From contig BPKG01000001.1 in NCBI GenBank assembly GCA_026005015.1, forward strand, positions 687,501 to 751,500: a stretch of 64,000 nt of DNA, written 5' to 3'. Of this stretch, positions 1 through 64,000 are shown in pieces. This stretch comes from Burkholderiales bacterium (GTDB lineage Bacteria; Pseudomonadota; Gammaproteobacteria; Burkholderiales; UBA6910). The notes below the pieces were generated by a model that saw nothing but the letters and a program-made list of their open reading frames with translations, did not search any database and had not been told where the DNA came from. Both the position numbers and the translations under genes were made by a program. Within the stretch, counting starts at the first letter, position 1. Each line of letters starts with the position of its first letter.

Positions 1-2542
<2,542 letters not shown>

Positions 2543-2564
2543 ATCCTTTCGAGATCCTCGATCC

Positions 2565-4013
<1,449 letters not shown>

Positions 4014-4038
4014 GGAAGAGTCTCCTCTGGCAATCCGT

Positions 4039-4500
4039 TCAAGCGTTGACCCGGACCCGGCGGTGGGCGAGCAACTGGTCGGCGTTGATCACCGCCAGGG
4101 TGGGCTGGGCCATGTCCGCCAGGGTTACCCCCGTGAGCGCCTGACGCACCGCGGCGTTGATTTTCATCCAGTTCACCCGCACCGAGCAGGAGGTCTCCTG
4201 CTCGCACGACCCCGGGGCGCTCGAGCACTCCGTGAGTCCGATGGGCCCCTCGATGGCGTCGATGATCTCCATGAGGGTAATGGCCTCCGGCGCCCGGGCC
4301 AGGCTGTAGCCTCCCCGCATGCCCCGGTGGGATACCAGGATGGCCTCCCGGGCCAGGATCTTCAGGATCTTGCTCACCGTGGGGAGCGAGATCTGGGTGG
4401 CAGCGGCGATTTCGGCGGCGTTGTGCACGCCCGCCGGGTGGCGCGCCAGGTAGGTCATCACCAACGTGCCGTAATCGGCCAGTTTGCTCATGCGGATCAT
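4039..4500 (-). CDS. Rrf2-family regulator of the SUF operon
   Basis: Winged-helix Rrf2 transcription factor, similar to the SUF-associated Fe-S assembly regulators and to IscR. The 153-residue product has an N-terminal winged helix ([15 protein letters not shown]; recognition helix [13 protein letters not shown]) and three cysteines, C92, C99 and C105, spaced close to the cluster-binding cysteines of IscR. It probably binds a 2Fe-2S cluster and reports cluster status. It heads the operon, 25 nt before sufB, and a palindromic operator lies directly upstream (4526-4542), implying autoregulation. The start could be the ATG at 4500 or the in-frame ATG three codons later (MSKLADYG). The sensing role is inferred from family and context. 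Confidence 0.93.
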
Positions 4501-4525
4501 GGAGATTCCCGCTCCCCTGGGATTT

Positions 4526-4561
4526 AGGACTATTTTAGTCCTGTATCGTTTCCCGGTTCAA
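4526..4561 (-). promoter_or_regulatory. suf operon promoter with Rrf2 palindrome over the -10 box
   Basis: A perfect palindrome AGGACTA-TTT-TAGTCCT occupies 4526-4542. Read on the minus strand, its centre contains TAAAAT (4537 to 4532), a good -10 box, and TTGAAC at 4561 to 4556 can serve as -35 with an 18-nt spacer. A regulator bound to the palindrome would cover the -10 box and block suf transcription. The motif resembles Rrf2/IscR-type operators. Position and symmetry are seen directly; the bound factor is inferred. Confidence 0.75.
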
Positions 4562-4662
4562 CAAAAATTTCTCATATTGCTTCGCAGCAAGCTTATAATC
4601 CCTTTAGAAATCATGGATATAACCAACGGCCGGCGAAACCGTCCGAGAGCGATTCTAACGCC

Positions 4663-5571
4663 GTGAAACAAAGAAGCTTTCTGGCCCTGGGGCCCCAGGG
4701 CTTCCACCGTCTCGCCTACACGGAATGGGGCGATCCCCGCAACCTCCACGTGGTGATCTGCACCCATGGTCTCACCCGCAACAGCCGGGACTTCGATACC
4801 CTGGCCCGGGCCTTGGCCGGGGACTACCGGGTGATCTGCCTGGACGTGGCCGGCCGAGGCAAGAGCGAGTGGCTGGCCGAGCCGGCCCATTACGGCTACC
4901 CCCTTTATGTCTCGGACGCGGCGGCGCTGGTGGCCCGGGTGACCGGCCCCCGTCCCTCCCTCTGGTGGCGCTTTTTCGCCTTCCTGACCGGGCGGGACCC
5001 CCAACCCAAGGTGGACTGGGTGGGCACCTCCATGGGCGGTCTCATCGGCATGATGCTGGCCGCTCGGAAAAATTCCCCCATTCGCCGGCTGGTGTTGAAC
5101 GACGTGGGGCCGGTCATTCCCCGGGAGGCCCTGAACCGGATCGGCCGCTATGTGGGCAAGGACCCCCGGTTCGATAGCCTGGAGGCCTTCGAGGCCTATT
5201 TGCGGGAAATCCACGCCCCCTTCGGGCCCCTTTCGGACGCCCAGTGGCGCCATCTCGCCCTTCACAGCCACCGGCGTACGGAAGACGGGCGCTACGCGCC
5301 CAACTACGACCCGGCCATCGGCGAGGCTTTCCGCCGGCCCTTTCTCCAGGACCTGGAGTTCTGGGACGTGTGGGACGCGGTCCGCTGCCCCGTGCTGGTC
5401 TTGCGGGGCGCGGATTCGGATCTCCTGACCCTGGATACGGTGCGGCGGATGCAGGAGCGGGGCCCCGGCGCCCGTTACGTGGAATTTCCGGGGGTCGGCC
5501 ATGCCCCGGCCCTCATGAGCGAAGACCAGATCCGGCCCATCCGGGACTTCTTGCGGGCAAAAGCGCCTTGA
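4663..5571 (+). CDS. Alpha/beta hydrolase
   Basis: Predicted serine hydrolase of the alpha/beta fold, 302 residues, cytoplasmic with no signal peptide. The nucleophile elbow is GTSMGG with Ser123; the acid is Asp251 or Asp253 (LRGADSD) and the base is His280 (GVGHAPAL), so the triad is complete. The N-terminal CTHGLTRNSRDFD provides the oxyanion loop. The substrate cannot be read from sequence. The start is GTG at 4663; a TATAAT box at 4594-4599 could drive it, but no convincing -35 is seen. It diverges from the suf operon across about 160 nt, and no link to Fe-S metabolism is shown. Confidence 0.85.
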   Translation: MKQRSFLALGPQGFHRLAYTEWGDPRNLHVVICTHGLTRNSRDFDTLARALAGDYRVICLDVAGRGKSEWLAEPAHYGYPLYVSDAAALVARVTGPRPSLWWRFFAFLTGRDPQPKVDWVGTSMGGLIGMMLAARKNSPIRRLVLNDVGPVIPREALNRIGRYVGKDPRFDSLEAFEAYLREIHAPFGPLSDAQWRHLALHSHRRTEDGRYAPNYDPAIGEAFRRPFLQDLEFWDVWDAVRCPVLVLRGADSDLLTLDTVRRMQERGPGARYVEFPGVGHAPALMSEDQIRPIRDFLRAKAP

Positions 5572-5800
5572 GGCGCCGTATCGACGATCCGGGTCTACGA
5601 CACTTTCTGTGGGAAATTCGACTCCGGGACGTCATCGCGGCCTGGTTCTGGCACTCCCGACTTGCCGCCAATCGTTTGTTCAGTAAGCGCTTTTATCGCG
5701 ATGCCGCGACGCGCAACACCGTGGCACAGTGTTTGCAGCGCTCCGAGCGCGGGGGCCGTTCGCGACGGCTCTGGGCACGACACCGAGAACGGGACGACCA

Positions 5801-7252
5801 ATGTTGAAGCTCATCCACACCGCCGAGCGGTCCGCCGGACCTTCAGGGGAAGGCCCGGCAGCGGGCATGGACCTCCAGGGCTTGCTGGATCGCCTGGACC
5901 AGATGGTGTACCGCTACCGCACCGATGGGGAAGGGGCCATGGAGTTCGTGGGCGGCGGCTGCCTCGTGGTCACGGGATTCCCCGCCGACGACCCGGTGTT
6001 TCGCTCCCGCGCGGCCTTCGAGGAATTGATCCTGCCCCAGCACCGGCGGCGCGTGCGCCGGGCGATCGAGGAGGCCCTGGCGGCCTGCCAGCGCTTCGAA
6101 GTGGAATACCGCCTGATCGACGCCTTCGGCCAGGCGCGCTGGGTGCTGGAGCGGGGCATCGGCATCATCGATGCCAACGAGCGCTGCGTCGCCGTCGAGG
6201 GCACGGTGACCGACATCACCGCCCGCAAGCATTGGGAGCGCTCCCTCAGGAAGTCCGAAGAGCGCTTCCGCGGCACGGTGGAGCACGCGGCCGAAGGGAT
6301 TTTTCAATGCACGCCCGAGGGCGCCTGGCTCTACGCCAATCCTGCCGCGGCCTCCCTCTTCGGCTACGGATCCCCCCGGGAGCTCATGGCCTCCGTCTCC
6401 AACATCGCGCTGCAACTGTACGCAGAGCCCGCCCGCTTCGCCGAGTTCCAGCGGCGGCTGCGGGAGGAAGGAACGGTCATCGACTTCGAGGTGGAGATCA
6501 ACCGCAGCGACGGGGAAAGCCTGTGGGTGCTCCAGAGCGGGCGCGCGGTGTACGGAAAACGGGGCGAAATCGCCTATTTCGACGTCTTCGTTCGGGACGT
6601 AACCGAGCGCAAGCAGCACCTGGAAGCGATCCAGCACCAGGCCACCCACGATCCCCTCACCGGGCTACCGAACCGCAACGATCTCTACCGGCGCCTGCAG
6701 CAGGCCATGTCGGAAGGCGCCCGCAGCGGCTCGCCCCTGGGGCTCGCCCTGCTGCATCTGGACGGGTTCCAGGAGATCAACCGGCGCCTCGGCTACTTGA
6801 TGGGGGATCAGGTGCTGCGGGCCGTGGCTCAGCGCCTGGGCGTCTCGGTGCGGGAAAAGGACGCCGTGGTACGCATCGGCGGCGGACAGTTCGCCTTGCT
6901 CCTGCCCGGCGAGCCCGACGGGGGCGCCATCATCGATCAGGTGAACCGAGTGGTGCAAGTGATCTCCCAGCCCCTCCTCCTCGGGGGCGAGGAGCTGTGC
7001 CTCACCTTGAGCGTGGGCTTGAGCCTGTTCCCCGAGCACGGGGGCAGCCCCGAGAAGCTCTTCATCCGGGCCGAGGAAGCCATGAACGCCGCCCGGGACG
7101 CGGGCGGCAATACCCTGCGCCTGTATCGTCCCACCGAGTCCACGGTGAGCGACACAGCAAGCGGCACCTGGTCCAAGGCTCCCAGTGCGGCGGGGCCCCT
7201 GGACCCCCTCAAGCGCCTGTACGCCCGCCTGCGCCCCCAGTCCCGGCCTTGA
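5801..7252 (+). CDS. PAS-PAS-GGDEF protein with degenerate GGDEF motif
   Basis: Signalling protein of 483 residues with two PAS domains (about 25-145 and 150-270) and a C-terminal GGDEF domain (about 280-445); no transmembrane segment or EAL domain. The catalytic signature reads GGGQF at 360-364 instead of GGDEF, so cyclase activity is unlikely. The RxxD inhibitory-site motif (REKD, 351-354) sits exactly five residues before it and is intact, suggesting c-di-GMP binding rather than synthesis. The ATG at 5801 was preferred over an in-frame GTG at 5729 because the extra 24 residues look unlike any domain. The ligands of the PAS domains are unknown. Confidence 0.87.
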   Translation: MLKLIHTAERSAGPSGEGPAAGMDLQGLLDRLDQMVYRYRTDGEGAMEFVGGGCLVVTGFPADDPVFRSRAAFEELILPQHRRRVRRAIEEALAACQRFEVEYRLIDAFGQARWVLERGIGIIDANERCVAVEGTVTDITARKHWERSLRKSEERFRGTVEHAAEGIFQCTPEGAWLYANPAAASLFGYGSPRELMASVSNIALQLYAEPARFAEFQRRLREEGTVIDFEVEINRSDGESLWVLQSGRAVYGKRGEIAYFDVFVRDVTERKQHLEAIQHQATHDPLTGLPNRNDLYRRLQQAMSEGARSGSPLGLALLHLDGFQEINRRLGYLMGDQVLRAVAQRLGVSVREKDAVVRIGGGQFALLLPGEPDGGAIIDQVNRVVQVISQPLLLGGEELCLTLSVGLSLFPEHGGSPEKLFIRAEEAMNAARDAGGNTLRLYRPTESTVSDTASGTWSKAPSAAGPLDPLKRLYARLRPQSRP

Positions 7253-7323
7253 CGCGACCCCGGGCCGGGCGGAAGATGGTATGAATTGCGCCGCCCTTTC
7301 ACCGCTTTCTTTCCTCTCATCCC

Positions 7324-7704
7324 ATGCTCATCTTCGAGCTAATCGCCGAGCAGCGCATCCAGGAAGCGATCGAGGCCGGAGAATTCGACAACCTGCCGGG
7401 GGCCGGCAAGCCCCTCGCCCTGGACGACGACTGCATGGTGCCCGAGGCCCTGCGCGTCGCGTTGCGGGTGCTCAAGAACGCGGGCTACGTGCCGCCGGAA
7501 GTGGAGCAGCTCAAGGAGCTGCGGGAGCTCACGCGCTACATCGAAGCCGCGCCGGAGGAAGAGGAGCGGCGCCGGGCGATCGCCAAGCTCAACCTGCTGT
7601 CCCTTCGCCTCTCCCTGTCCCGGGGCCTGGGGGGAAGCTTGCGCATCGACTCCCAATACTACGAGAAGGTCATCCATCGCCTGGCGGGCCATCACGGGAA
7701 GTGA
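7324..7704 (+). CDS. DUF1992 (DnaJ-homologue subfamily C28-type) protein
   Basis: Small cytoplasmic protein of 126 residues matching the DUF1992 family, defined by the N-terminal block LIAEQRIQEAIEAGEFDNL followed by PGAGKPL. That domain is also found in the eukaryotic DNAJC28 proteins. Its biochemical role is not established. The C-terminal half is charged and helical (PEEEERRRAIAKLN). It follows the GGDEF-type gene by 71 nt on the same strand; whether they share a transcript is unclear. The ATG at 7324 fits the conserved N-terminus. Confidence 0.85.
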   Translation: MLIFELIAEQRIQEAIEAGEFDNLPGAGKPLALDDDCMVPEALRVALRVLKNAGYVPPEVEQLKELRELTRYIEAAPEEEERRRAIAKLNLLSLRLSLSRGLGGSLRIDSQYYEKVIHRLAGHHGK

Positions 7705-7797
7705 TGGGGCGTCGCGGTCCGCGAGGTGTCGGCGCGGTAAAAGCGTCAGAGCATCTCGATATAATAAAATTTCATCGCATCGCACCCTTTTCCGAGC

Positions 7798-8835
7798 ATG
7801 CTGTTTCTCGAGCTCAATCACGGCAAGTGCAAGACCTATCTGTTAGGCTGCGACGAGACCCGCCGGGCCGCCCTTATCGATCCGTTGCGCGAGCGGATCG
7901 AGCGCTACCTGGGGGTGCTGGCCTATCACGGCTACCGGCTCGAGTACGTAATCGACACCCACACCCACGCCGACCACCGCACCGGCCTCTTCGAGCTGGG
8001 GGAGCTCACCGGCGCGAAGCGGGTGATGCACCGCCAAGCCCCCGCCCCCCACGTGGACCTGCACGTGGACGAGGGCGACGCGCTGCGAGTGGGAAATCTG
8101 ACGCTCAAGGTGTTGCACACTCCGGGCCATACCCCCGACAGCATGAGCCTGTACGCGGAAGACCGGGTGTTCACGGGGGACACCCTCCTCATCCGCGGCA
8201 CCGGCCGAGCGGACTTCGCCGGCGGCGACCCGGGCCTGCAGTATGACAGCATCGTGGGCAAGCTCTGCTCCCTTCCCGACGAGACCCTGGTCTACCCGGC
8301 CCACGACTACCGCGGCAACACCCGCTCCACCGTCGGCGAGGAGAAGCGCCTGAATCCGCGGCTCGCCGGCCGCACCCGAGAGCAGTACGTGGAGCTCATG
8401 AACAACCTGGGGCTGCCCCTGCCGGAGAAGATCCAGGAGGTGCTCCAACCCAACCAGACCGCCCTGGACGACGACGTGGTCCACTTCCCCACCATGGCCC
8501 AGCTTTCCCAGGTGCGCCAGCTTTCGCCCGAAGAGGTTTACCAGCTCGTTCAAGGCGGCCAGGACGTCCTGCTGCTGGACGTGCGCGAGCCCGAGGAGTA
8601 CCGGGGCGAGCTGGGCCACGTGTCCGGCAGCCGGTCGATCCCCCTCAAGGAGCTGGCCAACCGCGCCGGGGAGCTGGAGGCTCTCAAGAGCCGACCCGTG
8701 GTGGCCATCTGCCGCGCCGGCGTGCGCAGCACCACGGCGGCGGCGATCCTCACGAGCCTGGGGTTCGAGCAGGTATACAACCTCAAGGGCGGCATGCTGG
8801 CCTGGAACGACCGCGGGCTGCCGGTGGAGCGTTGA
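7798..8835 (+). CDS. Metallo-beta-lactamase-rhodanese fusion (persulfide dioxygenase-like)
   Basis: Two-domain sulfur enzyme of 345 residues. Residues 1-230 form an ETHE1-like metallo-beta-lactamase domain with THTHADH at 54-60, a metal His111 (HTPGHTPDS), Asp128 (FTGDTL) and His169 (PAHDY). Residues 245-343 are a rhodanese domain with the active-site cysteine C305 in CRAGVRS. Related fusions oxidise glutathione persulfide to sulfite and exchange sulfane sulfur through the rhodanese cysteine; this activity is inferred from the family. It faces the ArsR-rhodanese gene tail to tail and opens the sulfur cluster running to 11.9 kb. Confidence 0.9.
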   Translation: MLFLELNHGKCKTYLLGCDETRRAALIDPLRERIERYLGVLAYHGYRLEYVIDTHTHADHRTGLFELGELTGAKRVMHRQAPAPHVDLHVDEGDALRVGNLTLKVLHTPGHTPDSMSLYAEDRVFTGDTLLIRGTGRADFAGGDPGLQYDSIVGKLCSLPDETLVYPAHDYRGNTRSTVGEEKRLNPRLAGRTREQYVELMNNLGLPLPEKIQEVLQPNQTALDDDVVHFPTMAQLSQVRQLSPEEVYQLVQGGQDVLLLDVREPEEYRGELGHVSGSRSIPLKELANRAGELEALKSRPVVAICRAGVRSTTAAAILTSLGFEQVYNLKGGMLAWNDRGLPVER

Positions 8836-8964
8836 GCTCCCAGCCGCCTCCTGGGGTCGGGACGCGCTCTCAAATCTCGGCGATCAGGCCACGGCGGGAT
8901 CCTTTTCCGAAACGGGCGAGCCCTTTCGAGTCGCCGTGTTCCATGCCCCGCTCCAGCCCATCCC

Positions 8965-9621
8965 CTATTCGACCGGGAAGCCGGCCGCCTTCCACTCCGG
9001 GAAGCCATCCTGAAGGCGCCGGGCCTTCAAGCCTTTCTGGCGCAGCCGCGCCACCGCCTCGAAAGCCAGCACGCAATAGGGCCCCCGGCAGTAGGCCACG
9101 ATCTCCCGGTCCCGGGGGAGCTTGGACAGCCGGCCCTCCAGCTCGGCCAGCGGAATGTTGATGGCTCCCGGCAGGTGGCCGGCGGCGTACTCCTCGGGCG
9201 GGCGCACGTCCAGCACCGTGACCAGGCCCTTGCGCGCCCGCTCCAGCAGCTCCCGGGCCGGAATGGGCTCCAGGTCGTCCCGGCTGGTGAGGTAGCTGCC
9301 CACCAGTTTCTCCACCTCGGCGATACGCCGCTCCGCCACCTGGCGAAGGGTGTGCAGGAGTCCCACCACGTCGTCCCCGGCGATCTCGTAGTAGACGCGT
9401 AAGCCCTCCTTGCGCGCCACCACCAGCCCGACCTGCCGCAAAGCCTGCAGGTGCTGGGACGTGTTGGCCACCGACAGGCCGGAGACCTTGGCCAGCTCCT
9501 CCACGCTGCGGGGCCCCTGGGCGAGAAACTCCAAGAGCTCCAGCCGGTTGGCACTAGCCAGGGCCCGAGCCACCCGGGCGAATTGGGCGAACAGCTCGTG
9601 CTTGGCACCTGGTCTTGACAT
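8965..9621 (-). CDS. ArsR-family regulator fused to a rhodanese domain
   Basis: Predicted transcriptional repressor that could sense sulfane sulfur directly. In the 218-residue form, residues 1-95 are an ArsR winged helix (recognition helix SVANTSQHLQALRQVG) and residues 118-215 a rhodanese domain. The only cysteines are C178 and C183, in CRGPYC at the rhodanese active site; none is in the ArsR part, so any thiol switch must sit in the rhodanese domain. The ATG at 9621 was chosen because the longer TTG start at 9648 lies inside the operator palindrome; the ribosome site is weak in either case. It diverges from the hydroxylase-VTT-DsrE run and probably controls it and itself. Confidence 0.9.
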   Translation of the reverse strand: MSRPGAKHELFAQFARVARALASANRLELLEFLAQGPRSVEELAKVSGLSVANTSQHLQALRQVGLVVARKEGLRVYYEIAGDDVVGLLHTLRQVAERRIAEVEKLVGSYLTSRDDLEPIPARELLERARKGLVTVLDVRPPEEYAAGHLPGAINIPLAELEGRLSKLPRDREIVAYCRGPYCVLAFEAVARLRQKGLKARRLQDGFPEWKAAGFPVE

Positions 9622-9641
9622 GACCGGAGAGTCGTCTCTAC

Positions 9642-9663
9642 TATTCAATTGAATACTTGAATA
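9642..9663. promoter_or_regulatory. Putative ArsR-type operator
   Basis: The sequence reads TATTCAA-TTGAATA-C-TTGAATA: a 14-bp perfect palindrome (9642-9655) followed one base later by a repeat of its right half (9657-9663). It lies in the intergenic strip between the divergent ArsR-rhodanese and fatty acid hydroxylase genes, the normal place for an ArsR repressor site. The AT-rich element stands out from GC-rich surroundings. Binding by the neighbouring regulator is inferred. Confidence 0.65.
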
Positions 9664-9719
9664 CTAACCCATTTTCCCCACGCTCCGAAAGAGAAGCGCC
9701 GGGAGCAGGAGGAAGGCTT

Positions 9720-10574
9720 TTGAACGGTAACGAGTTTTTCGCCGCATGGGAAGTGCCCTTGCGCCTTGCCGCATTCTTCGGCGTGCTGGGCGCCATGGCC
9801 TTCTGGGAGCTCAAGGCGCCGCGCCGGGTTCTGGCTCTGCCCCGATGGCAGCGCTGGCCCGGTAACCTGGGGATCGTGGCCCTCGACGCCCTCCTTGTCC
9901 GGCTTCTGGTTCCCGTGGCGGGCGCGGGAATGGCGATGCTCGCCGCCGCCCAGGGTTGGGGGCTGTTCAACCAGGTGCCGGTTCCGTTCTGGCTCGCCGC
10001 CTTCCTCTCGGTGGTTCTCCTCGACCTGGCCATCTACGTGCAGCACGTGGTCTTCCACGCGGTACCCGCGTTGTGGCGCGTGCACCGCATGCACCACGCG
10101 GACCTGGATTTCGACGTGACCACGGGCGCCCGCTTTCATCCCATCGAGATCGCGCTCTCCATGCTGATCAAGCTGGGCGTGATCGTCGCCCTGGGGGCAC
10201 CCGCTATGGCGGTGGTGTTGTTCGAGATCCTGCTCAACGCCACATCCATGTTCAACCACGGCAACGTGCGCCTTCCCGCGGCGGTGGACCGGGTGCTGCG
10301 ATTTTTGATCGTGACGCCGGACATGCACCGCGTCCATCATTCGATCAAGCGCCGCGAGACCGACAGCAACTTCGGCTTCAATCTATCCCTGTGGGACCGG
10401 CTGTTCGGCACCTACCGGGCCCAGCCGGAGGGCGGGCACGAGGGGATGACCCTCGGAATCCCCGATTTTCGCGACCCCCGCGACTGCGCGACGTTGCCGG
10501 GCATGCTGGCCATCCCCTTCCGCGGCCGCGCCGGGCGCGCGCCCCGTCTCGAGCGCGGCCATGAAGGCCGCTAG
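9720..10574 (+). CDS. Sterol desaturase/fatty acid hydroxylase superfamily membrane protein
   Basis: Integral membrane di-iron protein of the fatty acid hydroxylase superfamily, about 284 residues with four or so hydrophobic segments. The histidine clusters for the metal centre are present: HVVFH, HRMHH near the middle, HPIE, and HRVHHS toward the C-terminus. The substrate, probably a lipid, is not evident. TTG at 9720 was chosen because AGGAGG lies seven bases before it; the open frame extends further up but would start within the operator. The stop overlaps the VTT-rhodanese gene by 14 nt, so a lipid-modifying enzyme is being co-expressed with sulfur-transfer proteins, which is unexplained. 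Confidence 0.82.
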   Translation: MNGNEFFAAWEVPLRLAAFFGVLGAMAFWELKAPRRVLALPRWQRWPGNLGIVALDALLVRLLVPVAGAGMAMLAAAQGWGLFNQVPVPFWLAAFLSVVLLDLAIYVQHVVFHAVPALWRVHRMHHADLDFDVTTGARFHPIEIALSMLIKLGVIVALGAPAMAVVLFEILLNATSMFNHGNVRLPAAVDRVLRFLIVTPDMHRVHHSIKRRETDSNFGFNLSLWDRLFGTYRAQPEGGHEGMTLGIPDFRDPRDCATLPGMLAIPFRGRAGRAPRLERGHEGR

Positions 10575-11601
10575 CCTGCTGCGCGGCGCCCTTGCGCTCC
10601 TGCTCGCCGGCGGCATCGTGGCCGCCGCCGTTCACTCCGGTGGCGCGGATTCCCTCGAGCTGCAGGCGCTGCTCGACCGGGCGGGTGTGGCCGCCCCCCT
10701 TGTCTTCATTGCCATCTATGCGGCGGGGGCGGTGCTCTTTATGCCCGGCTCGGTCTTCACCTTCGCCGCAGGCGCCCTGTTCGGGCCGGTGGCGGGCGCG
10801 TTCTATAGTCTCACGGGCGCAACCCTCGGCGCGACGCTGGCCTTCCTCTGCGCCCGTTACGTGGCCGGCGAGTGGGTGCGGCGGCGGGCGGCCAGCCGCC
10901 TGCAGGCGTTGCTCCAGGGGGTCGAAGCGGAGGGCTGGCGGTTCGTCGCGTTCGTTCGGCTGGTGCCGCTCTTTCCGTTCAATGGACTGAACTACGCGCT
11001 GGGCCTCACCCGCATCCCGCTGGCGCAATACGTCGCGGCCTCCTATGTCGCCATGCTGCCGGGGGCGGCGGCATATGCTTATCTGGGTTATGCCGGTCGG
11101 GAGGCGTTGACGGGAAGCGAAACCTTGATTCAGAACGGGCTCATCGCCCTGGCGCTCCTGGCGGCGGTGACGTTGCTTCCGCGCCTGGTGCAGCGCTTGC
11201 GCCGTCGCGGGATGGATACCATGGCGGAGATCATCGACGCGCCGACGCTCAAGCGGCGGCTTGAAGGTGGCGAGCCGCAGGCGATCCTGGACGTGCGAAA
11301 TCCCGACGAGTATCACGGCGAGCTAGGCCACATTCGCGGCGCGCTCAATATTCCGGTGGCCGCCCTGCCGGACTCGCTGCCCCAGCTGGGGCCGTTCAAA
11401 GACAAGTCCCTCGTCGTCGTGTGCCGGACCGACAAGCGCTCGGCCAAGGCAGCGGAGCTGCTGCGGGGGAAAGGGTTCCGCCGCGTCCTGGTGCTCCGGG
11501 GCGGCATGGAGCAGTGGAACCGGGAAGGTTTTCCGGTCACCCGCTCGACTCCTTCCAACCCGAAAGGAAACCTTCATGGGCAGAACCCTCATCATCCTTA
11601 A
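10561..11601 (+). CDS. VTT (TVP38/TMEM64) membrane protein fused to rhodanese
   Basis: Fusion of 346 residues. The N-terminal part (about 1-215) is a DedA/VTT-type membrane domain with the family motifs FMPGSVFTFAAGALFG and RLVPLFPFNGLNYALG. Residues 224-330 form a cytoplasmic rhodanese domain with predicted active-site cysteine C288 in CRTDKRS. VTT proteins of this group are thought to move small molecules or lipids across membranes; the fused rhodanese suggests handling of a sulfur compound. The ATG lies inside the hydroxylase gene and the 3' end overlaps the dsrE-like gene by 26 nt, so the three are tightly coupled. The transported substrate is unknown. Confidence 0.86.
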   Translation: MKAASLLRGALALLLAGGIVAAAVHSGGADSLELQALLDRAGVAAPLVFIAIYAAGAVLFMPGSVFTFAAGALFGPVAGAFYSLTGATLGATLAFLCARYVAGEWVRRRAASRLQALLQGVEAEGWRFVAFVRLVPLFPFNGLNYALGLTRIPLAQYVAASYVAMLPGAAAYAYLGYAGREALTGSETLIQNGLIALALLAAVTLLPRLVQRLRRRGMDTMAEIIDAPTLKRRLEGGEPQAILDVRNPDEYHGELGHIRGALNIPVAALPDSLPQLGPFKDKSLVVVCRTDKRSAKAAELLRGKGFRRVLVLRGGMEQWNREGFPVTRSTPSNPKGNLHGQNPHHP

Positions 11602-11929
11602 CGATCCACCCTACGGCACGGAGCGCAGCTACAACGGCCTGCGCCTGGCCATTTCTCTCCTCAAGACCGAGGGCGAAGCGGTCCGCGTTTTCCTGATCGG
11701 CGACGGGGCCGCCTGCGCCAAGAACGGCCAGAAGGTGCCCCAGGGCTACTACAACATCGCCGACATGCTGGGCATGGTCGCCCGCCGCGGCGGGGAGATC
11801 GGCGTGTGCGGCACCTGCCTGGACGCCCGGGGCATCGCCGACGCCGAGCTGGTGGAGGGCGCCCGGCGCAGCACCATGGCCGAGCTGACCGCCTGGACCC
11901 GGTGGGCGGACAAGGTGGTCCCGTTCTGA
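11576..11929 (+). CDS. DsrE-like sulfurtransferase subunit
   Basis: Small DsrE/YchN-fold protein of 117 residues. The fold start (RTLIILNDPPYGTERSYNGL) and the cysteines C47, C78 and C81 (the last two in VCGTCLDARG) match DsrE-type proteins that carry persulfide sulfur between partners. No membrane segment or signal peptide. It begins inside the 3' end of the VTT-rhodanese gene and is the last gene of the plus-strand run. Most likely it accepts sulfane sulfur from the rhodanese domains nearby; that partner choice is inferred from context. Confidence 0.86.
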   Translation: MGRTLIILNDPPYGTERSYNGLRLAISLLKTEGEAVRVFLIGDGAACAKNGQKVPQGYYNIADMLGMVARRGGEIGVCGTCLDARGIADAELVEGARRSTMAELTAWTRWADKVVPF

Positions 11930-11973
11930 GGCCGACCCGAGCGGGCGGCCCGTAACGACCAACGTAAGGGCGC

Positions 11974-12480
11974 TCAGGGCGCGCTTTCGAGCTTGGGCCG
12001 CGGGATGGCGGGCGCCTGCCCGCGCTTGTAGACCATGAGGGTGCGCTTGAACGTGATCACCACCACCCCGTCCTGGTTGTAGCCCGTGGTCCTGACGGTC
12101 ACGATGCCCACGTTGGGGCGCGACCTGGATTCCCTCTTCTCCAGCACCTCCGACTGGGAGTAGAGGGTGTCGCCCTCGAACACGGGGTGCGGCAGCCGGA
12201 TCTCGTCCCAGCCCAGGTTGGCGAACACGTTCTGGGACACGTCGATCACGCTCTGGCCGGTGACCAGCGCCACCGTGAAGGTGGAATCCACCAGCGGCCG
12301 CCCGAACTCTGTCTGGGCCGAGTAGTGGGCGTCGAAGTGAATCGGAGCCGTGTTCTGGGTGAGGAGCGTAAACCAGATGTTGTCGGTGCGGGTGATGGTG
12401 CGCCCGAGGGGATGGGGGTACACGTCGCCCACCTCGAAGTCCTCGTAGAACCGCCCGCGCCAGCCTTCCTTCAGCGCCAT
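11974..12480 (-). CDS. MaoC-family (R)-enoyl-CoA hydratase-like protein
   Basis: Hot-dog fold hydratase of the MaoC family, 168 residues, probably hydrating an enoyl-CoA thioester. The hydratase motif region is visible as FTLLTQNTAPIHFDAHYS, with the catalytic Asp/His arrangement of MaoC domains. It lies 16 nt downstream of an acyl-CoA dehydrogenase on the same strand, so the pair would desaturate and then hydrate the same CoA ester. The actual substrate is unknown; related pairs act on branched or dicarboxylic acyl-CoAs. The gene ends convergent to the dsrE-like gene. Confidence 0.87.
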   Translation of the reverse strand: MALKEGWRGRFYEDFEVGDVYPHPLGRTITRTDNIWFTLLTQNTAPIHFDAHYSAQTEFGRPLVDSTFTVALVTGQSVIDVSQNVFANLGWDEIRLPHPVFEGDTLYSQSEVLEKRESRSRPNVGIVTVRTTGYNQDGVVVITFKRTLMVYKRGQAPAIPRPKLESAP

Positions 12481-12496
12481 CGCTGTCTTCCCCCGT

Positions 12497-13660
12497 TCAA
12501 TAGGACCTGGGGAGCCCCAGCACGTGCTCGGCCACGTAGGCCAGGATCAAGTTGGTGGAAATCGGCGCCACCTGGTACAGGCGCGTCTCCCGGAACTTGC
12601 GCTCCACGTCGTACTCGGCGGCGAAGCCGAACCCGCCGTGGGTCTGGAGCGCCACGTTGGCCGCCTCCCACGACGCGTCGGCCGCCAGGAGCTTGGCCAT
12701 GTTGGCCTCCGCCCCGCACGGCTCGCCCCGGTCGAACAGCTCGGCGGCGCGAAAGCGCATGAGGTTCGCCGCCTCCACGTTCACGTAGGCGCGGGCGATG
12801 GGAAACTGGACCCCCTGGTTCTGGCCGATGGGCCGGTCGAACACCACCCGCTCCCGGGCGTAGCCGGCCGCCTTCTCGATGAACCAGTAGCCGTCGCCGA
12901 CGCATTCCGCCGCGACCAGGATGCGCTCCGCGTTCATGCCGTCCAGGATGTAGCGGAAGCCCTGGCCCTCCTCCCCGATCAGGTTCTCCGCCGGGATTTC
13001 CAGGTCGTCGAAAAACACCTCGAAGGTTTCGTGGTTCACCATGTTGCGGATCGGGCGCACGCTCGCCTGCTTCCCCAAGACTCCCCGCAGGTCCACCAGG
13101 AACACCGACAGGCCTTCCCCTTTTCGCTTGACCTCGGCGAGGGGCGTGGTGCGGGCGAGCAGCAGCATCAGGTCCGAGTGCAGCACTCGGGAGGTCCACA
13201 CCTTCTGGCCGTTCACCACGTAGCGGTCGCCTTTTTTCACCGCCGTGGTCTTGAGCCGGGTGGTATCGGAGCCGGTGGTGGGCTCGGTGACGGCGAAGGA
13301 CTGGAGCCTCAAGCGCCCGGCGGCGATCTCCGGAAGATATTTCCGCTTCTGGGCTTCGGAGCCGTGCCGCAAGAGCGTCCCCATGATGTACATCTGCGCG
13401 TGGCACGCCCCCGAGTTGGCGCCGGAGCGGTTGATCTCCTCCAGGATGACGGAGGCTTCCGTCACGCCCAGCCCCGCGCCGCCGTATTCTTCCGGAATCA
13501 GGGCCGAAAGCCAGCCCGCCTCGGTCAGCGCCCGGACGAATTCCTCGGGATAGGCCCGCTCTTCGTCCAGCCCGCGCCAGTACTCGGGAGGAAACGTCCG
13601 GCACAGGGCGCGGACCGCGCTGCGCAGCTCGGGGTGGGAGGCGGCTCCTCGAAACTCCAT
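12497..13660 (-). CDS. Acyl-CoA dehydrogenase
   Basis: FAD-dependent acyl-CoA dehydrogenase of about 387 residues, soluble. Family features include SFAVTEPTTGSDTTRLKT for flavin and substrate binding, the YVVNGQKVWTS strand, and the C-terminal block LQTHGGFGFAAEYDVERKFRE. The ATG at 13660 (MEFRGAA) was chosen; the open frame extends 23 codons further but that part is not family-like. Substrate class cannot be fixed from sequence. It forms a two-gene unit with the MaoC gene downstream, suggesting one short beta-oxidation-like pathway. Confidence 0.9.
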   Translation of the reverse strand: MEFRGAASHPELRSAVRALCRTFPPEYWRGLDEERAYPEEFVRALTEAGWLSALIPEEYGGAGLGVTEASVILEEINRSGANSGACHAQMYIMGTLLRHGSEAQKRKYLPEIAAGRLRLQSFAVTEPTTGSDTTRLKTTAVKKGDRYVVNGQKVWTSRVLHSDLMLLLARTTPLAEVKRKGEGLSVFLVDLRGVLGKQASVRPIRNMVNHETFEVFFDDLEIPAENLIGEEGQGFRYILDGMNAERILVAAECVGDGYWFIEKAAGYARERVVFDRPIGQNQGVQFPIARAYVNVEAANLMRFRAAELFDRGEPCGAEANMAKLLAADASWEAANVALQTHGGFGFAAEYDVERKFRETRLYQVAPISTNLILAYVAEHVLGLPRSY

Positions 13661-13751
13661 CACGGGAAGGCGGGCTGTCACGGTGAAAAAACGCCCCGCT
13701 ATCTTTGCGGCAACGGCGCAGGGTGTCAACGCCGCCCGGCGCGGATTCTCT

Positions 13752-14663
13752 CTATGCGAGCCGCTTGCGCTGCTCGTCCAGGCCGTCCCAGAAGGCCGCC
13801 ACCGCGTCCAGCATTTCGTTGCCGTAGCGGATGAAGGCGTCTTCGTCGAGAGGGTTCTGGAAGTAGTATTCCTCCAGCTCCTCCTGGGTGTGGCGCGCGT
13901 GCTGGGCTTCGAGCCGGCTGTGCCAGACGAAAAAGCCCAGGGGCAGGTCGGCGCCGTGGCGCTCGTTGTAGCGTTTCAAGCCCTCGATCAGCTCCTCCCA
14001 GAAGCCCGCCGACGCCCAGTTCTCCACCGCGTAGCTCGCCGCCTGGGAGACCGCGTAGTCCTCGCTCCCGTAGAGCCGGATGAGCTCGTCGCAGAAGAAG
14101 AGGGTGGAAGCGGTCCCGTGGCGGCGCTTGCCGATCTCGTCGAAGCGAAGCCCCAGCTTGCGGGCGATCTGGTAGAGCCATTCGAAGTGGCCCGCCTCGA
14201 AGCGGAAGGTACCGCCCTGGACGGTGCCCTCGGTGCCCACCTTGTCGGGATCGTAGTCCTGGATTTCCGCCGGCCGCCGGGCGCCGTGGGGGTTGAAGAT
14301 CACGCCGATCTCGTTGGCCAGGATCTCCTTGGAAGCCCGCATGCCCTCCAGGGTGTCGGCGTTGATCATCTTGTGGAGCTGGGCCACCAGGAACTGGTTG
14401 GAGAACACGGAGAACTGAACGACGAAGGCCCGGATCTGGGCCTCGTTCTGCTCCCCCCGCTTGAACCAGGCGGTATAGGCGTTGCGGGTGATGACCCGGT
14501 GGGTCAGCAGCTCCCGGTTGATCCGGTTCTGGAACCTCAGGAATTCCTTGCCTCGCTCGACGCTATAGCCGGGCCGCCCCGCCTGGATCGCCTGAAGGGA
14601 AGGCGCGGTGAGCCCCGCAAGTCCCCGGCGTGCGGCGTAATCCTGAAGTTCGCCCGCGAGCAC
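13752..14663 (-). CDS. Heme-oxygenase-like diiron (HDO) family enzyme
   Basis: All-helical protein of 303 residues that looks like an iron-containing HDO-fold enzyme, the group including UndA, CADD and SznF. Candidate metal ligands are E118, E156 with H159 (FEAGHFEWL), E214 (YAVENW) and H248, E252, H255 (HSRLEAQHARH). The spacings E-x2-H, then 55 residues to Glu, then 34 to His resemble the UndA metal site as I recall it. It has no signal peptide. The GTG at 14663 is preceded by GGGAGGA. A 9-bp inverted repeat lies about 20 nt upstream. It follows the tyrosine-degradation operon by 64 nt on the same strand. Substrate unknown; family call is moderately sure. Confidence 0.62.
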   Translation of the reverse strand: MLAGELQDYAARRGLAGLTAPSLQAIQAGRPGYSVERGKEFLRFQNRINRELLTHRVITRNAYTAWFKRGEQNEAQIRAFVVQFSVFSNQFLVAQLHKMINADTLEGMRASKEILANEIGVIFNPHGARRPAEIQDYDPDKVGTEGTVQGGTFRFEAGHFEWLYQIARKLGLRFDEIGKRRHGTASTLFFCDELIRLYGSEDYAVSQAASYAVENWASAGFWEELIEGLKRYNERHGADLPLGFFVWHSRLEAQHARHTQEELEEYYFQNPLDEDAFIRYGNEMLDAVAAFWDGLDEQRKRLA

Positions 14664-14682
14664 GGCGCTCCTCCCATTCTTT

Positions 14683-14709
14683 GGGTCAAATCCCCCAAGT
14701 ATTTGACCC
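14683..14709. promoter_or_regulatory. 9-bp perfect inverted repeat upstream of the HDO gene
   Basis: GGGTCAAAT (14683-14691) and ATTTGACCC (14701-14709) are perfect inverted copies with a 9-nt spacer, so the half-sites are 18 nt apart centre to centre, about two helical turns. The repeat sits between the maiA stop and the HDO gene start, just before its ribosome site. No T-run follows, so it is a more likely operator than terminator. No regulator gene is adjacent. Confidence 0.55.
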
Positions 14710-14727
14710 CCATCGCCGGGGCTTGGT

Positions 14728-15417
14728 TTACCGCCCTCCTCTTTCCGGGGTGGGAGACTTCCCAGGCGAAGCGTCCGGCTGCCGCTCGGGGGCAGCCGCC
14801 TGGAACGCGGGAAGCGCCTCGCAACGCTCGGCGATGGCCCCTAGGGCGGGATACAGCGCGAGATCGCACCCGAAGCGCCGGGCGTTATAGAGCTGGGGCA
14901 CAAGGCAGGCGTCAGCCAGGGTCGGCCGATCCCCATGGCAGTAGGGCCCGGTGGCGGCGTCCTTCGAGAGCAGGGCCTCCAGGGCAGAGAGCCCTTCGGC
15001 GATCCAGTGGCAGACCCACCGGCGCCGGGCCTCTTCCCCCAGGCCCAGGGACGCCTCCAGGTACACCAGCACCCGCCGGTTGTTGAGCGGATGGATGTCG
15101 CAGGCGATGGTCTGGGCCAGGGACCGCACCCGGGCCCGCCCCCAGGGATCCGCCGGCAGCAGGGGCGGATGCGGGTGGCGCTCCTCCAGGTATTCCATGA
15201 TGGCCAGGGACTGGGTGAGCACCCGGTCCCCGTCCACCAGCACCGGCACGAACCCCTGGGGATTGAGGGCCCGGTGTTCCGGGCGGTGCTGCTCGCCGCG
15301 GACGAGATGGACGAACCGGGGCTGGTACTCGAGTCCCTTCAGGTGAAGCGCGATGCGCACCCGGTAAGCGGCGGAGCTGCGGTGGTAGGTGTAGAGCTGC
15401 AGCACAGGGTCCCCCAT
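14728..15417 (-). CDS. maiA: Maleylacetoacetate isomerase
   Basis: Zeta-class glutathione transferase that isomerises maleylacetoacetate to fumarylacetoacetate, using glutathione. The 229-residue protein begins with the thioredoxin-like GST domain carrying SSAAYRVRIAL, the zeta-class active-site loop, and continues with NPQGFVPVLVDGD and the helical domain with DIHPLNNRRVL and DACLVPQLYNARRF. It starts 3 nt after the fahA stop and closes the hpd-hmgA-fahA-maiA operon. The C-terminal tail rich in Pro and Gly is slightly long but unremarkable. Confidence 0.95.
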   Translation of the reverse strand: MGDPVLQLYTYHRSSAAYRVRIALHLKGLEYQPRFVHLVRGEQHRPEHRALNPQGFVPVLVDGDRVLTQSLAIMEYLEERHPHPPLLPADPWGRARVRSLAQTIACDIHPLNNRRVLVYLEASLGLGEEARRRWVCHWIAEGLSALEALLSKDAATGPYCHGDRPTLADACLVPQLYNARRFGCDLALYPALGAIAERCEALPAFQAAAPERQPDASPGKSPTPERGGR

Positions 15418-15420
15418 CTA

Positions 15421-16419
15421 TCAACTTCCCTGTCCCCGGCGATAAGGCTGTACTTCCTGGTCGATCGCCCCGAAGATGGACCGCCCTTCCGCGTCCAGCA
15501 TCTCGATGCGCACCCGGTCGCCGAACCGGAGATAAGGGGTCTGGGCCGCGCCGGTCTCGATCAGCTCCTGGGCCCGCTTCTCGGCGATGCAGCAGAAGCC
15601 GCGGGAAGGGTCGGCGTTGGACACCGTTCCCGAGCCGACGAGGGTGCCGGCGCCCAGGCGCCGGGTCCGGGCGGCATGGGCCACGAGGGCCGGAAAGTCG
15701 AATGTCATGTCCTCCCCCGCCTCGGGAGCGCCGAAGAGGGTCCCGTTGACCTGGACCCGCAAGGGCAGATGGACCCGGGCGCCGTCCCAAGCCGCACCCA
15801 GCTCGTCGGGGGTAGCCGCCACCGGGGAAAGGGCGCTCGCGGGCTTGCTGTGGAGAAAGCCGAACCCCTTGGCCAGCTCCGCGGGAATCAGGTGGCGCAG
15901 GGACACATCGTTCACCAGGACCAGCAGGACGATCTGCTCGCCCGCTTCGGCGGGGCCCGCCCCCATGGGCACGTCGTCTGTGATCACCGCCACCTCCGCC
16001 TCGAAGTCGATGCCCCAGTCCTCCGACTCGGCGAGAATGGGGTCGTGGGGGCCGAGGAAGCCGTCCGAGCCCCCTTGGTACATGAGGGGGTCCGTTTCCG
16101 AGTTGGGGGGCATCTCCGCGCCCCGCGCCCGCCGCACCCGCGCCACGTGGGGGAGGTAGGCGCTCCCGTCCAGCCACTGGTAAGCCCGGGGCAGGGGCGC
16201 CGCCAGGGCCTCCGGATCGAGCGGGAAAGCGCCGGGCATGCAGCCCTCGTTGAGCAGCCGGTAGACCGAACCGAGGGCCGGGCAGCAGGCCTCCCAGTCG
16301 TCCAGGGCCGCCTGGAGGGTCGGGGCGATTTCCGGCACCGGGACCGCCGTCGTTAGGTCGTGGGACACGACGACGAGCGTCCCGTCCCGCCCGCCGGACC
16401 TGAGGCTGCCGAGCTTCAC
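15421..16419 (-). CDS. fahA: Fumarylacetoacetase-family hydrolase
   Basis: Hydrolyses fumarylacetoacetate to fumarate and acetoacetate, the last step of tyrosine breakdown. The 332-residue protein has the FAH C-terminal domain with metal-binding carboxylates around DWGIDFEAEVAVI and VLVNDVSLR, and the conserved GSGTVSNADPSRGFCCIAEK near residue 270. GTG at 16419 was chosen: it overlaps the hmgA stop as GTGA and gives the usual start KLGSLRSGGRDG, whereas the longer frame runs into hmgA. It is the bacterial monofunctional FAH type, shorter than the animal enzyme. Confidence 0.94.
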   Translation of the reverse strand: MKLGSLRSGGRDGTLVVVSHDLTTAVPVPEIAPTLQAALDDWEACCPALGSVYRLLNEGCMPGAFPLDPEALAAPLPRAYQWLDGSAYLPHVARVRRARGAEMPPNSETDPLMYQGGSDGFLGPHDPILAESEDWGIDFEAEVAVITDDVPMGAGPAEAGEQIVLLVLVNDVSLRHLIPAELAKGFGFLHSKPASALSPVAATPDELGAAWDGARVHLPLRVQVNGTLFGAPEAGEDMTFDFPALVAHAARTRRLGAGTLVGSGTVSNADPSRGFCCIAEKRAQELIETGAAQTPYLRFGDRVRIEMLDAEGRSIFGAIDQEVQPYRRGQGS

Positions 16420-17543
16420 GGCTTGGCGAAATCCTTCCAGGAGTCCACGTACTCCCGCCACTCGATCATCTCCGCGGCGGGGGTCACGTCCAGGGCGTCC
16501 CGGCTATCCACCATCACCGCCACCTCGTTGGTCTCCCTGCGGGCCCCTGCGGCGGCGAAGGCCTTGGGATGGGGCCCGTGGGTGAAGCCCGAGGGGTGTA
16601 AGGTGATCATGCCGGGGCGGATATTGTCCCGGGAGAAGAACTCGCCCCGGTGGTAGAAGAGCACCTCGTCGTAGTCGTCGTTGTTGTGGAAAAAGGGCAC
16701 CTTGAGGGCCCCGGGGTCCGATTCCAGCGGGCGCGGGCAGAAGGTGCACACCACGAAGCGGGGCGCGACGAAGGTGGTGTGGGCCGAGGGGGGCAGGTGG
16801 GCCCGGTGACTCATCAACGGGCGCAGGTCCCGCCAGTTGATGCGCACCGGGGCCAGGGTGCCGTGCCAGCCCACTGCGTCCAGGGGGTTGAAGGGGAAGG
16901 TCTGGGTGGAGAGGGCTCCCCGCCGCTTGATGACCACGCGCCACTCGGTCTCCCCCTGCTGGGCGCGGAAGGCCTCGTCCATGGCCGGCACGTCGAGCGC
17001 CGCCGGGTCGAACACTGCGTGCTCGCCGGCGATGCCCTTTTCCGGCAGCCGGTAGCTCTCGTTGGTCGCTTCCAGGAGGAGCAGCACCACCGGGCCGCTC
17101 GCCTCGATGCGCCACAGGGTGCCTCGGGGAAGGAGGATGTAGTCCCCGTCCCGAAACGCCAGACGGCCGTAGTCGCAGAAGAGGTCCCCGGCGCCTTCAT
17201 GGACGAAGGCGAGCTCGTCCCCGTCGGCGTTGCGCACCAGGTGATCCATGACGCCTTCGGCCCGCCACAGCCGCAGTTGCAGATGGGGGTTCGCCAGCAG
17301 CAAGGTCGCGTCCCAGGGAGAGGCGCTCCCCCGTTCCAGCCGGTTGGTGTCGAAAGCCCGCGGCCGCAGGGGCCCCTCGAACCGGCTCCAGGCGGTGGGT
17401 GGATGGCGATGGTACATTTGGGTGGAAGGCCCGTAGAACCCCTCCCGGCCCAGCTCCCGCTCGTAGGTGCCCGGCGGCAGATCAGCGTGGGCCTGGCGGG
17501 AAGCGACGCCCTCGACTCGAGGAAAGGTGATCCACTTGGCCAT
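16416..17543 (-). CDS. hmgA: Homogentisate 1,2-dioxygenase
   Basis: Non-heme iron ring-opening dioxygenase that turns homogentisate into maleylacetoacetate. The 375-residue protein is a cupin with the family blocks GEFFSRDNIRPGMITLHPSG and FTHGPHPKAF, which supply iron ligands, and NPLDAVGWHGTLAP earlier. It lies 12 nt downstream of hpd and its stop overlaps fahA, so the pathway order is kept in the operon. Slightly shorter than the human enzyme, as usual for this bacterial group. Confidence 0.95.
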   Translation of the reverse strand: MAKWITFPRVEGVASRQAHADLPPGTYERELGREGFYGPSTQMYHRHPPTAWSRFEGPLRPRAFDTNRLERGSASPWDATLLLANPHLQLRLWRAEGVMDHLVRNADGDELAFVHEGAGDLFCDYGRLAFRDGDYILLPRGTLWRIEASGPVVLLLLEATNESYRLPEKGIAGEHAVFDPAALDVPAMDEAFRAQQGETEWRVVIKRRGALSTQTFPFNPLDAVGWHGTLAPVRINWRDLRPLMSHRAHLPPSAHTTFVAPRFVVCTFCPRPLESDPGALKVPFFHNNDDYDEVLFYHRGEFFSRDNIRPGMITLHPSGFTHGPHPKAFAAAGARRETNEVAVMVDSRDALDVTPAAEMIEWREYVDSWKDFAKP

Positions 17544-17555
17544 AGGAAGGACTCC

Positions 17556-18599
17556 CTAGAGCGCTCCCCGCGCGATCTGCTCCCGCTCCATCGCCTCGAA
17601 CAGGGCGCGGAAATTGCCTTCGCCGAAGCCCTCGTTGCCCTTGCGCTGGATCAGCTCGAAGAAGATGGGTCCGATCACGGTTTCGGTGAAGATCTGCAGC
17701 AGCCATCCTTCCTGGGGGGAGCCGTCGATCAGGATGCCGTCGCGCCGCAACCGCTCCAGGTCCTCCCCGTGGCCGGGAAGCCGCTCGTCCAGCGCGTCGT
17801 AGTAGGCCCCCGGCACTTCCAGGAAGCGAATGCCCCGCGCCCGCAGCCGCCCCACGCTGGCGCAGATGTCGCCGGTGGCCAGGGCGATGTGCTGGATCCC
17901 CTCTCCCCGATAGGCGGCAAGATACTCCTCCACCTGGGACCTGTCATCGGCGGACTCGTTGATGGGGATGCGGATCTTGCCGCAGGGGCTCGCCATGGCC
18001 CGGGACTTGAGCCCCGTCGCGATCCCGTGGATGTCGAAGTAGCGGATCTCGCGGAAACCGAACAGCCGCTCGTAGAACCGGGCCCACTGGTCCATGCGGC
18101 CCCGGTGCACGTTGTGGGTCAGATGGTCGACGGCAGTGAGCCCCGCGGAAGGCGCTGGGGGCGCGTCCACCGGGACGAAGTCCACGTCGTAGATGGTGGT
18201 GTCGCCGTAGCGGTCCACCAGGTAGATGAGGCTGCCGCCGATGCCCCGGATCGCCGGGATGGTGAGCTCCCCCGGTCCCACCGGACCGTAATAGGGCTTC
18301 GCGCCCAGCGCCAGCGCCCGCTGGAAGGCGGCCTGAGCATCCCGCACGCGGATGCCGAAGGCGCACACGGACGGTCCGTGGACCCGGGCGAAGGCCTGGG
18401 CGAAGCTGTGGGGCTCGTGATTGAGGATGAAATTGATGTCGCCCTGGCGGTACAGCACCACGTCCTTGGAGCGGTGGCGGGCGACGGGGGAGAATCCCAT
18501 GCGCTCGAACAGCTCGGCGAGGCTGCGGGTATCGGGGGCGGTGTACTCGACGAACTCGAAACCGTCGGTACCCACGGGATTGGGCTGTTCCCCGGTCAT
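17556..18599 (-). CDS. hpd: 4-hydroxyphenylpyruvate dioxygenase
   Basis: Iron enzyme converting 4-hydroxyphenylpyruvate to homogentisate. The 347 residues form two vicinal-oxygen-chelate domains; the second carries the iron ligands at VDHLTHNV, GIQHIALAT and the Glu of FFELIQRKGNEGFGEGNF. The family C-terminus is complete. The ATG at 18599 (MTGEQPNPVG) was chosen; the open frame extends much further upstream but only through the antisense of the E1 alpha gene. It is the first gene of the homogentisate operon and diverges from the 2-oxoacid dehydrogenase genes across about 220 nt. Confidence 0.96.
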   Translation of the reverse strand: MTGEQPNPVGTDGFEFVEYTAPDTRSLAELFERMGFSPVARHRSKDVVLYRQGDINFILNHEPHSFAQAFARVHGPSVCAFGIRVRDAQAAFQRALALGAKPYYGPVGPGELTIPAIRGIGGSLIYLVDRYGDTTIYDVDFVPVDAPPAPSAGLTAVDHLTHNVHRGRMDQWARFYERLFGFREIRYFDIHGIATGLKSRAMASPCGKIRIPINESADDRSQVEEYLAAYRGEGIQHIALATGDICASVGRLRARGIRFLEVPGAYYDALDERLPGHGEDLERLRRDGILIDGSPQEGWLLQIFTETVIGPIFFELIQRKGNEGFGEGNFRALFEAMEREQIARGAL

Positions 18600-18818
18600 C
18601 GTGCCCCTTTCGCGCCAGACGAAGCCAATGGTTTTCTTTTCGTTTGACTTTTCCCTCCCCCGTTCGTTCGTCCCGACGCGGGAAGGACGTATGCTAGGAT
18701 TCGGCTGGGTGAAACCGCACCACGGGCGTTGCCTGTGATAGCCAACCAGCGGAGCAAAAAGGCGTCTAACGGCAAGAGATCCGCGTTTTTCGTCTCCCTC
18801 ATGCTGAGGAGGTAGCGC

Positions 18819-19919
18819 TTGAGCGTCGTCGCCACGTTCCAAGTCCAATTCCGGCGCTTTCTGGACCCTGCGGGCCGCGTGGTGCAGCCCCTTCCCCCCT
18901 TCGCCGCCGATCCCCGGAACCTGATCCCCCTGTACCGGACGATGGCCCTCACCCGCGCCTTCGACGCCAAGGCCATCGCCCTGCAGCGCACCGGGCGCCT
19001 GGGCACCTTCGCCTCTTCTCTGGGACAGGAGGCGGTAAGCGTGGGCGTGGGCAGCGCCATGCGCCCCGAGGACGCGCTGCTCCCCGCGTACCGGGAATAC
19101 GGCGCCCAGTTTCTCCGCGGCGTCACCATGACCGAAATCCTCCTCTACTGGAGCGGGGACGAGCGCGGGATGGACTTCTCCGGCCCGCCCCACGACTTTC
19201 CCATCTGCGTCCCCATCGCCAGCCAGGTGTGCCACGCTGCGGGGGTGGCCTACGCCTTCCAGTACCGGCGCGAGCCCCGGGTGGCGGTGGCCGTGTTCGG
19301 CGACGGCGCCACCTCCAAGGGCGATTTCTACGAGGCCCTCAACATCGCCGGCGTGTGGCGGCTGCCCGCGGTGTTCGTGATCAACAACAACCAGTGGGCC
19401 ATCTCGGTGCCCCGCGCCCGCCAGACCGCCGCCGAAACCCTGGCCCAGAAGGCCGTCGCCGCCGGCATCCCGGGCGAGCAGGTGGACGGCAACGACGTGA
19501 TCGCGGTGCGCCACGCCGTGGGTGAGGCCCTGGCCAAGGCCCGCGCCGGCGGCGGCCCCACCCTGATCGAGGCCCTCACCTACCGGCTCGGGGATCACAC
19601 CACCGCCGACGACGCCAGCCGCTACCGGGACGCGGAAACGGTGAAGGCCCGCTGGGCGGAGGAGCCCCTGTCCCGGCTGCGGGCTTATCTCGCCCGCTGC
19701 GGCGCCTGGGACCGGGAGAAGGAAGAGGCGCTGGAAAAGGAATGCGCCCGTCGAGTGCAGGCGGCGGTGGACGAGTTCCTGGCGATCCGGCCGCCGGGGC
19801 CGGAACAGATGTTCGACTGCCTCTACGCGGCGCTGCCCGCCGCGCTGGAAGAGCAGCGCGCCATCGCCCTCGCCTTCGCGCCGCGGACCGCCCCTTCCGA
19901 GGAGGGCAGGGATGGCTGA
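18819..19919 (+). CDS. pdhA: 2-oxoacid (pyruvate-type) dehydrogenase E1 alpha subunit
   Basis: Thiamine-diphosphate-binding half of an alpha2beta2 E1 that decarboxylates a 2-oxoacid and acylates the E2 lipoyl group. The 366-residue protein contains the ThDP motif GDGATSKGDFYEALN ending in NNN (residues about 165-195) and SLGQEAVSVGVGSAM near residue 70. The resemblance is to pyruvate-type E1 alpha, but a branched-chain substrate cannot be excluded. The start is TTG at 18819, supported by GAGGAGG a few bases upstream. It overlaps E1 beta by 8 nt. Confidence 0.88.
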   Translation: MSVVATFQVQFRRFLDPAGRVVQPLPPFAADPRNLIPLYRTMALTRAFDAKAIALQRTGRLGTFASSLGQEAVSVGVGSAMRPEDALLPAYREYGAQFLRGVTMTEILLYWSGDERGMDFSGPPHDFPICVPIASQVCHAAGVAYAFQYRREPRVAVAVFGDGATSKGDFYEALNIAGVWRLPAVFVINNNQWAISVPRARQTAAETLAQKAVAAGIPGEQVDGNDVIAVRHAVGEALAKARAGGGPTLIEALTYRLGDHTTADDASRYRDAETVKARWAEEPLSRLRAYLARCGAWDREKEEALEKECARRVQAAVDEFLAIRPPGPEQMFDCLYAALPAALEEQRAIALAFAPRTAPSEEGRDG

Positions 19920-20892
19920 AGTCACCATGGTGGAAGCCATCAACATGGCCCTCGCCTGGGAGATGGCCCGGGACCCCGCGGTCATCGTGCTGGGGGAGGA
20001 CGTGGGGGTGAACGGCGGCGTGTTCCGCGCCACCGTGGGGCTGCTCGCGCGCTTCGGCGCCGAGCGGGTGCTGGACACGCCCTTGGCGGAAACCGCCATC
20101 GCCGGGATCTCGGTGGGCATGGCGGCCCAGGGCCTCAAGCCTGTGGCAGAGATCCAGTTCACCGGCTTCATCTACCCGGCCCTGGACCACATCGTCAACC
20201 ATGCCAGCCGCATGCGCCATCGCACCCGGGGACGCCTCTCCTGCCCCATGGTGCTGCGCTCCCCGTGCGGCGCCGGCATCCATGCGCCGGAGCACCACTC
20301 GGAGAGCGTGGAGGCGTTCTTCGTCCACGTGCCCGGGCTGCGGGTGGTCATTCCTTCGTCTCCCCAGCGGGCCTACGGGCTGCTCCTCGCCGCGATCCGC
20401 GACCCCGATCCGGTCATCTTCCTCGAGCCCACCCGCCTCTACCGCCTGTTCCGCCAGGAGGTGGCGGACAACGGGGAGGCTCTCCCCCTGGACGTGTGCT
20501 TCACCCTGAGGGAAGGCAGCGACGTGACCCTGGTCTCCTGGGGCGCTACGGTGCACGAGACCCTGGCGGCCGCCGACACCCTGGCGGCGGAAGGGATCTC
20601 CTGCGAGGTGATCGATGTGGCCACCCTCAAGCCCTTGGACATGGGCAGCATCCTGGCGTCGGTCGCCCGCACCGGCCGCTGCGTCATCGTCCACGAGGCG
20701 GCGCGCACCGGAGGTTTCGGCGCCGAGATCGTGGCGGGCCTCGCCGAGCGTGGCCTTCTCAGCCTCCTCGCCCCGGTGGAGCGGGTCACGGGCTACGACG
20801 TGGTGGTACCCCTCGCCCGGCTCGAGTACCAGTACATGCCCAACGTGGAGCGCATCGTCGCCGCCGTGCGCAAGACGCTCAAATTCGCGTAA
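19912..20892 (+). CDS. pdhB: 2-oxoacid (pyruvate-type) dehydrogenase E1 beta subunit
   Basis: Beta subunit completing the E1 active site. The 326-residue protein has the transketolase-type pyrimidine-binding domain (VIVLGEDVGVNGGVFRAT, ETAIAGISVGMAAQGLKPV) and a C-terminal transketolase domain (LVSWGATVHETL, VIVHEAARTGGFGAEI). It overlaps E1 alpha and is followed by E2 after 35 nt that include a fragment of the window's GAGGCACAGAG repeat. Substrate uncertainty is the same as for the alpha subunit. Confidence 0.9.
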   Translation: MAEVTMVEAINMALAWEMARDPAVIVLGEDVGVNGGVFRATVGLLARFGAERVLDTPLAETAIAGISVGMAAQGLKPVAEIQFTGFIYPALDHIVNHASRMRHRTRGRLSCPMVLRSPCGAGIHAPEHHSESVEAFFVHVPGLRVVIPSSPQRAYGLLLAAIRDPDPVIFLEPTRLYRLFRQEVADNGEALPLDVCFTLREGSDVTLVSWGATVHETLAAADTLAAEGISCEVIDVATLKPLDMGSILASVARTGRCVIVHEAARTGGFGAEIVAGLAERGLLSLLAPVERVTGYDVVVPLARLEYQYMPNVERIVAAVRKTLKFA

Positions 20893-20902
20893 CGCGAAAG
20901 GT

Positions 20903-20926
20903 TGAACCGCAGAGACCCAGAGGCAC
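20903..20926. repeat. Partial copy of the GAGGCACAGAG-type intergenic repeat
   Basis: The leader of the E2 gene, from TTGAACCGCAGAGACCCAGA through GGCAC, resembles one arm of the longer elements at 22054 and 28830. No matching right arm is seen here. It lies just before the E2 ATG and would form part of its ribosome-binding region. Confidence 0.45.
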
Positions 20927-20927
20927 G

Positions 20928-22037
20928 ATGAGGATCTTCAAGCTTCCCGACCTGGGGGAGGGACTGCACGAGGCGGAGATCGCCCAGTGGCACGTCCAAG
21001 AGGGGGACCAGGTACAGGCCGACCAGCCCCTGGTGTCCGTGGAAACCGCCAAGGCCATCGTGGACATCCCCGCGCCTTACGCCGGGCGCATCGCCAAGCG
21101 CTTCGGAGAGCCCGGGGAAGTGGTGCACGTGGGGGCGCCCCTGGTCGGCTTCGAGGGGGAAGCCGCCGAAGAGGACGCGGGCACCGTGGTGGGCCAGATG
21201 CCCGCGCAGCGGCCCCCGGTGGTGGAGGAGGCCCCGGGGCTGGTGGCCCGGCCGGCGGGCGGCGGCATCAAGGCGACCCCGGCGGTGCGGGCCCTGGCCC
21301 AGAAGCTCCAGGTGGATCTCGCCATGGTCACCCCCACCGGCCCGGACGGCCTGATCACGGCGGCCGACGTGCAGCGGGTGGCGCGCATCCTGGCCGAGGC
21401 GGGGCCGCGGGAGGTGCTGCGGGGCGTGCGGCGCGCCATGGCCCAGAACATGACCCTGGCCAACGCCGAGGTGGCCTCGGCCACCCTGGTGGAAGACGCC
21501 GACATCCACGCCTGGCGGCCGGGGGAGGACGTCACCGTGCGCCTGATCCGGGCCCTGGTGGCCGGCTGCCGCGCCGAGCCGGCGCTCAACGCCTGGTACG
21601 ACGCCCAGGCCATGGCCCGCTGGCTGGTGAAGGACGTGCACCTGGGGCTGGCGGTGGACACGCCGGACGGCCTGTTCGTCCCGGTGATCCGCAACGTGGA
21701 CAAGATGGAACCCCCGGCGCTGCGCAAAGCCATCGACAAGCTGGTGGAAGACATGAAGGCCCGGCGCGTGCCGCCGGAGGATCTGAGGGGCAACACCATC
21801 ACTCTCTCCAACTTCGGCATGATCGCCGGCCGCTACGCCGCGCCCGTGGTGCTGCCGCCCACGGTGGCCATCCTGGGCGCCGGGCGTATCCGGGAGGCGG
21901 TGGTGGCGGTGCAGGACCAGCCCGCCGTGCACCGCCTCCTGCCCCTGTCCCTCACCTTCGATCATCGCACCGTCACCGGCGGGGAGGCGGGCCGCTTCCT
22001 GGCGGCCGTGATCGCGGACCTGGAAAAGCCGGCGTGA
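20928..22037 (+). CDS. Dihydrolipoamide acyltransferase E2 of a 2-oxoacid dehydrogenase
   Basis: Core acyltransferase of the complex, 369 residues: one lipoyl domain (1-80) with the lipoylation lysine K42 in ETAKA, a peripheral subunit-binding domain (TPAVRALAQKLQVDL), and the catalytic domain. The catalytic histidine motif reads DHRTVTGG rather than the usual DHRxxDG, so the conserved aspartate is replaced, as in some related E2 proteins. No E3 (lipoamide dehydrogenase) gene is in the cluster, so E3 must come from elsewhere. The stop overlaps the pcm ATG by one base. Confidence 0.9.
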   Translation: MRIFKLPDLGEGLHEAEIAQWHVQEGDQVQADQPLVSVETAKAIVDIPAPYAGRIAKRFGEPGEVVHVGAPLVGFEGEAAEEDAGTVVGQMPAQRPPVVEEAPGLVARPAGGGIKATPAVRALAQKLQVDLAMVTPTGPDGLITAADVQRVARILAEAGPREVLRGVRRAMAQNMTLANAEVASATLVEDADIHAWRPGEDVTVRLIRALVAGCRAEPALNAWYDAQAMARWLVKDVHLGLAVDTPDGLFVPVIRNVDKMEPPALRKAIDKLVEDMKARRVPPEDLRGNTITLSNFGMIAGRYAAPVVLPPTVAILGAGRIREAVVAVQDQPAVHRLLPLSLTFDHRTVTGGEAGRFLAAVIADLEKPA

Positions 22038-22912
22038 TGAATCACCGGAATAACCACGGAGGCACGGAGGCACAGAGGAAGAGCGATTTTTCTGAAACGC
22101 AAAGGGCGCGAAGCGCGCAAAGCAAAAACGATTTCCTCTTTTCAGGATTTTCTTTCGCACCCTTTGCGCCCTCTGCGTTAAAGAAATCTTTTCTTTTGCT
22201 CTGTGCCTCCGTGCCTCTGTGGTTCGCGCTAGAGGCGGCCCAGGCGGACGAGCGTTACGACGCCCTGCGCCAGCGCATGGTGGAGGAGGTGGCCCGGATG
22301 GCCGCCCTGACTGCGGCCGAGACCGGCCGCACCAAGCTCGATGCCAAAGTCATGGCGGCGCTCGCCCGGGTGCCCCGCCACCAATTCGTCCCTTCGGGCC
22401 AGGCGCCCTACGCCTACGAGAACCGACCCCTGCCCATCGGCCACGGCCAGACCATCTCCCAGCCCTATATCGTGGCCTTGATGACCGATCTGCTGGAGGT
22501 GAAACCGGGCCACAAGGTGCTGGAAGTGGGCACCGGCTCCGGCTACCAGGCGGCGGTGTTGGCGGAGATGAGCGCCCAGGTCTTTACCATCGAGATCATC
22601 GAGCCTCTGGGACGCACGGCCGGTGAGCGGCTCAAGCGTCTAGGCTACCGCCAGGTGCGGGTGCGCCTGGGCGACGGCTATTACGGCTGGCCGGAGGAAG
22701 CGCCCTTCGACGCCATCATCGTCACCGCCGCGGCAAGCCACATCCCGCCGTCCCTGGTGCGCCAGCTCAAGCCCGGGGCACGCATGGTGATCCCGGTCGG
22801 CGCGCCCTTCCTCACCCAGCACTTGATGCTGGTGCGCAAGAACGCCGAGGGAACCGTCGAGAGCCGCCAGATCCTGCCGGTGAGGTTCGTGCCCCTCGTG
22901 GGAGGTCACTAG
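22037..22912 (+). CDS. pcm: Protein-L-isoaspartate O-methyltransferase, probably exported
   Basis: SAM-dependent repair methyltransferase acting on isoaspartyl residues. The Pcm domain begins at ERYDALRQRMVEEV and shows VPRHQFVP, GQTISQPYIVALMTDLL and the SAM loop LEVGTGSGYQAAVLAE. Before it the frame passes through the whole 22054-22222 repeat; the last repeat-encoded part gives KKSFLLLCASVPLWFAL followed by EAAQA and then DE, which looks like a signal peptide with an AQA cleavage site. The ATG at 22037 overlaps the E2 stop, but a start inside the repeat is possible. Function is firm; start and export are inferred. Confidence 0.86.
   Translation: MNHRNNHGGTEAQRKSDFSETQRARSAQSKNDFLFSGFSFAPFAPSALKKSFLLLCASVPLWFALEAAQADERYDALRQRMVEEVARMAALTAAETGRTKLDAKVMAALARVPRHQFVPSGQAPYAYENRPLPIGHGQTISQPYIVALMTDLLEVKPGHKVLEVGTGSGYQAAVLAEMSAQVFTIEIIEPLGRTAGERLKRLGYRQVRVRLGDGYYGWPEEAPFDAIIVTAAASHIPPSLVRQLKPGARMVIPVGAPFLTQHLMLVRKNAEGTVESRQILPVRFVPLVGGH
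22054..22222. repeat. Long inverted-repeat element of the GAGGCACAGAG family
   Basis: The left arm (22054-22077), which ends GGAGGCACAGAG, and the right arm (22199-22222), which starts CTCTGTGCCTCC, are inverted copies matching at 23 of 24 positions. Inner segments AACGCAAAGGGCGCG and CCCTTTGCGCCCTCTGCGTT form a second, looser inversion. The element resembles intergenic repeats scattered in many proteobacterial genomes. Here it lies inside the pcm reading frame. Confidence 0.75.
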
Positions 22913-22938
22913 CCCGGGCTAGTTGAGCGCCGCAAAGA

Positions 22939-25410
22939 ATGCTTGATGACGCTCGCTCCCTCCTCCCTCATCCAGCGCCCCCCGTTTCCCGGTCCTCCGG
23001 CACTCCCCCGCTCTTCGCCGTCGCCCTGGTCTCCGCCGCGGCCCTCGCCTACGAGGTGTTGCTTACCCGCATTTTCTCCATCGTCCTGTGGCACCACTTC
23101 GCCTACATGATCATCAGCGTGGCGCTGCTGGGCTACGGGGCCGCGGGATCTGTGGTGAGCGCGCTGCGGGCACCGCTGGAACGGCGCTATGATCTCGCCT
23201 TCGTCGTCGCGGCGGCCCTCTTCGGCTCGACCGCCCTCTTCTGCGGCCTGGCGGCCCAGCACGTAGGGTTCAACCCCTTGGAGCTCGCCTGGACCGGCCG
23301 CCAGCTCGCGCGCCTGGCAGCGGCCTACGCCCTGCTCGCCCTGCCCTTCTTCTTCGCCGCGGTGTGCGTGTGCCTGACCCTCACCCGCTTCGGCGCCGAG
23401 ATCCCGCGGGTGTACAGCTTCGACATTCTGGGCGGCGCCTGCGGCAGCCTCGGCATCGTGGCGGCCCTGTTCGCCCTCGCTCCCGGACAGGCCCTGGGTC
23501 TGGTCGCCGGCACCGGCGGCGCGGCCGCGGCGGCCGGTGCCTTCCGGCTGGGCCGGCCGCGCCTGGGCGCCGCTCTCCTCGCCCTCGTCATCGCCGGCGC
23601 CGCGGGACTGCCGGACGGGCTCACGCGGCTCAAGCTCTCCGAGTACAAACCCCTGGCCCAGGCCCTGGACGTCCAGGGCGCGCACTTGGACTTCGAGACC
23701 TCTTCCCCTTTGGGCCTGGTGAGCGTGGTGGAGAATTCGGTGGTGCCTCTGCGCCACGCGCCCGGGTTGTCCCTGAACGCGCCCCAGGGGCCCCCGTTCC
23801 AGCTCGCCGTGTTCATCGATGGGGACGGGCCCCACGCTATCGACCGCTTCGACGGCGGGCGCGAGTCCCTCGAATACCTGGACTTCGTCACCTGGGCACT
23901 TCCCTATCACCTGGTGGTGCGACCCGCCGTGCTGGTACTGGGCGCCGGCACCGGCACCGACCTGCTCCAGGCCCATTACCACGGCGCCCGCTCAGTAGAT
24001 GCGGTGGAGCTGAACCCCCAGGTGGTGGAGCTGGTGGAGCGCCGCTATGCCGAGTTCTCGGGGCGGCCCTACCATCTCTCCGGGGTGCGCCTCCATCTCG
24101 CCGAAGCGCGGAGCTTCGTGGCGAGGGACCGGAACCATTACGACCTGATCCAGTTGACCCTCCTGGACGCCTTCGGCGCCTCCAGCGCGGGCCTGCACGC
24201 CCTGACCGAAAGCTATCTCTACACGGTGGAGGCTTTGGAGGCTTATCTCGCCCGGCTGCGGCCCGGCGGGCTGCTGGCCATCACCCGCTGGGCCACGGTT
24301 CCGCCCCGTGACGCGCTCAAGCTCTTCGCCACCGCCGTCGTCGGCCTGGAGCGCGCGGGCGTGGCCGATCCCGGCCGCCGACTTGCCATGGTCCGGGGAT
24401 GGCGGACCGTAACCCTGCTAGTGAAGAACGGGAGCTTCAGCGCCGAAGAAGTGGAACGCATCCGGGCCTTCTGCCGCACCCGGTCGTTCGACCCGGTTTA
24501 TTTCCCCGGCATGGAGCGGACCGAAGCCAACCGCTACACGGTCCTACCCCAGCCTTGGTACTACGAAGGGGCCCAGGCGCTCCTTTCCCCCGACCGGGAC
24601 GCCTATCTCGCCCGGTACAAGTTCGCCATCGCGCCGGCCACCGACGACCGGCCCTATTTCTTCAATTCCTTCAAGTGGCGCTCGGCGCCCGAATTCCTGA
24701 CGCTGCGCCGCCAGGGGGCGCTGCCGCCCATCGACTGGGGCTATCCGGTTCTGGTCGCCACCCTGCTCCAGGCCCTGCTGGCGAGCGCCGTGCTGATCCT
24801 GCTGCCGCTCAAGTTTCTGCGGCCGGGACCGGTGTCCGCCCGGGCTGCGCCGGCCTGGCGGATCGCCACGTACTTCGCCGCGGTGGGGCTCGCCTTCATG
24901 CTGATGGAAATCGCCTTCATCCAGAAGCTCACCCTGTTTCTGAGCTACCCCTTGTACGCGGTGGCCGTCGCTTTAGCCGGCTTCCTGTTGTTCGCCGGCC
25001 TGGGAAGCCGCTTCGCCGCTCGCTACACCCGGGAGCCGGGCCGCCGCCCGGATCCCCTCTGGCGGGCGGTGCTCCTGCTTTGCGCCGGCGCGGCGCTCGC
25101 TCTCCTGGCGCTGCCGCTCCTCACCGATCATGGGATCGGGCTGCCCGACCCGGCCCGCATCGCGCTCGCTCTAGCCCTCATCGCTCCGATCGCCTTTCCC
25201 ATGGGCATGCCCTTTCCCCTCGGCCTCGCCCGCGTGTCCCGGCACTGGGGACACTGGGTACCGTGGGCCTGGGCCATCAACGGCTGCGCCTCGGTGGTGG
25301 GCGCCGTCGCCGCGAGCCTTCTCGCCGTGCACGCGGGGTTCACGGTGGTGGTGCTGGCGGCGCTCACCCTCTATCTCCTCGCCGCCGCCAGCTTGCCGCG
25401 ACGGAGCTAG
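22939..25410 (+). CDS. Membrane-embedded spermidine-synthase-like methyltransferase-fold protein
   Basis: Large protein of 823 residues. Hydrophobic helices fill residues about 24-225, a soluble spermidine-synthase-like domain covers about 240-530, and further helices fill about 600-820. The nucleotide-binding loop is GAGTGTD (335-341) followed by VELNP (356-360), where decarboxylated-SAM or SAM would bind; HYDLIQLTLLDAFG comes later. The classical polyamine synthase GGGDG loop is altered, so spermidine formation is not assured. It follows pcm by 26 nt on the same strand. Such membrane fusions are widespread but their reaction is poorly known. Confidence 0.8.
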   Translation: MLDDARSLLPHPAPPVSRSSGTPPLFAVALVSAAALAYEVLLTRIFSIVLWHHFAYMIISVALLGYGAAGSVVSALRAPLERRYDLAFVVAAALFGSTALFCGLAAQHVGFNPLELAWTGRQLARLAAAYALLALPFFFAAVCVCLTLTRFGAEIPRVYSFDILGGACGSLGIVAALFALAPGQALGLVAGTGGAAAAAGAFRLGRPRLGAALLALVIAGAAGLPDGLTRLKLSEYKPLAQALDVQGAHLDFETSSPLGLVSVVENSVVPLRHAPGLSLNAPQGPPFQLAVFIDGDGPHAIDRFDGGRESLEYLDFVTWALPYHLVVRPAVLVLGAGTGTDLLQAHYHGARSVDAVELNPQVVELVERRYAEFSGRPYHLSGVRLHLAEARSFVARDRNHYDLIQLTLLDAFGASSAGLHALTESYLYTVEALEAYLARLRPGGLLAITRWATVPPRDALKLFATAVVGLERAGVADPGRRLAMVRGWRTVTLLVKNGSFSAEEVERIRAFCRTRSFDPVYFPGMERTEANRYTVLPQPWYYEGAQALLSPDRDAYLARYKFAIAPATDDRPYFFNSFKWRSAPEFLTLRRQGALPPIDWGYPVLVATLLQALLASAVLILLPLKFLRPGPVSARAAPAWRIATYFAAVGLAFMLMEIAFIQKLTLFLSYPLYAVAVALAGFLLFAGLGSRFAARYTREPGRRPDPLWRAVLLLCAGAALALLALPLLTDHGIGLPDPARIALALALIAPIAFPMGMPFPLGLARVSRHWGHWVPWAWAINGCASVVGAVAASLLAVHAGFTVVVLAALTLYLLAAASLPRRS

Positions 25411-25434
25411 ATTTTCGGTGGTTTCCGCTTCAAT

Positions 25435-26649
25435 TCAATGATCCAACCGCGCGTCCGGCTTGATCTCCCCCGCCAGGCGCAGGCCCCAGAGGGCGGCCAG
25501 GGGACCCACCGTCTCCAGGATGGCGATGGCGGCGAGCACGGTGGTGGTCAGGGACGCGGTGATCCCGGGGTAGAGCTCTTGGGTCATCTTAAGCAGGCCG
25601 ATAGCCATGGCCGCCATGGGCACGAGGGAGAGCCCCAGCCCGAAAGCCTGGGCCGGGGAAAGTCCCGAATACCGGCCCGCCACGAACACGACGGCGGACT
25701 TAGCGATGAAGCGGGCGAGGACGAAGGCCACCGCCAGCAGGCCCCCCCGGGCGAGCTCTTCCAGGTGCAGGTTGGCGCCCGCCACCACGAACAGCACCAC
25801 GAAGAAGATGTCGCCCCCGTGGCCGAACTCCACCTCCAGGAGCGCCTGGCGCCGGTCCAGGTTACGGCACAGGACCCCCAAGGCGAGGAGCGTGAGCAGG
25901 ATCGACACATGGAGCGCCTGGGCCGTGCCCACCGCCAGGACGATCACCCCCACCAGCAAGGCGAACTGGGCGCTGTCCCGATGCCCGATGAGCTGGCCGA
26001 GCCGGATGGTGAGGTGGGCGAGGACGTAGGCGAGGAGCAGCGACCCGGCCACCTGGTACAGGGGGTGCAGGACCGCCACCACCCAATCGGCCCGTTGCTC
26101 CTGGTGCAACCAGGGCAGGATCGCGATGAAGAAGAAAAATGCCAGGAGGTTGTTGATGGCGATCAGGGTGAGGGCCCGGTCGCTCACCGGGCCCTGGGCG
26201 TCGAACTCCCGCATCACCAGCAGCATCACCGCGGGCGAAGAGGAAATGCCGATGGCGGCGGCGATGGCGGCGTGCACGGGGGGAAAGTCGAACGCGGCGA
26301 GCACCCAGTAGGCGGCGGCGAAGGAGGCGGAGCATTCCGCCAAGGCGGTCGCCAGCACGGCCCGGTCGTTGCGCAGGGACGGGACGTGGAGCCGTCGGCC
26401 GATCTGGAACAGGATGAGGCCGAGGGCCGTGTCGACGAAAATCCCGGCGCCCGCCACCATGGAACGGGTGAAGACGTCCAGCACGCTGGGCCCAAGCAGG
26501 AAGCCGATGGCGATATAGCCGGTGATGCGCGGCACGTAGCGGCTGCGGTGGGCGATCTCGCCCCCCACCAAGCCGGCCCACAGCACCAGGCCGAAAATCA
26601 CCAGCGTGTTGATCTCCGGCGGCCACGCCGGAAGGAAGTCCAAGGACAT
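25435..26649 (-). CDS. CPA2-type cation:proton antiporter
   Basis: Polytopic inner-membrane exchanger of the Na+/H+ antiporter (CPA2, KefB-like) family, 404 residues, about 11 to 12 hydrophobic helices. Recognisable parts are ALGLILFQIGRRLHVPSL, the discontinuous-helix region AIGISSSPAVMLLVMREFD, and GGDIFFVVLFVVAGANL toward the C-terminus. It lacks the cytoplasmic TrkA-N/KTN domain of full KefB, so regulation by nucleotide or glutathione is not expected. It lies between convergent and same-strand genes with no obvious partner. Confidence 0.88.
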   Translation of the reverse strand: MSLDFLPAWPPEINTLVIFGLVLWAGLVGGEIAHRSRYVPRITGYIAIGFLLGPSVLDVFTRSMVAGAGIFVDTALGLILFQIGRRLHVPSLRNDRAVLATALAECSASFAAAYWVLAAFDFPPVHAAIAAAIGISSSPAVMLLVMREFDAQGPVSDRALTLIAINNLLAFFFFIAILPWLHQEQRADWVVAVLHPLYQVAGSLLLAYVLAHLTIRLGQLIGHRDSAQFALLVGVIVLAVGTAQALHVSILLTLLALGVLCRNLDRRQALLEVEFGHGGDIFFVVLFVVAGANLHLEELARGGLLAVAFVLARFIAKSAVVFVAGRYSGLSPAQAFGLGLSLVPMAAMAIGLLKMTQELYPGITASLTTTVLAAIAILETVGPLAALWGLRLAGEIKPDARLDH

Positions 26650-26691
26650 GGAAAGGTTTCTGGAAGGGGTTGCCCCGCGCCGCCCGCCGGA

Positions 26692-28053
26692 TCACTTGGC
26701 CGCGGGTCGGGCCGCCGGCGGCGCGAAGATCCGTTCCATCTCCCGGCGGAAACGGACCGCCTCGCCGTCCGCAAGCTCCACGTCACCCCGGGTGACCAGG
26801 TCGCCGGCCGCCACCGGGCGCTTGAGCTTCGCCCCGTGGGCCAGGCCGATGGGGAGTCCCTGCAGGGCGAGGGAATCTCGGGCGGGCAGCAAGTGTCCAT
26901 ACACGGTGTGCCCCCCTTCCCCGTCCAGCGTCTCACCCGCCCGGAGATCCCGTTTGGCCCTGGCCACCACGTCGCCGAGGAAGTCCGCGGGCGCGCCCGT
27001 GGGCTCCCGGCGCAGGGCCACGGACGCGACGCTGATCGCCAGTTCCAGCCCGATCAGATGGTACGGCTTGTACATGGCGGCGTAATTGCCGCTCGCATCG
27101 GTGATCAGGCCGTACTCCCGGAGGCAGCGGCGCACGTAGTCGCTGTCGGCGGCGAAGGTCACGTACACGCCCCAGCGCAGGCTCCGGCGCACCTGCCGGC
27201 CGTCCCGCAGGAGGCTGGACACCACCTCCACCTGCCCCCGGTGGTGGAGTGTCCCGCCCTCGCTGCGGGGCTTGAGCACCTGGGGCAGCTCGTCCACGCC
27301 GCAAGGCGGAAAAGAAAGCCCCTCGGGGGCGGGGACGAGGCCCGCGGCGTTGGCCACGGCCGCCATCTCGATGGCCGACTTGGTGCCGTCCAGGAAGGAG
27401 TTGAACATCCGGGCGTTGAAGTCCCCCCGGGCCACCATTTCGGGGCTGAAGCCGTAATGGCCCCAGACCGTGTCGGGCGTGGAGCGATGGTAATCGGGGA
27501 GATACTTGGTCCCCTTGCCCGCGGCGATCACTTCGAACCCCGCGCTCCGGGCCCAGTCCACCAGCTCGCAGATGAGAGCCGGCTGGTCGCCGTAGGCCAG
27601 GGAATAGAGGACGCCCGCCTCCCGGCACCGACGCGCGAGCAGCGGCCCGGCCAGGGCGTCGGCCTCCACGTTCACCATGACGACGTGCTTGCCGTGCTGG
27701 CAGCACGCCAGCACGTGACGGATGCCGGCGGCAGGATCCCCGGTGGCATCGATCACCACCTCCACTGGGCCCGCGGCGATCAAGGACAGGGCGTCGTCGG
27801 TGATCCAGGTGCCGCCGGTGGCGAGGGCCGCATCCGCCGAGGGGGCGGCGTACCGGACCTGAGGCCAGCCCACCCGCGCCAGCGCCTCCCGCGCCCGCTG
27901 GGGCGACAGATCGGCCACCCCGATCACGTGCAGCCCCGGCGTCCTGGGAGCCTGGGACAGGAACATGGCACCGAACTTCCCGGCGCCGACCAGGGCGACG
28001 CGCACCGGCTTGCTTTGGGCGGCGCGCTCAAGCAGCAATCGATGAAGATTCAT
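26692..28053 (-). CDS. NAD(P)-dependent oxidoreductase with homoserine-dehydrogenase-like fold and SAF domain
   Basis: Two-part protein of 453 residues. The N-terminal Rossmann domain has VRVALVGAGKFGAMFL near residue 17 and DATGDPAAGIRHVLAC, as in homoserine-dehydrogenase-like proteins. The C-terminal segment, about 380-445, is a SAF domain (RPVAAGDLVTRGDVELAD) like that of sialic-acid-synthase or FlgA-type proteins. Proteins of this architecture occur in sugar-acid and branched-acid catabolism gene sets, but I cannot name the substrate. It lies 42 nt upstream of the antiporter on the same strand. Confidence 0.75.
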   Translation of the reverse strand: MNLHRLLLERAAQSKPVRVALVGAGKFGAMFLSQAPRTPGLHVIGVADLSPQRAREALARVGWPQVRYAAPSADAALATGGTWITDDALSLIAAGPVEVVIDATGDPAAGIRHVLACCQHGKHVVMVNVEADALAGPLLARRCREAGVLYSLAYGDQPALICELVDWARSAGFEVIAAGKGTKYLPDYHRSTPDTVWGHYGFSPEMVARGDFNARMFNSFLDGTKSAIEMAAVANAAGLVPAPEGLSFPPCGVDELPQVLKPRSEGGTLHHRGQVEVVSSLLRDGRQVRRSLRWGVYVTFAADSDYVRRCLREYGLITDASGNYAAMYKPYHLIGLELAISVASVALRREPTGAPADFLGDVVARAKRDLRAGETLDGEGGHTVYGHLLPARDSLALQGLPIGLAHGAKLKRPVAAGDLVTRGDVELADGEAVRFRREMERIFAPPAARPAAK

Positions 28054-28237
28054 GGAGCAGGGTTCCTCGCCATCGGATCGAGAGGGAGCAGGAAGCGGCC
28101 CCTGGTCGGGGCGGCGAACGGGCGGCGGTATGTTACTGTAGAAGGGAGGGCTCCGTCACCCGATGCGCCCTCGCTTCCCCCTTGCCCGCGCGTCGCCTTT
28201 TCCTGCACGATCGCCAGTCGTTGAAAGGAGCACGTCC

Positions 28238-28828
28238 GTGTCGAACTCCCCCATCAGCCGTTATCCGGTTCCCGACCTCGAAGACCTGCCGGAGGACATC
28301 CGCACCCGCATCCTGAAGGTACAGGAGAAAGCTGGCTTCGTCCCCAACGTATTCCTCGCCCTGGCCCACCGGCCGGAGGAGTTCCGAGCGTTCTTCGCCT
28401 ACCACGACGCCTTGATGGAAAAGGAAGGCGGCCTCACCAAGGCCGAGCGGGAAATGATCGTGGTGGCCACCAGCGGCGCCAACCAGTGCCAGTACTGCGT
28501 CGTGGCCCACGGCGCGATCCTGCGCGTCCGGGCGAAGAACCCCTTGATCGCCGACCAGGTGGCTGTCAATTACCGCAAGGCGGACATCACGGCGCGGCAG
28601 AAGGCCATGCTGGACTTCGCCCTCAGGGTAGCCCAGGAATCCCACCGGATCGGGGACGAGGACTTCGCCGTGCTGCGCTCCCATGGGTTTTCCGACGAGG
28701 ACATCTGGGACATCGGGGCAATCGCGGCTTTCTTCGCCCTGTCCAACCGCATGGCCAACCTGATCAACCTGCGGCCGAACGAGGAATTCTATCTGCTGGG
28801 ACGCGTGCCGCCGGAAAAGAAGAGTTGA
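28238..28828 (+). CDS. AhpD-like peroxidase-related protein
   Basis: Alkylhydroperoxidase-D-like protein, 196 residues, all-helical. The redox signature CQYCVVAHG gives C84, C87 and H91, matching the CxxCxxxH centre of AhpD-fold enzymes. The GTG at 28238 was chosen because AAAGGAG lies seven bases before it. It stands alone, divergent from the SAF-domain oxidoreductase. A role in peroxide reduction is likely from the motif; the physiological reductant is unknown. The stop codon abuts a repeat element. Confidence 0.88.
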   Translation: MSNSPISRYPVPDLEDLPEDIRTRILKVQEKAGFVPNVFLALAHRPEEFRAFFAYHDALMEKEGGLTKAEREMIVVATSGANQCQYCVVAHGAILRVRAKNPLIADQVAVNYRKADITARQKAMLDFALRVAQESHRIGDEDFAVLRSHGFSDEDIWDIGAIAAFFALSNRMANLINLRPNEEFYLLGRVPPEKKS

Positions 28829-28829
28829 C

Positions 28830-28886
28830 CGCGGAGACGCGGAGGCACAGAGAAAAAAACGATTCTCTCTGTGCCTCTGTAGGCCA
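28830..28886. repeat. Short copy of the GAGGCACAGAG inverted repeat
   Basis: CCGCGGAGACGCGGAGGCAC followed by AGAGA and an A-run, then TTCTCTCTGTGCCTCTG, forms an inverted repeat directly after the AhpD-like stop codon and before the gabD 3' end. It shares the GGAGGCACAGAG core with the longer element at 22054. It may fold as a hairpin between the two convergent genes; without a T-run it is not a clear terminator. Confidence 0.7.
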
Positions 28887-28915
28887 ACAATTTTTTGACG
28901 CCTTGCTCCCCGGAA

Positions 28916-30376
28916 TTACCGGTCGATGCCGCCCAGGCACAGGTACTTGATCTCGACGAACTCGTCGATGCCGTACTTGGATCCTTCCCGGCCCAGTCCC
29001 GACTGCTTCATCCCGCCGAAGGGCGCCACCTCGTTGGAGATGATCCCGGCGTTGATGCCCACCATGCCGAATTCCAGCGCTTCCGCCACCCGCCAGATGC
29101 GGCCGATGTCGCGGGCATAGAAGTAGGAGGCGAGCCCGAACTCGGTGTCGTTGGCGAGCCGGATGACTTCTTCCTCGGTCTTGAAGCGGACGAGGGGCGC
29201 CACGGGACCGAAGGTCTCCTCCTGCATGAGCTTCATGCCGGGCTTCACTTCCACGAGCAGGGTGGGCTCGAAGAAGGTGCCGCCGAGGGGGTGGCGGCGG
29301 CCGCCCACCGCCACCTTCGCCCCCTTGGCCACCGCGTCGGCGATGTGCTCTTCCACCTTGGCGAGGGCCTGGGCGTCGATGAGAGGCCCCTGCTGCACGC
29401 CCTCCTCGAAACCGCTGCCCACCTTGAGGCCCACGATTCTCTCCCGCAACTTGGCGGCGAAGGCGTCGTACACCCGGTCCTGCACGAAGATGCGGTTCGC
29501 GCACACGCAGGTCTGGCCGGTGTTGCGGTACTTGGACGCCATGGCGCCTTCCACCGCTTCGTCCAGGTCCGCGTCGTCGAAGACGATGAACGGCGCGTTG
29601 CCCCCCAGCTCCAGGGAGATCTTCTTCACTGTGTCCGCCGACTGGCGCATGAGCAGCCGCCCCACCTCGGTGGAGCCGGTGAAGGTGATCTTGCGCACCA
29701 GGGGGCTGGCGCACAGCTCCCGCCCGATGGTGGGCGCGTCCCCCGTGATCACGTTGAACACCCCTTTGGAGATACCGGCCCGGTGGGCGAGCTCGGCCAG
29801 GGCCAGGGCCGAAAGGGGCGTCTGCTCGGCGGGCTTCACCACCACCGTGCAGCCCGCCGCCAGGGCCGGAGCGCACTTGCGGGTGATCATGGCGTTGGGA
29901 AAGTTCCAGGGGGTGATCGCCCCGCACACGCCCACTGGCTGCTTGATCACGACGAGGCGCTTGTCCGGCTGATGCTGGGGGATCACGTCGCCGTAGATGC
30001 GCTTCGCCTCCTCGGCAAACCACTCCACGAAGGACGCCCCGTAGGCGATCTCGCCCCGGGACTCGGCGAGGGGCTTGCCCTGCTCGGCGGTCATGAGGCG
30101 CGCTAGGTCTTCCTGGTTGTCCATGATGAGCTGGTACCAGCGCTTGAGCGCCGCCGAGCGCTCCTTGGCGGTCTTGGCGCGCCAGGCCGGCCAGGCGGCG
30201 TTCGCCGCCTCGATGGCGCGCCGGGTTTCCTGGGCGCCCATGTCCGGGACCCGGGCCAGCTCGGATCCGTCGGCGGGATTGCGCACCGGGAAGGTCTTGC
30301 CGCTATCGGCCTCGATCCATTCGCCGTCGACGTAGCAGCGGTTCTTGAGCAGGGATGAATCCTTGAGGGTGAGCAT
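28916..30376 (-). CDS. gabD: NAD(P)-dependent succinate-semialdehyde dehydrogenase
   Basis: Aldehyde dehydrogenase of 486 residues, most like succinate-semialdehyde dehydrogenase, which oxidises succinate semialdehyde to succinate. Catalytic Glu256 (LELGGNAPF) and Cys290 (GQTCVCANR) are present, along with the cofactor loop ITFTGSTEVGR. N- and C-terminal blocks (SSLLKNRCYVDGEW; PFGGMKQSGLGREGS) fit the GabD subfamily. No aminotransferase or permease gene is next to it. Exact aldehyde preference is inferred from overall resemblance. Confidence 0.88.
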   Translation of the reverse strand: MLTLKDSSLLKNRCYVDGEWIEADSGKTFPVRNPADGSELARVPDMGAQETRRAIEAANAAWPAWRAKTAKERSAALKRWYQLIMDNQEDLARLMTAEQGKPLAESRGEIAYGASFVEWFAEEAKRIYGDVIPQHQPDKRLVVIKQPVGVCGAITPWNFPNAMITRKCAPALAAGCTVVVKPAEQTPLSALALAELAHRAGISKGVFNVITGDAPTIGRELCASPLVRKITFTGSTEVGRLLMRQSADTVKKISLELGGNAPFIVFDDADLDEAVEGAMASKYRNTGQTCVCANRIFVQDRVYDAFAAKLRERIVGLKVGSGFEEGVQQGPLIDAQALAKVEEHIADAVAKGAKVAVGGRRHPLGGTFFEPTLLVEVKPGMKLMQEETFGPVAPLVRFKTEEEVIRLANDTEFGLASYFYARDIGRIWRVAEALEFGMVGINAGIISNEVAPFGGMKQSGLGREGSKYGIDEFVEIKYLCLGGIDR

Positions 30377-30506
30377 GGCAGTACTCCATGAGCTTGAATC
30401 CGGAAGAAATGTTCCTATTTTACATCGCGTCGGAGCGGCCGGATTCGGCCCTGCCTCGCGTCCTGGCGAACGGTGCGGGCGCCAGGGGTCCCGGGCGGAG
30501 GGAGCC

Positions 30507-31286
30507 TCAGAAGGTGCCCGGGTAGGCCCCGCCGTCGATCAGGATGTTCTGACCGGTGATGTAGCCCGCCTGGGCGCTGCATAGGTAGGCGCACAGGTCA
30601 CCGAACTCGCCGGGATCGCCGAAGCGCCCCGCCGGGTTCGCTCGCATGCGCTCTTCGCGAACCTCCTCGACGCTCTTCCCCGCCACCTGGGCCGCATGGG
30701 CGATGGTGGCCCGAAGCCGCTCGGTATCGAAGGGTCCCGGCAGCAGGTTGTTGATGGTGACGTTGTGCCGCACGGTCTTGCGGGCGAGGCCTGCCACGAA
30801 CCCGGTGAGCCCCGCGCGGGCGCCGTTAGAGAGCCCCAGGATGTCGATGGGGGCCTTCACCGCGCTGGAGGTGATGTTGACGATGCGTCCGAAGCGCCGG
30901 GCGATCATGCCGTCCACGGTGGCCTTGATGAGCTCGATGGGGGTCAGCATGTTGGCGTCCAGGGCGGCGATCCAGTCCTCCCGGGTCCAGTCGCGGAAAT
31001 CGCCCGGGGGCGGGCCGCCCGCGTTGTTCACCAGGATGTCCGGGTCGGGGCAGGCGGCGAGGGCCGCGCGGCGGCCTTCCGCCGTGGTGATGTCCACCGC
31101 CACCGCTGTCACCCCCACACCGGTGGCGGCGCGGATTTCCTCCGCGGTGCGCTCCAGCGGCTCGCGGGTGCGGGCCACCAGGGTCACCTCCACCCCTTCC
31201 CGGGCGAGGGAGAAGGCGCAGGCCCGTCCCAGTCCCTTGCTTGAGGCGCACACCAGCGCCCTGCGTCCGCGGATTCCCAGGTCCAT
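30507..31286 (-). CDS. SDR-family protein lacking the catalytic Tyr-Lys pair
   Basis: Short-chain dehydrogenase/reductase fold of 259 residues. The cofactor loop ASSKGLGRA, the NNAGG strand end and the catalytic-serine region NITSSAVKA are present. Where SDRs have YxxxK this protein reads SNGAR (in LGLSNGARAGLTGF), so the Tyr is Ser and the Lys is Arg. The enzyme may use another mechanism or be non-catalytic. The C-terminal GQNILIDGGAYPG is normal. ATG at 31286 has AAAGGAG eight bases upstream and was preferred to the longer frame. It diverges from mlaA. Confidence 0.85.
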   Translation of the reverse strand: MDLGIRGRRALVCASSKGLGRACAFSLAREGVEVTLVARTREPLERTAEEIRAATGVGVTAVAVDITTAEGRRAALAACPDPDILVNNAGGPPPGDFRDWTREDWIAALDANMLTPIELIKATVDGMIARRFGRIVNITSSAVKAPIDILGLSNGARAGLTGFVAGLARKTVRHNVTINNLLPGPFDTERLRATIAHAAQVAGKSVEEVREERMRANPAGRFGDPGEFGDLCAYLCSAQAGYITGQNILIDGGAYPGTF

Positions 31287-31362
31287 GGGGGATGCTCCTT
31301 TCGAAAAACCGTCATTATGGTTCGGCACCGGGCCCGGCCGGAAGGCGGGGGAGCGGCCCTAT

Positions 31363-31371
31363 TGCTATAAT
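31363..31371 (+). promoter_or_regulatory. Extended -10 promoter for mlaA
   Basis: TGCTATAAT (31363-31371) is a perfect TATAAT with the TGn extension. It lies about 32 nt before the mlaA ATG, leaving a short leader. No good -35 is found 17 nt upstream, which is typical for extended -10 promoters. Confidence 0.5.
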
Positions 31372-31402
31372 CGGCGGTCGGGAACAAGAAAAGGAACGGT
31401 TC

Positions 31403-32110
31403 ATGCCCTCCAGCTCCCTCCTGCGCCTCGCGAGCTTCGCCGCCCTAGGTTTCCTCTCCGCCTGCGCCACCGCCCCCGACCGCCGCGATCCGCTGGAGCC
31501 CTTCAATCGGGAAATGTTCCAGTTCAACCAGGATTTCGACGAAAAGATCGCCAAGCCCGTCGCCGAGGTCTATCGGAACACCGTGCCCGTGCAGGTGCGC
31601 AAGGGCGTGCGCAACTTCTTCGCCAACCTGGGGGACGTCATCGTCTTCGTGAACGATACGCTGCAGATGAAATGGCATGACGCGGTCAACGACGCCGGCC
31701 GCGTCATGGTGAACACGACCCTGGGCTTGGGCGGCCTCATGGACGTGGCCTCCGAGCTGGGGGTGGAAAAGCGCAACGAGGATTTCGGGCAGACCCTGGG
31801 CTACTGGGGCCTTCCCGCCGGGCCGTACCTGGTGCTGCCCATCCTCGGGCCCAGCACGTTCCCGCGGGACACGGCGGGCATCGTCGGCGACTTCTACGCA
31901 TGGCCGGTAGGCTACGTGGAGGACGACGCTGTGGCCGGGGGACTCGGCGTGCTGAGGTTCATCCAGGTCCGGGCGGACCTGCTGGGGACGGAAGACCTGC
32001 TGGAGCAGGCGGCCCTGGACCGCTACGTCTTCGTGCGCGACGCCTACCTCCAGCGCCGGGAAAGCCTCATTCGGGACGGCCGGCCGCCGAAGCTGGAGGA
32101 AGAGGAATGA
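31403..32110 (+). CDS. mlaA: MlaA (VacJ) outer-membrane lipoprotein
   Basis: Outer-membrane lipoprotein of the Mla system, which removes misplaced phospholipids from the outer leaflet. The 235-residue protein has a lipoprotein signal ending FLSAC with the lipidated cysteine at 21, then DPLEPFNREMFQFN, the classic MlaA start, and GLPAGPYLVLPILGPSTFRD-like sequence in the core. ATG at 31403 has AAGGAA upstream and an extended -10 box about 30 nt before. The other Mla genes are not nearby, so it is a stand-alone mlaA. Confidence 0.95.
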   Translation: MPSSSLLRLASFAALGFLSACATAPDRRDPLEPFNREMFQFNQDFDEKIAKPVAEVYRNTVPVQVRKGVRNFFANLGDVIVFVNDTLQMKWHDAVNDAGRVMVNTTLGLGGLMDVASELGVEKRNEDFGQTLGYWGLPAGPYLVLPILGPSTFPRDTAGIVGDFYAWPVGYVEDDAVAGGLGVLRFIQVRADLLGTEDLLEQAALDRYVFVRDAYLQRRESLIRDGRPPKLEEEE

Positions 32111-32162
32111 AACCGGGATCGGGCGAAATGAACCCAATCCCGCAGTGAAGCCGAAGCCGCCC

Positions 32163-32399
32163 ATGGACACCGACTACGTCGAGCTCTACCGCCCGCCCGA
32201 CGTGCAGGCGCTGGCGCTCATCAAGCTGCACCTGGACGCCCAGGGAATCCGCTACTACGTGGCCGGCGAGAACTTCGGCAGCCTCTTGCCGGTGACCACC
32301 CTGGGGGAGATGCGCTTGATGGTGGACCGCCGGGACGCGGAGCGCTGCGCCGAAATCCTCCGGGAGCAACTGGGCATCGAAGTTCCCCGGCCCCTCTGA
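32163..32399 (+). CDS. DUF2007-type small protein
   Basis: Protein of about 78 residues fitting the DUF2007 putative signal-transducing family: YVELYRPPDVQALALIKLHL, then GIRYYVAGENFGSL and a PII-like beta-alpha-beta ending RRDAERCAEILREQLG. Role unknown. ATG at 32163 was preferred over GTG at 32145; neither has a strong ribosome site. It follows mlaA by 52 nt and runs convergent to htpX. Confidence 0.75.
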   Translation: MDTDYVELYRPPDVQALALIKLHLDAQGIRYYVAGENFGSLLPVTTLGEMRLMVDRRDAERCAEILREQLGIEVPRPL

Positions 32400-32423
32400 C
32401 CGGGTTGCCCCGATCCCCTTCCT

Positions 32424-33308
32424 TCACACCCCCGCCTTCAGCGCCGCAATGCGCTCGTCCAGGGGCGGGTGGGACATGAACAGGCGCTTCAAGCCCCCGC
32501 CGGTGCGCCCGGAGATGCCGAACGCGGCGATCTGGTCAGGCAGGTGGGGCTCCTCATAGACCCGCTTCAGGCGCTCCAGCGCCGCGATCATCTTGTCGCG
32601 GCCCGCGAGCTGGGCGCCGCCCCGGTCGGCGCGGAACTCCCGCTGCCGGCTGAAGTACATGACGATGATGCTGGCGAGGATGCCGAACACGATCTCGGCC
32701 AGGATGCTGGTGATCCAGAAGGCCGGGCCGTGCCCGTTCTCGGTCTTGAACACCGCCTTGTCCACGATATTGCCCACTACCCGCGCCAGGAAGATGACGA
32801 ACGTGTTGACGATGCCCTGGATCAAGGCGAGGGTCACCATGTCGCCGTTGGCGATATGGCTGACCTCGTGGCCCAGCACCGCCTCCACCTCATCGCGGCT
32901 CATCTTGTGGAGCAGGCCGGTGCTGACCGCCACCAGGGCGTTGTCCCTGCTCATGCCTGTGGCGAAGGCGTTAGCGTCCGGAGCCTCGTAGATCGCCACC
33001 TCCGGCATGCCGATGCCGGCTGCCTGGGCCTGGCGGCGCACCGTCTCCACCAGCCAGCGCTCCAGCTCGGTTCTCGGCTCCTCGATCACCACGGCCCCCG
33101 TCATGCGCTTGGCGCTCCACTTGGACATAGCGAGGGAGATGAAGGCGCCGCCGAAGCCGAACACCGAGGCAAAGACCAGCAGGGCGGTGTAGTTGAGGCC
33201 CCCCTGCTGGGCTAGGTACGAATCGATCCCGAGCAGCCGCAGCACGATACCCAGCACCACGATGACGGCCAGGTTGGTCACCAGAAACAGGAAGATGCGC
33301 TTGACCAT
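32424..33308 (-). CDS. htpX: Membrane zinc metalloprotease HtpX
   Basis: Inner-membrane quality-control protease, 294 residues. Two N-terminal transmembrane segments, the zinc motif HEVSH (147-151), two more hydrophobic stretches and the third ligand in [11 protein letters not shown] match HtpX. It degrades damaged membrane proteins in the cytoplasm-facing compartment. A heat-shock-like promoter lies upstream at 33360-33388, in line with the known stress control of htpX in other bacteria. Confidence 0.96.
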
Positions 33309-33359
33309 CGAACCACTCCCTTGAGTTGATCTTTTCCGGGGCCTGCGCGACCCCTCCTT

Positions 33360-33388
33360 AGATTGGGTCGGAGGCGTCGAAGTTCAAC
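33360..33388 (-). promoter_or_regulatory. Sigma-32-like promoter of htpX
   Basis: On the minus strand GTTGAAC (33388 to 33382) and CCCAATCT (33367 to 33360) are separated by 14 nt. They match the heat-shock consensus CTTGAAA and CCCCATNT at 5 of 7 and 7 of 8 places. The -10 lies about 52 nt before the htpX ATG. Confidence 0.45.
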
Positions 33389-33491
33389 AAGTTAACTCCG
33401 GGTTAGAACGCCGTCCACGCGGCAGCCCGGGTCCGGCGGAGCGTATTGTAGCGCCTCCGTCCCCCGCCCGCGTATCGCTCCCGTCGTCTTT

Positions 33492-34397
33492 TCAGCGCAG
33501 GGAACCGCGCACCGTCAGGGCGATCCCGCCCAGGATCAACCCGATTCCCACGCCTTGATGGAGCTGGGGTTCCTCGCCCAGGAACGCCACGGAAAGCAGT
33601 GTCCCGAAGGCGGGCATCAAGTGGATGAAGAGCCCCGCCCGGGACGGGCCCACTTCCGCCACCGCCCGGTTCCAGCACAAGTAGGACAGGATCGAAGGGA
33701 AAACGGCGAAATAGGCGAGGCTCGCCACTGTCGTGGCGCTCAACTCCATCGTCTTCCCCGCCCCCAGCTCCCATAGATAGAGGGGTAGCAGCACCACCAC
33801 CCCCGCCGGCACGATCACCCCCAGGAACGCCAGGGGATCCAGTCCCGGCGGCCGCGCCCGCAGGAGGACGGTGTAGACCGCCCAGGAGACCACCGCCGCC
33901 AGCACCCACAGATCGCCTTCGGCAAGCCGTACCTCGAGCAGTGTTTGCGGCTCCCCCCGGGTCACGATCGCCAGCACCCCGACGAGGGACACGGCCACCC
34001 CCAGCGCCTGGCGCCAGGCAAGCCTTTCGCCGAGGAATGCCCATGACAACGCCATGATGGCCACCGGGATCGACGAATTGAGCAGCACGGCGTTGGTGGC
34101 GGTGGTGGACTGCAGGCCCGTGTAGACCAGGGTGTTGAACCCGGCCACCCCGAAGGTGCCCAGGGCCACGAGCACCGGAAGATGGCCGAGCACCAGGCGG
34201 CGCTGGGCCCACACCCGGGGCGCGACGAACGGGAGCAGCAGGAGCGCCGCGCCGCACCAGCGCCAGAAGGCCATGGCGAGGGGCGGAATCGCCTCGTGCA
34301 TCGCCCGGGCCAGCACGAAGTTGCCCGACCAGAACAGGGTGGCGGCCACGAGCAGGAGGTAGGGCGACGCCCTCGGGAAGCGCCCGGGTCCGTTCAT
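33492..34397 (-). CDS. EamA/DMT-family permease
   Basis: Ten-helix drug/metabolite transporter of about 301 residues with two EamA repeats. Typical sequence includes LVAATLFWSGNFVLARAMHE at the start and FPSILSYLCWNRAVAEVGPS in the second half. It would export a small metabolite across the inner membrane; substrate unknown. ATG at 34397 (MNGPGRF) was chosen since the upstream extension lacks membrane character. It follows the DUF3301 gene by 37 nt on the same strand. Confidence 0.86.
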   Translation of the reverse strand: MNGPGRFPRASPYLLLVAATLFWSGNFVLARAMHEAIPPLAMAFWRWCGAALLLLPFVAPRVWAQRRLVLGHLPVLVALGTFGVAGFNTLVYTGLQSTTATNAVLLNSSIPVAIMALSWAFLGERLAWRQALGVAVSLVGVLAIVTRGEPQTLLEVRLAEGDLWVLAAVVSWAVYTVLLRARPPGLDPLAFLGVIVPAGVVVLLPLYLWELGAGKTMELSATTVASLAYFAVFPSILSYLCWNRAVAEVGPSRAGLFIHLMPAFGTLLSVAFLGEEPQLHQGVGIGLILGGIALTVRGSLR

Positions 34398-34434
34398 GGC
34401 CCGGGAGATCACGCGGGACCCAGGCCGAGGAGGA

Positions 34435-34776
34435 TCAGTGGATCGCCTGGAGCCATGGCCCGTCGCCTCCCCATTCCAGGCGCGCCTCCAGCACCCGGGT
34501 GCCGAGCAGGACGATGCGCCCCTCCCGGCGGTTGTTCCCGGTATCGCTGTATTCGAAGCGGTAGCGCCGGCGGATGGCGAGCCGCCCGTCGGCATCCCGG
34601 CCAAGGCCCAGGGCGGCCACGCTTACCGTCTCGTCCAGGAGCTGGACCCCGGCCCGCTCGCACAAGGCCTTTCCCGCCTTGAGGGCCGCCTCCCGGGCCC
34701 GCAGGGCGTCGTACCAGAACACGAGCCCCGCCGCGAGCACGACAAAGGCGAGAATCTCCCAGGTCATGGCGGTCAC
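34435..34776 (-). CDS. DUF3301 single-pass membrane protein
   Basis: Protein of 113 residues with one N-terminal membrane helix (ILAFVVLAAGLVFWYDALRA) and a conserved C-terminal part with RRRYRFEYSDTGNNR followed by REGRIVLLG, characteristic of DUF3301. Function unknown. The GTG start overlaps the stop of the DUF6352 gene as GTGA; an ATG three codons in is the alternative. Co-translation with DUF6352 suggests a shared role. Confidence 0.8.
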   Translation of the reverse strand: MTAMTWEILAFVVLAAGLVFWYDALRAREAALKAGKALCERAGVQLLDETVSVAALGLGRDADGRLAIRRRYRFEYSDTGNNRREGRIVLLGTRVLEARLEWGGDGPWLQAIH

Positions 34777-35786
34777 ACGCGACGGGCGAGGGGCAGGTTC
34801 ACCAGCAGGTTCTGGGGCTTCATGCGCAGCACCTCCCCCTCGTCCATGGCGAGCCCCAGGTAGACCGGCCGGCCGGCCACTGGGGCCAGCATGTCGGCCG
34901 GGTTCTCGAACTCGAGCTGGAAAAGGCAGAGAAGACGCTCGAGCCGCCGCTCCTCCACTTCCGCGCCCCGGTACAGGTCGTTCAGGATGCCGCTCGCCTC
35001 CGCGTCGAGCCCCACGTGCCAGCTCCAGCGCTCGTCTTCGATGCGGGCGAGGGGCCGGATGCGCACGCGAACCCCGTGGAAGTGCTCGACCCAGCGCTCC
35101 ATCACCCGGGCGAGCGCCCGGGCCCCCGGCTGGGCCGGCCCCAGGGGTAGGACGGTATCGAAGCGCTCGTCCCGTTCCCAGTACGCCGAGGCGCTTTTTT
35201 CGGACAGGACGTCCAGCTCGATGGTGCGCACGGGGGTCCTGGACTGCACCAAGAGCTCTCCCAGGGAACCGAAGCCGCCCGTAGTGGCGTGCAGCTCCAC
35301 TGTCTCCAGGTCGGCCGCCATGGCCCGCCCTTCCTGGAGCCGGATCTTCTGCGGGCGGAAGAACAGCTCCGCGGCCCGGGCCTGCAGGGCGTCCGCCGTA
35401 CCCTCCAGGATGCCGCGCAGGATGACCTGGGTGAGCTGGCGCACGAAGAGGGGCGGCACGCTCACGTTGGGCTCCCGGAAGAGGGCGAGGTAGCTCGCCT
35501 CCAGGGTCTCGGCGGCCAGCAGGCGCCGGCGAAACCGCAGGAATAGCCGGTAATTCTCCCGGGCGTCTTGGTCGGCGACGGCCTCGAGCTCGGCCTCGGG
35601 GACCTCCCGCCGGGGGCTCGCCACGAGGGCTTCGTGCAGCTCCCGTTCGGCGGGACAGGACTCCGGCACCGGCGCAAGCTCCGGCCGCGCCAGGTAGGCC
35701 CGCAGGAAGTCGTCGGTGACCCGCAGCCGCCCGGCGCCGTCGCGCTCAAGCAAGTGGTAGCCGCAATGGGTCCAGAAGTCCGTCAT
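34773..35786 (-). CDS. DUF6352 family protein
   Basis: Soluble protein of about 337 residues of unknown function, recognised by its start FWTHCGYHLLERD, the repeated charged helices, and the ending RPVYLGLAMDEG with KPQNLLVNLPLA. The ATG at 35786 was chosen for this conserved start; the frame extends 21 codons further. Upstream lies the divergent glrR gene. No catalytic motif is seen. Proteins of this type are common in betaproteobacteria, which supports the lineage guess for the window. Confidence 0.78.
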   Translation of the reverse strand: MTDFWTHCGYHLLERDGAGRLRVTDDFLRAYLARPELAPVPESCPAERELHEALVASPRREVPEAELEAVADQDARENYRLFLRFRRRLLAAETLEASYLALFREPNVSVPPLFVRQLTQVILRGILEGTADALQARAAELFFRPQKIRLQEGRAMAADLETVELHATTGGFGSLGELLVQSRTPVRTIELDVLSEKSASAYWERDERFDTVLPLGPAQPGARALARVMERWVEHFHGVRVRIRPLARIEDERWSWHVGLDAEASGILNDLYRGAEVEERRLERLLCLFQLEFENPADMLAPVAGRPVYLGLAMDEGEVLRMKPQNLLVNLPLARRV

Positions 35787-36049
35787 GAATGGAGAACGGC
35801 GGGAGAAAGCACCGCCGCGAACGGAAGAAGCAGTCTCAGAAGGCGGCACCGAACCTATTTTTTACCCATCTCCATCGGTGAAGAGCGGCTTCTTGTTGGC
35901 CATTGGCCCTCCGCATCGGATTGAAGCCCATCGACCGGCGGGACAGGAATGGACGCTTCTTCCCGGGCGTGCTTCCCGAAAGGGCGCGCGGGCATTATTC
36001 TAACATGCTCTTTTTTCGCCCTATCTCCCATTCGACCGATCCGGCAAAG

Positions 36050-37435
36050 ATGGCCGCGAAGCGCCCGAGCGTCTTGTTGGTGGACGACGACCCCGCGCTG
36101 CTCAAGCTGGTGAGCACGCGGCTTGCGTCGGCGGGCTACGCCGTGACCGCCGTCGAAAGCGCGGAGGCGGCCCTCTCGCGCCTCGCGCTGGCGCGGCCCG
36201 ACGTGGTGGTCACCGACCTTAAACTCCAGGGCCTGGACGGGATGGCCCTGTTCCAGTCGATCCGGGCCTCGGATCCCTCCCTGCCGGTCATCGTGCTCAC
36301 CGCCCACGGCACCATTCCCGACGCGGTGGAAGCGACGGCGAGCGGCGTGTTCGCCTACCTCACCAAGCCCTACGACCCGGAGGTGCTGCTCGCCAAGGTG
36401 GCCCAGGCGATCCAGCTCTCCGGCGGCACGGCGCCCGGAGGCGAGGACGAATGGTGCCGCGACATCATCACCCGCAGCGCGGCCGTGCGCACCGTGCTGT
36501 CGGAGGCCAAGATGGTGGCCGCCGGGGATGCGGCGGTGCTGATCCAGGGCGAGAGCGGCACCGGAAAAGAGCTGCTCGCCCGGGCGATCCACCGGGCGAG
36601 CCCCCGCCGCGGAGGGCCATTCGTCGCCATCAACTGCGGGGCGATACCCGAGCCGCTCCTGGAGTCGGAATTGTTCGGCCACGTGAAGGGGGCCTTCACC
36701 GGCGCCCACCGGCCTCACACTGGGCTGATCCAAACGGCCCACCGGGGAACCTTGTTCCTGGATGAGATCGGGGACATGCCCACGCCCCTGCAAGTGAAGC
36801 TGCTGCGGGTGCTCCAGGATCGGGAGGTGCGGCCGGTGGGCGCCACCCAGGCCACCCAGGTGGACGTGCGCGTCATCTCCGCTACCCATCGGGACCTGCG
36901 CCAGGCGGTGGAGGAAGGGCGTTTCCGGGAGGACCTCTATTACCGGCTGGCGGTGGTGACCCTGCGCCTTCCGCCCCTCGCCGAGCGCCGGGAGGACATC
37001 CCGCTGCTGGCCAGCCACTACTTGCACCTGCTCGCCCCCAAGTACCGCAAGGAGATCACGGGCTTCGCTCCGGAGGCCCTGGACGCCCTGATGACGGCCC
37101 CCTGGCCCGGCAATGTCCGCCAGCTCGCCAACGTGGTGGAGCAATGCTGCGCCCTCACCATGACGCCGGTGGTGCCGGCCGCCCTGGTGACCCGGGCCCT
37201 GCGGGAGAACCCGACCGAGGTCCTCTCCTACGCCGAAGCGAAAGCCCGGTTCGAGCGGGATTACCTGATCCAGCTTCTCAAGCTTACCCGGGGCAACGTA
37301 GCCGAAGCGGCGCGCCTCGCTCAGCGCAATCGCACCGAGTTCTATCGCCTCCTGCGCCGGGCGAACCTTCAGCCTGGCATGTTCAAATACGATCACCTGC
37401 CGGATGTAGCGCCGGGGGAAGAATCCGGCGCTTGA
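36050..37435 (+). CDS. glrR: Sigma-54-dependent response regulator GlrR (QseF)
   Basis: NtrC-class activator of 461 residues: receiver domain with phospho-acceptor Asp56 ([10 protein letters not shown]), AAA+ domain with Walker A GESGTGKE and the sigma-54 contact loop GAFTGA, and a Fis-type helix-turn-helix ([20 protein letters not shown]). Resemblance to enterobacterial GlrR is high from end to end. The usual partner kinase GlrK is not adjacent, so it is an orphan here. ATG at 36050 gives the family start; an ATG at 36005 would add 15 residues. Two GlrR-like sites and a sigma-54 promoter follow the gene. Confidence 0.92.
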
Positions 37436-37443
37436 AATCAGGG

Positions 37444-37525
37444 CGTCGCCCCCCGGCGACGCAAAATAATCTCTACATCAATACCTTGCGACCGCACCGA
37501 GCGATTCCGTCGCGCCTCGGCGACG
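37444..37525. promoter_or_regulatory. Two GlrR-like enhancer sites, CGTC-N10-GACG
   Basis: Site 1 (37444-37461) and site 2 (37508-37525) both read CGTCGC-N6-GCGACG or a close form, that is CGTC-N10-GACG. The enterobacterial GlrR site is TGTC-N10-GACA as I recall it. They are 64 bp apart and lie roughly 164 and 100 bp upstream of the start predicted for the sigma-54 promoter at 37591, the usual range for NtrC-type enhancers. Confidence 0.6.
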
Positions 37526-37590
37526 GGAGTGGCCCATCGGGCTCGTCGGCCTATCTGACTATCCAATTGTTTTATGGACTTTTTCCTTTC

Positions 37591-37606
37591 TGGCACGGTC
37601 TTCGCG
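37591..37606 (+). promoter_or_regulatory. Sigma-54 promoter
   Basis: TGGCACG-GTCT-TCGCG has GG at 37592-37593 and GC at 37604-37605 separated by exactly 10 nt, the invariant sigma-54 spacing. The -24 half is perfect; the -12 half is TCGC in place of TTGC. It precedes the EF-hand/BON gene by about 60 nt. Confidence 0.65.
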
Positions 37607-37664
37607 TGGAGGGATGGGGGCGCCCTTGGCGCCGTGTACCGGAAACTGCGAAGGAGGAAAAACG

Positions 37665-38177
37665 ATGAGCAAGCTTCATACGCGTGACCCGTCGCTCCTC
37701 ATGGGGCTCAAAGTGCTGGCCGCCGCCGCTGGAATCGCCACGGCAGCGCCCCTCGCCTTGGCGGCCGATCCAGCCGGGACCGATGGCATGTTCCGCAGCT
37801 ACGACGCGGACGGCGACGGCTGGGTGTCGCTGGAAGAGTTTCGCAAGAAAGGGGGCGAAACCGGAGCGTTCCGCGAGTCGGATCGGGACGGGGACGGCCG
37901 CCTCAATCCGGAAGAGCTGGTCAAGGCCAAGTCCTACAGCGACCGCATCCAGGCCGGCGAGTACGTGACCGACGCCTGGATCACGGCGAAGGTGAAGACC
38001 ATGCTGCTCAAGGACAGGAGTGTGAGTGGCCTGAAAGTGAACGTGGAGACCAAGGACGGCGTGGTGCAGCTTTCGGGCTTCGTCAGGAACCGGCAGCAAG
38101 CGGAGCGCGCCGCCGAGATCGCCTCCCAGGTGCAGGGAGTGAAGAAGGTCATCAACTCCCTGGTAGTGGAGTCGTAA
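37665..38177 (+). CDS. Secreted EF-hand and BON domain protein
   Basis: Exported protein of 170 residues. A signal peptide (LKVLAAAAGIATAAPLALAA) is followed by two EF-hand calcium loops, DADGDGWVSLEE and DRDGDGRLNPEE, and a C-terminal BON domain (ITAKVKTMLLKDRSVSGL, VVQLSGFVRN). BON domains bind phospholipid or cell-envelope partners, so a calcium-responsive periplasmic protein is likely. ATG at 37665 has AAGGAGG nine bases before it. It lies behind a sigma-54 promoter with two GlrR-like sites and ends at a strong terminator, so it is a single-gene transcript. Confidence 0.87.
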   Translation: MSKLHTRDPSLLMGLKVLAAAAGIATAAPLALAADPAGTDGMFRSYDADGDGWVSLEEFRKKGGETGAFRESDRDGDGRLNPEELVKAKSYSDRIQAGEYVTDAWITAKVKTMLLKDRSVSGLKVNVETKDGVVQLSGFVRNRQQAERAAEIASQVQGVKKVINSLVVES

Positions 38178-38246
38178 TCCGGGCGCCGCAAGCGCCGCAC
38201 TCCCCTTTGGCGCCGCCAAGGCCCCCTCCTCCCCATGGCGGCGCCG

Positions 38247-38274
38247 CGCGGGGCCGCAAGGCCCCGCGTTCTTT
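38247..38274 (+). terminator. Rho-independent terminator of the EF-hand/BON gene
   Basis: A 9-bp perfect stem CGCGGGGCC / GGCCCCGCG with loop GCAA (38247-38268) is followed by TTCTTT. It is the best terminator on the plus strand in the window. Confidence 0.85.
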
Positions 38275-38275
38275 C

Positions 38276-40035
38276 TCACTCGGATCTGGCTTTGGCCCCC
38301 TTCTTGGCCTTGGCCGCGCGCTCGAGCAGGGGCATCAAGGCCTTCAGCCCCCGCGCGTTGAGCACGTCCTTCGCCTCCAGCCAGCCGCGCCGGGCCTGGC
38401 CCACGCCGTAGCGCAAATTGCCGAAGTCGAGCACGCTGTGGGCGTCGGAGCTGATGGCCACCAGCACGCCTTCGTCCTTGGCCATGCGGCAGTGCACGTC
38501 CAGGAGATCCAGCCGCTCGGGATGGGCGTTGAGCTCCAGGAAGCAGCCCCGTTCCTTCGCCTTGCGCACGATCTTCAGCATGTCCACGTCATAGGGTGGG
38601 CGCTCGTCGATCAGCCGCCCGGTGGGATGGGCGAGGATGGTGAAGTACGGGTGCTCCATGGCCTTGAGGATGCGCTCGGTCTGGCGCGCCCGGGGAAGAT
38701 CGAACTTGCCGTGCACCGCCCCCACCACCAGGTCCAGGCGGGCGAGAACCGAATCCGGCAGGTCCAGGCGGCCGTCCTCCAGGATGTCCACCTCGATCGC
38801 CCTTGAGGAGGCGGATGCCCTTCAGCCGGGCGTTCAGACCGCTCGATCTCGTCGATCTGCTGTTCCAGCCGCCGGGGGTCGAGCCCGCGGGCCACGGTGA
38901 GGCGCCGGGAATGCTCGGTGATGGCCAGGTACTCGAAGCCCAGCTTCCGCGCCGCCTCGGCCATCTCCTCCAGGGTGTTCTTGCCGTCGGTCGCCTTGGT
39001 GTGGGCGTGGAGATCCCCCTTGAGGTCGGCGAGCTCCACCAGTTGCGGCAGGCGTCCGGCCCGGGCGGCCTCGATCTCCCCCTGGTCCTCCCGCAGCTCG
39101 GGCGGGATGTAGGGCAGATCCACCGTGGCGTAGACCTCCTCCTCGGTGCGGCCGGCGATTCGCTCTTCGCCCCGGTACACCCCGTACTCGTTCACCTTGA
39201 GCCCCCGCTCCTGGGCAAGGCGCCGGATGGCGATGTTGTGGGCCTTGGAGCCGGTGAAGTAATGCAGCGCCGCGCCGTAGCTCTCCTCCGCCACCACCCG
39301 CAGGTCTACCTGCAGCCCGCAGCGCAACACCACGGAAGCCCGGGTGCCTCCTTTCGACAGGACCTCCTTCACCTCCTCGTAGCCGGCGAAGCGCCGGACC
39401 GCCTCTTCAGGATGGGTGGTGGTCACCAGGATGTCCAGGTCCCCCACCGTTTCCCGCATACGCCGGAAGCTGCCCGCCACCACCACGCGGCCCACGCCCG
39501 GGGCCTTCCGCAGGTGCTCCACCAGGGGCGCGGCGTACTGGGCCGCCACCGCCAGCTTGAAGCGGCGAGCGCTGGAGAGGTGGGCTTCCACCGCCTCCAG
39601 GATCTTCTCCTCGGTCTTGGCGCCAAAGCCCGGCAGTTCCCGGATGCGTCCGTCCCGGGCCGCCCGCGCCAGTTGCTCCAGGGTCTGCACCCCCAGGTCG
39701 TGATACAAGGCCTTCACCCGCTTCGGCCCCAGCCCGGGGATTTTCAGTAGCTCGGTGATGGCCGGTGGCAGCTCCTTGTGCAGCCGGTCGAGGAAAGCGA
39801 GGCGGCCGGTTTCCACTGCCTCCCTGATCTTGGCGGCCAGGTCTTCGCCGATGCCCGGCAGCTCGGTGAGATCCTCTCCCGCCTTGACCAGGGCGGCGAG
39901 ATCGCGCCCCAGCCCCTCCACCGTGCGGGCGGCATTGCGGTAGGCGCGCACGCGGAAGGGGTTGGCCCCCTGGATTTCGAGCAGATCGGCGATCTCCTCG
40001 AACATGGCCGCGATGTCCGCGTTATGCACGGCCAT
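38276..40035 (-). pseudogene. polX: PolX-type DNA polymerase/PHP protein, frameshifted
   Basis: Family X polymerase fused to a PHP phosphoesterase domain, as in bacterial PolX used in gap repair. Residues 1-300 carry two helix-hairpin-helix motifs and the nucleotidyltransferase core (VAGSFRRMRETVGDLDILVT). The PHP part begins DLKGDLHAHTKATDG. The frame breaks twice within 41 bp: an apparent extra base at about 38838 and another at about 38798; removing both restores EIERLNARLKGIRLLKG then IEVDILEDGRLDLP. All domains are otherwise well preserved, so sequence error is as likely as gene loss. ATG at 40035 lies 28 nt after the DksA-like stop. Confidence 0.88.
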
Positions 40036-40063
40036 GGCGTTCACCCGCCCCAAGGACCTGACA

Positions 40064-40460
40064 TCAGAGGGAGGAGCCGGCCGAGCCGGCGTGGGTTCTC
40101 TCGTAGACCGCCTGGCATTGCACGCAGCGGATGGCCGTGGGGAAGGCCTGCAGGCGCTCGAAGCCGATCTCGCCCCCGCACTCGACGCAGCGGTCGATCT
40201 CGCCCGCCTCCAGCCGCGCGCAGGGCCGCCTCGATGTCGCGCAACTCCTGGACGTCCCGGTCCACCAGGGCGGCGTCCAGGGCCTCCAGAAAATCCGCCA
40301 CCGACTCGTCCCCGGCGTCCCGCACCCGGTCGGAGAGCTTGGCGGCCAGCTCCGCGTCGGAGCGGGCCAGGGCTTCGCGGATGTCCTGGACGATCTGGCG
40401 CCGCCGCTCCGTCAGGCGCTTGCGCAAGGCCTTTTGCTGCCGCTGGTTCAGGCTTGTCAT
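40064..40460 (-). pseudogene. DksA/TraR-type zinc-finger protein, frameshifted
   Basis: Short DksA-like protein of about 131 residues. The coiled-coil half (RQQKALRKRLTERRRQIVQD) is in frame; the C4 zinc finger (CVECGGEIGF then CVQC) lies in another frame after one apparent extra base in the GCGCGC run at about 40214-40220. Correcting it gives a complete protein ending at the TGA at 40064-40066. DksA-like proteins bind RNA polymerase in the secondary channel. Located just before polX. Either a sequencing error or recent inactivation. Confidence 0.82.
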
Positions 40461-40630
40461 GGACGAAACCCTATCGCTCCCTCCCCTTGCTCATTGAGTA
40501 AGAGAGCGCCCTCTAGACCCCAGTCCCCGTTTCAAAATTTACCATGATCCCGCGGCTGAGCGGTGGGAAAGAAGTCGGACGGTCTGGCGATCCGCCCGAA
40601 TCCTGTCCGGCGGTCGGTGGTTACGGAAGG

Positions 40631-40658
40631 AAACAAAAGCCGGCGCAGGAGCGCCGGC
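40631..40658 (-). terminator. Rho-independent terminator on the minus strand
   Basis: Read on the minus strand, GCCGGCGC-TCCT-GCGCCGGC (40658 to 40639) is followed by TTTTGTTT. The 8-bp stem is perfect. It lies about 60 nt beyond the universal-stress-protein remnant and would end that transcript. Confidence 0.8.
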
Positions 40659-40718
40659 CCTGACGACGTTTGGAGGACGTTCAGGAGCGCCTGCCCTTCA
40701 GACCACTTGGCAGGCCTT

Positions 40719-41148
40719 TCATACCACCTGGCACGCCTGCCCGGCGGCCCGCAGCAGTTGTTCCACTTGGCGGGACAATCCACTCAGCAGCAGGCTTGAA
40801 ACCGTCAGGGGCTCGCGCTGGGGCCCCATGACGATGCGGCTGCACCGGTAGCGCCGCGCGAATTCGGCGATGGTGGCGAGCGCTGTAGCCCACCGCGACG
40901 TGGGCCACGCAGGGCACGCCCGCCGCTCCAGCTTCTCCTCACCGGCGCAAGTTCCTTCTCCCCGTCCTCGCGATGGAACTGGGCGATGTCCTCGTCCTTG
41001 AAGAACATCCGCACGTGCCCGTTGAACGGCGTCTGCACGGATAGCAGATGCACGCGGATCCGCCCTTCCGGGACAGGCGTCACCAGTAATCCACCGCCCA
41101 CTGCATGTCCCGTCGCTGGAGACCGGAAGCAGACACGTTTTCAACCAT
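40719..41148 (-). pseudogene. Universal stress protein, multiply frameshifted
   Basis: Fragments in all three frames spell a UspA-fold protein: MVENV, LLPV, WAVDY, then VTPVPEGRIRVHLLSVQTPF, FFKDEDIAQFHREDG, AGVPCVAHVAVGYSA, TIAEFARRYRCSRIVMGPQ and LSGLSRQVEQLLRAAGQACQ. At least five single-base indels are needed to join them; one at a CGG run looks like a lost G. The ATG at 41148 has AAGGGAGAA upstream, and a terminator follows, so the transcription unit itself looks intact. Conservation between breaks is high, which argues for error or very recent decay. Confidence 0.75.
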
Positions 41149-41199
41149 GGTTTTCTCCCTTCCGGTCTGGCCCGGCCAGCCCCGCTCTGCCCTCGGGCC

Positions 41200-41964
41200 A
41201 CGGATCGCATCGGCCGCCTTCCATCCACCGCCACCTCGCCCTCCCGGCTTTCGCCGAGCGGCGCGCGATGCCACTTGCCGATCAGCCACCACCAGCGCAG
41301 CGCAGAGCCCACGGCGCCACCTGTGGTGCAGTAACGGAGCGTGCTCCTCGACCCAACCGCTCACCGCCGGATCGGAGACGGCCCATCTCTCCGGCCACGT
41401 AGCCCAGCAGACCCGCCGCCGACGGTGACGATCACCGGGAAACGCCTCATGAGCTTGAGGATCACGGTGCTACCGTAGACGATGAGCGGGATGCTGATGC
41501 CCAGCCCTATCAGTAGGAGCAGCAGGCTGCCTTTCGCCGCTGCCGCGACACCGATCACGTTGTCGAGGCTCATGACGAAGTCGGCGACGATGATGGTCTT
41601 GATCGCGGCAAGCAGGTTGGAATGGGCGTCCATGTGCCCGTCTTCGTCCTGGGAGCCGAGCAGGTTGATGCCGATCCACAGCAGCATCGCAGCCGCCCGC
41701 CAGCTTCAGAGTAGGGCAGTCGTCAGCAGCGTACGCCGCGAAAGAAGGTGAGGATCACCCGCAGCGCGATGGCGCCGACGCTGCCGAACAGAATCGCCTG
41801 CTTCTGCTGCTGCGCGCGGGAAGGTTCCGGCTCGCCAGGGCGATCACGACCGCGTTGTCGCCGGAGAGCAGGATGTTGATCATGACGATCTGGGCCAGGG
41901 CCACCCAGAATAGCGAACGTATCAAGCGAAAGCTGTCTCCACCGGTCACGCTCCTCGAAATCAT
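41200..41964 (-). pseudogene. TerC-family membrane protein, multiply frameshifted
   Basis: Frame pieces together give a TerC-type multi-pass protein: FWVALAQIVMINILLSGDNA, VVIALASRNLP, QKQAILFGSVGAIALRVILT, LLLWIGINLLGSQDEDGH, NLLAAIKTIIVADFVMSLDN then VIGVAAAAKG, LIVYGSTVILKLMRRFPVIV, GYVAGEM, VSDPAVSGWVEEHAPLLHH and IGKWHRAPL. At least four single-base indels separate them. The two acidic SGDN and SLDN motifs of the family are kept. Boundaries are approximate; the true stop is unclear. Members transport or extrude metal ions such as manganese or are tied to tellurite resistance. Confidence 0.72.
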
Positions 41965-42023
41965 TGACGGTCCGGCGCGACTCCGTGTCGCAGCCGATGG
42001 AGACGAAGCGTACCGGGCTGGAG

Positions 42024-42110
42024 CTTACCCCGCCCTGTGCGCGCACCTTACGGCAAGCTTGCGCGAAACTTAACGGCGAGCTTACAGCCCGCAACGTCAC
42101 GCTTACGGAG
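42024..42110. promoter_or_regulatory. Phased CTTAC/CTTAA repeats, likely OmpR-type regulator boxes
   Basis: CTTACGGCAAGCTT (42047-42060) and CTTAACGGCGAGCTT (42069-42083) are direct repeats 22 nt apart, and CTTACGG recurs at 42102, 33 nt on; a further CTTACC is at 42024. The first pair of half-sites (CTTACG-N5-CTTGCG) has the 11-nt period typical of PmrA/QseB-type boxes. The block lies about 80 nt upstream of the terC remnant in the strip between it and the sensor kinase. Confidence 0.5.
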
Positions 42111-42187
42111 CCTGGCGGGCGCTCGCCACGTTCCCTTGGCGTGGCGATGAACGCCGGGCTTGCGGCAGGCGGAGACAAAGTCGCGAG

Positions 42188-43608
42188 TTACGGGGAGTGA
42201 GAGGAGATTGGGGCGTTGAAGCTCACGCTAAAGGTGTTACCAATGCCATCGGCGTCGTCGTCGAGGGTGATCTCGGCGCCGTGGATCCGGTGCGCAATCT
42301 CGCTGGGCGATGGCCAGCCCCAGGCCGCTGCCGTCGGCACCGGCTGCCCAGCAGGCGGTGGAAGCGCTCGAAAGACGCGCCGCCGCTCCGCCACCGGGAT
42401 GCGCGGCCCGTCGTCGCTCGACCGCCACCGCTCGGCCGCGGCGCGATCGTGCACCCGCACCGTGACCCTGCCCGCCCGGCCGGCGTGTAGCGGATGGCGT
42501 TGTCCAGCAGAGTTGTCGAGCAGCTCCCGCAGCCGGCCCGCTGAATCGCCGTGGACCAGCACGGGCGCGATCGCAGCCCTTCGAAGCCCAGGTCGATCTC
42601 CTTCTTCAGTGCCTCGGGCACCCAGTCCATGGTGCTCTGCAGCGCCAAATCGCTCAAATCCACCGGCTGAAGCCGTACCGTCCTGAGCGCTTCCGGCTCA
42701 TTGCGGGCGAGGGAAAGGAGCTGTGACACCAGCCGTGCCAGCCGCTCGACTCCCACGTATTGGCGGCTCAGCCCCTCCCGTAGCCGCTGGGGATCGGTCT
42801 CGCGCAGCATCAGCTCGAGTTGGGCCCGCAGGCCTGCCACCGGGGTCTTGAGCTGGTGCGCCGCATCGGCGATGAACCGACTCTGCAAGGTAAGCGCGTG
42901 GTCGAGCCGGTGCATGAGGTCATTCATGGCGTGCACCAGGGGCTGCACCTCGCCCGGAACCCCGCCTTCGGGCAACGGGCGCAGGTCCACGTGTGAGCGG
43001 CTGGCGATCGCCTGTCGCAACGTCTCCAGGGGCGCCAGACCGCGCTGCACCCCGTTCCACACCAGCAGCCCCTGCGATGGCGATCAGTAGAAGCTGAGGC
43101 GCCAGCACCGAGAGTAGGATTTCGCGAGCGAGCTCACCGCGCTTGTTCTCGCGTCTCCGCCACGACGATTGTGGCAAGGGGTATCGAGCCGCCGGGCTGT
43201 AGCACCTCCCCGCATCGCCACCCGCACCGGCACGCCGTCGATCATGGCATCGAAAAACGGCTGCTCGCGCTCGCGCGCGGGAGAAGCGGACAGCCGCCCG
43301 AGCTGTTCGTCGCCAGCGAGGATCCTTCCGTCAGCGGCGACGACGCGGAAATAAAGAGTGTCGCTCGGGTCGGTGAGCAGCACCCGCTGCGCCGGCTGTG
43401 GCAGATCGAAGACCACTTGACCCTCGCGCTCCTGCACGTGCAGCGCCAGCTCTCGGGCGATATCGGCGAGAGACCGGTCGTAGGCGCGCTGGGAAAAGCG
43501 CACCGCCGCAAAGTAGCTCACGAAGGCGTCTAGCGCCAGCAGGGCGACCAGCGGTACCAACAGCCACTGGAGCAACTTGGTCCGCAACAGCGGCCGGCTA
43601 GTCGCCAT
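42188..43608 (-). pseudogene. TctE/QseC-type sensor histidine kinase, multiply frameshifted
   Basis: Membrane kinase partner of the response regulator whose gene it overlaps by 11 nt. Readable pieces are an N-terminal membrane anchor (LLQWLLVPLVALLALDAFVS), a periplasmic sensor part, a second membrane segment (LAPQLLLIAIAG), HAMP, the H-box FIADAAHQLKTPVAGLRAQL, and N- and G-box remnants (LLDNAIRYTPAG; DGSGLGLAIAH). At least five single-base indels break it, clustered near 43.18, 43.15, 43.07 and 42.58-42.30 kb. If real, the two-component system has lost its kinase; the intact regulator next door makes sequence error plausible. Confidence 0.78.
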
Positions 43609-44269
43609 GGGGCTTGTCGATCAGATAACCCATACCGCGCACGGTGCGGATGTTGGCCACAGGTTCCAGCTTCTTGCGCAACCGGTGCACGAAAACTTCG
43701 ATCGCGTTGCTCGATACCTCGTCACCCCAGCCGTAAAGATGATCGGCGAGCTGTTCTTTGGTGACGACCCGCCCGACCCGCATGAGCAAGAGCTCCAGGA
43801 CCGCCAGCTCGCGGCTGGAAAGGTCCACCGGCTGGTCATCGCAGTAGAGCCTGCGGCCTGCCACGTCGAGGCGCAGCCGGCCATGGACCAGGGTGCCAGC
43901 GGCGGAGTGGTGGCCACGGCGGATGAGGGCCCGCACCCGCGCCTCCAGCTCCGCCAGGTGGAAGGGCTTGGTGAGGTAATCATCGGCCCCCAGGTCCAGG
44001 CCCATGACCCGGTCCTCCACGGCGTCCCGGGCTGTGAGCACCAGCACCGGCGTATCGCAGCGTCGGCTCCGCAGCCGCTTGAGCAGCTCAAATCCATCCA
44101 TCCCGGGCAGCCCCACGTCCAGGATCAGCAGGTCGAAGCGGCCGGCCGCCAGGGCCCGATCCGCTGCTTCGCCTGTATGCACCACTTCCGCCGTATGGGC
44201 AGCCTGGGTGAGCGCTCGCGCCACCGCGTCCGCGAGTAAGGTGTCATCCTCCACCACGAGGATACGCAC
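43598..44269 (-). CDS. OmpR-family response regulator (TctD/QseB/PmrA-like)
   Basis: Response regulator of 223 residues with a receiver domain (phospho-acceptor in LLILDVGLPGMDGFELL) and an OmpR winged helix (VSSNAIEVFVHRLRKKLEP, VRGMGYLID). The subfamily resembles QseB/PmrA and TctD, which usually control envelope or transport genes. It is intact, unlike the kinase gene that follows it. Likely target boxes lie at 42047-42110 upstream of the terC remnant. The tRNA-Arg gene is just upstream on the other strand. Confidence 0.92.
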   Translation of the reverse strand: MRILVVEDDTLLADAVARALTQAAHTAEVVHTGEAADRALAAGRFDLLILDVGLPGMDGFELLKRLRSRRCDTPVLVLTARDAVEDRVMGLDLGADDYLTKPFHLAELEARVRALIRRGHHSAAGTLVHGRLRLDVAGRRLYCDDQPVDLSSRELAVLELLLMRVGRVVTKEQLADHLYGWGDEVSSNAIEVFVHRLRKKLEPVANIRTVRGMGYLIDKPHGD

Positions 44270-44300
44270 GGAAGTTCTCCTCGATCGATTGCCGTCTTCC

Positions 44301-44328
44301 TGGACAAGTCGGTAAGATGCGATATTTT
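44301..44328 (+). promoter_or_regulatory. Possible promoter of the tRNA-Arg gene
   Basis: TGGACA (44301-44306) and TATTTT (44323-44328) are 16 nt apart, placing the start a few bases before the tRNA. The surrounding AT-rich stretch is unusual for this GC-rich window. Match to consensus is moderate only. Confidence 0.35.
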
Positions 44329-44347
44329 TGCATAAAATGATGGGATC

Positions 44348-44423
44348 GCCCCGGTAGCTCAGTGGATAGAGCAGCCCCCTCCTAAGGGGCAGGTCGCACG
44401 TTCGATTCGTGTTCGGGGCGCCA
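44348..44423 (+). tRNA. tRNA-Arg (anticodon CCT)
   Basis: The 76-nt sequence folds as a cloverleaf: 7-bp acceptor stem GCCCCGG/TCGGGGC (with one G-T pair), D-arm AGCTC...GAGC, anticodon arm CCCC-CTCCTAA-GGGG with anticodon CCT, and T-arm with loop TTCGATT. The CCA end is encoded at 44421-44423. It reads AGG codons. No integrase or truncated copy is next to it, so it is not an obvious attachment site. Confidence 0.96.
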
Positions 44424-44615
44424 ACTTCTACCCCTTCCTCCTCCCACCCCCTCGCTTGCGAAACGAGCCTTGCGGTCGCGTCTTTCCCTTCGGCCGGGAC
44501 CGCAGGTCTTTCACCGGCTACCGCCCCACCGTCCTGGGGAGCGGGATAAGGCCCGACGGACGAAGTCGCGCCGCGACCGATGTCTCCAGCCGTTCTTGCC
44601 CCCCGAGAAGATTCG

Positions 44616-45239
44616 TCACCCCCTCCGCCGCCCGCCGAAGGGAAATCGCCCGCGACGGTGCTGGATCATCAGATAGCCCCCTAGCATGCCCCCCAGGTGG
44701 GCGAAATGGGCGACGCCCGGCTGGGCGCCGGTGACCCCCATGTACAGGGTAAGCAACCCGTACAAGGTGACGAACAGCCACGCCGGCATGGGGATCGGGG
44801 GAAAGATGAGCATGATGGTCCGGCGCGGGAAATACATGCCGAAGGCGAGGAGCAATCCGAACACGCCCCCCGAGGCGCCGACGGTCGGGTAAGGCGGCGC
44901 GCTGGTCATGGCGGCGACGAGCAATTGGGCGATGCCGGCGGTAATCACGCAGGCGAGGTAGAACGTGAGGTAGAAGCGGGGGCCGAACAGGCGCTCCAGC
45001 TCGGAGCCGAACATATAGAGGGCGAACATGTTGAAGAACAGATGCGCGATGCCGCCGTGCAGGAAGCTGTAGGTGATGAGCTGCCAGACCCGGAATCCTC
45101 CGCCCGGATCGGGCCCGAAGGAGGGATCGCCGGCGAGGGGCCACAGGGCGAAGGAGGCCACCAGCTGATGCCCGGTCGCAAGCTGGAGCAGGAAAACCGC
45201 CGTGTTGACGATGATGAGGGTTTGCGTGATCGGAGGCAT
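44616..45239 (-). CDS. Rhomboid-family intramembrane serine protease
   Basis: Six-helix rhomboid protease of 207 residues. The catalytic Ser123 is in GASGGVFG and the base His181 in HFAHLGG; the oxyanion helix HLFFNMFAL supplies His66 and Asn70. It would cleave membrane protein substrates within the bilayer; the substrate is unknown. It lies alone between the tRNA and a divergent ligase gene. Confidence 0.92.
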   Translation of the reverse strand: MPPITQTLIIVNTAVFLLQLATGHQLVASFALWPLAGDPSFGPDPGGGFRVWQLITYSFLHGGIAHLFFNMFALYMFGSELERLFGPRFYLTFYLACVITAGIAQLLVAAMTSAPPYPTVGASGGVFGLLLAFGMYFPRRTIMLIFPPIPMPAWLFVTLYGLLTLYMGVTGAQPGVAHFAHLGGMLGGYLMIQHRRGRFPFGGRRRG

Positions 45240-45383
45240 CGATCGGCCTTAGAATCAGGATTATGCTGGCATTGCCATAGGATAGAGTCCGTTTCGCGTT
45301 CCGGGTTCACCGACCTCGATGCGCCGGGAGGCGCCCCTCCCGGGCTGTGCCCGCCGCTTCACCAATGTTAACCTGTCGGCACC

Positions 45384-46817
45384 ATGGGCGAGGAGATCGG
45401 CCGCAGCGTCTTCGACGAGAAAGACTTCGAGGTCTTCGCCGAACGGCTGCGCGCGGAGACGGCGCTCCTTTCGGCGGCCGTGGAACGGGGCGAGTTCTCG
45501 CGCCGGGGAGGAATCGGCGGGCTGGAGCTGGAAGCGTGGATCGTGGACTGGCGGTGCGACCCCTTGCCCGCCAACGAGGCGCTGCTGGAGGCCCTTGCCT
45601 CGCCGGCGGTGGTGCCGGAACTCGCCAAGTTCAACTTCGAGATCAACGTCGAGCCCCAGGCCCTCGCAGGGCGCGGCCTCGCCCGGCTGGGCGAAGAGCT
45701 GGCCACCACCTGGAACCGTTGCCGCGCGGCGGCCGCCGGGCTCGGCGCCCGGGTGGCCGCCATTGGCACATTGCCCACGGCCCGGGACTCGGACATGGTG
45801 CTGGAAAACATGTCCGAACGCCGTCGCTACCGGGCCCTCGACCGCCAGGTGCTGCGCCTGCGCGGGGGCGAACCGTTGCGCCTGGACCTCGTGGGACGGG
45901 AGCGCCTGCAGACCGAACACGGCGACGTCATGCTGGAGGCGGCGGCCACGTCGCTCCAAGCCCACCTGCAGGTGCCTTGCGAGCGGGCGGCGCGCTATTT
46001 CAACGCCTCGGTGATCGCTTCCGCCCCCACCGTGGCGGTCGCCGCCAACGCCCCCTTCCTGTTCGGGCGCTGCCTCTGGGAAGAGACGCGCATACCGCTC
46101 TTCGAGCAGGCGGTCTCGGTGGGCGGCTTCGAGGCCGCCAGCGGCGGCCCGATCCGCCGCGTGAGCTTCGGCACTTCCTACGTGACCCGCTCGCCGGTGG
46201 AGTGCTTCCAGGAGAACCTGGAGCATTACCCGGTCCTGCTGCCCGTCGTGAGCGACGAGCCACCCGAACGCTTCGCCCATGTGCGGCTCCACAACGGCAC
46301 CATCTGGCGCTGGAACCGCCCGCTGATCGGCTTCGATGCGGACGGCACAGCCCACTTCCGCGTCGAACATCGGGTGATGTCCGCCGGTCCCACGATCAAG
46401 GACATGATGGCCAACCTGGCGTTTTATTTCGGACTCGCCCAGGCCCTCGCCGCGGCCGACGAGCCGCCCGAAGCCGCGCTCCCCTTCGCCCAGGCGCGGG
46501 ACAACTTCTACCTGGCGGCCCGGCGAGGACTGGCCGCCCGCGTGCGCTGGACCGACGGCCCGCCCCGCCCGCTGCAACCGTTGCTTCTGGACAGCCTCCT
46601 GCCGCTGGCGGCTTACGGGCTCGCCCAGCTCCAAGTCGAGCGGTCCCTGGCGGAGGAGCTGCTAAAGATCGTGGAGGCGCGGGCCATCAGCGGGCGCACC
46701 GGCGCTGCCTGGCAGCGGGCCTTCGTGGAACGCCATGGGGCGGACTTCCACGCCCTGGTGGCGGCCTACCTGGAGGGCCAGGAATCGGGCCGCCCGGTGC
46801 ACGAATGGGATGTCTGA
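45384..46817 (+). CDS. GCS2-type carboxylate-amine ligase
   Basis: ATP-grasp-like glutamate-cysteine-ligase family 2 protein of 477 residues, related to YbdK. It should join an amino group to a carboxylate with ATP. Recognisable are GGLELEAWIVD, KFNFEINVEPQAL and LRLHNGTIWRWNRPLIG with the metal- and ATP-binding residues. True gamma-glutamylcysteine synthesis is not implied. Its 3' end overlaps the M14 deacylase gene by 8 nt, so ligase and hydrolase are made together and may act on the same amide. Confidence 0.82.
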   Translation: MGEEIGRSVFDEKDFEVFAERLRAETALLSAAVERGEFSRRGGIGGLELEAWIVDWRCDPLPANEALLEALASPAVVPELAKFNFEINVEPQALAGRGLARLGEELATTWNRCRAAAAGLGARVAAIGTLPTARDSDMVLENMSERRRYRALDRQVLRLRGGEPLRLDLVGRERLQTEHGDVMLEAAATSLQAHLQVPCERAARYFNASVIASAPTVAVAANAPFLFGRCLWEETRIPLFEQAVSVGGFEAASGGPIRRVSFGTSYVTRSPVECFQENLEHYPVLLPVVSDEPPERFAHVRLHNGTIWRWNRPLIGFDADGTAHFRVEHRVMSAGPTIKDMMANLAFYFGLAQALAAADEPPEAALPFAQARDNFYLAARRGLAARVRWTDGPPRPLQPLLLDSLLPLAAYGLAQLQVERSLAEELLKIVEARAISGRTGAAWQRAFVERHGADFHALVAAYLEGQESGRPVHEWDV

Positions 46818-47874
46818 CGTCTTGAACGAAGTTTCCGGCGCCGTCCAGGCGGACTCCGGGCCAGCGGAGCCGACGGTGCTGGGCTCGCTCCCGGAGGGTT
46901 TTCTCTCGGTACGCGCCCGCGAGCTCCACCGCCTGGTGCCCAACGCCACCTTGATCCACCTGCCGGGCCGGCGCGAGCCGCCACTGCTCGTCTCCATCCT
47001 GCTCCACGGGGACGAGACCGTGGGGCTCCACGCCCTCCAGCGGGTGCTGGCCCGGCACGCCGGCCACGGGCTTCCCCGGGCCCTTTCCCTCTTCATCGGC
47101 AACGTGGCCGCGGCCCAGTACGGGGTGCGGCTGCTGCCCGGGGGCCCGGACTACAACCGCATCTGGCCCGGCGCCGAGGGGACGGATCATCCCAGGGAAC
47201 GGGCCGTGCTGGCGCGGGTGGTGGAGCTCATGGGCCAGCGGGGCGTGTTCGCAAGCATCGATCTGCACAACAACAGCGGCGTCAATCCCCACTATGCGTG
47301 CGTGAACCGCCTCGATCCGCCCTGGCTCCATCTGGCCTCCCTGTTCAGCCGCACGGTGGTCTATTTCCTGCGCCCCCTGGGGGTGCAGTCGGCCGCCTTT
47401 TCCGCCCTGGGCCCGGCGGTCACCTGCGAGTGCGGCAAGATCGGCGACGCGGCGGGCATCGAGCACGCCGCCGAGTTCGTGGACGCCTGCCTGCATCTGG
47501 CGGAGGTGCCGGGCCATCCACCCCGCCCGGGCGACGTGCAACTGTTCCATACCGTGGCGAGCGTCACCGTGCCGCGCCACGTGACCTTCGGTTTCGGGGA
47601 CTGCGACGGGGATCTGTGCTTCCCGCCCGACCTGGACCACATGAACTTCCAGGAGCTGCCGGCGGGCACCGTGTTCGCCCGGCGCCGGGGCCGCTCGGGA
47701 TTTCTGGAAGTGCGGGACGAGCGCGGGCGCGACGTGGCCGACGCCTATCTCGAGGTCCACAACGATCGCATCGCCCTCAAGCGCCCAGTGATCCCCTCCA
47801 TGCTCACCGTGCAACCCGAGGCGATTCGGCACGACCGGCTCGGGTATTTCATGGAACCGTTGCCGTTGAAATGA
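46810..47874 (+). CDS. M14/AstE-like succinylglutamate desuccinylase-aspartoacylase family protein
   Basis: Zinc hydrolase of 354 residues that cleaves N-acyl or peptide amides. Zinc ligands are H66 and E69 (LLHGDETVG) and H153 (SIDLHNNSG); the catalytic-Glu region is VTCECGKIGD. ATG at 46810 lies within the ligase gene's 3' end and was chosen over the longer frame. Partner ligase-hydrolase pairs are known in other genomes, but the amide is not known here. Confidence 0.83.
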   Translation: MSDVLNEVSGAVQADSGPAEPTVLGSLPEGFLSVRARELHRLVPNATLIHLPGRREPPLLVSILLHGDETVGLHALQRVLARHAGHGLPRALSLFIGNVAAAQYGVRLLPGGPDYNRIWPGAEGTDHPRERAVLARVVELMGQRGVFASIDLHNNSGVNPHYACVNRLDPPWLHLASLFSRTVVYFLRPLGVQSAAFSALGPAVTCECGKIGDAAGIEHAAEFVDACLHLAEVPGHPPRPGDVQLFHTVASVTVPRHVTFGFGDCDGDLCFPPDLDHMNFQELPAGTVFARRRGRSGFLEVRDERGRDVADAYLEVHNDRIALKRPVIPSMLTVQPEAIRHDRLGYFMEPLPLK

Positions 47875-47920
47875 ACGTCCCCCGGGTCCAGGGGTCGGAT
47901 AGCGTAAAATTTCCATTTTT

Positions 47921-48700
47921 ATGTTTCGCGCCATGATCCCATCCCATCCGATCCGCCGGTCGCTGTGGGTTCTCGCGCTGGCCCTGCTCTCCGCCCTCGG
48001 CCACGCGGAAACGCTCCACGTCCGGGCCGTGGACGGCACCGCCATCCCGGTGACGCGGGAGGGCTCGGGGCCGGTGATCGCCTTATGGCTGCCCTCCGAG
48101 CACGGCTTGACCGCCGGGGACCGGGAAGCGGCCCGGGCCCTCGCCGGGCGGGGCTTCGAGGTGTGGCTCGCCGACCTGCACGCCGCCCGATTCCTTGCGG
48201 CCGTGCCCAGCCAGATGGACCAGATCCCCCCCTCCGATGCCGTGGCGGTGCTCGCCAAGGCCGTGGAGAGCTTGAAGCCCGTCGTGCTGATCGCCGAGGA
48301 ACGGGGAGCGGTCCTCGCCCTGGAGGCCGCCGACCTCTGGCGCCGGGAGGCGGGCGCTTCGGCCTCCATGCTCAAGGGGACCATTCTACTGTCTCCCAAC
48401 TTCTACGCCGCCACGCCCGATCCCGGCGAGGAGCCGCGCTACGTCCCGGCCGCGACGGCGAACCACCTCCCCGTGGCCATCATCCAACCCACCCTGTCGC
48501 CCTGGTACTGGTGGGTGGACGAGCTGAAAGCGCGCCTCGCACGCCACGGCGCGCCGGTGTACGTCTATTACCTCCAGACGGTGCGGGACCGCTTCTACTT
48601 CCGCGAGGACGCCACCGGGGACGAGCAGGCCATGGCCGCCAGGCTTCCCGCGGTGCTGGAGTCGGCGTGGAAAAAGATCAACGGGAGGAATCCGTCATGA
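47921..48700 (+). CDS. Exported alpha/beta-hydrolase-like protein without an obvious nucleophile
   Basis: Protein of 259 residues with an N-terminal signal (LWVLALALLSALGHA, then ETLHV). The fold resembles alpha/beta hydrolases (VIALWLPSEHGL and VVLIAEERGAVLAL), yet the nucleophile-elbow position reads AEERGA rather than GxSxG, so no catalytic serine is evident. It overlaps the TlpA-like gene as ATGA. I cannot assign a function; a non-catalytic envelope role or a different chemistry is possible. Confidence 0.7.
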   Translation: MFRAMIPSHPIRRSLWVLALALLSALGHAETLHVRAVDGTAIPVTREGSGPVIALWLPSEHGLTAGDREAARALAGRGFEVWLADLHAARFLAAVPSQMDQIPPSDAVAVLAKAVESLKPVVLIAEERGAVLALEAADLWRREAGASASMLKGTILLSPNFYAATPDPGEEPRYVPAATANHLPVAIIQPTLSPWYWWVDELKARLARHGAPVYVYYLQTVRDRFYFREDATGDEQAMAARLPAVLESAWKKINGRNPS

Positions 48701-49248
48701 GGAAGCCCGTCGCATGGATGATCCTGCTCCTCGCCTTGCCCTTGGCGGACATCGCCGATGGGCGGGAGTTGAAACCCCACGTCGGCGAAACCCCGCCTCT
48801 CGCCCTGCCGGACCTGAACGGGCGCGTGCATCGCCTGGAGGACTACCGGGGCCAGGTGGTGCTGGTCAACTTCTGGGCCACCTGGTGCCCGCCCTGCCGC
48901 GCGGAGATGCCCTCCATGCAGCGGCTCCAGGACAAGCTCGCCGGCCGGCCGTTCACCATCCTGGCGGTGGACATGGGCGAAACCGAGGCCGAGGTCCGGG
49001 ATTTTCTCAAGGAGGTACCGGTCCGCTTCCCCATCCTCCTGGACAAGGACGGCGCCGCCCTGAGGGCGTGGAAAGTGCGGGCCTTTCCCACCAGTTTCGT
49101 GGTGGACGCGGAAGGCCGGATCCGCTACTCCCTCTTCGGTGCCAAGGAGTGGGACGACCCGGACGCGCTGGAGAAGGTCGGCGCTTTAATCCAAGGGGCT
49201 TCGACCCGCCGGGCGGGCGGCGAGGGCCCCAAGACCCAAACCCGATGA
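48697..49248 (+). CDS. TlpA-like periplasmic thioredoxin
   Basis: Exported thioredoxin-fold protein of 183 residues, with a signal peptide (AWMILLLALPLADIADG) and the active site WCPPC (Cys64, Cys67) in FWATWCPPCRAEMP. TlpA-type proteins reduce disulfides in periplasmic proteins, for example for cytochrome maturation. The ATG overlaps the preceding hydrolase-like stop and the stop overlaps the fpr start, so three genes are linked. Confidence 0.9.
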   Translation: MRKPVAWMILLLALPLADIADGRELKPHVGETPPLALPDLNGRVHRLEDYRGQVVLVNFWATWCPPCRAEMPSMQRLQDKLAGRPFTILAVDMGETEAEVRDFLKEVPVRFPILLDKDGAALRAWKVRAFPTSFVVDAEGRIRYSLFGAKEWDDPDALEKVGALIQGASTRRAGGEGPKTQTR

Positions 49249-50078
49249 ACCGAACGGGCGCGATGGCCAGCGACGCCGAAAAAGGCACGGTGAGTCAGGC
49301 GAAATCGCAAGCGACCGGGCACCGCCCAGCGGCGGCCAAGTTCGTCGAAGGGCGGGTGGTGACCCTCAAGCCCTGGACCGAGCGGCTGTACTCGATCCAG
49401 GTGGAGGCGGCCGTGGAGCCCTTCCGGGCGGGACAATTCGGGCGCCTGGCGCTTCCCGGAGACGACGGCGAGATGATCGTCCGCCCCTACTCCTTCGTGA
49501 ACGCCCCTTTCGAACGGCCCCATGAGTTCTATTTCATCACCCTGGAGAACGGCCCCCTCACCCAGCGGCTGGTGAAGCTGCGTACGGGAGATCCCATCTG
49601 GATCGCTCCCCGGGCCTCGGGCTTCATGACCCTCGCTGACATCCAGGACGCGGACTTCCTGTGGCTCCTCTCCACCGGCACCGCCCTCGGCCCGTTCCTC
49701 TCCATCTGCAAGACGGAGGAACCCTGGCGGCGATTCAAGAAGGTGGTGCTGGCCCACGCGGTACGCTACGCGAAGGAGCTCACCTACCAGGAGACGGTGC
49801 GGGCCATCGCCGAGCGGCGGGGAAGCCAGTTCGTTTACGTGCCCTTCGTCACCCGGGAGGATACGGACTTCGCCCTCAAGGCCCGGGTTCCCCAGGCGAT
49901 CCAGGACGGGCGGCTGGAAGCCCGGGCGGGCGTGCCCCTCGCCGCCGAAGGCTCCCAGGTCATGATCTGCGGCAACCCGGACATGGTGAGCGACACCAGT
50001 GCCGTGCTGGAGGCCCGGGGCTTCAAGAAAAACCGGCGCAAGGACCCCGGCCAGATCACCGTGGAGAACTACTGGTAG
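49245..50078 (+). CDS. fpr: Ferredoxin--NADP reductase
   Basis: FAD flavoprotein of 277 residues that moves electrons between NADPH and ferredoxin or flavodoxin. The FAD motif RPYSFVN, the NADP-binding GTALGPF and the C-terminal VENYW identify the bacterial Fpr subclass. The first 30 residues are a variable extension; the ATG at 49245 overlaps the TlpA stop, and an ATG at 49263 is possible. It ends convergent to the MFS gene pair. Confidence 0.93.
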   Translation: MNRTGAMASDAEKGTVSQAKSQATGHRPAAAKFVEGRVVTLKPWTERLYSIQVEAAVEPFRAGQFGRLALPGDDGEMIVRPYSFVNAPFERPHEFYFITLENGPLTQRLVKLRTGDPIWIAPRASGFMTLADIQDADFLWLLSTGTALGPFLSICKTEEPWRRFKKVVLAHAVRYAKELTYQETVRAIAERRGSQFVYVPFVTREDTDFALKARVPQAIQDGRLEARAGVPLAAEGSQVMICGNPDMVSDTSAVLEARGFKKNRRKDPGQITVENYW

Positions 50079-50123
50079 GCCGCTGCGGCAGGCGAGGCGG
50101 GTGGGCCGGCACCCCGGACCGCT

Positions 50124-50309
50124 TCAGCACAGCCGCAGGTTGGAAAACCACAAAAGGGCGTCTGGGTCCAGGTAGCCGCGGAAGGCCCACACCCCGAGGG
50201 TGGTGAGCGCCACCACCAGCGCCACCGCCACCCAGGCCCAGGGGCTCCCGTCCAGTGCGGTTTTCATGGCCCGCGGGAGCCCGAAGACTTCCCCATGCCT
50301 CGAAGTCAT
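50124..50309 (-). CDS. Small single-pass membrane protein coupled to an MFS gene
   Basis: 61-residue product with one clear hydrophobic helix (AWVAVALVVALTTLGVWAF) and a short tail. Its ATG overlaps the MFS stop (ATGA, 50306-50309), the arrangement used by translationally coupled genes. No family is recognised. It could be a transporter accessory peptide or a spurious frame; placement favours a real gene. Confidence 0.5.
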   Translation of the reverse strand: MTSRHGEVFGLPRAMKTALDGSPWAWVAVALVVALTTLGVWAFRGYLDPDALLWFSNLRLC

Positions 50310-51556
50310 TTCACTGGCGCTCCGGCGAAAGAGGCGGGTCTCAGCTCCCGGTCGTCGATGGGCCAGTGCAGGAGGGCCGCCAGCACCCCCAGGCCGATGG
50401 TGATGGCCCAGACCGCGTCGTAGGTGCCGGTCAGGTCGAACAGAAAACCGCCCAGCCACACGCCCATGAAGCTTCCCACCTGATGGCCGAGAAACACGAA
50501 GCCGAACAAGGTCGAGAGATATTTTACGCCGAAGATCTGGGCCACGACCCCGTTGGTGAGGGGCACGGTGCTCAGCCACAGGAGCCCCATTCCGGCGGCG
50601 AACAGGTAGACGGAAACCTCGGTGATGGGGACGAGCAGGAACACCGAGATCACCCCCGCCCGGACGAGGTAGATGCCCGCCAGGAGGTATTTCTTCCGGT
50701 AGTGCCCGCCCAGCCACCCGGCCGCGTAGGTGCCCACGATGTTGAACAGCCCGATCAGGGCCAGCGCCATCATCCCCACCCGGGCGGGCAGTCCCTGGTC
50801 GGTCAAGAAGGCCGGAAGATGCACGGCGATGAACACCACCTGAAAACCGCACACGAAGAAGCCGAAGCACAGAAGCCGGAAACCCGAGTGCCCGCCCGCC
50901 TCCACCAGCGCCTCCCGCATCGTCTGCCCCGAAAGGGCGCCAGCGGTCCCGCCGTCCCGGCGCTCCGCCAAGGCCGCGGAGAGGGGCGCCATGAACGCCG
51001 CCAGGACGGCGAGGATCAAGAGCGCCTCGAACCAGCCCAACGCCCCGATCAAGGACTGCTCCACCGGCAGCATGATGAACTGGCCGAAGGAACCGGCGGC
51101 CCCGGCAATGCCGAAGGCCATGCTGCGCTTGTGGGGCGGAAAGGCCCGGCCGAGGGCTCCGTAGACCACCGAAAAGGCCGTACCCGAGAGCCCGAGCCCG
51201 ATGAGCAGCCCGGCGCTCAAGGAAAGGGTGAGCGGGCTGTCCGAGTAGGCCATCAGGGCCAGGCCCAGGGCATAGAGCACGCCGCCCGCGGCCAGCACCC
51301 GCCCCGTCCCGAACCGGTCGGCCACCATGCCGGCGAAGGGCTGCGCCAGGCCCCAGACCAGGTTCTGGAGCGCGATGGCGAAGGCGAACACTTCCCGGCC
51401 CCAGCCGTACTCGCCGCTCATGGGCTGGAGAAACAGCCCGAACCCGTGGCGAATGCCCAGGGAAAGGGTCAGGATCACGCCGCCGAAGAGAAGGGCGACG
51501 GCGGGGGTGCGCCAGGATCCTCTCACGTTTCTCACCTCTGGCAAGGACGCGCTCAT
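50306..51556 (-). CDS. MFS permease
   Basis: Twelve-helix major facilitator superfamily transporter of 416 residues. The first loop after helix 2 has GMVADRFGTGRVLAAG, the MFS-specific motif, and LSLGIRHGFGLFLQPMSGEY in helix 1. The protein resembles monocarboxylate-type porters. ATG at 51556 was chosen as the start of hydrophobic similarity; the frame extends upstream. Substrate unknown, though a D-lactate dehydrogenase gene is divergent from it. Confidence 0.87.
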   Translation of the reverse strand: MSASLPEVRNVRGSWRTPAVALLFGGVILTLSLGIRHGFGLFLQPMSGEYGWGREVFAFAIALQNLVWGLAQPFAGMVADRFGTGRVLAAGGVLYALGLALMAYSDSPLTLSLSAGLLIGLGLSGTAFSVVYGALGRAFPPHKRSMAFGIAGAAGSFGQFIMLPVEQSLIGALGWFEALLILAVLAAFMAPLSAALAERRDGGTAGALSGQTMREALVEAGGHSGFRLLCFGFFVCGFQVVFIAVHLPAFLTDQGLPARVGMMALALIGLFNIVGTYAAGWLGGHYRKKYLLAGIYLVRAGVISVFLLVPITEVSVYLFAAGMGLLWLSTVPLTNGVVAQIFGVKYLSTLFGFVFLGHQVGSFMGVWLGGFLFDLTGTYDAVWAITIGLGVLAALLHWPIDDRELRPASFAGAPVK

Positions 51557-51924
51557 GGAATCAGGAGTATAGGCCTGCCCGCCGCCGGGACAAGGAACAG
51601 ATCCCCGGCCGAGCGTTGCCCCTCTGTGCCGGTGCGAGCGCCGGAACGGCGCCCACCGGGTCCGTCCCGTAGGCGGGGTAGACGAACGAAAGTGTAACAG
51701 ACCTGCGACATCTTCCAGCGCGAAAACGCTTGCCTCATGCCAAACGAATAGGGATGTGGAAAAGCCGCGTGAGAAATCGCTGGGATTTTTTCCCGCATGC
51801 GCTGGTGCACTCCTGCACGATGCCCCAGGCCCCGCCAAGCTTGACCCTGCCGCATGACTCTGTACCGCCTGATGGCCAAACACGGGCTCAAGCATTGAGC
51901 TCCGTTTGCGTTTAGAATCGTCCC
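51557..51924. other. Divergent intergenic region, 368 bases
   Basis: Separates the MFS permease and D-lactate dehydrogenase genes, so it should hold both promoters. The clearest motif is GCGAAAACGCTTGCC near 51719, similar to half of a LacI/GalR-type operator, but no such regulator is nearby. TAGAAT at 51913-51918 is too close to the ATG at 51925 to be its -10. I see no RNA gene or repeat. Confidence 0.5.
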
Positions 51925-53346
51925 ATGTTGCCGCGAGACCTATCCATGGGCCGTTCAACTCCGCTTCCCGACGATCTTCTCGACGACCTTCGTGCGATCG
52001 TGAGCAACCGTCTCTCCACGTCGGCCGCGGTTCGCGCCCATCACGGCAAGGACGAGTCGTATCATGCCCCTCGGCCCCCCGACGCGGTGGTGTTTCCCGA
52101 GAGCACGGAAGAGGTGCGGGCCATCGTGGCTGCCTGCCGTCGCCACCGGGTACCCATCGTGCCCTTCGGCGCCGGCACGTCGGTGGAGGGCCAGGTCCTC
52201 GCCACCCATGGGGGCGTGTGCGTGGATTTCACCCGCATGGATCGCATCCTGGCGGTGCATCCCGAAGACCTGGACGCCACGGTGCAGGCCGGCGTCACCC
52301 GGGAGCAATTGAACGACCATCTGCGGCACACGGGGCTTTTCTTTCCCATCGACCCGGGGGCCAACGCTACCCTGGGCGGCATGGCCTCCACCCGCGCTTC
52401 CGGCACCAACGCCGTGCGCTACGGCACCATGCGGGAGAACGTGCTGGGGCTCACCGTGGTCACTGCCAGCGGCCGGGTGGTGCGCACCGCCCGGCGCGCC
52501 CGCAAGAGCGCCGCGGGCTACGATCTCACGCGTCTCTTCGTGGGCGCCGAGGGCACCTTGGGGCTCATCACCGAGGTGAGCCTGCGGCTTCACCCGGTGC
52601 CCGAGGCCATCTCCGCCGCCGTCTGTCCTTTCCCCAGCGTGAGCTCCGCCGTCGCCACGGTGATCCAGACCATCCAGTCGGGCATTCCCATCGCCCGCAG
52701 CGAGCTGCTGGACGCGTTGACCATGCAGGCGGTCAACCGCTACGCAAAAACCGGGTACCGGGAGGCGCCCACCCTGTTCCTGGAATTCCATGGAACCGAA
52801 GCGGGGGTGGCGGAGCAGGCCCGCGCCGTAGAGGCCATCGCCCGGGAGCACGGCGGCGTGGATTTCCAATGGGCCACCCGGCCCGAAGAGCGCAGCCGCC
52901 TGTGGAAAGCCCGGCACGAGGCGTACCCCGCCTGCCTGCAGCTCGTTCCCGGCCGCCGGGCCCTGGTAACCGACGTGTGCGTTCCCATTTCGCGGCTGGC
53001 CGAATGCATCGAGACCACCTTGGAGGACATCGCCCGGACGCCCCTGCCGGTGCCTCTCTTCGGTCACGTGGGCGACGGCAATTTCCACTTGATCGTCCTG
53101 GTGGATCCCCAGGACCCCGGGCACCTCAGGGAAGCGCGGACCCTCAACCACCGGCTGGTGGAGCGGGCCCTGGCTCTGGACGGAACCTGCACCGGCGAGC
53201 ACGGCGTCGGCGTCGGCAAGCGCGACTACCTGCGGGAGGAGCTGGGGGATGCCGTGGACCTGATGGCCGCCATCAAGCTAGCCCTGGACCCGGACAACCT
53301 GTTCAACCCGGGCAAGATCCTGCCGGAGGACGCCGCCGGTGGGTGA
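51925..53346 (+). CDS. FAD-binding D-lactate dehydrogenase/glycolate oxidase-type protein
   Basis: Flavin oxidoreductase of 473 residues in the GlcD/D-lactate dehydrogenase (cytochrome) group. The FAD-binding PCMH segment has PIVPFGAGTSVEGQ and DPGANATLGGMASTRASGTN; the C-terminal domain has PLFGHVGDGNFH and CTGEHGVGVGKRDYL, whose histidines bind metal or substrate. It probably oxidises D-lactate or a related 2-hydroxyacid. Starts at 51925 or 51946 are both possible. It overlaps the aldolase gene by 8 nt. Confidence 0.88.
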   Translation: MLPRDLSMGRSTPLPDDLLDDLRAIVSNRLSTSAAVRAHHGKDESYHAPRPPDAVVFPESTEEVRAIVAACRRHRVPIVPFGAGTSVEGQVLATHGGVCVDFTRMDRILAVHPEDLDATVQAGVTREQLNDHLRHTGLFFPIDPGANATLGGMASTRASGTNAVRYGTMRENVLGLTVVTASGRVVRTARRARKSAAGYDLTRLFVGAEGTLGLITEVSLRLHPVPEAISAAVCPFPSVSSAVATVIQTIQSGIPIARSELLDALTMQAVNRYAKTGYREAPTLFLEFHGTEAGVAEQARAVEAIAREHGGVDFQWATRPEERSRLWKARHEAYPACLQLVPGRRALVTDVCVPISRLAECIETTLEDIARTPLPVPLFGHVGDGNFHLIVLVDPQDPGHLREARTLNHRLVERALALDGTCTGEHGVGVGKRDYLREELGDAVDLMAAIKLALDPDNLFNPGKILPEDAAGG

Positions 53347-54067
53347 TCCGTTGAAGCAGGCGCGCATCGATCTCGCCGCCGCCCTGCGCGCGGCCGAGGC
53401 GTTGGGCTTCCACGAAGGCGTGTGCAATCACTTCAGCGTCAAGGCCCCGGGCGCGGCCGATCGTTTTCTCGTCAACCCGTTCGGCCTCCACTGGCGCGAG
53501 ATCACCGCGAGCCGCCTGCTCCTGGTGGACGCGGAGGGCCGGGTGCTGGAGGGGGAAGGCCGGGTGGAGAAGACGGCGCTCTGCATCCATACCGCCCTCC
53601 ACCGCCGCAACCCCCGCGCCGCCTGCGTGCTCCACACCCACATGCCCTACGCCACGGCGCTGGCCATGACGGAGGGCGGCGAGCTTCTCCCCGCGGGGCA
53701 GAACGCCCTGCGCTTCTACGGCGACATCGCCTACGACGACGCCTACAACGGGCTGGCGCTGGACGAATCGGAGGGGGACCGCATCGCCGCCGCGCTGGGC
53801 GATAAGCGCGTCCTCTTCCTCGCCAATCACGGCGTCATCGTGGTGGGGAAGAGCGTCGCCGCCGCCTTCGACGACCTCTACTACCTGGAGCGGGCGGCCC
53901 AGGCCCAGGTGCTGGCCCTGTCCACGGGGCTGCCCTTGAGGCGCGTGCCGGACGAGATCGCCCGCCGCACCTTCCAGGAATTCACTTCCACCGACAGCTA
54001 TGCGATCCTCCACTTCGAGGCGCTGAAGCGGCTCCTGGCCGGGGTCGATCCCGATTACACCGCCTGA
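53339..54067 (+). CDS. Class II aldolase/adducin family protein
   Basis: Zinc-dependent class II aldolase-fold protein of 242 residues. Zinc histidines occur in VLHTHMPYATAL and later in LANHGVIVVG; the phosphate-like site NHFSVKAPG is near the start. Substrate not evident. GTG at 53339 overlaps the dehydrogenase stop region, so both enzymes are co-translated and may treat one substrate sequence, for example a hydroxyacid and a ketose-like compound. That link is inferred. Confidence 0.86.
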   Translation: MGDPLKQARIDLAAALRAAEALGFHEGVCNHFSVKAPGAADRFLVNPFGLHWREITASRLLLVDAEGRVLEGEGRVEKTALCIHTALHRRNPRAACVLHTHMPYATALAMTEGGELLPAGQNALRFYGDIAYDDAYNGLALDESEGDRIAAALGDKRVLFLANHGVIVVGKSVAAAFDDLYYLERAAQAQVLALSTGLPLRRVPDEIARRTFQEFTSTDSYAILHFEALKRLLAGVDPDYTA

Positions 54068-54154
54068 AGTTTCTGTCGCCCCCGCTCGGCTGCACCAGGG
54101 GCCGGGGCTCTGCTATCCTTCGCCGGGAGGCCGACCCTCCCGGAGGACAGGACC

Positions 54155-55510
54155 TTGGACGCGCCCCACCCCTATTCCGCCTGGCTGCTGAATCCCTTGC
54201 CCGAGCGGGAAGCCCTGGTGAACGAGCTGCACGCGCGGCCCTTCATGGCGCTGCGCGCGCCCCTGGAGGCATCCCACCTCGCGGTGCTTTCCGGCGAGCT
54301 GGAAAACGAGCGCAACCGGGAACATCTCGCCGAGCTGTGTCGCCGCTTCGGCACCGCGCCGCCAGCGTCGGCGGCGAACTACCATGTGGCCGACCTGGGG
54401 GAAGCGCTCGTGCGCTGGGAGCGGCATACCGAGTTCACCACCTACACCTTCTACCGGCAACGACCCTTCGCCGAGCCGTTCCGGGATCCGGCCATCGCCC
54501 ACGTCCCGGCGGACTGGCTGCGCCAATTGCCGGGCCAGCTCCTGGTGGCGGTGCATCTCGCCCTGGAGAACGCCGCCGCGCAAGAGCGGGATGCGGCGAA
54601 CCTGGCAGCCTTGTGCGGCTCCGACCGCTACGTGGGCTCCCTCATGGCCGGCGGCAAAGCTATCGCCTGGAGCGACTTCCGGCTCAACGCGGACGGCTTC
54701 GTCCGCATCCTGGCCCGGGACCGGGGGCTCAACGACCGCCAGGCGGGCCGGCTGGTGCAGCGGCTGCTGGAGGTGGAAACCTACCGCACGGCGGCCCTGC
54801 TCGCCTTTCCCCTGGCGCTGAAAATCCGCCCCCGGCTGCGGGAGCTGGAGCTGGAGCTGACCGGGCTCACCAGCCGGATCGCCGAGGTCAAGGACTTGGA
54901 GACGGAACAGGCGCTGCTCGCGGCGCTCACCCGCCTGGACGCGGAAACGGCGCGGCTCGCAAGCCAGACCAGCTATCGCTTCGGCGCCGCCCGGGCCTAT
55001 TACAGCCTGGTGCGCCGGCGCATCGCCGAACTGCGGGAGAGCCGCATCGAGGGGCTCCAGACCTGGAGCGAGTTCATGGACCGGCGGCTCGCCCCAGCCA
55101 TGGAGACTTGCGAGTCGGTCAGCGCCCGGATCAACGCCCTGGCGGTGCGGGTCGCCCAAGCGGGCAACTCCCTGCGTACCGTGGTAGATGTGGCCCTCCA
55201 GGCCCAGAACCGGGACCTGCTGCGCTCCATGAACCGCCGGGCGCAACTGCAGCTCCGGCTGCAGCAGACGGTGGAGGGCCTCTCGGTGGTGGCCATCAGC
55301 TACTATGCCATCGGGTTACTGGGGTACGGCTTCAAAGGTCTTGCCAACTTCTTCCCGGGCCTTGACCCTGAGCTGCTCCAGGCGGGAAGCCTCCTGGTGG
55401 TGGTGCCCCTGGTGTGGGCCGGGGTCCGGCGCCTGCGGCACCTGGTCATGCCCGAGCCCGGACCGCCTTCAATCGATCGCGATCAAGCGCGCCCTTCCAT
55501 GCGCTCGTAA
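54155..55510 (+). CDS. DUF3422 membrane-anchored protein
   Basis: Protein of 451 residues matching DUF3422, with the N-terminal motif LVNELHARPFMALRAP and a later helical and membrane-spanning part (SYYAIGLLGYGFKGL; LLVVVPLVWAGVRRLRHLV). Function unknown; the family is frequent in proteobacteria. TTG at 54155 has GGAGG about nine bases before it, and no better ATG exists. It overlaps the 3' end of a minus-strand remnant. Confidence 0.85.
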   Translation: MDAPHPYSAWLLNPLPEREALVNELHARPFMALRAPLEASHLAVLSGELENERNREHLAELCRRFGTAPPASAANYHVADLGEALVRWERHTEFTTYTFYRQRPFAEPFRDPAIAHVPADWLRQLPGQLLVAVHLALENAAAQERDAANLAALCGSDRYVGSLMAGGKAIAWSDFRLNADGFVRILARDRGLNDRQAGRLVQRLLEVETYRTAALLAFPLALKIRPRLRELELELTGLTSRIAEVKDLETEQALLAALTRLDAETARLASQTSYRFGAARAYYSLVRRRIAELRESRIEGLQTWSEFMDRRLAPAMETCESVSARINALAVRVAQAGNSLRTVVDVALQAQNRDLLRSMNRRAQLQLRLQQTVEGLSVVAISYYAIGLLGYGFKGLANFFPGLDPELLQAGSLLVVVPLVWAGVRRLRHLVMPEPGPPSIDRDQARPSMRS

Positions 55511-55912
55511 AGGGCATCGGGGTCCGTCAATTCCACCCCCGGGCGCAGCCGCCCGCGCACCGTGACCCACTTCAACTTGAACGACCGATTGCGGGCCGCC
55601 TTCTCGCGAACGCGAATCGCTCACCTCAGAGCTCGCGAGCGCTCCCGCGCCTGCTCGAGCGCCTGCTCGAACGCCCGCGCCACGCACCAGCCCACAGGCG
55701 TAACGGCGCCCGCGTACCTGGCCGAAGGACCCGGGGCGAAGGCCACGGTCACCGTTCGAGCCCCACGGAGTGGTTCACCCAGAAACGGCTCCGCACCCAC
55801 CCGCCCCGGTAGGGAGCGCTGGACAGGACCGGGCGACAAGCGCCGAGCTCGACCACCAGCGCGCCGCTTGCGAGCGTTACGCGAAAAGGCGCGGGTAGGG
55901 TGTCGAACATGG
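55483..55912 (-). pseudogene. Frameshifted remnant, possibly CbiZ-like
   Basis: Only fragments can be read, in different frames, on the minus strand: RVTLASGALVVELGACRPVL and SSAPYRGG, then VRSRFWVNHSVGLER, then YAGAVTPVGWCVARAFEQ, and finally FKLKWVTVRGRLRPGVELTD with PDALYERM before a TGA at 55483-55485. The first parts resemble the N-terminus of adenosylcobinamide amidohydrolase CbiZ; I do not recognise the rest. It lies directly downstream of cobS, which fits a cobalamin salvage gene. Several frame changes are needed, so it is broken or misread. Confidence 0.35.
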
Positions 55913-55917
55913 TGGGC

Positions 55918-56646
55918 CTACGTCACGGCCACCATCAGCACCGCGGCCTCGGCGATTTCGATGAGCGCGCCGGCGGTGTCGCCGGTCGTGCCCTGGAGGC
56001 GCGCCATCATGAGCCAGCGCAGCAGGGCGAATACAAGGCCGGCTATCGCCACAATCACTAAGCCGCGTTCCGCGTTCAGCACCAGGATCGCCACCACGGC
56101 CGCACCGGTGCTGACGATGGCCTGGCGCCGCGGCAGATGGGCCGCCAGGGCGCTACCCAGGCCCCCCGGGCGCACATAGGGTGTGGTCAGGAACAGCACG
56201 GGAACCAGGGCCCGGCCGGCGAGCGGAGCGGCCAAGAGCGCGGGCCAAGCGCCGCCTTCCATCGCGGCCTCCAGGGCAGCGAACTTGGCGATCAGCACCA
56301 CCGCCACCGCCACGATGGCCGCAGCGCCCCGGTGCGGGTCCTTCATGATGGCAAGCGTCCGGCCGGGGTCGCCGTGCCCTCCCAGCCACGCATCGGCGCT
56401 GTCGGCAAGTCCATCCAGGTGCAGCGTGCCCGTGGCCGCGACCCACAGAGCGAGGAGCAGGGCGGCAGCGATGCCGGGGGACGCGCCTTGCAGCATCCAG
56501 CCGAGGCCCGCCAGCAGGCCCCCCAGCAGGAGCCCGATGGCGGGGTACCAGACGATGGAGCGGCCCACGTCCTCCTCCCGCCAATCTCCCCGCGGGACGG
56601 GAAGGCGGGTCAGGAACTGGAGCGCGATCAGGAACGGCTGGAACAT
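55918..56646 (-). CDS. cobS: Adenosylcobinamide-GDP ribazoletransferase
   Basis: Membrane enzyme joining adenosylcobinamide-GDP and alpha-ribazole to make adenosylcobalamin or its phosphate. The 242-residue protein has FLTRLPVP near the start, the catalytic DGLADSADAWLGG with acidic residues, and several hydrophobic helices. It starts three bases after the cobC stop. It is the last intact gene of the cobalamin operon. Confidence 0.94.
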   Translation of the reverse strand: MFQPFLIALQFLTRLPVPRGDWREEDVGRSIVWYPAIGLLLGGLLAGLGWMLQGASPGIAAALLLALWVAATGTLHLDGLADSADAWLGGHGDPGRTLAIMKDPHRGAAAIVAVAVVLIAKFAALEAAMEGGAWPALLAAPLAGRALVPVLFLTTPYVRPGGLGSALAAHLPRRQAIVSTGAAVVAILVLNAERGLVIVAIAGLVFALLRWLMMARLQGTTGDTAGALIEIAEAAVLMVAVT

Positions 56647-56649
56647 CGC

Positions 56650-57249
56650 TCAAAACGATCCGCGGCGCGGGAGTCCGGAAAGCTCGCCGGACACTTCCGG
56701 TTGCCATCGAACCCGGTGCCCCAGTGGCACCGGAATCGCCAAAACGTCCGCGAGCGACCGACCCGCGAGATGGGTCAGTACCACCCGGATCGGCCCGCCG
56801 TGGGTGACGATCAACACCCGCTCGCCGCGGCAGCGCGAAACCAGCTCAAGCCACGCGGTCAGCACCCGGTCCCGGAACGCGTGTACCGACTCGCCCCCCG
56901 GCGGCGGATGGGCCACCGGATCGCGCCAGAAGCGTTGCAGCGCCTGCGGGTCCTCGCCCATCAGCGCCTCCGCAGTGCGCCCTTCCCAGGCGCCGAAATC
57001 GATCTCCCGCCACCGCTCATCCACCGTGAGCACCACGACCTGCCGCCTCACCAGCGCCCGGGCGAAGTCCGCGCAGCGGGCGAGGGGCGAGGTCACGATC
57101 CGGTCCCAGGGTCCTTGCCCTTCCACCGCCGCTTCCATCTGCTGCCAGCCGGCAGCCGTGAGCGGGTCATCGGCGCTTCCCCGATAGCGAGCCCCACCCT
57201 CCGCCTCCCCGTGGCGGAGCAGGTCGATCCATCCCGTTCCAGGCCTCAC
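56650..57249 (-). CDS. cobC: Alpha-ribazole phosphatase, histidine phosphatase family
   Basis: Histidine-phosphatase-fold enzyme of 199 residues with the phospho-His motif LLRHGEAEG, the strand motif FGAWEGR and THGGPIRV. In this operon its job is removing the phosphate of alpha-ribazole or cobalamin 5'-phosphate. The GTG start overlaps the cobT stop as GTGA; no ATG is in frame nearby. The role is from context; members also act on other phosphates. Confidence 0.88.
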
Positions 57250-58301
57250 CGGGCCTTCTCCGAAACGCCCGCCTCGGTGAAGGTGGCCATCTCGGCATGC
57301 AGGGCGCAGGCCAGCCGCAGCAGCGGCACCGCCACCGCCGCCCCGCTCCCCTCCCCGAGGCGCATGCCCAGGTGGAGGATCGGCTCGGCCGCCAGCGCCT
57401 GGAGGAGGCGCCCATGGCCGGGCTCGGCGGAGGCATGGGCGAAGAGCAGCCATTCTGCGGCGCCCGGGCAGCGGCGCACCGCCACGAGGGCCGCACAGGA
57501 GGCAATGAAGCCGTCCACCAGCGCCGGCAGCCCCGCCTGGGCGCAGGCCACGTAGGCGCCGGCAAGGGCCGCGATCTCGAAGCCGCCCACGCAACGCAGG
57601 GCTTCCAGGGGATCGGTGAGCCCGGCACGATGGAGCGCCAGGGCCCGCCGCACCACATCCGCCTTGCGCACGACGCCGGCCGCGTCGAGCCCTGTGCCCG
57701 GGCCGGCCAGGCGCTCGGGCGCCTCGTCGAGGAGCGCGCAGGCGAGGGCCGTGGCGGCGGTGGTGTTGGCGATGCCCATCTCGCCGCCGATGAAAAGTTC
57801 CATACCCGCTTCCCGGGCCCGCAGCGCGGCGGTACGGCCCGCGTCCAAGGCGATTGCGAGCTGGGCGGCGGACATGGCGGGCTGCCGGCAGAAGTTGGCG
57901 GTCCCCGCACCAACCCGGCAGGAGACAACGCCGGGAAGCGTTCCCGGATCCCGCGCTGTGCCCACGTCCACCACTTCCAGCTCGGCGTCCAGGCGCCGCG
58001 CCAGCACCGAAATGGCCGCGCCGCCCCGGGCGAAGTTGCGCAACATCTCCACCGTCACCGCCTGGGGAAAGGCGGACACGCCCTCCTCGGCCACCCCGTG
58101 GTCCGCGGCGAACACCACGATGCGCACCCGCTCGAGCGAGGGCCGCTCCCGCCCCTGCAGGCCCGCCAGGCGCACGGCGAGCTCCTCCAGGCGCCCCAGG
58201 GCGCCAGGAGGCTTGGTGAGGCGGGACTGGCGCGCCCGCGCCGCTTCTTGAGCGCCGCGATCCACCGGCGCAGCCGGAGCGTCGATCCATGACGATGACA
58301 T
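57246..58301 (-). CDS. cobT: Nicotinate-nucleotide--dimethylbenzimidazole phosphoribosyltransferase
   Basis: Makes alpha-ribazole phosphate from nicotinate mononucleotide and dimethylbenzimidazole for the lower ligand of cobalamin. The 351-residue protein has [30 protein letters not shown] and the C-terminal catalytic-Glu segment [15 protein letters not shown] at 58301 (MSSSWID) was chosen. It overlaps cobC and follows cobU by 76 nt. Confidence 0.95.
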
Positions 58302-58377
58302 GTGTCGATTCCTCGTCAAAGGGGATCTCGAAAACGATATCGGGAACCCCATCGGTGAGCCTCAGGCACGGCTCGCC

Positions 58378-58899
58378 TCACGGCGCCGGCCCTTTCAGCG
58401 TGAGCGGCAGCCCCGCCGCGGTGAGGATCACCCGGTCGCAGAGGGCGGCGAGGCGCTGGTGCAATACCCCCGCTTCGTCGCAATAGCGCCGGGACAGGGC
58501 ATCGACCGGGATCACCCCCAGGCCGGTCTCGTTGCTCACGAGAATCACATGGCCCGGAAGCCCGGGCAGCGCGGCGAGGAGTGCTTCGCGCTCCCGGGCG
58601 AGCGTCTCCGCTTCGGCGCTGCAGAGCAGGTGGGTGAGCCACAGGGTGAGGCACTCCACCAGCAGGCAGCGATCCGGCCGGGCATGGGCGAGTAGCGCCT
58701 GGGCGAGCCGCATGGGTTCCTCCACTGTCACCCACTCCGCGGGCCGCCGCCGGCGGTGCTCTTCGATGCGCCGGCCCATCTCCTCGTCCCCCGCCGTGGC
58801 GGTGGCGACGTAGATCACCTGGAGCCCGCTCTCCTGCGCCAGCCCCTCCGCCAGCCGGCTCTTGCCCGAGCGCACGCCGCCGAGGATCAGCGTCTTCAC
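58378..58899 (-). CDS. cobU: Adenosylcobinamide kinase/guanylyltransferase
   Basis: Bifunctional enzyme that phosphorylates and then guanylates adenosylcobinamide. The 173-residue protein starts with the P-loop [12 protein letters not shown], followed by [17 protein letters not shown] and [11 protein letters not shown], all CobU/CobP features. GTG at 58899 overlaps the cobQ stop as GTGA, so the upstream longer frame is not used. Confidence 0.95.
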
Positions 58900-60392
58900 T
58901 TGGCCGCCGCCTCGGTTGCGGTCGCTGCGCTCGTACCGGAGCCCAGGCCGAGGATCTCCAGGACCCGTGCCATGTCCAGGTGTTCTTCGCACGCGTCCGC
59001 CAGCCGGTCGAGGGCCGTCTCCCGCAGGGCGGAGTAATCGGGCGTCTCGGGCGCTTGCATACCTGCCCAGGCAAGCAAGGCGTCGCAGGCCGGGCGCGAC
59101 TCGAACAGGCCGTGGAGGTAAGTGCCGAGAATCTGGCCGTCCTCCGAGATGGCCCCGTCATGACGGCCGTCCAGACGCACCAGCGGCCGCGCGAGGGCTG
59201 CGCCCCGGCTCACGCCGCAGTGGATCTCGTAGCCGGTCACGGGCGCCTCGCCCAAGACCAGTGTCCCGTGCACGTTGGCGAGCCGCTTTTCCAGCTCGAG
59301 CACCGTGTCCATCTCCAGGAGCCCGAGCCCCGGGCTCACGCCGGGCGGCCCTTCCAAACCCAGGGGATCGGACACCGCCCGGCCCAGCATCTGGAAGCCG
59401 CCGCAGATGCCGATGAGCTTGCCGCCGTAGCGCAGATGGCGCTGGATCGCCCGCTCCCAGCCGTTCGCCCGCAGCCATGCCAAGTCCGAGCGCACACTCT
59501 TACTCCCGGGCAGGATGACAAGATCCGCCGGCGGCACCGCCTCGCCGGCGCCCACGAAGCGCACCTGCACCTGGGGATGGAGCCGCAACGGATCGAAATC
59601 CGTGTGGTTGCTGATGCGGGGAAAGACCGGCACCACCACCTTGAGCGCGCCTGTGTCCTTGGTGGGCTGGGAATCATCGATCGCGTCCTCGGCTTCCAGG
59701 TGTAGCCCATGCAGGTACGGGAGCACTCCCAGCACCGGGCGGGCGGTACGGCCTTCCAGCCAATGGAGGCCGGGCTCCAGCAGCTTGAGATCGCCGCGGA
59801 AGCGGTTGATCACCCATCCCCGCACCCGCGCCCGCTCCGACGGAGAAAGCAGCTCAAGCGTGCCCACCAGGTGGGCGAACACGCCGCCCCGGTCGATGTC
59901 GGCCACGAGAAGCACCGGACAGTCCACCGCCTCGGCGAAGCCCATGTTGGCAATGTCGTTGTCCCGCAGGTTGATCTCGGCGGGGCTCCCCGCCCCTTCC
60001 ACCAGCACCACCTCGTATTGCGCCGCCAGACGACGGAACGATTCCAGCACCGCCGCCCGAGCCCGGGCCTTGTAGGCGTGATAGCCCAGGGCGTCCATGG
60101 TGCCGACGGCGCGCCCCTGGACGATCACCTGAGCGCCCACGTCCGTGTTGGGCTTGAGGAGCACCGGGTTCATGTCGGTAGTGGGGGCGACGCCCGCGGC
60201 CTGGGCCTGCACCGCCTGGGCCCGGCCGATCTCGCCCCCGTCCACGGCGACGGCGCTGTTCAGCGCCATGTTCTGGGGCTTGAACGGCGCCACCCGTACC
60301 CCGCGCCGGGCGAGGGTCCGGCACAAGCCCGCCACCAGGGTGCTCTTGCCCGCGTCCGAGGTGGTGCCCTGGATCATCAGCGTATGCGCCAT
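58896..60392 (-). CDS. cobQ: Cobyric acid synthase (glutamine-hydrolysing)
   Basis: ATP-dependent amidotransferase adding four amide groups to adenosylcobyrinic acid a,c-diamide. The 498 residues include the N-terminal P-loop [34 protein letters not shown] in the synthase domain, and a class I glutaminase domain with catalytic Cys in [13 protein letters not shown]. It lies 151 nt after btuF, separated by a short repeat element. Confidence 0.96.
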
Positions 60393-60418
60393 GACGTCAT
60401 CCTGTGGTTTCCGTTTTG

Positions 60419-60490
60419 GTAGGGTGCGCCTCGGCGCACCGTCCTGCCGGCGGCTGATCGGTGCGTTTCGCTGCGCTCAACACACCCTAC
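60419..60490. repeat. Palindromic intergenic repeat between btuF and cobQ
   Basis: GTAGGGTG (60419-60426) and CACCCTAC (60483-60490) are perfect inverted ends. Inside are the hairpin GGTGCGCCTCGGCGCACC and GGTGCGTTTCGCTGCGCTCA. This resembles a repeat class common in betaproteobacterial intergenic regions. It may reduce read-through between the genes. Confidence 0.65.
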
Positions 60491-60543
60491 AGCTTTGCGT
60501 TTCGATTTTTTTCTGTGGTTAAGAAATCTCGGCCCCCGGGCTA

Positions 60544-61461
60544 TCACTTCCGCGCGTGGGCGCTGCGGCTGCGCACCGCATCCAGGGCCTGGCACAGCCG
60601 CTCGGCGCCGTCCAGGATGCGAGGCGTGGGCCGCTGCAGGAGATCGGAAGGCACGAACACCAGGTTGCCCTGCTTCACCGCCTCGATCTGGGGCCAGCGT
60701 CGCCAGCCTTCCAGCCACTCCGGGTAGGCTTCCCCCATGCCCCCGGCCACGATCACCTGGGGGTTGGCGACCAGTACCGACTCCACGTTGAGCACGGGCG
60801 TGAGGGTGTGGACCGAAGCGAACACGTTGGTCCCACCGCACAGCTCGATCACGCGGCTGATGAGATGCTCCCCGTTCACGGTCATGAGGGGCCTGTCCCA
60901 GATCTGGTAGAAGACCGAGACCCTGGGCTCGCCCCCGTAGCGGGATTGGAGCCGGCGCCAGCGGTCGCGGAAAGCGCCTGCCGCCTTCTGCGCTTGCACC
61001 CCGGTCCCCGCCAAGGCTCCCAGGCGCTCGAGGTTGGTCGCCACCTGCTCGAAGGTGCGGATCTCGGTCACGTAAAGGGTCAGCTTCAGGTCGCGGAGCT
61101 GTCCTAGCACCCGCGGGTCGTTGCCGCTCGCCCAGCCCACTGCCAGGTCCGGCGCGAGGGCTAGGATGCGCTCCGCGTCCGGCGAGACGTAGCTCCCCAC
61201 TTGGGGAATCTTCTTCGCTTCGGGAGGATAGTCGCTCCACTGCACGGCGCCCACCACGGAGCGCCCGGCACCGGCCGCGAACAGCAGCTCGGTGGCGTGG
61301 GGCGCGAGGCTCACGATGCGCCGCGCCGGCTGCACCAGCCGCACCTCGTTCCCCTCGTCGTCGCGCACCACGATCTCGGCTTGGGCGGCCGCCGCGAAAA
61401 GCCAGGCGAGCAGGGCCCATCGCCAGCGCCGCAGAATCCCCACGCCGCTCTTTCCCGTCAT
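60544..61461 (-). CDS. btuF: Periplasmic cobalamin-binding protein BtuF
   Basis: Substrate-binding protein of a vitamin B12 or corrinoid ABC importer. The 305-residue protein has a signal peptide (WALLAWLFAAAAQA) and the BtuF-type fold: RRIVSLAPHATELLFAAGAG and VVGAVQWSDYPPEAK at the first lobe and ERLCQALDAVRSR at the C-terminus. The related BtuC and BtuD genes are not visible and may lie upstream. ATG at 61461 overlaps the cobD stop; an upstream start is possible. Confidence 0.88.
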   Translation of the reverse strand: MTGKSGVGILRRWRWALLAWLFAAAAQAEIVVRDDEGNEVRLVQPARRIVSLAPHATELLFAAGAGRSVVGAVQWSDYPPEAKKIPQVGSYVSPDAERILALAPDLAVGWASGNDPRVLGQLRDLKLTLYVTEIRTFEQVATNLERLGALAGTGVQAQKAAGAFRDRWRRLQSRYGGEPRVSVFYQIWDRPLMTVNGEHLISRVIELCGGTNVFASVHTLTPVLNVESVLVANPQVIVAGGMGEAYPEWLEGWRRWPQIEAVKQGNLVFVPSDLLQRPTPRILDGAERLCQALDAVRSRSAHARK

Positions 61462-62471
61462 CTCGCCGCCCGTTCGAGACGGGGCGCGGCGCGCGCCCAT
61501 TCATCCAACGCGTGCGCGAGGCGCTCCCATTGGCCGCCGCCAGCCGGAAGCCCGAAGCGCAGTCCTGGTGGATCGGTGAACGCGCGCACGAGAATGCCTC
61601 GCACGGCGAAGAATTCCTGCGCTTCGGAGGCGCGGGGCGTCTTCACCCACTGGAACAGGGCGGTGCCTCCAGTAGGCGCAAGGCCCGAAGCGGTGAGCAG
61701 TCGAGCCAGCCGCCCGCTCGCCGCGAACAGCGCCCGGCGCGTCTTCTGCTGCCAGCCGGTGTCGGCCAGCGCCGCGGCGGCCACGTACCGGGAAACGTTG
61801 GCCACCGCCCAGGGACCCATCGCTTCCTCCAGCCTCGTCAGGAGCGTGGATTCACCCAGCACGAAGCCTACTCGAATGCCGGCGAGGCCGAAGAATTTTC
61901 CCAGCGATCGCAGCACCACTAGACCCGGCCAAAGGTTTACCGATGCGAGGCTTTCCTGGGGCGTCGCGTCCATGAACGCCTCGTCCACCACCAGCCAGCC
62001 GCCGCGGGCCGCCAGTTCTTTGCGCCACGCGAGGAGAGTCTCGCGGTTGAACCGCTCGCCGGTGGGATTGTTGGGGTTCGCCAGTACCAACACGTCCACC
62101 GGCGGCACGCCGGCGCGTAAATCGGCTGCCGAGACGCCGGTCACGTCATGCCCCGCCGCGGCCCAGGCCCAGCGATGTTCGCCGTAGCCCGGCTCCAGCA
62201 GCGCGACGCGTCCCGGAGGGCGCAGCCGCGGCAGCGCTTGGATCGCCGCCTGGGTGCCGGCCACGGGCAGCAGGGAAGACGCGCCGTAATAGGCCCGGGC
62301 CGCCTCTTCCAGACCGTCCTCCGCTTCCGGCAGTCGCAGCCACCGCTCCGCCGGCACCGGGGGCACGGGCCAGCCGTGCGGGTTGATACCGGTGGAAAGG
62401 TCGATCCACTGCTGCAGCGGAATACTGTAGCGCTGTGCTGCCCGGCGTACCTGGCCGCCATGCTCAAGCAC
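61458..62471 (-). CDS. cobD: Threonine-phosphate decarboxylase
   Basis: PLP enzyme that makes (R)-1-aminopropan-2-ol O-phosphate, the linker of the nucleotide loop. The 337-residue protein begins with [17 protein letters not shown] and has the aminotransferase fold I motifs [22 protein letters not shown] and the PLP lysine in [15 protein letters not shown]. The gene name follows the Salmonella system (CobC in Pseudomonas). GTG at 62471 is the start, overlapping cbiB by 8 nt. Confidence 0.9.
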
Positions 62472-63390
62472 TGATCAATGCTCCTGTCATTAAGACGCAC
62501 AACCACAGCCAGGTACCGCGCCGGACCAGGGCCGTCGCTCGTGCAATGTCGGCTACGCCGGGAGCTTTTCCTTCACCCAAAGCCGGGCGCATTTTCAGCG
62601 CCCCGTGGTATCGGGCCGGGCCGCCCAGCTTCACCCCCAATGCACCCGCCCCAGCGGCCATGACCGGGCCCGCGTTGACGCTCTCCCACGCGGCCCCCTG
62701 GGCCCGCCAGCAGCGGATCGCCCCTTCGAACCGGCCGAGGGCGGCGTAGGTAAGGGCCGTCAGGCGCGCCGGCAGGTAATTGAGCCCATCGTCCAGCCGC
62801 GCCGCCGCCCAACCGAAGTGGAGGTAGCGAGGCGTGCGGTAGCCCCACAGGGCATCGAGGGTGTTGGCCAGGCGGTACAGGACCACGCCGGGCACCCCAG
62901 CCAGGGCGTACCAGAACAGGGCGCCGAAGACGGCGTCGTTGCCGTTCTCCAGCACCGACTCCACCGCTCCCCGTGCCACGTCCTCGGGCGCCATCGCCCC
63001 CGTGTCCCGGCTCACCATGTCCCCGACCCGCCGGCGCGCCTCCTCCAACGCCCCTGCCTCCAAGGAATCGGCCACCCGCCGGGCGTGCTCCTCCAGGCTT
63101 CTCCCGCCGAGGGCGAGATAGAGAGCCGCGGTCTCCATGGCTACACTGATCCAGGATCCCTGAGCCGCTACCCACCATGCCGCGGTGACGAAGGGCAGGA
63201 CCGCGAGCGCCAGCGCCGCCACGCCGCGCCAGCGCCGCGACGAGGGCGTGGCGTCTGCACTGCCGTAGAGGGCACGTTCGATGCCGCTGGCCAGCCGCCC
63301 GAACCCCACCAGCGGATGGAAGCGCCGCGGCTCCCCCAGCAGGCGATCCAGCAACACCGCGGTGAGGGCGACCAGGGCCGTCTGCATCAC
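62464..63390 (-). CDS. cbiB: Adenosylcobinamide-phosphate synthase
   Basis: Membrane enzyme attaching aminopropanol phosphate to adenosylcobyric acid. The 308-residue protein has [20 protein letters not shown] at the start, [20 protein letters not shown] and [20 protein letters not shown], with hydrophobic helices between. GTG at 63390 overlaps the cobO stop as GTGA; an ATG lies next to it. The pathway order cobO, cbiB, cobD is preserved. Confidence 0.94.
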
Positions 63391-64000
63391 AGCTCGATGC
63401 CCCTCTGGGCCCTGACCCCGGCCTCGAAGGCGTGCTTCACCGACCGCATCTCGGTCACGGTGTCGGCCGCGGCGATGAGCTCGGGCTTCGCCCCGCGGCC
63501 GGTGATGACCACGTGCTGCCTGGGCGGGCGCGCCTCAAGTGCCGCAATGATCTCTTCCACCGGCAGATAGCCGTACTTGAGCACGATGTTCAGCTCGTCC
63601 AATAGCACGAGCTGGTAGGACGGATCTCCGAGCATGGCTCGGGCCTTCTCCCACGCGGCCCGGGCGGCGCGGATGTCCCGCTCGCGGTCCTGGGTCTCCC
63701 AGGTGTAGCCCTCGCCCATCACGTGGTAATCCACTTCGGGGAAGCGGCGGAAGAAGGCTTCCTCGCCAGTGGCGAAGCGGCCCTTCACGAACTGCACGAT
63801 GCCCACCCGCATGCCGTGGCCCAGGGCCCGGGCCACCATGCCGAAGCCCGAGCTGGACTTGCCCTTGCCGTTGCCGGTGACAACCACCACGACGCCACGG
63901 TCCTCGCCGGCCTTCGCGATCTTCGCGTCCACCACCGCTTTCTTGCGCGCCATGCGCTGGCGATGGCGCTCATCGAGATCCAGTTTCTCGCCGCTTTCCC
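63387..64000 (-). CDS. cobO: Cob(I)yrinic acid a,c-diamide adenosyltransferase (5' end outside window)
   Basis: Adds the adenosyl group to the cobalt of corrinoids (BtuR/CobO type). The P-loop [15 protein letters not shown], then [23 protein letters not shown] and [12 protein letters not shown] are the family motifs. The frame stays open to the right edge and reads [15 protein letters not shown] before the in-frame ATG at 63953, matching the usual longer CobO N-terminus, so the true start lies beyond the window. It is the first visible gene of the cobalamin operon. Confidence 0.94.

What the first reader, a model, noticed from the sequence alone, without database searches (positions are those of the whole stretch)
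13752..14709. HDO-fold enzyme with UndA-like metal spacing and its own operator, beside tyrosine catabolism
The residues E118, E156/H159, E214 and H248/E252/H255 keep spacings like the UndA diiron site. A perfect 9-bp inverted repeat lies just upstream. The gene follows hpd-hmgA-fahA-maiA. HDO enzymes do unusual chemistry, and the CADD branch uses a tyrosine to make p-aminobenzoate, so a new product here is possible.
Basis: partly seen in the sequence, partly recalled or inferred. Interest (0 to 1): 0.6.

Follow-up and report, generated by a model that had tools for sequence, protein, structure and literature searches.

The report
Candidate non-pterin phenylalanine hydroxylase beside homogentisate genes
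This gene encodes a two-metal, oxygen-using enzyme that travels with the tyrosine-breakdown genes in many bacteria and occurs almost only where the usual phenylalanine hydroxylase is missing, so it is probably a new, unrelated enzyme that turns phenylalanine into tyrosine.

Summary
The 303-aa protein (13752-14663, minus strand) is predicted to have the heme-oxygenase-like dimetal oxidase (HDO) fold: pLDDT 90, best PDB matches CADD, BesC and UndA. Its ligand set E118-H159-E214-H248-E252-H255 is invariant in 83 relatives. E156 is not conserved, so the 'UndA-like' E156/H159 pair is wrong. An insertion separates E118 and H159. The 9-bp inverted repeat is real, but it is not conserved, and nothing shows it to be an operator.

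The main new result is context. About 46 of 80 relatives, from Proteobacteria to Bdellovibrionota, Neomarinimicrobiota and Cyanobacteria, lie beside hpd/hmgA/fahA/maiA. The pterin-dependent phenylalanine hydroxylase PhhA is found in 1 of 57 genomes carrying this HDO, against 29 of 54 HmgA-bearing genomes without it. In four HDO-less genomes PhhA sits inside the otherwise syntenic operon. A flavin reductase joins the cluster in four loci.

Best explanation (about 0.5): a pterin-independent, dimetal phenylalanine 4-hydroxylase that replaces PhhA as the entry step to the homogentisate pathway. No assay was possible, and the exclusion rests on few independent switches. No curated family covers the protein, and no paper found describes it.

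The parts
13752..14663 (-). HDO-fold enzyme (303 aa), proposed dimetal phenylalanine 4-hydroxylase
   Evidence: ORF; fold; sub-threshold PF14518; 115 relatives found in GTDB genomes
14310..14312 (-). Codon of E118, proposed alpha1 carboxylate ligand, end of helix 105-118
   Evidence: invariant in 83/83
14190..14309 (-). Residues 119-158: insertion with two predicted beta strands that splits core helix alpha1 between ligands E118 and H159
   Evidence: predicted secondary structure; CADD-family profile matches begin right at H159
14187..14189 (-). Codon of H159, proposed alpha1 His ligand (CADD-family profile position about 81)
   Evidence: invariant 83/83
14022..14024 (-). Codon of E214, proposed alpha2 carboxylate ligand
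   Evidence: invariant 83/83
13899..13922 (-). H248-x3-E252-x2-H255, core helix alpha3 HX3EX2H ligand motif
   Evidence: invariant in every relative that covers it; same motif form as AetD in PMC11611611
14683..14709 (.). Perfect 9-bp inverted repeat, 9-nt spacer, in the maiA-HDO gap; possible operator, not shown
14728..15417 (-). maiA, maleylacetoacetate isomerase (GST fold)
   Evidence: conserved neighbour in 24 loci
15421..16461 (-). fahA, fumarylacetoacetase
   Evidence: conserved neighbour in 32 loci
16416..17543 (-). hmgA, short-type homogentisate 1,2-dioxygenase (375 aa)
   Evidence: conserved neighbour in 42 loci
17556..18599 (-). hpd, 4-hydroxyphenylpyruvate dioxygenase (start placed at the ATG of MTGEQPNPVGTDGFEF)
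   Evidence: conserved neighbour in 39 loci

Best explanation
The gene encodes a member of an undescribed subfamily of heme-oxygenase-like dimetal oxygenases that acts in catabolism of aromatic amino acids through homogentisate. Most likely it is a pterin-independent phenylalanine 4-hydroxylase. A dimetal centre (Fe/Fe, or possibly Mn/Fe) held by E118, H159, E214, H248, E252 and H255 would be reduced by an outside donor (a flavin reductase in some relatives), bind O2 to form a peroxo intermediate, and hydroxylate L-Phe to L-Tyr. Tyr then enters transamination, Hpd, HmgA, MaiA and FahA. It would thus replace the unrelated pterin enzyme PhhA. Supported by computation: fold, invariant 3-His/3-carboxylate set, conserved operon membership, near-absence of PhhA. 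Inferred: metal identity, substrate, product and electron donor.
For: Fold and ligand set. Linkage: about 46 of 80 relatives lie within 8 kb of hpd, hmgA, fahA or maiA, usually hpd-hmgA-fahA-maiA-HDO; linked members occur in both main clades of the tree; in the cyanobacterium Kovacikia the order is hpd-hmgA-HDO-acyl/acetoacetyl-CoA synthetase-aminotransferase. Co-occurrence: HmgA in 50 of 57 HDO genomes against 39 of 274 class genomes. Exclusion: PhhA (PF00351) in 1 of 57 HDO genomes; class and order controls: 0 of 6 HmgA+ HDO+ against 29 of 54 HmgA+ HDO- (Fisher p 0.024; class alone 0 of 6 against 20 of 33, p 0.008); all HDO+ HmgA+ genomes 1 of 50 against 29 of 54, p 8e-10, not corrected for relatedness. 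Replacement in place: in four HDO-less genomes PhhA lies inside the syntenic operon (PhhA-hpd-hmgA in L089 and L106; hpd-PhhA-hmgA in L107 and L108). Amino-acid and electron-supply context: flavin reductase in the cluster of L045, L047, L048 and L080; an aminotransferase of one cluster in L022, L047 and L048; AsnC/Lrp regulator beside HDO in L081, L085 and L087.
Against: No HDO known in the 2026 review hydroxylates an aromatic ring (PMC13108848). Moritella sp. PE36 has both HDO and PhhA. 25 of 54 HmgA+ HDO- genomes lack PhhA too, so the pathway can exist without either. On an HmgA tree the trait switches only about four times, too few for a significant phylogenetic test. About 34 of 80 relatives show no pathway gene within the fetched DNA, some because the contig ends. 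The Gloeothece homologue sits with a 2-oxoglutarate dioxygenase and a PLP enzyme instead. Pterin-4a-carbinolamine dehydratase is kept in most genomes whatever they carry, so it does not discriminate.
Confidence: 0.5

Rival explanations
1. An HDO of the homogentisate pathway that acts on another aromatic entry compound (phenylpyruvate, a hydroxyphenylacetate or another precursor of homogentisate) rather than on phenylalanine.
For: Conserved operon membership and an oxygenase fold fit any feeder step. Other peripheral hydroxylases feed homogentisate, for example 2-hydroxyphenylacetate hydroxylation (PMC8449657, listed).
Against: Hpd is present in most linked loci, pointing to the Phe/Tyr route. 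Only a Phe-hydroxylase role predicts the near-absence of PhhA. AsnC/Lrp regulators and aminotransferases nearby point to an amino acid.
Confidence: 0.2
2. A side-branch enzyme that diverts tyrosine, 4-hydroxyphenylpyruvate or homogentisate into a new small molecule, by oxidative decarboxylation, nitrile formation or rearrangement as in UndA, AetD or BesC.
For: Known HDOs mostly do unusual amino-acid or fatty-acid chemistry (PMC13108848). The Gloeothece homologue sits with a 2-oxoglutarate dioxygenase and a PLP enzyme.
Against: The linked loci look purely catabolic: acetoacetyl-CoA synthetase, branched-chain and leucine breakdown genes, no export or tailoring genes seen. A side branch does not explain the near-absence of PhhA.
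Confidence: 0.15
3. A CADD/PabS-like p-aminobenzoate synthase that consumes its own tyrosine.
For: CtCADD is the closest solved structure, and 35 of 66 members show a weak hit to the CADD model.
Against: At most 31 bits against a cut-off of 200. The position roughly equivalent to Tyr27 is Y in 62 and F in 21; the one equivalent to the catalytic Lys is E or Q. Linkage is to homogentisate catabolism, not folate.
Confidence: 0.04
4. A non-enzymatic or accessory protein of the pathway (regulator, metal chaperone, protection against homogentisate-derived quinones) with a vestigial HDO fold.
For: HDO-fold proteins without metal exist (PqqC, TenA).
Against: All six ligand positions are invariant across 83 proteins from many phyla, and the family accompanies both short- and long-type HmgA.
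Confidence: 0.08

Closest known systems
CtCADD / NePabS (self-sacrificing p-aminobenzoate synthase, HDO superfamily)
   Same: Closest solved fold (E 1.3e-5); same 3-His/3-carboxylate arrangement; alpha1 interrupted by a loop
   Different: About 16% identity; far below the CADD model cut-off; larger insertion in alpha1; Tyr and Lys of the self-sacrifice reaction not kept; different gene context
UndA (fatty-acid decarboxylase)
   Same: HDO fold (TM by target 0.67) and the same kinds of ligand
   Different: No detectable sequence similarity; alpha1 ligands 41 residues apart instead of a few; context of amino-acid breakdown
AetD and BesC (amino-acid-acting HDOs)
   Same: HX3(D/E)X2H on alpha3; proposed amino-acid substrate
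   Different: They rearrange or fragment amino acids in natural-product pathways; this family sits in primary catabolism
PhhA, pterin-dependent phenylalanine 4-hydroxylase (PF00351)
   Same: Proposed same reaction and same pathway slot; PhhA lies inside the same operon in HDO-less genomes (L089, L106-L108)
   Different: Unrelated fold and cofactor: mononuclear iron plus tetrahydropterin, against a dimetal centre without evident pterin

Membership tests
[quoted passage not shown]
   pLDDT 90 model; 13 PDB matches at E <= 0.001, all of this fold class
[quoted passage not shown]
   E118, H159, E214, H248, E252, H255 invariant; register agrees with the CADD profile for the last five. Side-chain geometry could not be measured.
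[quoted passage not shown]
   needs purified protein
Pfam PF14518 Haem_oxygenas_2 | Score over the gathering cut-off (28.9 bits) | tested here: not met
   15.8 bits for the window protein; best E among 66 members 8e-5
CADD/PabS p-aminobenzoate synthase (TIGR04305) | Score over the curated cut-off (200 bits) | tested here: not met
   best 31.3 bits
CADD/PabS p-aminobenzoate synthase (TIGR04305) | Conserved sacrificial tyrosine (Tyr27) and active-site lysine | tested here: not met
   Y/F (62/21) and E/Q at the roughly equivalent positions; the Lys is from general knowledge, and equivalence is by profile offset
UndA | UndA-like ligand spacing, with an ExxH pair on alpha1 | tested here: not met
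   E156 is not conserved (6 of 83); E118 and H159 are 41 residues apart
Phenylalanine 4-hydroxylase (function) | Belongs to the Pfam biopterin-dependent hydroxylases | tested here: not met
   only PF14518, sub-threshold, is found; a functional analogue is proposed, not a family member
Phenylalanine 4-hydroxylase (function) | Forms tyrosine from phenylalanine | not testable with these tools
   only co-occurrence and operon context could be tested

The most novel reading that the evidence does not exclude
A second, unrelated phenylalanine hydroxylase exists in bacteria: a pterin-free dimetal enzyme with the HDO fold, spread over more than ten phyla, which replaces PhhA inside the homogentisate operon. 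It would be the first HDO to hydroxylate an aromatic ring and the first HDO tied to primary catabolism.
Probability: 0.48. Interest if true: 0.85.

Novelty: new variant of a known kind. Interest (0 to 1): 0.66.

Why it matters
If true, it fills a gap in phenylalanine breakdown for many bacteria that have the homogentisate pathway but no PhhA. It would add aromatic-ring hydroxylation to the chemistry of the HDO superfamily, and it would give a pterin-independent phenylalanine-to-tyrosine enzyme of practical interest. It turns an unannotated family (no Pfam or NCBIfam model over cut-off) into a directly testable one with a simple growth assay.

Tried and rejected
- E156 as ligand: rejected, not conserved.
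- The inverted repeat as RNA hairpin or terminator: no T run, RNA z-score -0.14, hairpin not in the minimum-energy fold. As a conserved operator: no match in any other fetched locus and no clear half-site enrichment upstream of relatives (12 seen, 5.2 expected, AT-rich genomes included).
- Pterin-4a-carbinolamine dehydratase as a marker of a pterin-using HDO: present almost everywhere. Extra weak copies in HDO genomes may be RuBisCO-associated relatives (my knowledge), so not used.
- Viral relatives: none. Plasmids: only two cyanobacterial records.
- Phylogenetically controlled exclusion test on an HmgA tree: only 2-4 independent pairs, no power.
- Sampling the order of G028: it held only two genomes.
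- Literature for a pterin-free or HDO phenylalanine hydroxylase, or an HDO tied to homogentisate: none found in the open-access library.
- Relatives' gene calls in GC-rich loci contain antisense ORFs (cluster c7, for example), so linkage was recounted with tblastn.

Full report
What was checked. The ORF at 13752-14663 (minus strand, GTG start, 303 aa) is real and is the last gene of a same-strand series hpd-hmgA-fahA-maiA-HDO. Pfam confirms the four upstream genes: HPPD N-terminal domain, HgmA_N, FAA_hydrolase, and GST domains for MaiA. The protein itself passes no Pfam or NCBIfam cut-off; the only Pfam hint is PF14518 'Iron-containing redox enzyme' at 15.8 bits against 28.9.

Fold. AlphaFold2 with 66 relatives gave pLDDT 90.1 and pTM 0.86. 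Foldseek's best PDB matches are CtCADD (E 1.3e-5, TM by target 0.78-0.83), PqqC, apo BesC, CADD-like proteins, UndA (0.67) and later HrmI, FlcD and PolF.

Metal site. In 83 proteins (the window, 80 GTDB relatives, 2 cyanobacterial plasmids) E118, H159, E161, E214, H248, E252 and H255 are invariant where covered. This matches the E-H-E-H-(D/E)-H motif of HDOs (PMC11363339) and the HX3EX2H form of AetD (PMC11611611). Weak matches to the NCBIfam CADD profile begin at profile position about 80, one residue before the H159 equivalent. They place E214 at about 136 and H248/E252/H255 at about 170/174/177, which agrees with CADD numbering after a constant offset and small gaps (CADD residue numbers from my knowledge). 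E118 therefore lies before, and H159 after, a 40-residue insertion with two predicted strands. Interruption of alpha1 by a loop is also reported for CADD and SznF (PMC11611611).

Inverted repeat. GGGTCAAAT-N9-ATTTGACCC at 14683-14709 is exact and unique in the window. The window holds 19 perfect repeats of 9 bp or more with short loops, against about 9.5 in Markov sequences, so one such repeat is not remarkable in itself. It is not found in any other fetched locus, half-sites are not clearly conserved upstream of relatives, and RNA folding gives no signal. It may be an operator; nothing shows it.

Distribution. The family is patchy: 8 hits in 274 class genomes, of which one (G007, 23% identity) is a distant relative and one (G196) a truncated copy; and only the window's own genome among 100 of its order. 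The same-genus genome G694 lacks both HDO and HmgA. Across GTDB, 115 relatives were found and 80 fetched. Their record titles span Gamma- and Betaproteobacteria, 'Deltaproteobacteria', Bdellovibrionota, Nitrospira, Neomarinimicrobiota, Krumholzibacteria, Acidobacteria, Gemmatimonas, Melainabacteria and others; some are MAGs whose labels may be wrong. Two cyanobacterial plasmids carry it too.

Gene context. By tblastn, HmgA lies within the fetched flanks of 42 of 80 relatives, Hpd 39, FahA 32, MaiA 24, and any of them 47, one of these only by a weak FahA match. The usual order is that of the window. Other arrangements keep the link: HDO convergent to the operon in Moritella; HDO divergent from hpd-hmgA-fahA-flavin reductase in 'Deltaproteobacteria'; HDO-hpd-hmgA-fahA-flavin reductase in Neomarinimicrobiota; hmgA-HDO in Bdellovibrionales; HDO-hpd in Sericytochromatia. 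In Kovacikia the order is hpd-hmgA-HDO-acyl/acetoacetyl-CoA synthetase-aminotransferase. On the HDO tree linked members occur in both main clades, with 12 changes of the label against 26.9 in shuffles. AsnC/Lrp regulators sit beside HDO in three loci, and an aminotransferase beside it in another.

The PhhA test. The linked pathway starts from phenylalanine or tyrosine, and the one oxygenase of that route not in the window's operon is phenylalanine hydroxylase. PhhA (PF00351) is present in 1 of 57 HDO genomes, Moritella sp. PE36 only, while HmgA is present in 50 of 57. In the class control 39 of 274 genomes have HmgA. Of these, the 6 with HDO have no PhhA, and 20 of the 33 without HDO have it (p 0.008). 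In the order control 9 of 21 HmgA+ HDO- genomes have PhhA. Pooled: 0 of 6 against 29 of 54 (p 0.024), or 1 of 50 against 29 of 54 with all HDO genomes (p 8e-10, not corrected for relatedness). In four HDO-less genomes with the same short-type HmgA, PhhA lies inside the operon: PhhA-hpd-hmgA-...-fahA-maiA in L089 (G025) and L106 (G672), hpd-PhhA-hmgA-fahA-maiA in L107 (G680) and L108 (G720). This is the pattern expected of non-orthologous replacement. The caveat is real: on an HmgA tree only about four independent switches exist, which cannot reach significance, and many HmgA+ genomes have neither gene.

Mechanism. Inference: reduced dimetal centre plus O2 gives a peroxo intermediate, as in UndA and SznF (PMC13108848), which hydroxylates the phenylalanine ring at C4. 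Multiple-turnover HDOs other than FlcD need outside reductant (PMC11363339). A flavin reductase in four clusters of two lineages is a plausible donor, since Hpd, HmgA and FahA are not known to need one. No HDO in the 2026 review hydroxylates an aromatic ring, so this would be new chemistry for the fold.

Membership. It is an HDO by fold and ligand motif. It is not CADD/PabS (31 bits against 200; Tyr and Lys positions not kept), not UndA by ligand spacing, and not a PhhA homologue. The open-access library holds no paper found to describe an HDO tied to homogentisate or a pterin-free phenylalanine hydroxylase of this kind; subscription papers and preprints were not searchable.

Verdict.

Noticed in passing
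L007 1501-1812 (G196:C192:5339-5650): A truncated HDO relative: residues 1-109 are followed directly by the C-terminal 'EMLDAVA' part, as if about 170 residues were deleted. This genome lacks HmgA, so the gene may be decaying with the pathway.
   Followed up: partly
L045, L047, L048, L080 (cluster c26; for example L047:3826-4677 -): A flavin reductase (PF01613) joins the hpd/hmgA/fahA/HDO cluster in four loci of two lineages; possible electron donor.
   Followed up: partly
window 16416-17543 and relatives: HmgA comes in a short type (about 375 aa, HgmA_N matches only from position about 120) and a long type (about 440 aa). HDO accompanies both.
   Followed up: partly
L112 8923-11818 (Gloeothece verrucosa PCC 7822 plasmid): The HDO homologue is followed by a 2OG-Fe dioxygenase (PF10014) and a PLP class-V enzyme rather than homogentisate genes; possible amino-acid-modifying cluster.
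   Followed up: no
window 18819-20892: Divergent 2-oxo-acid dehydrogenase E1 alpha and beta genes beside the hpd operon. The same neighbours, plus an amino-acid dehydrogenase, recur beside the operon in several relatives (L015, L017, L019, L020, L041).
   Followed up: partly
G000:C4 and C5: The genome has three pterin-4a-carbinolamine dehydratase matches but no PhhA.
   Followed up: no
window 44348-44423: The only structured RNA found in the window: tRNA-Arg (cct).
   Followed up: no
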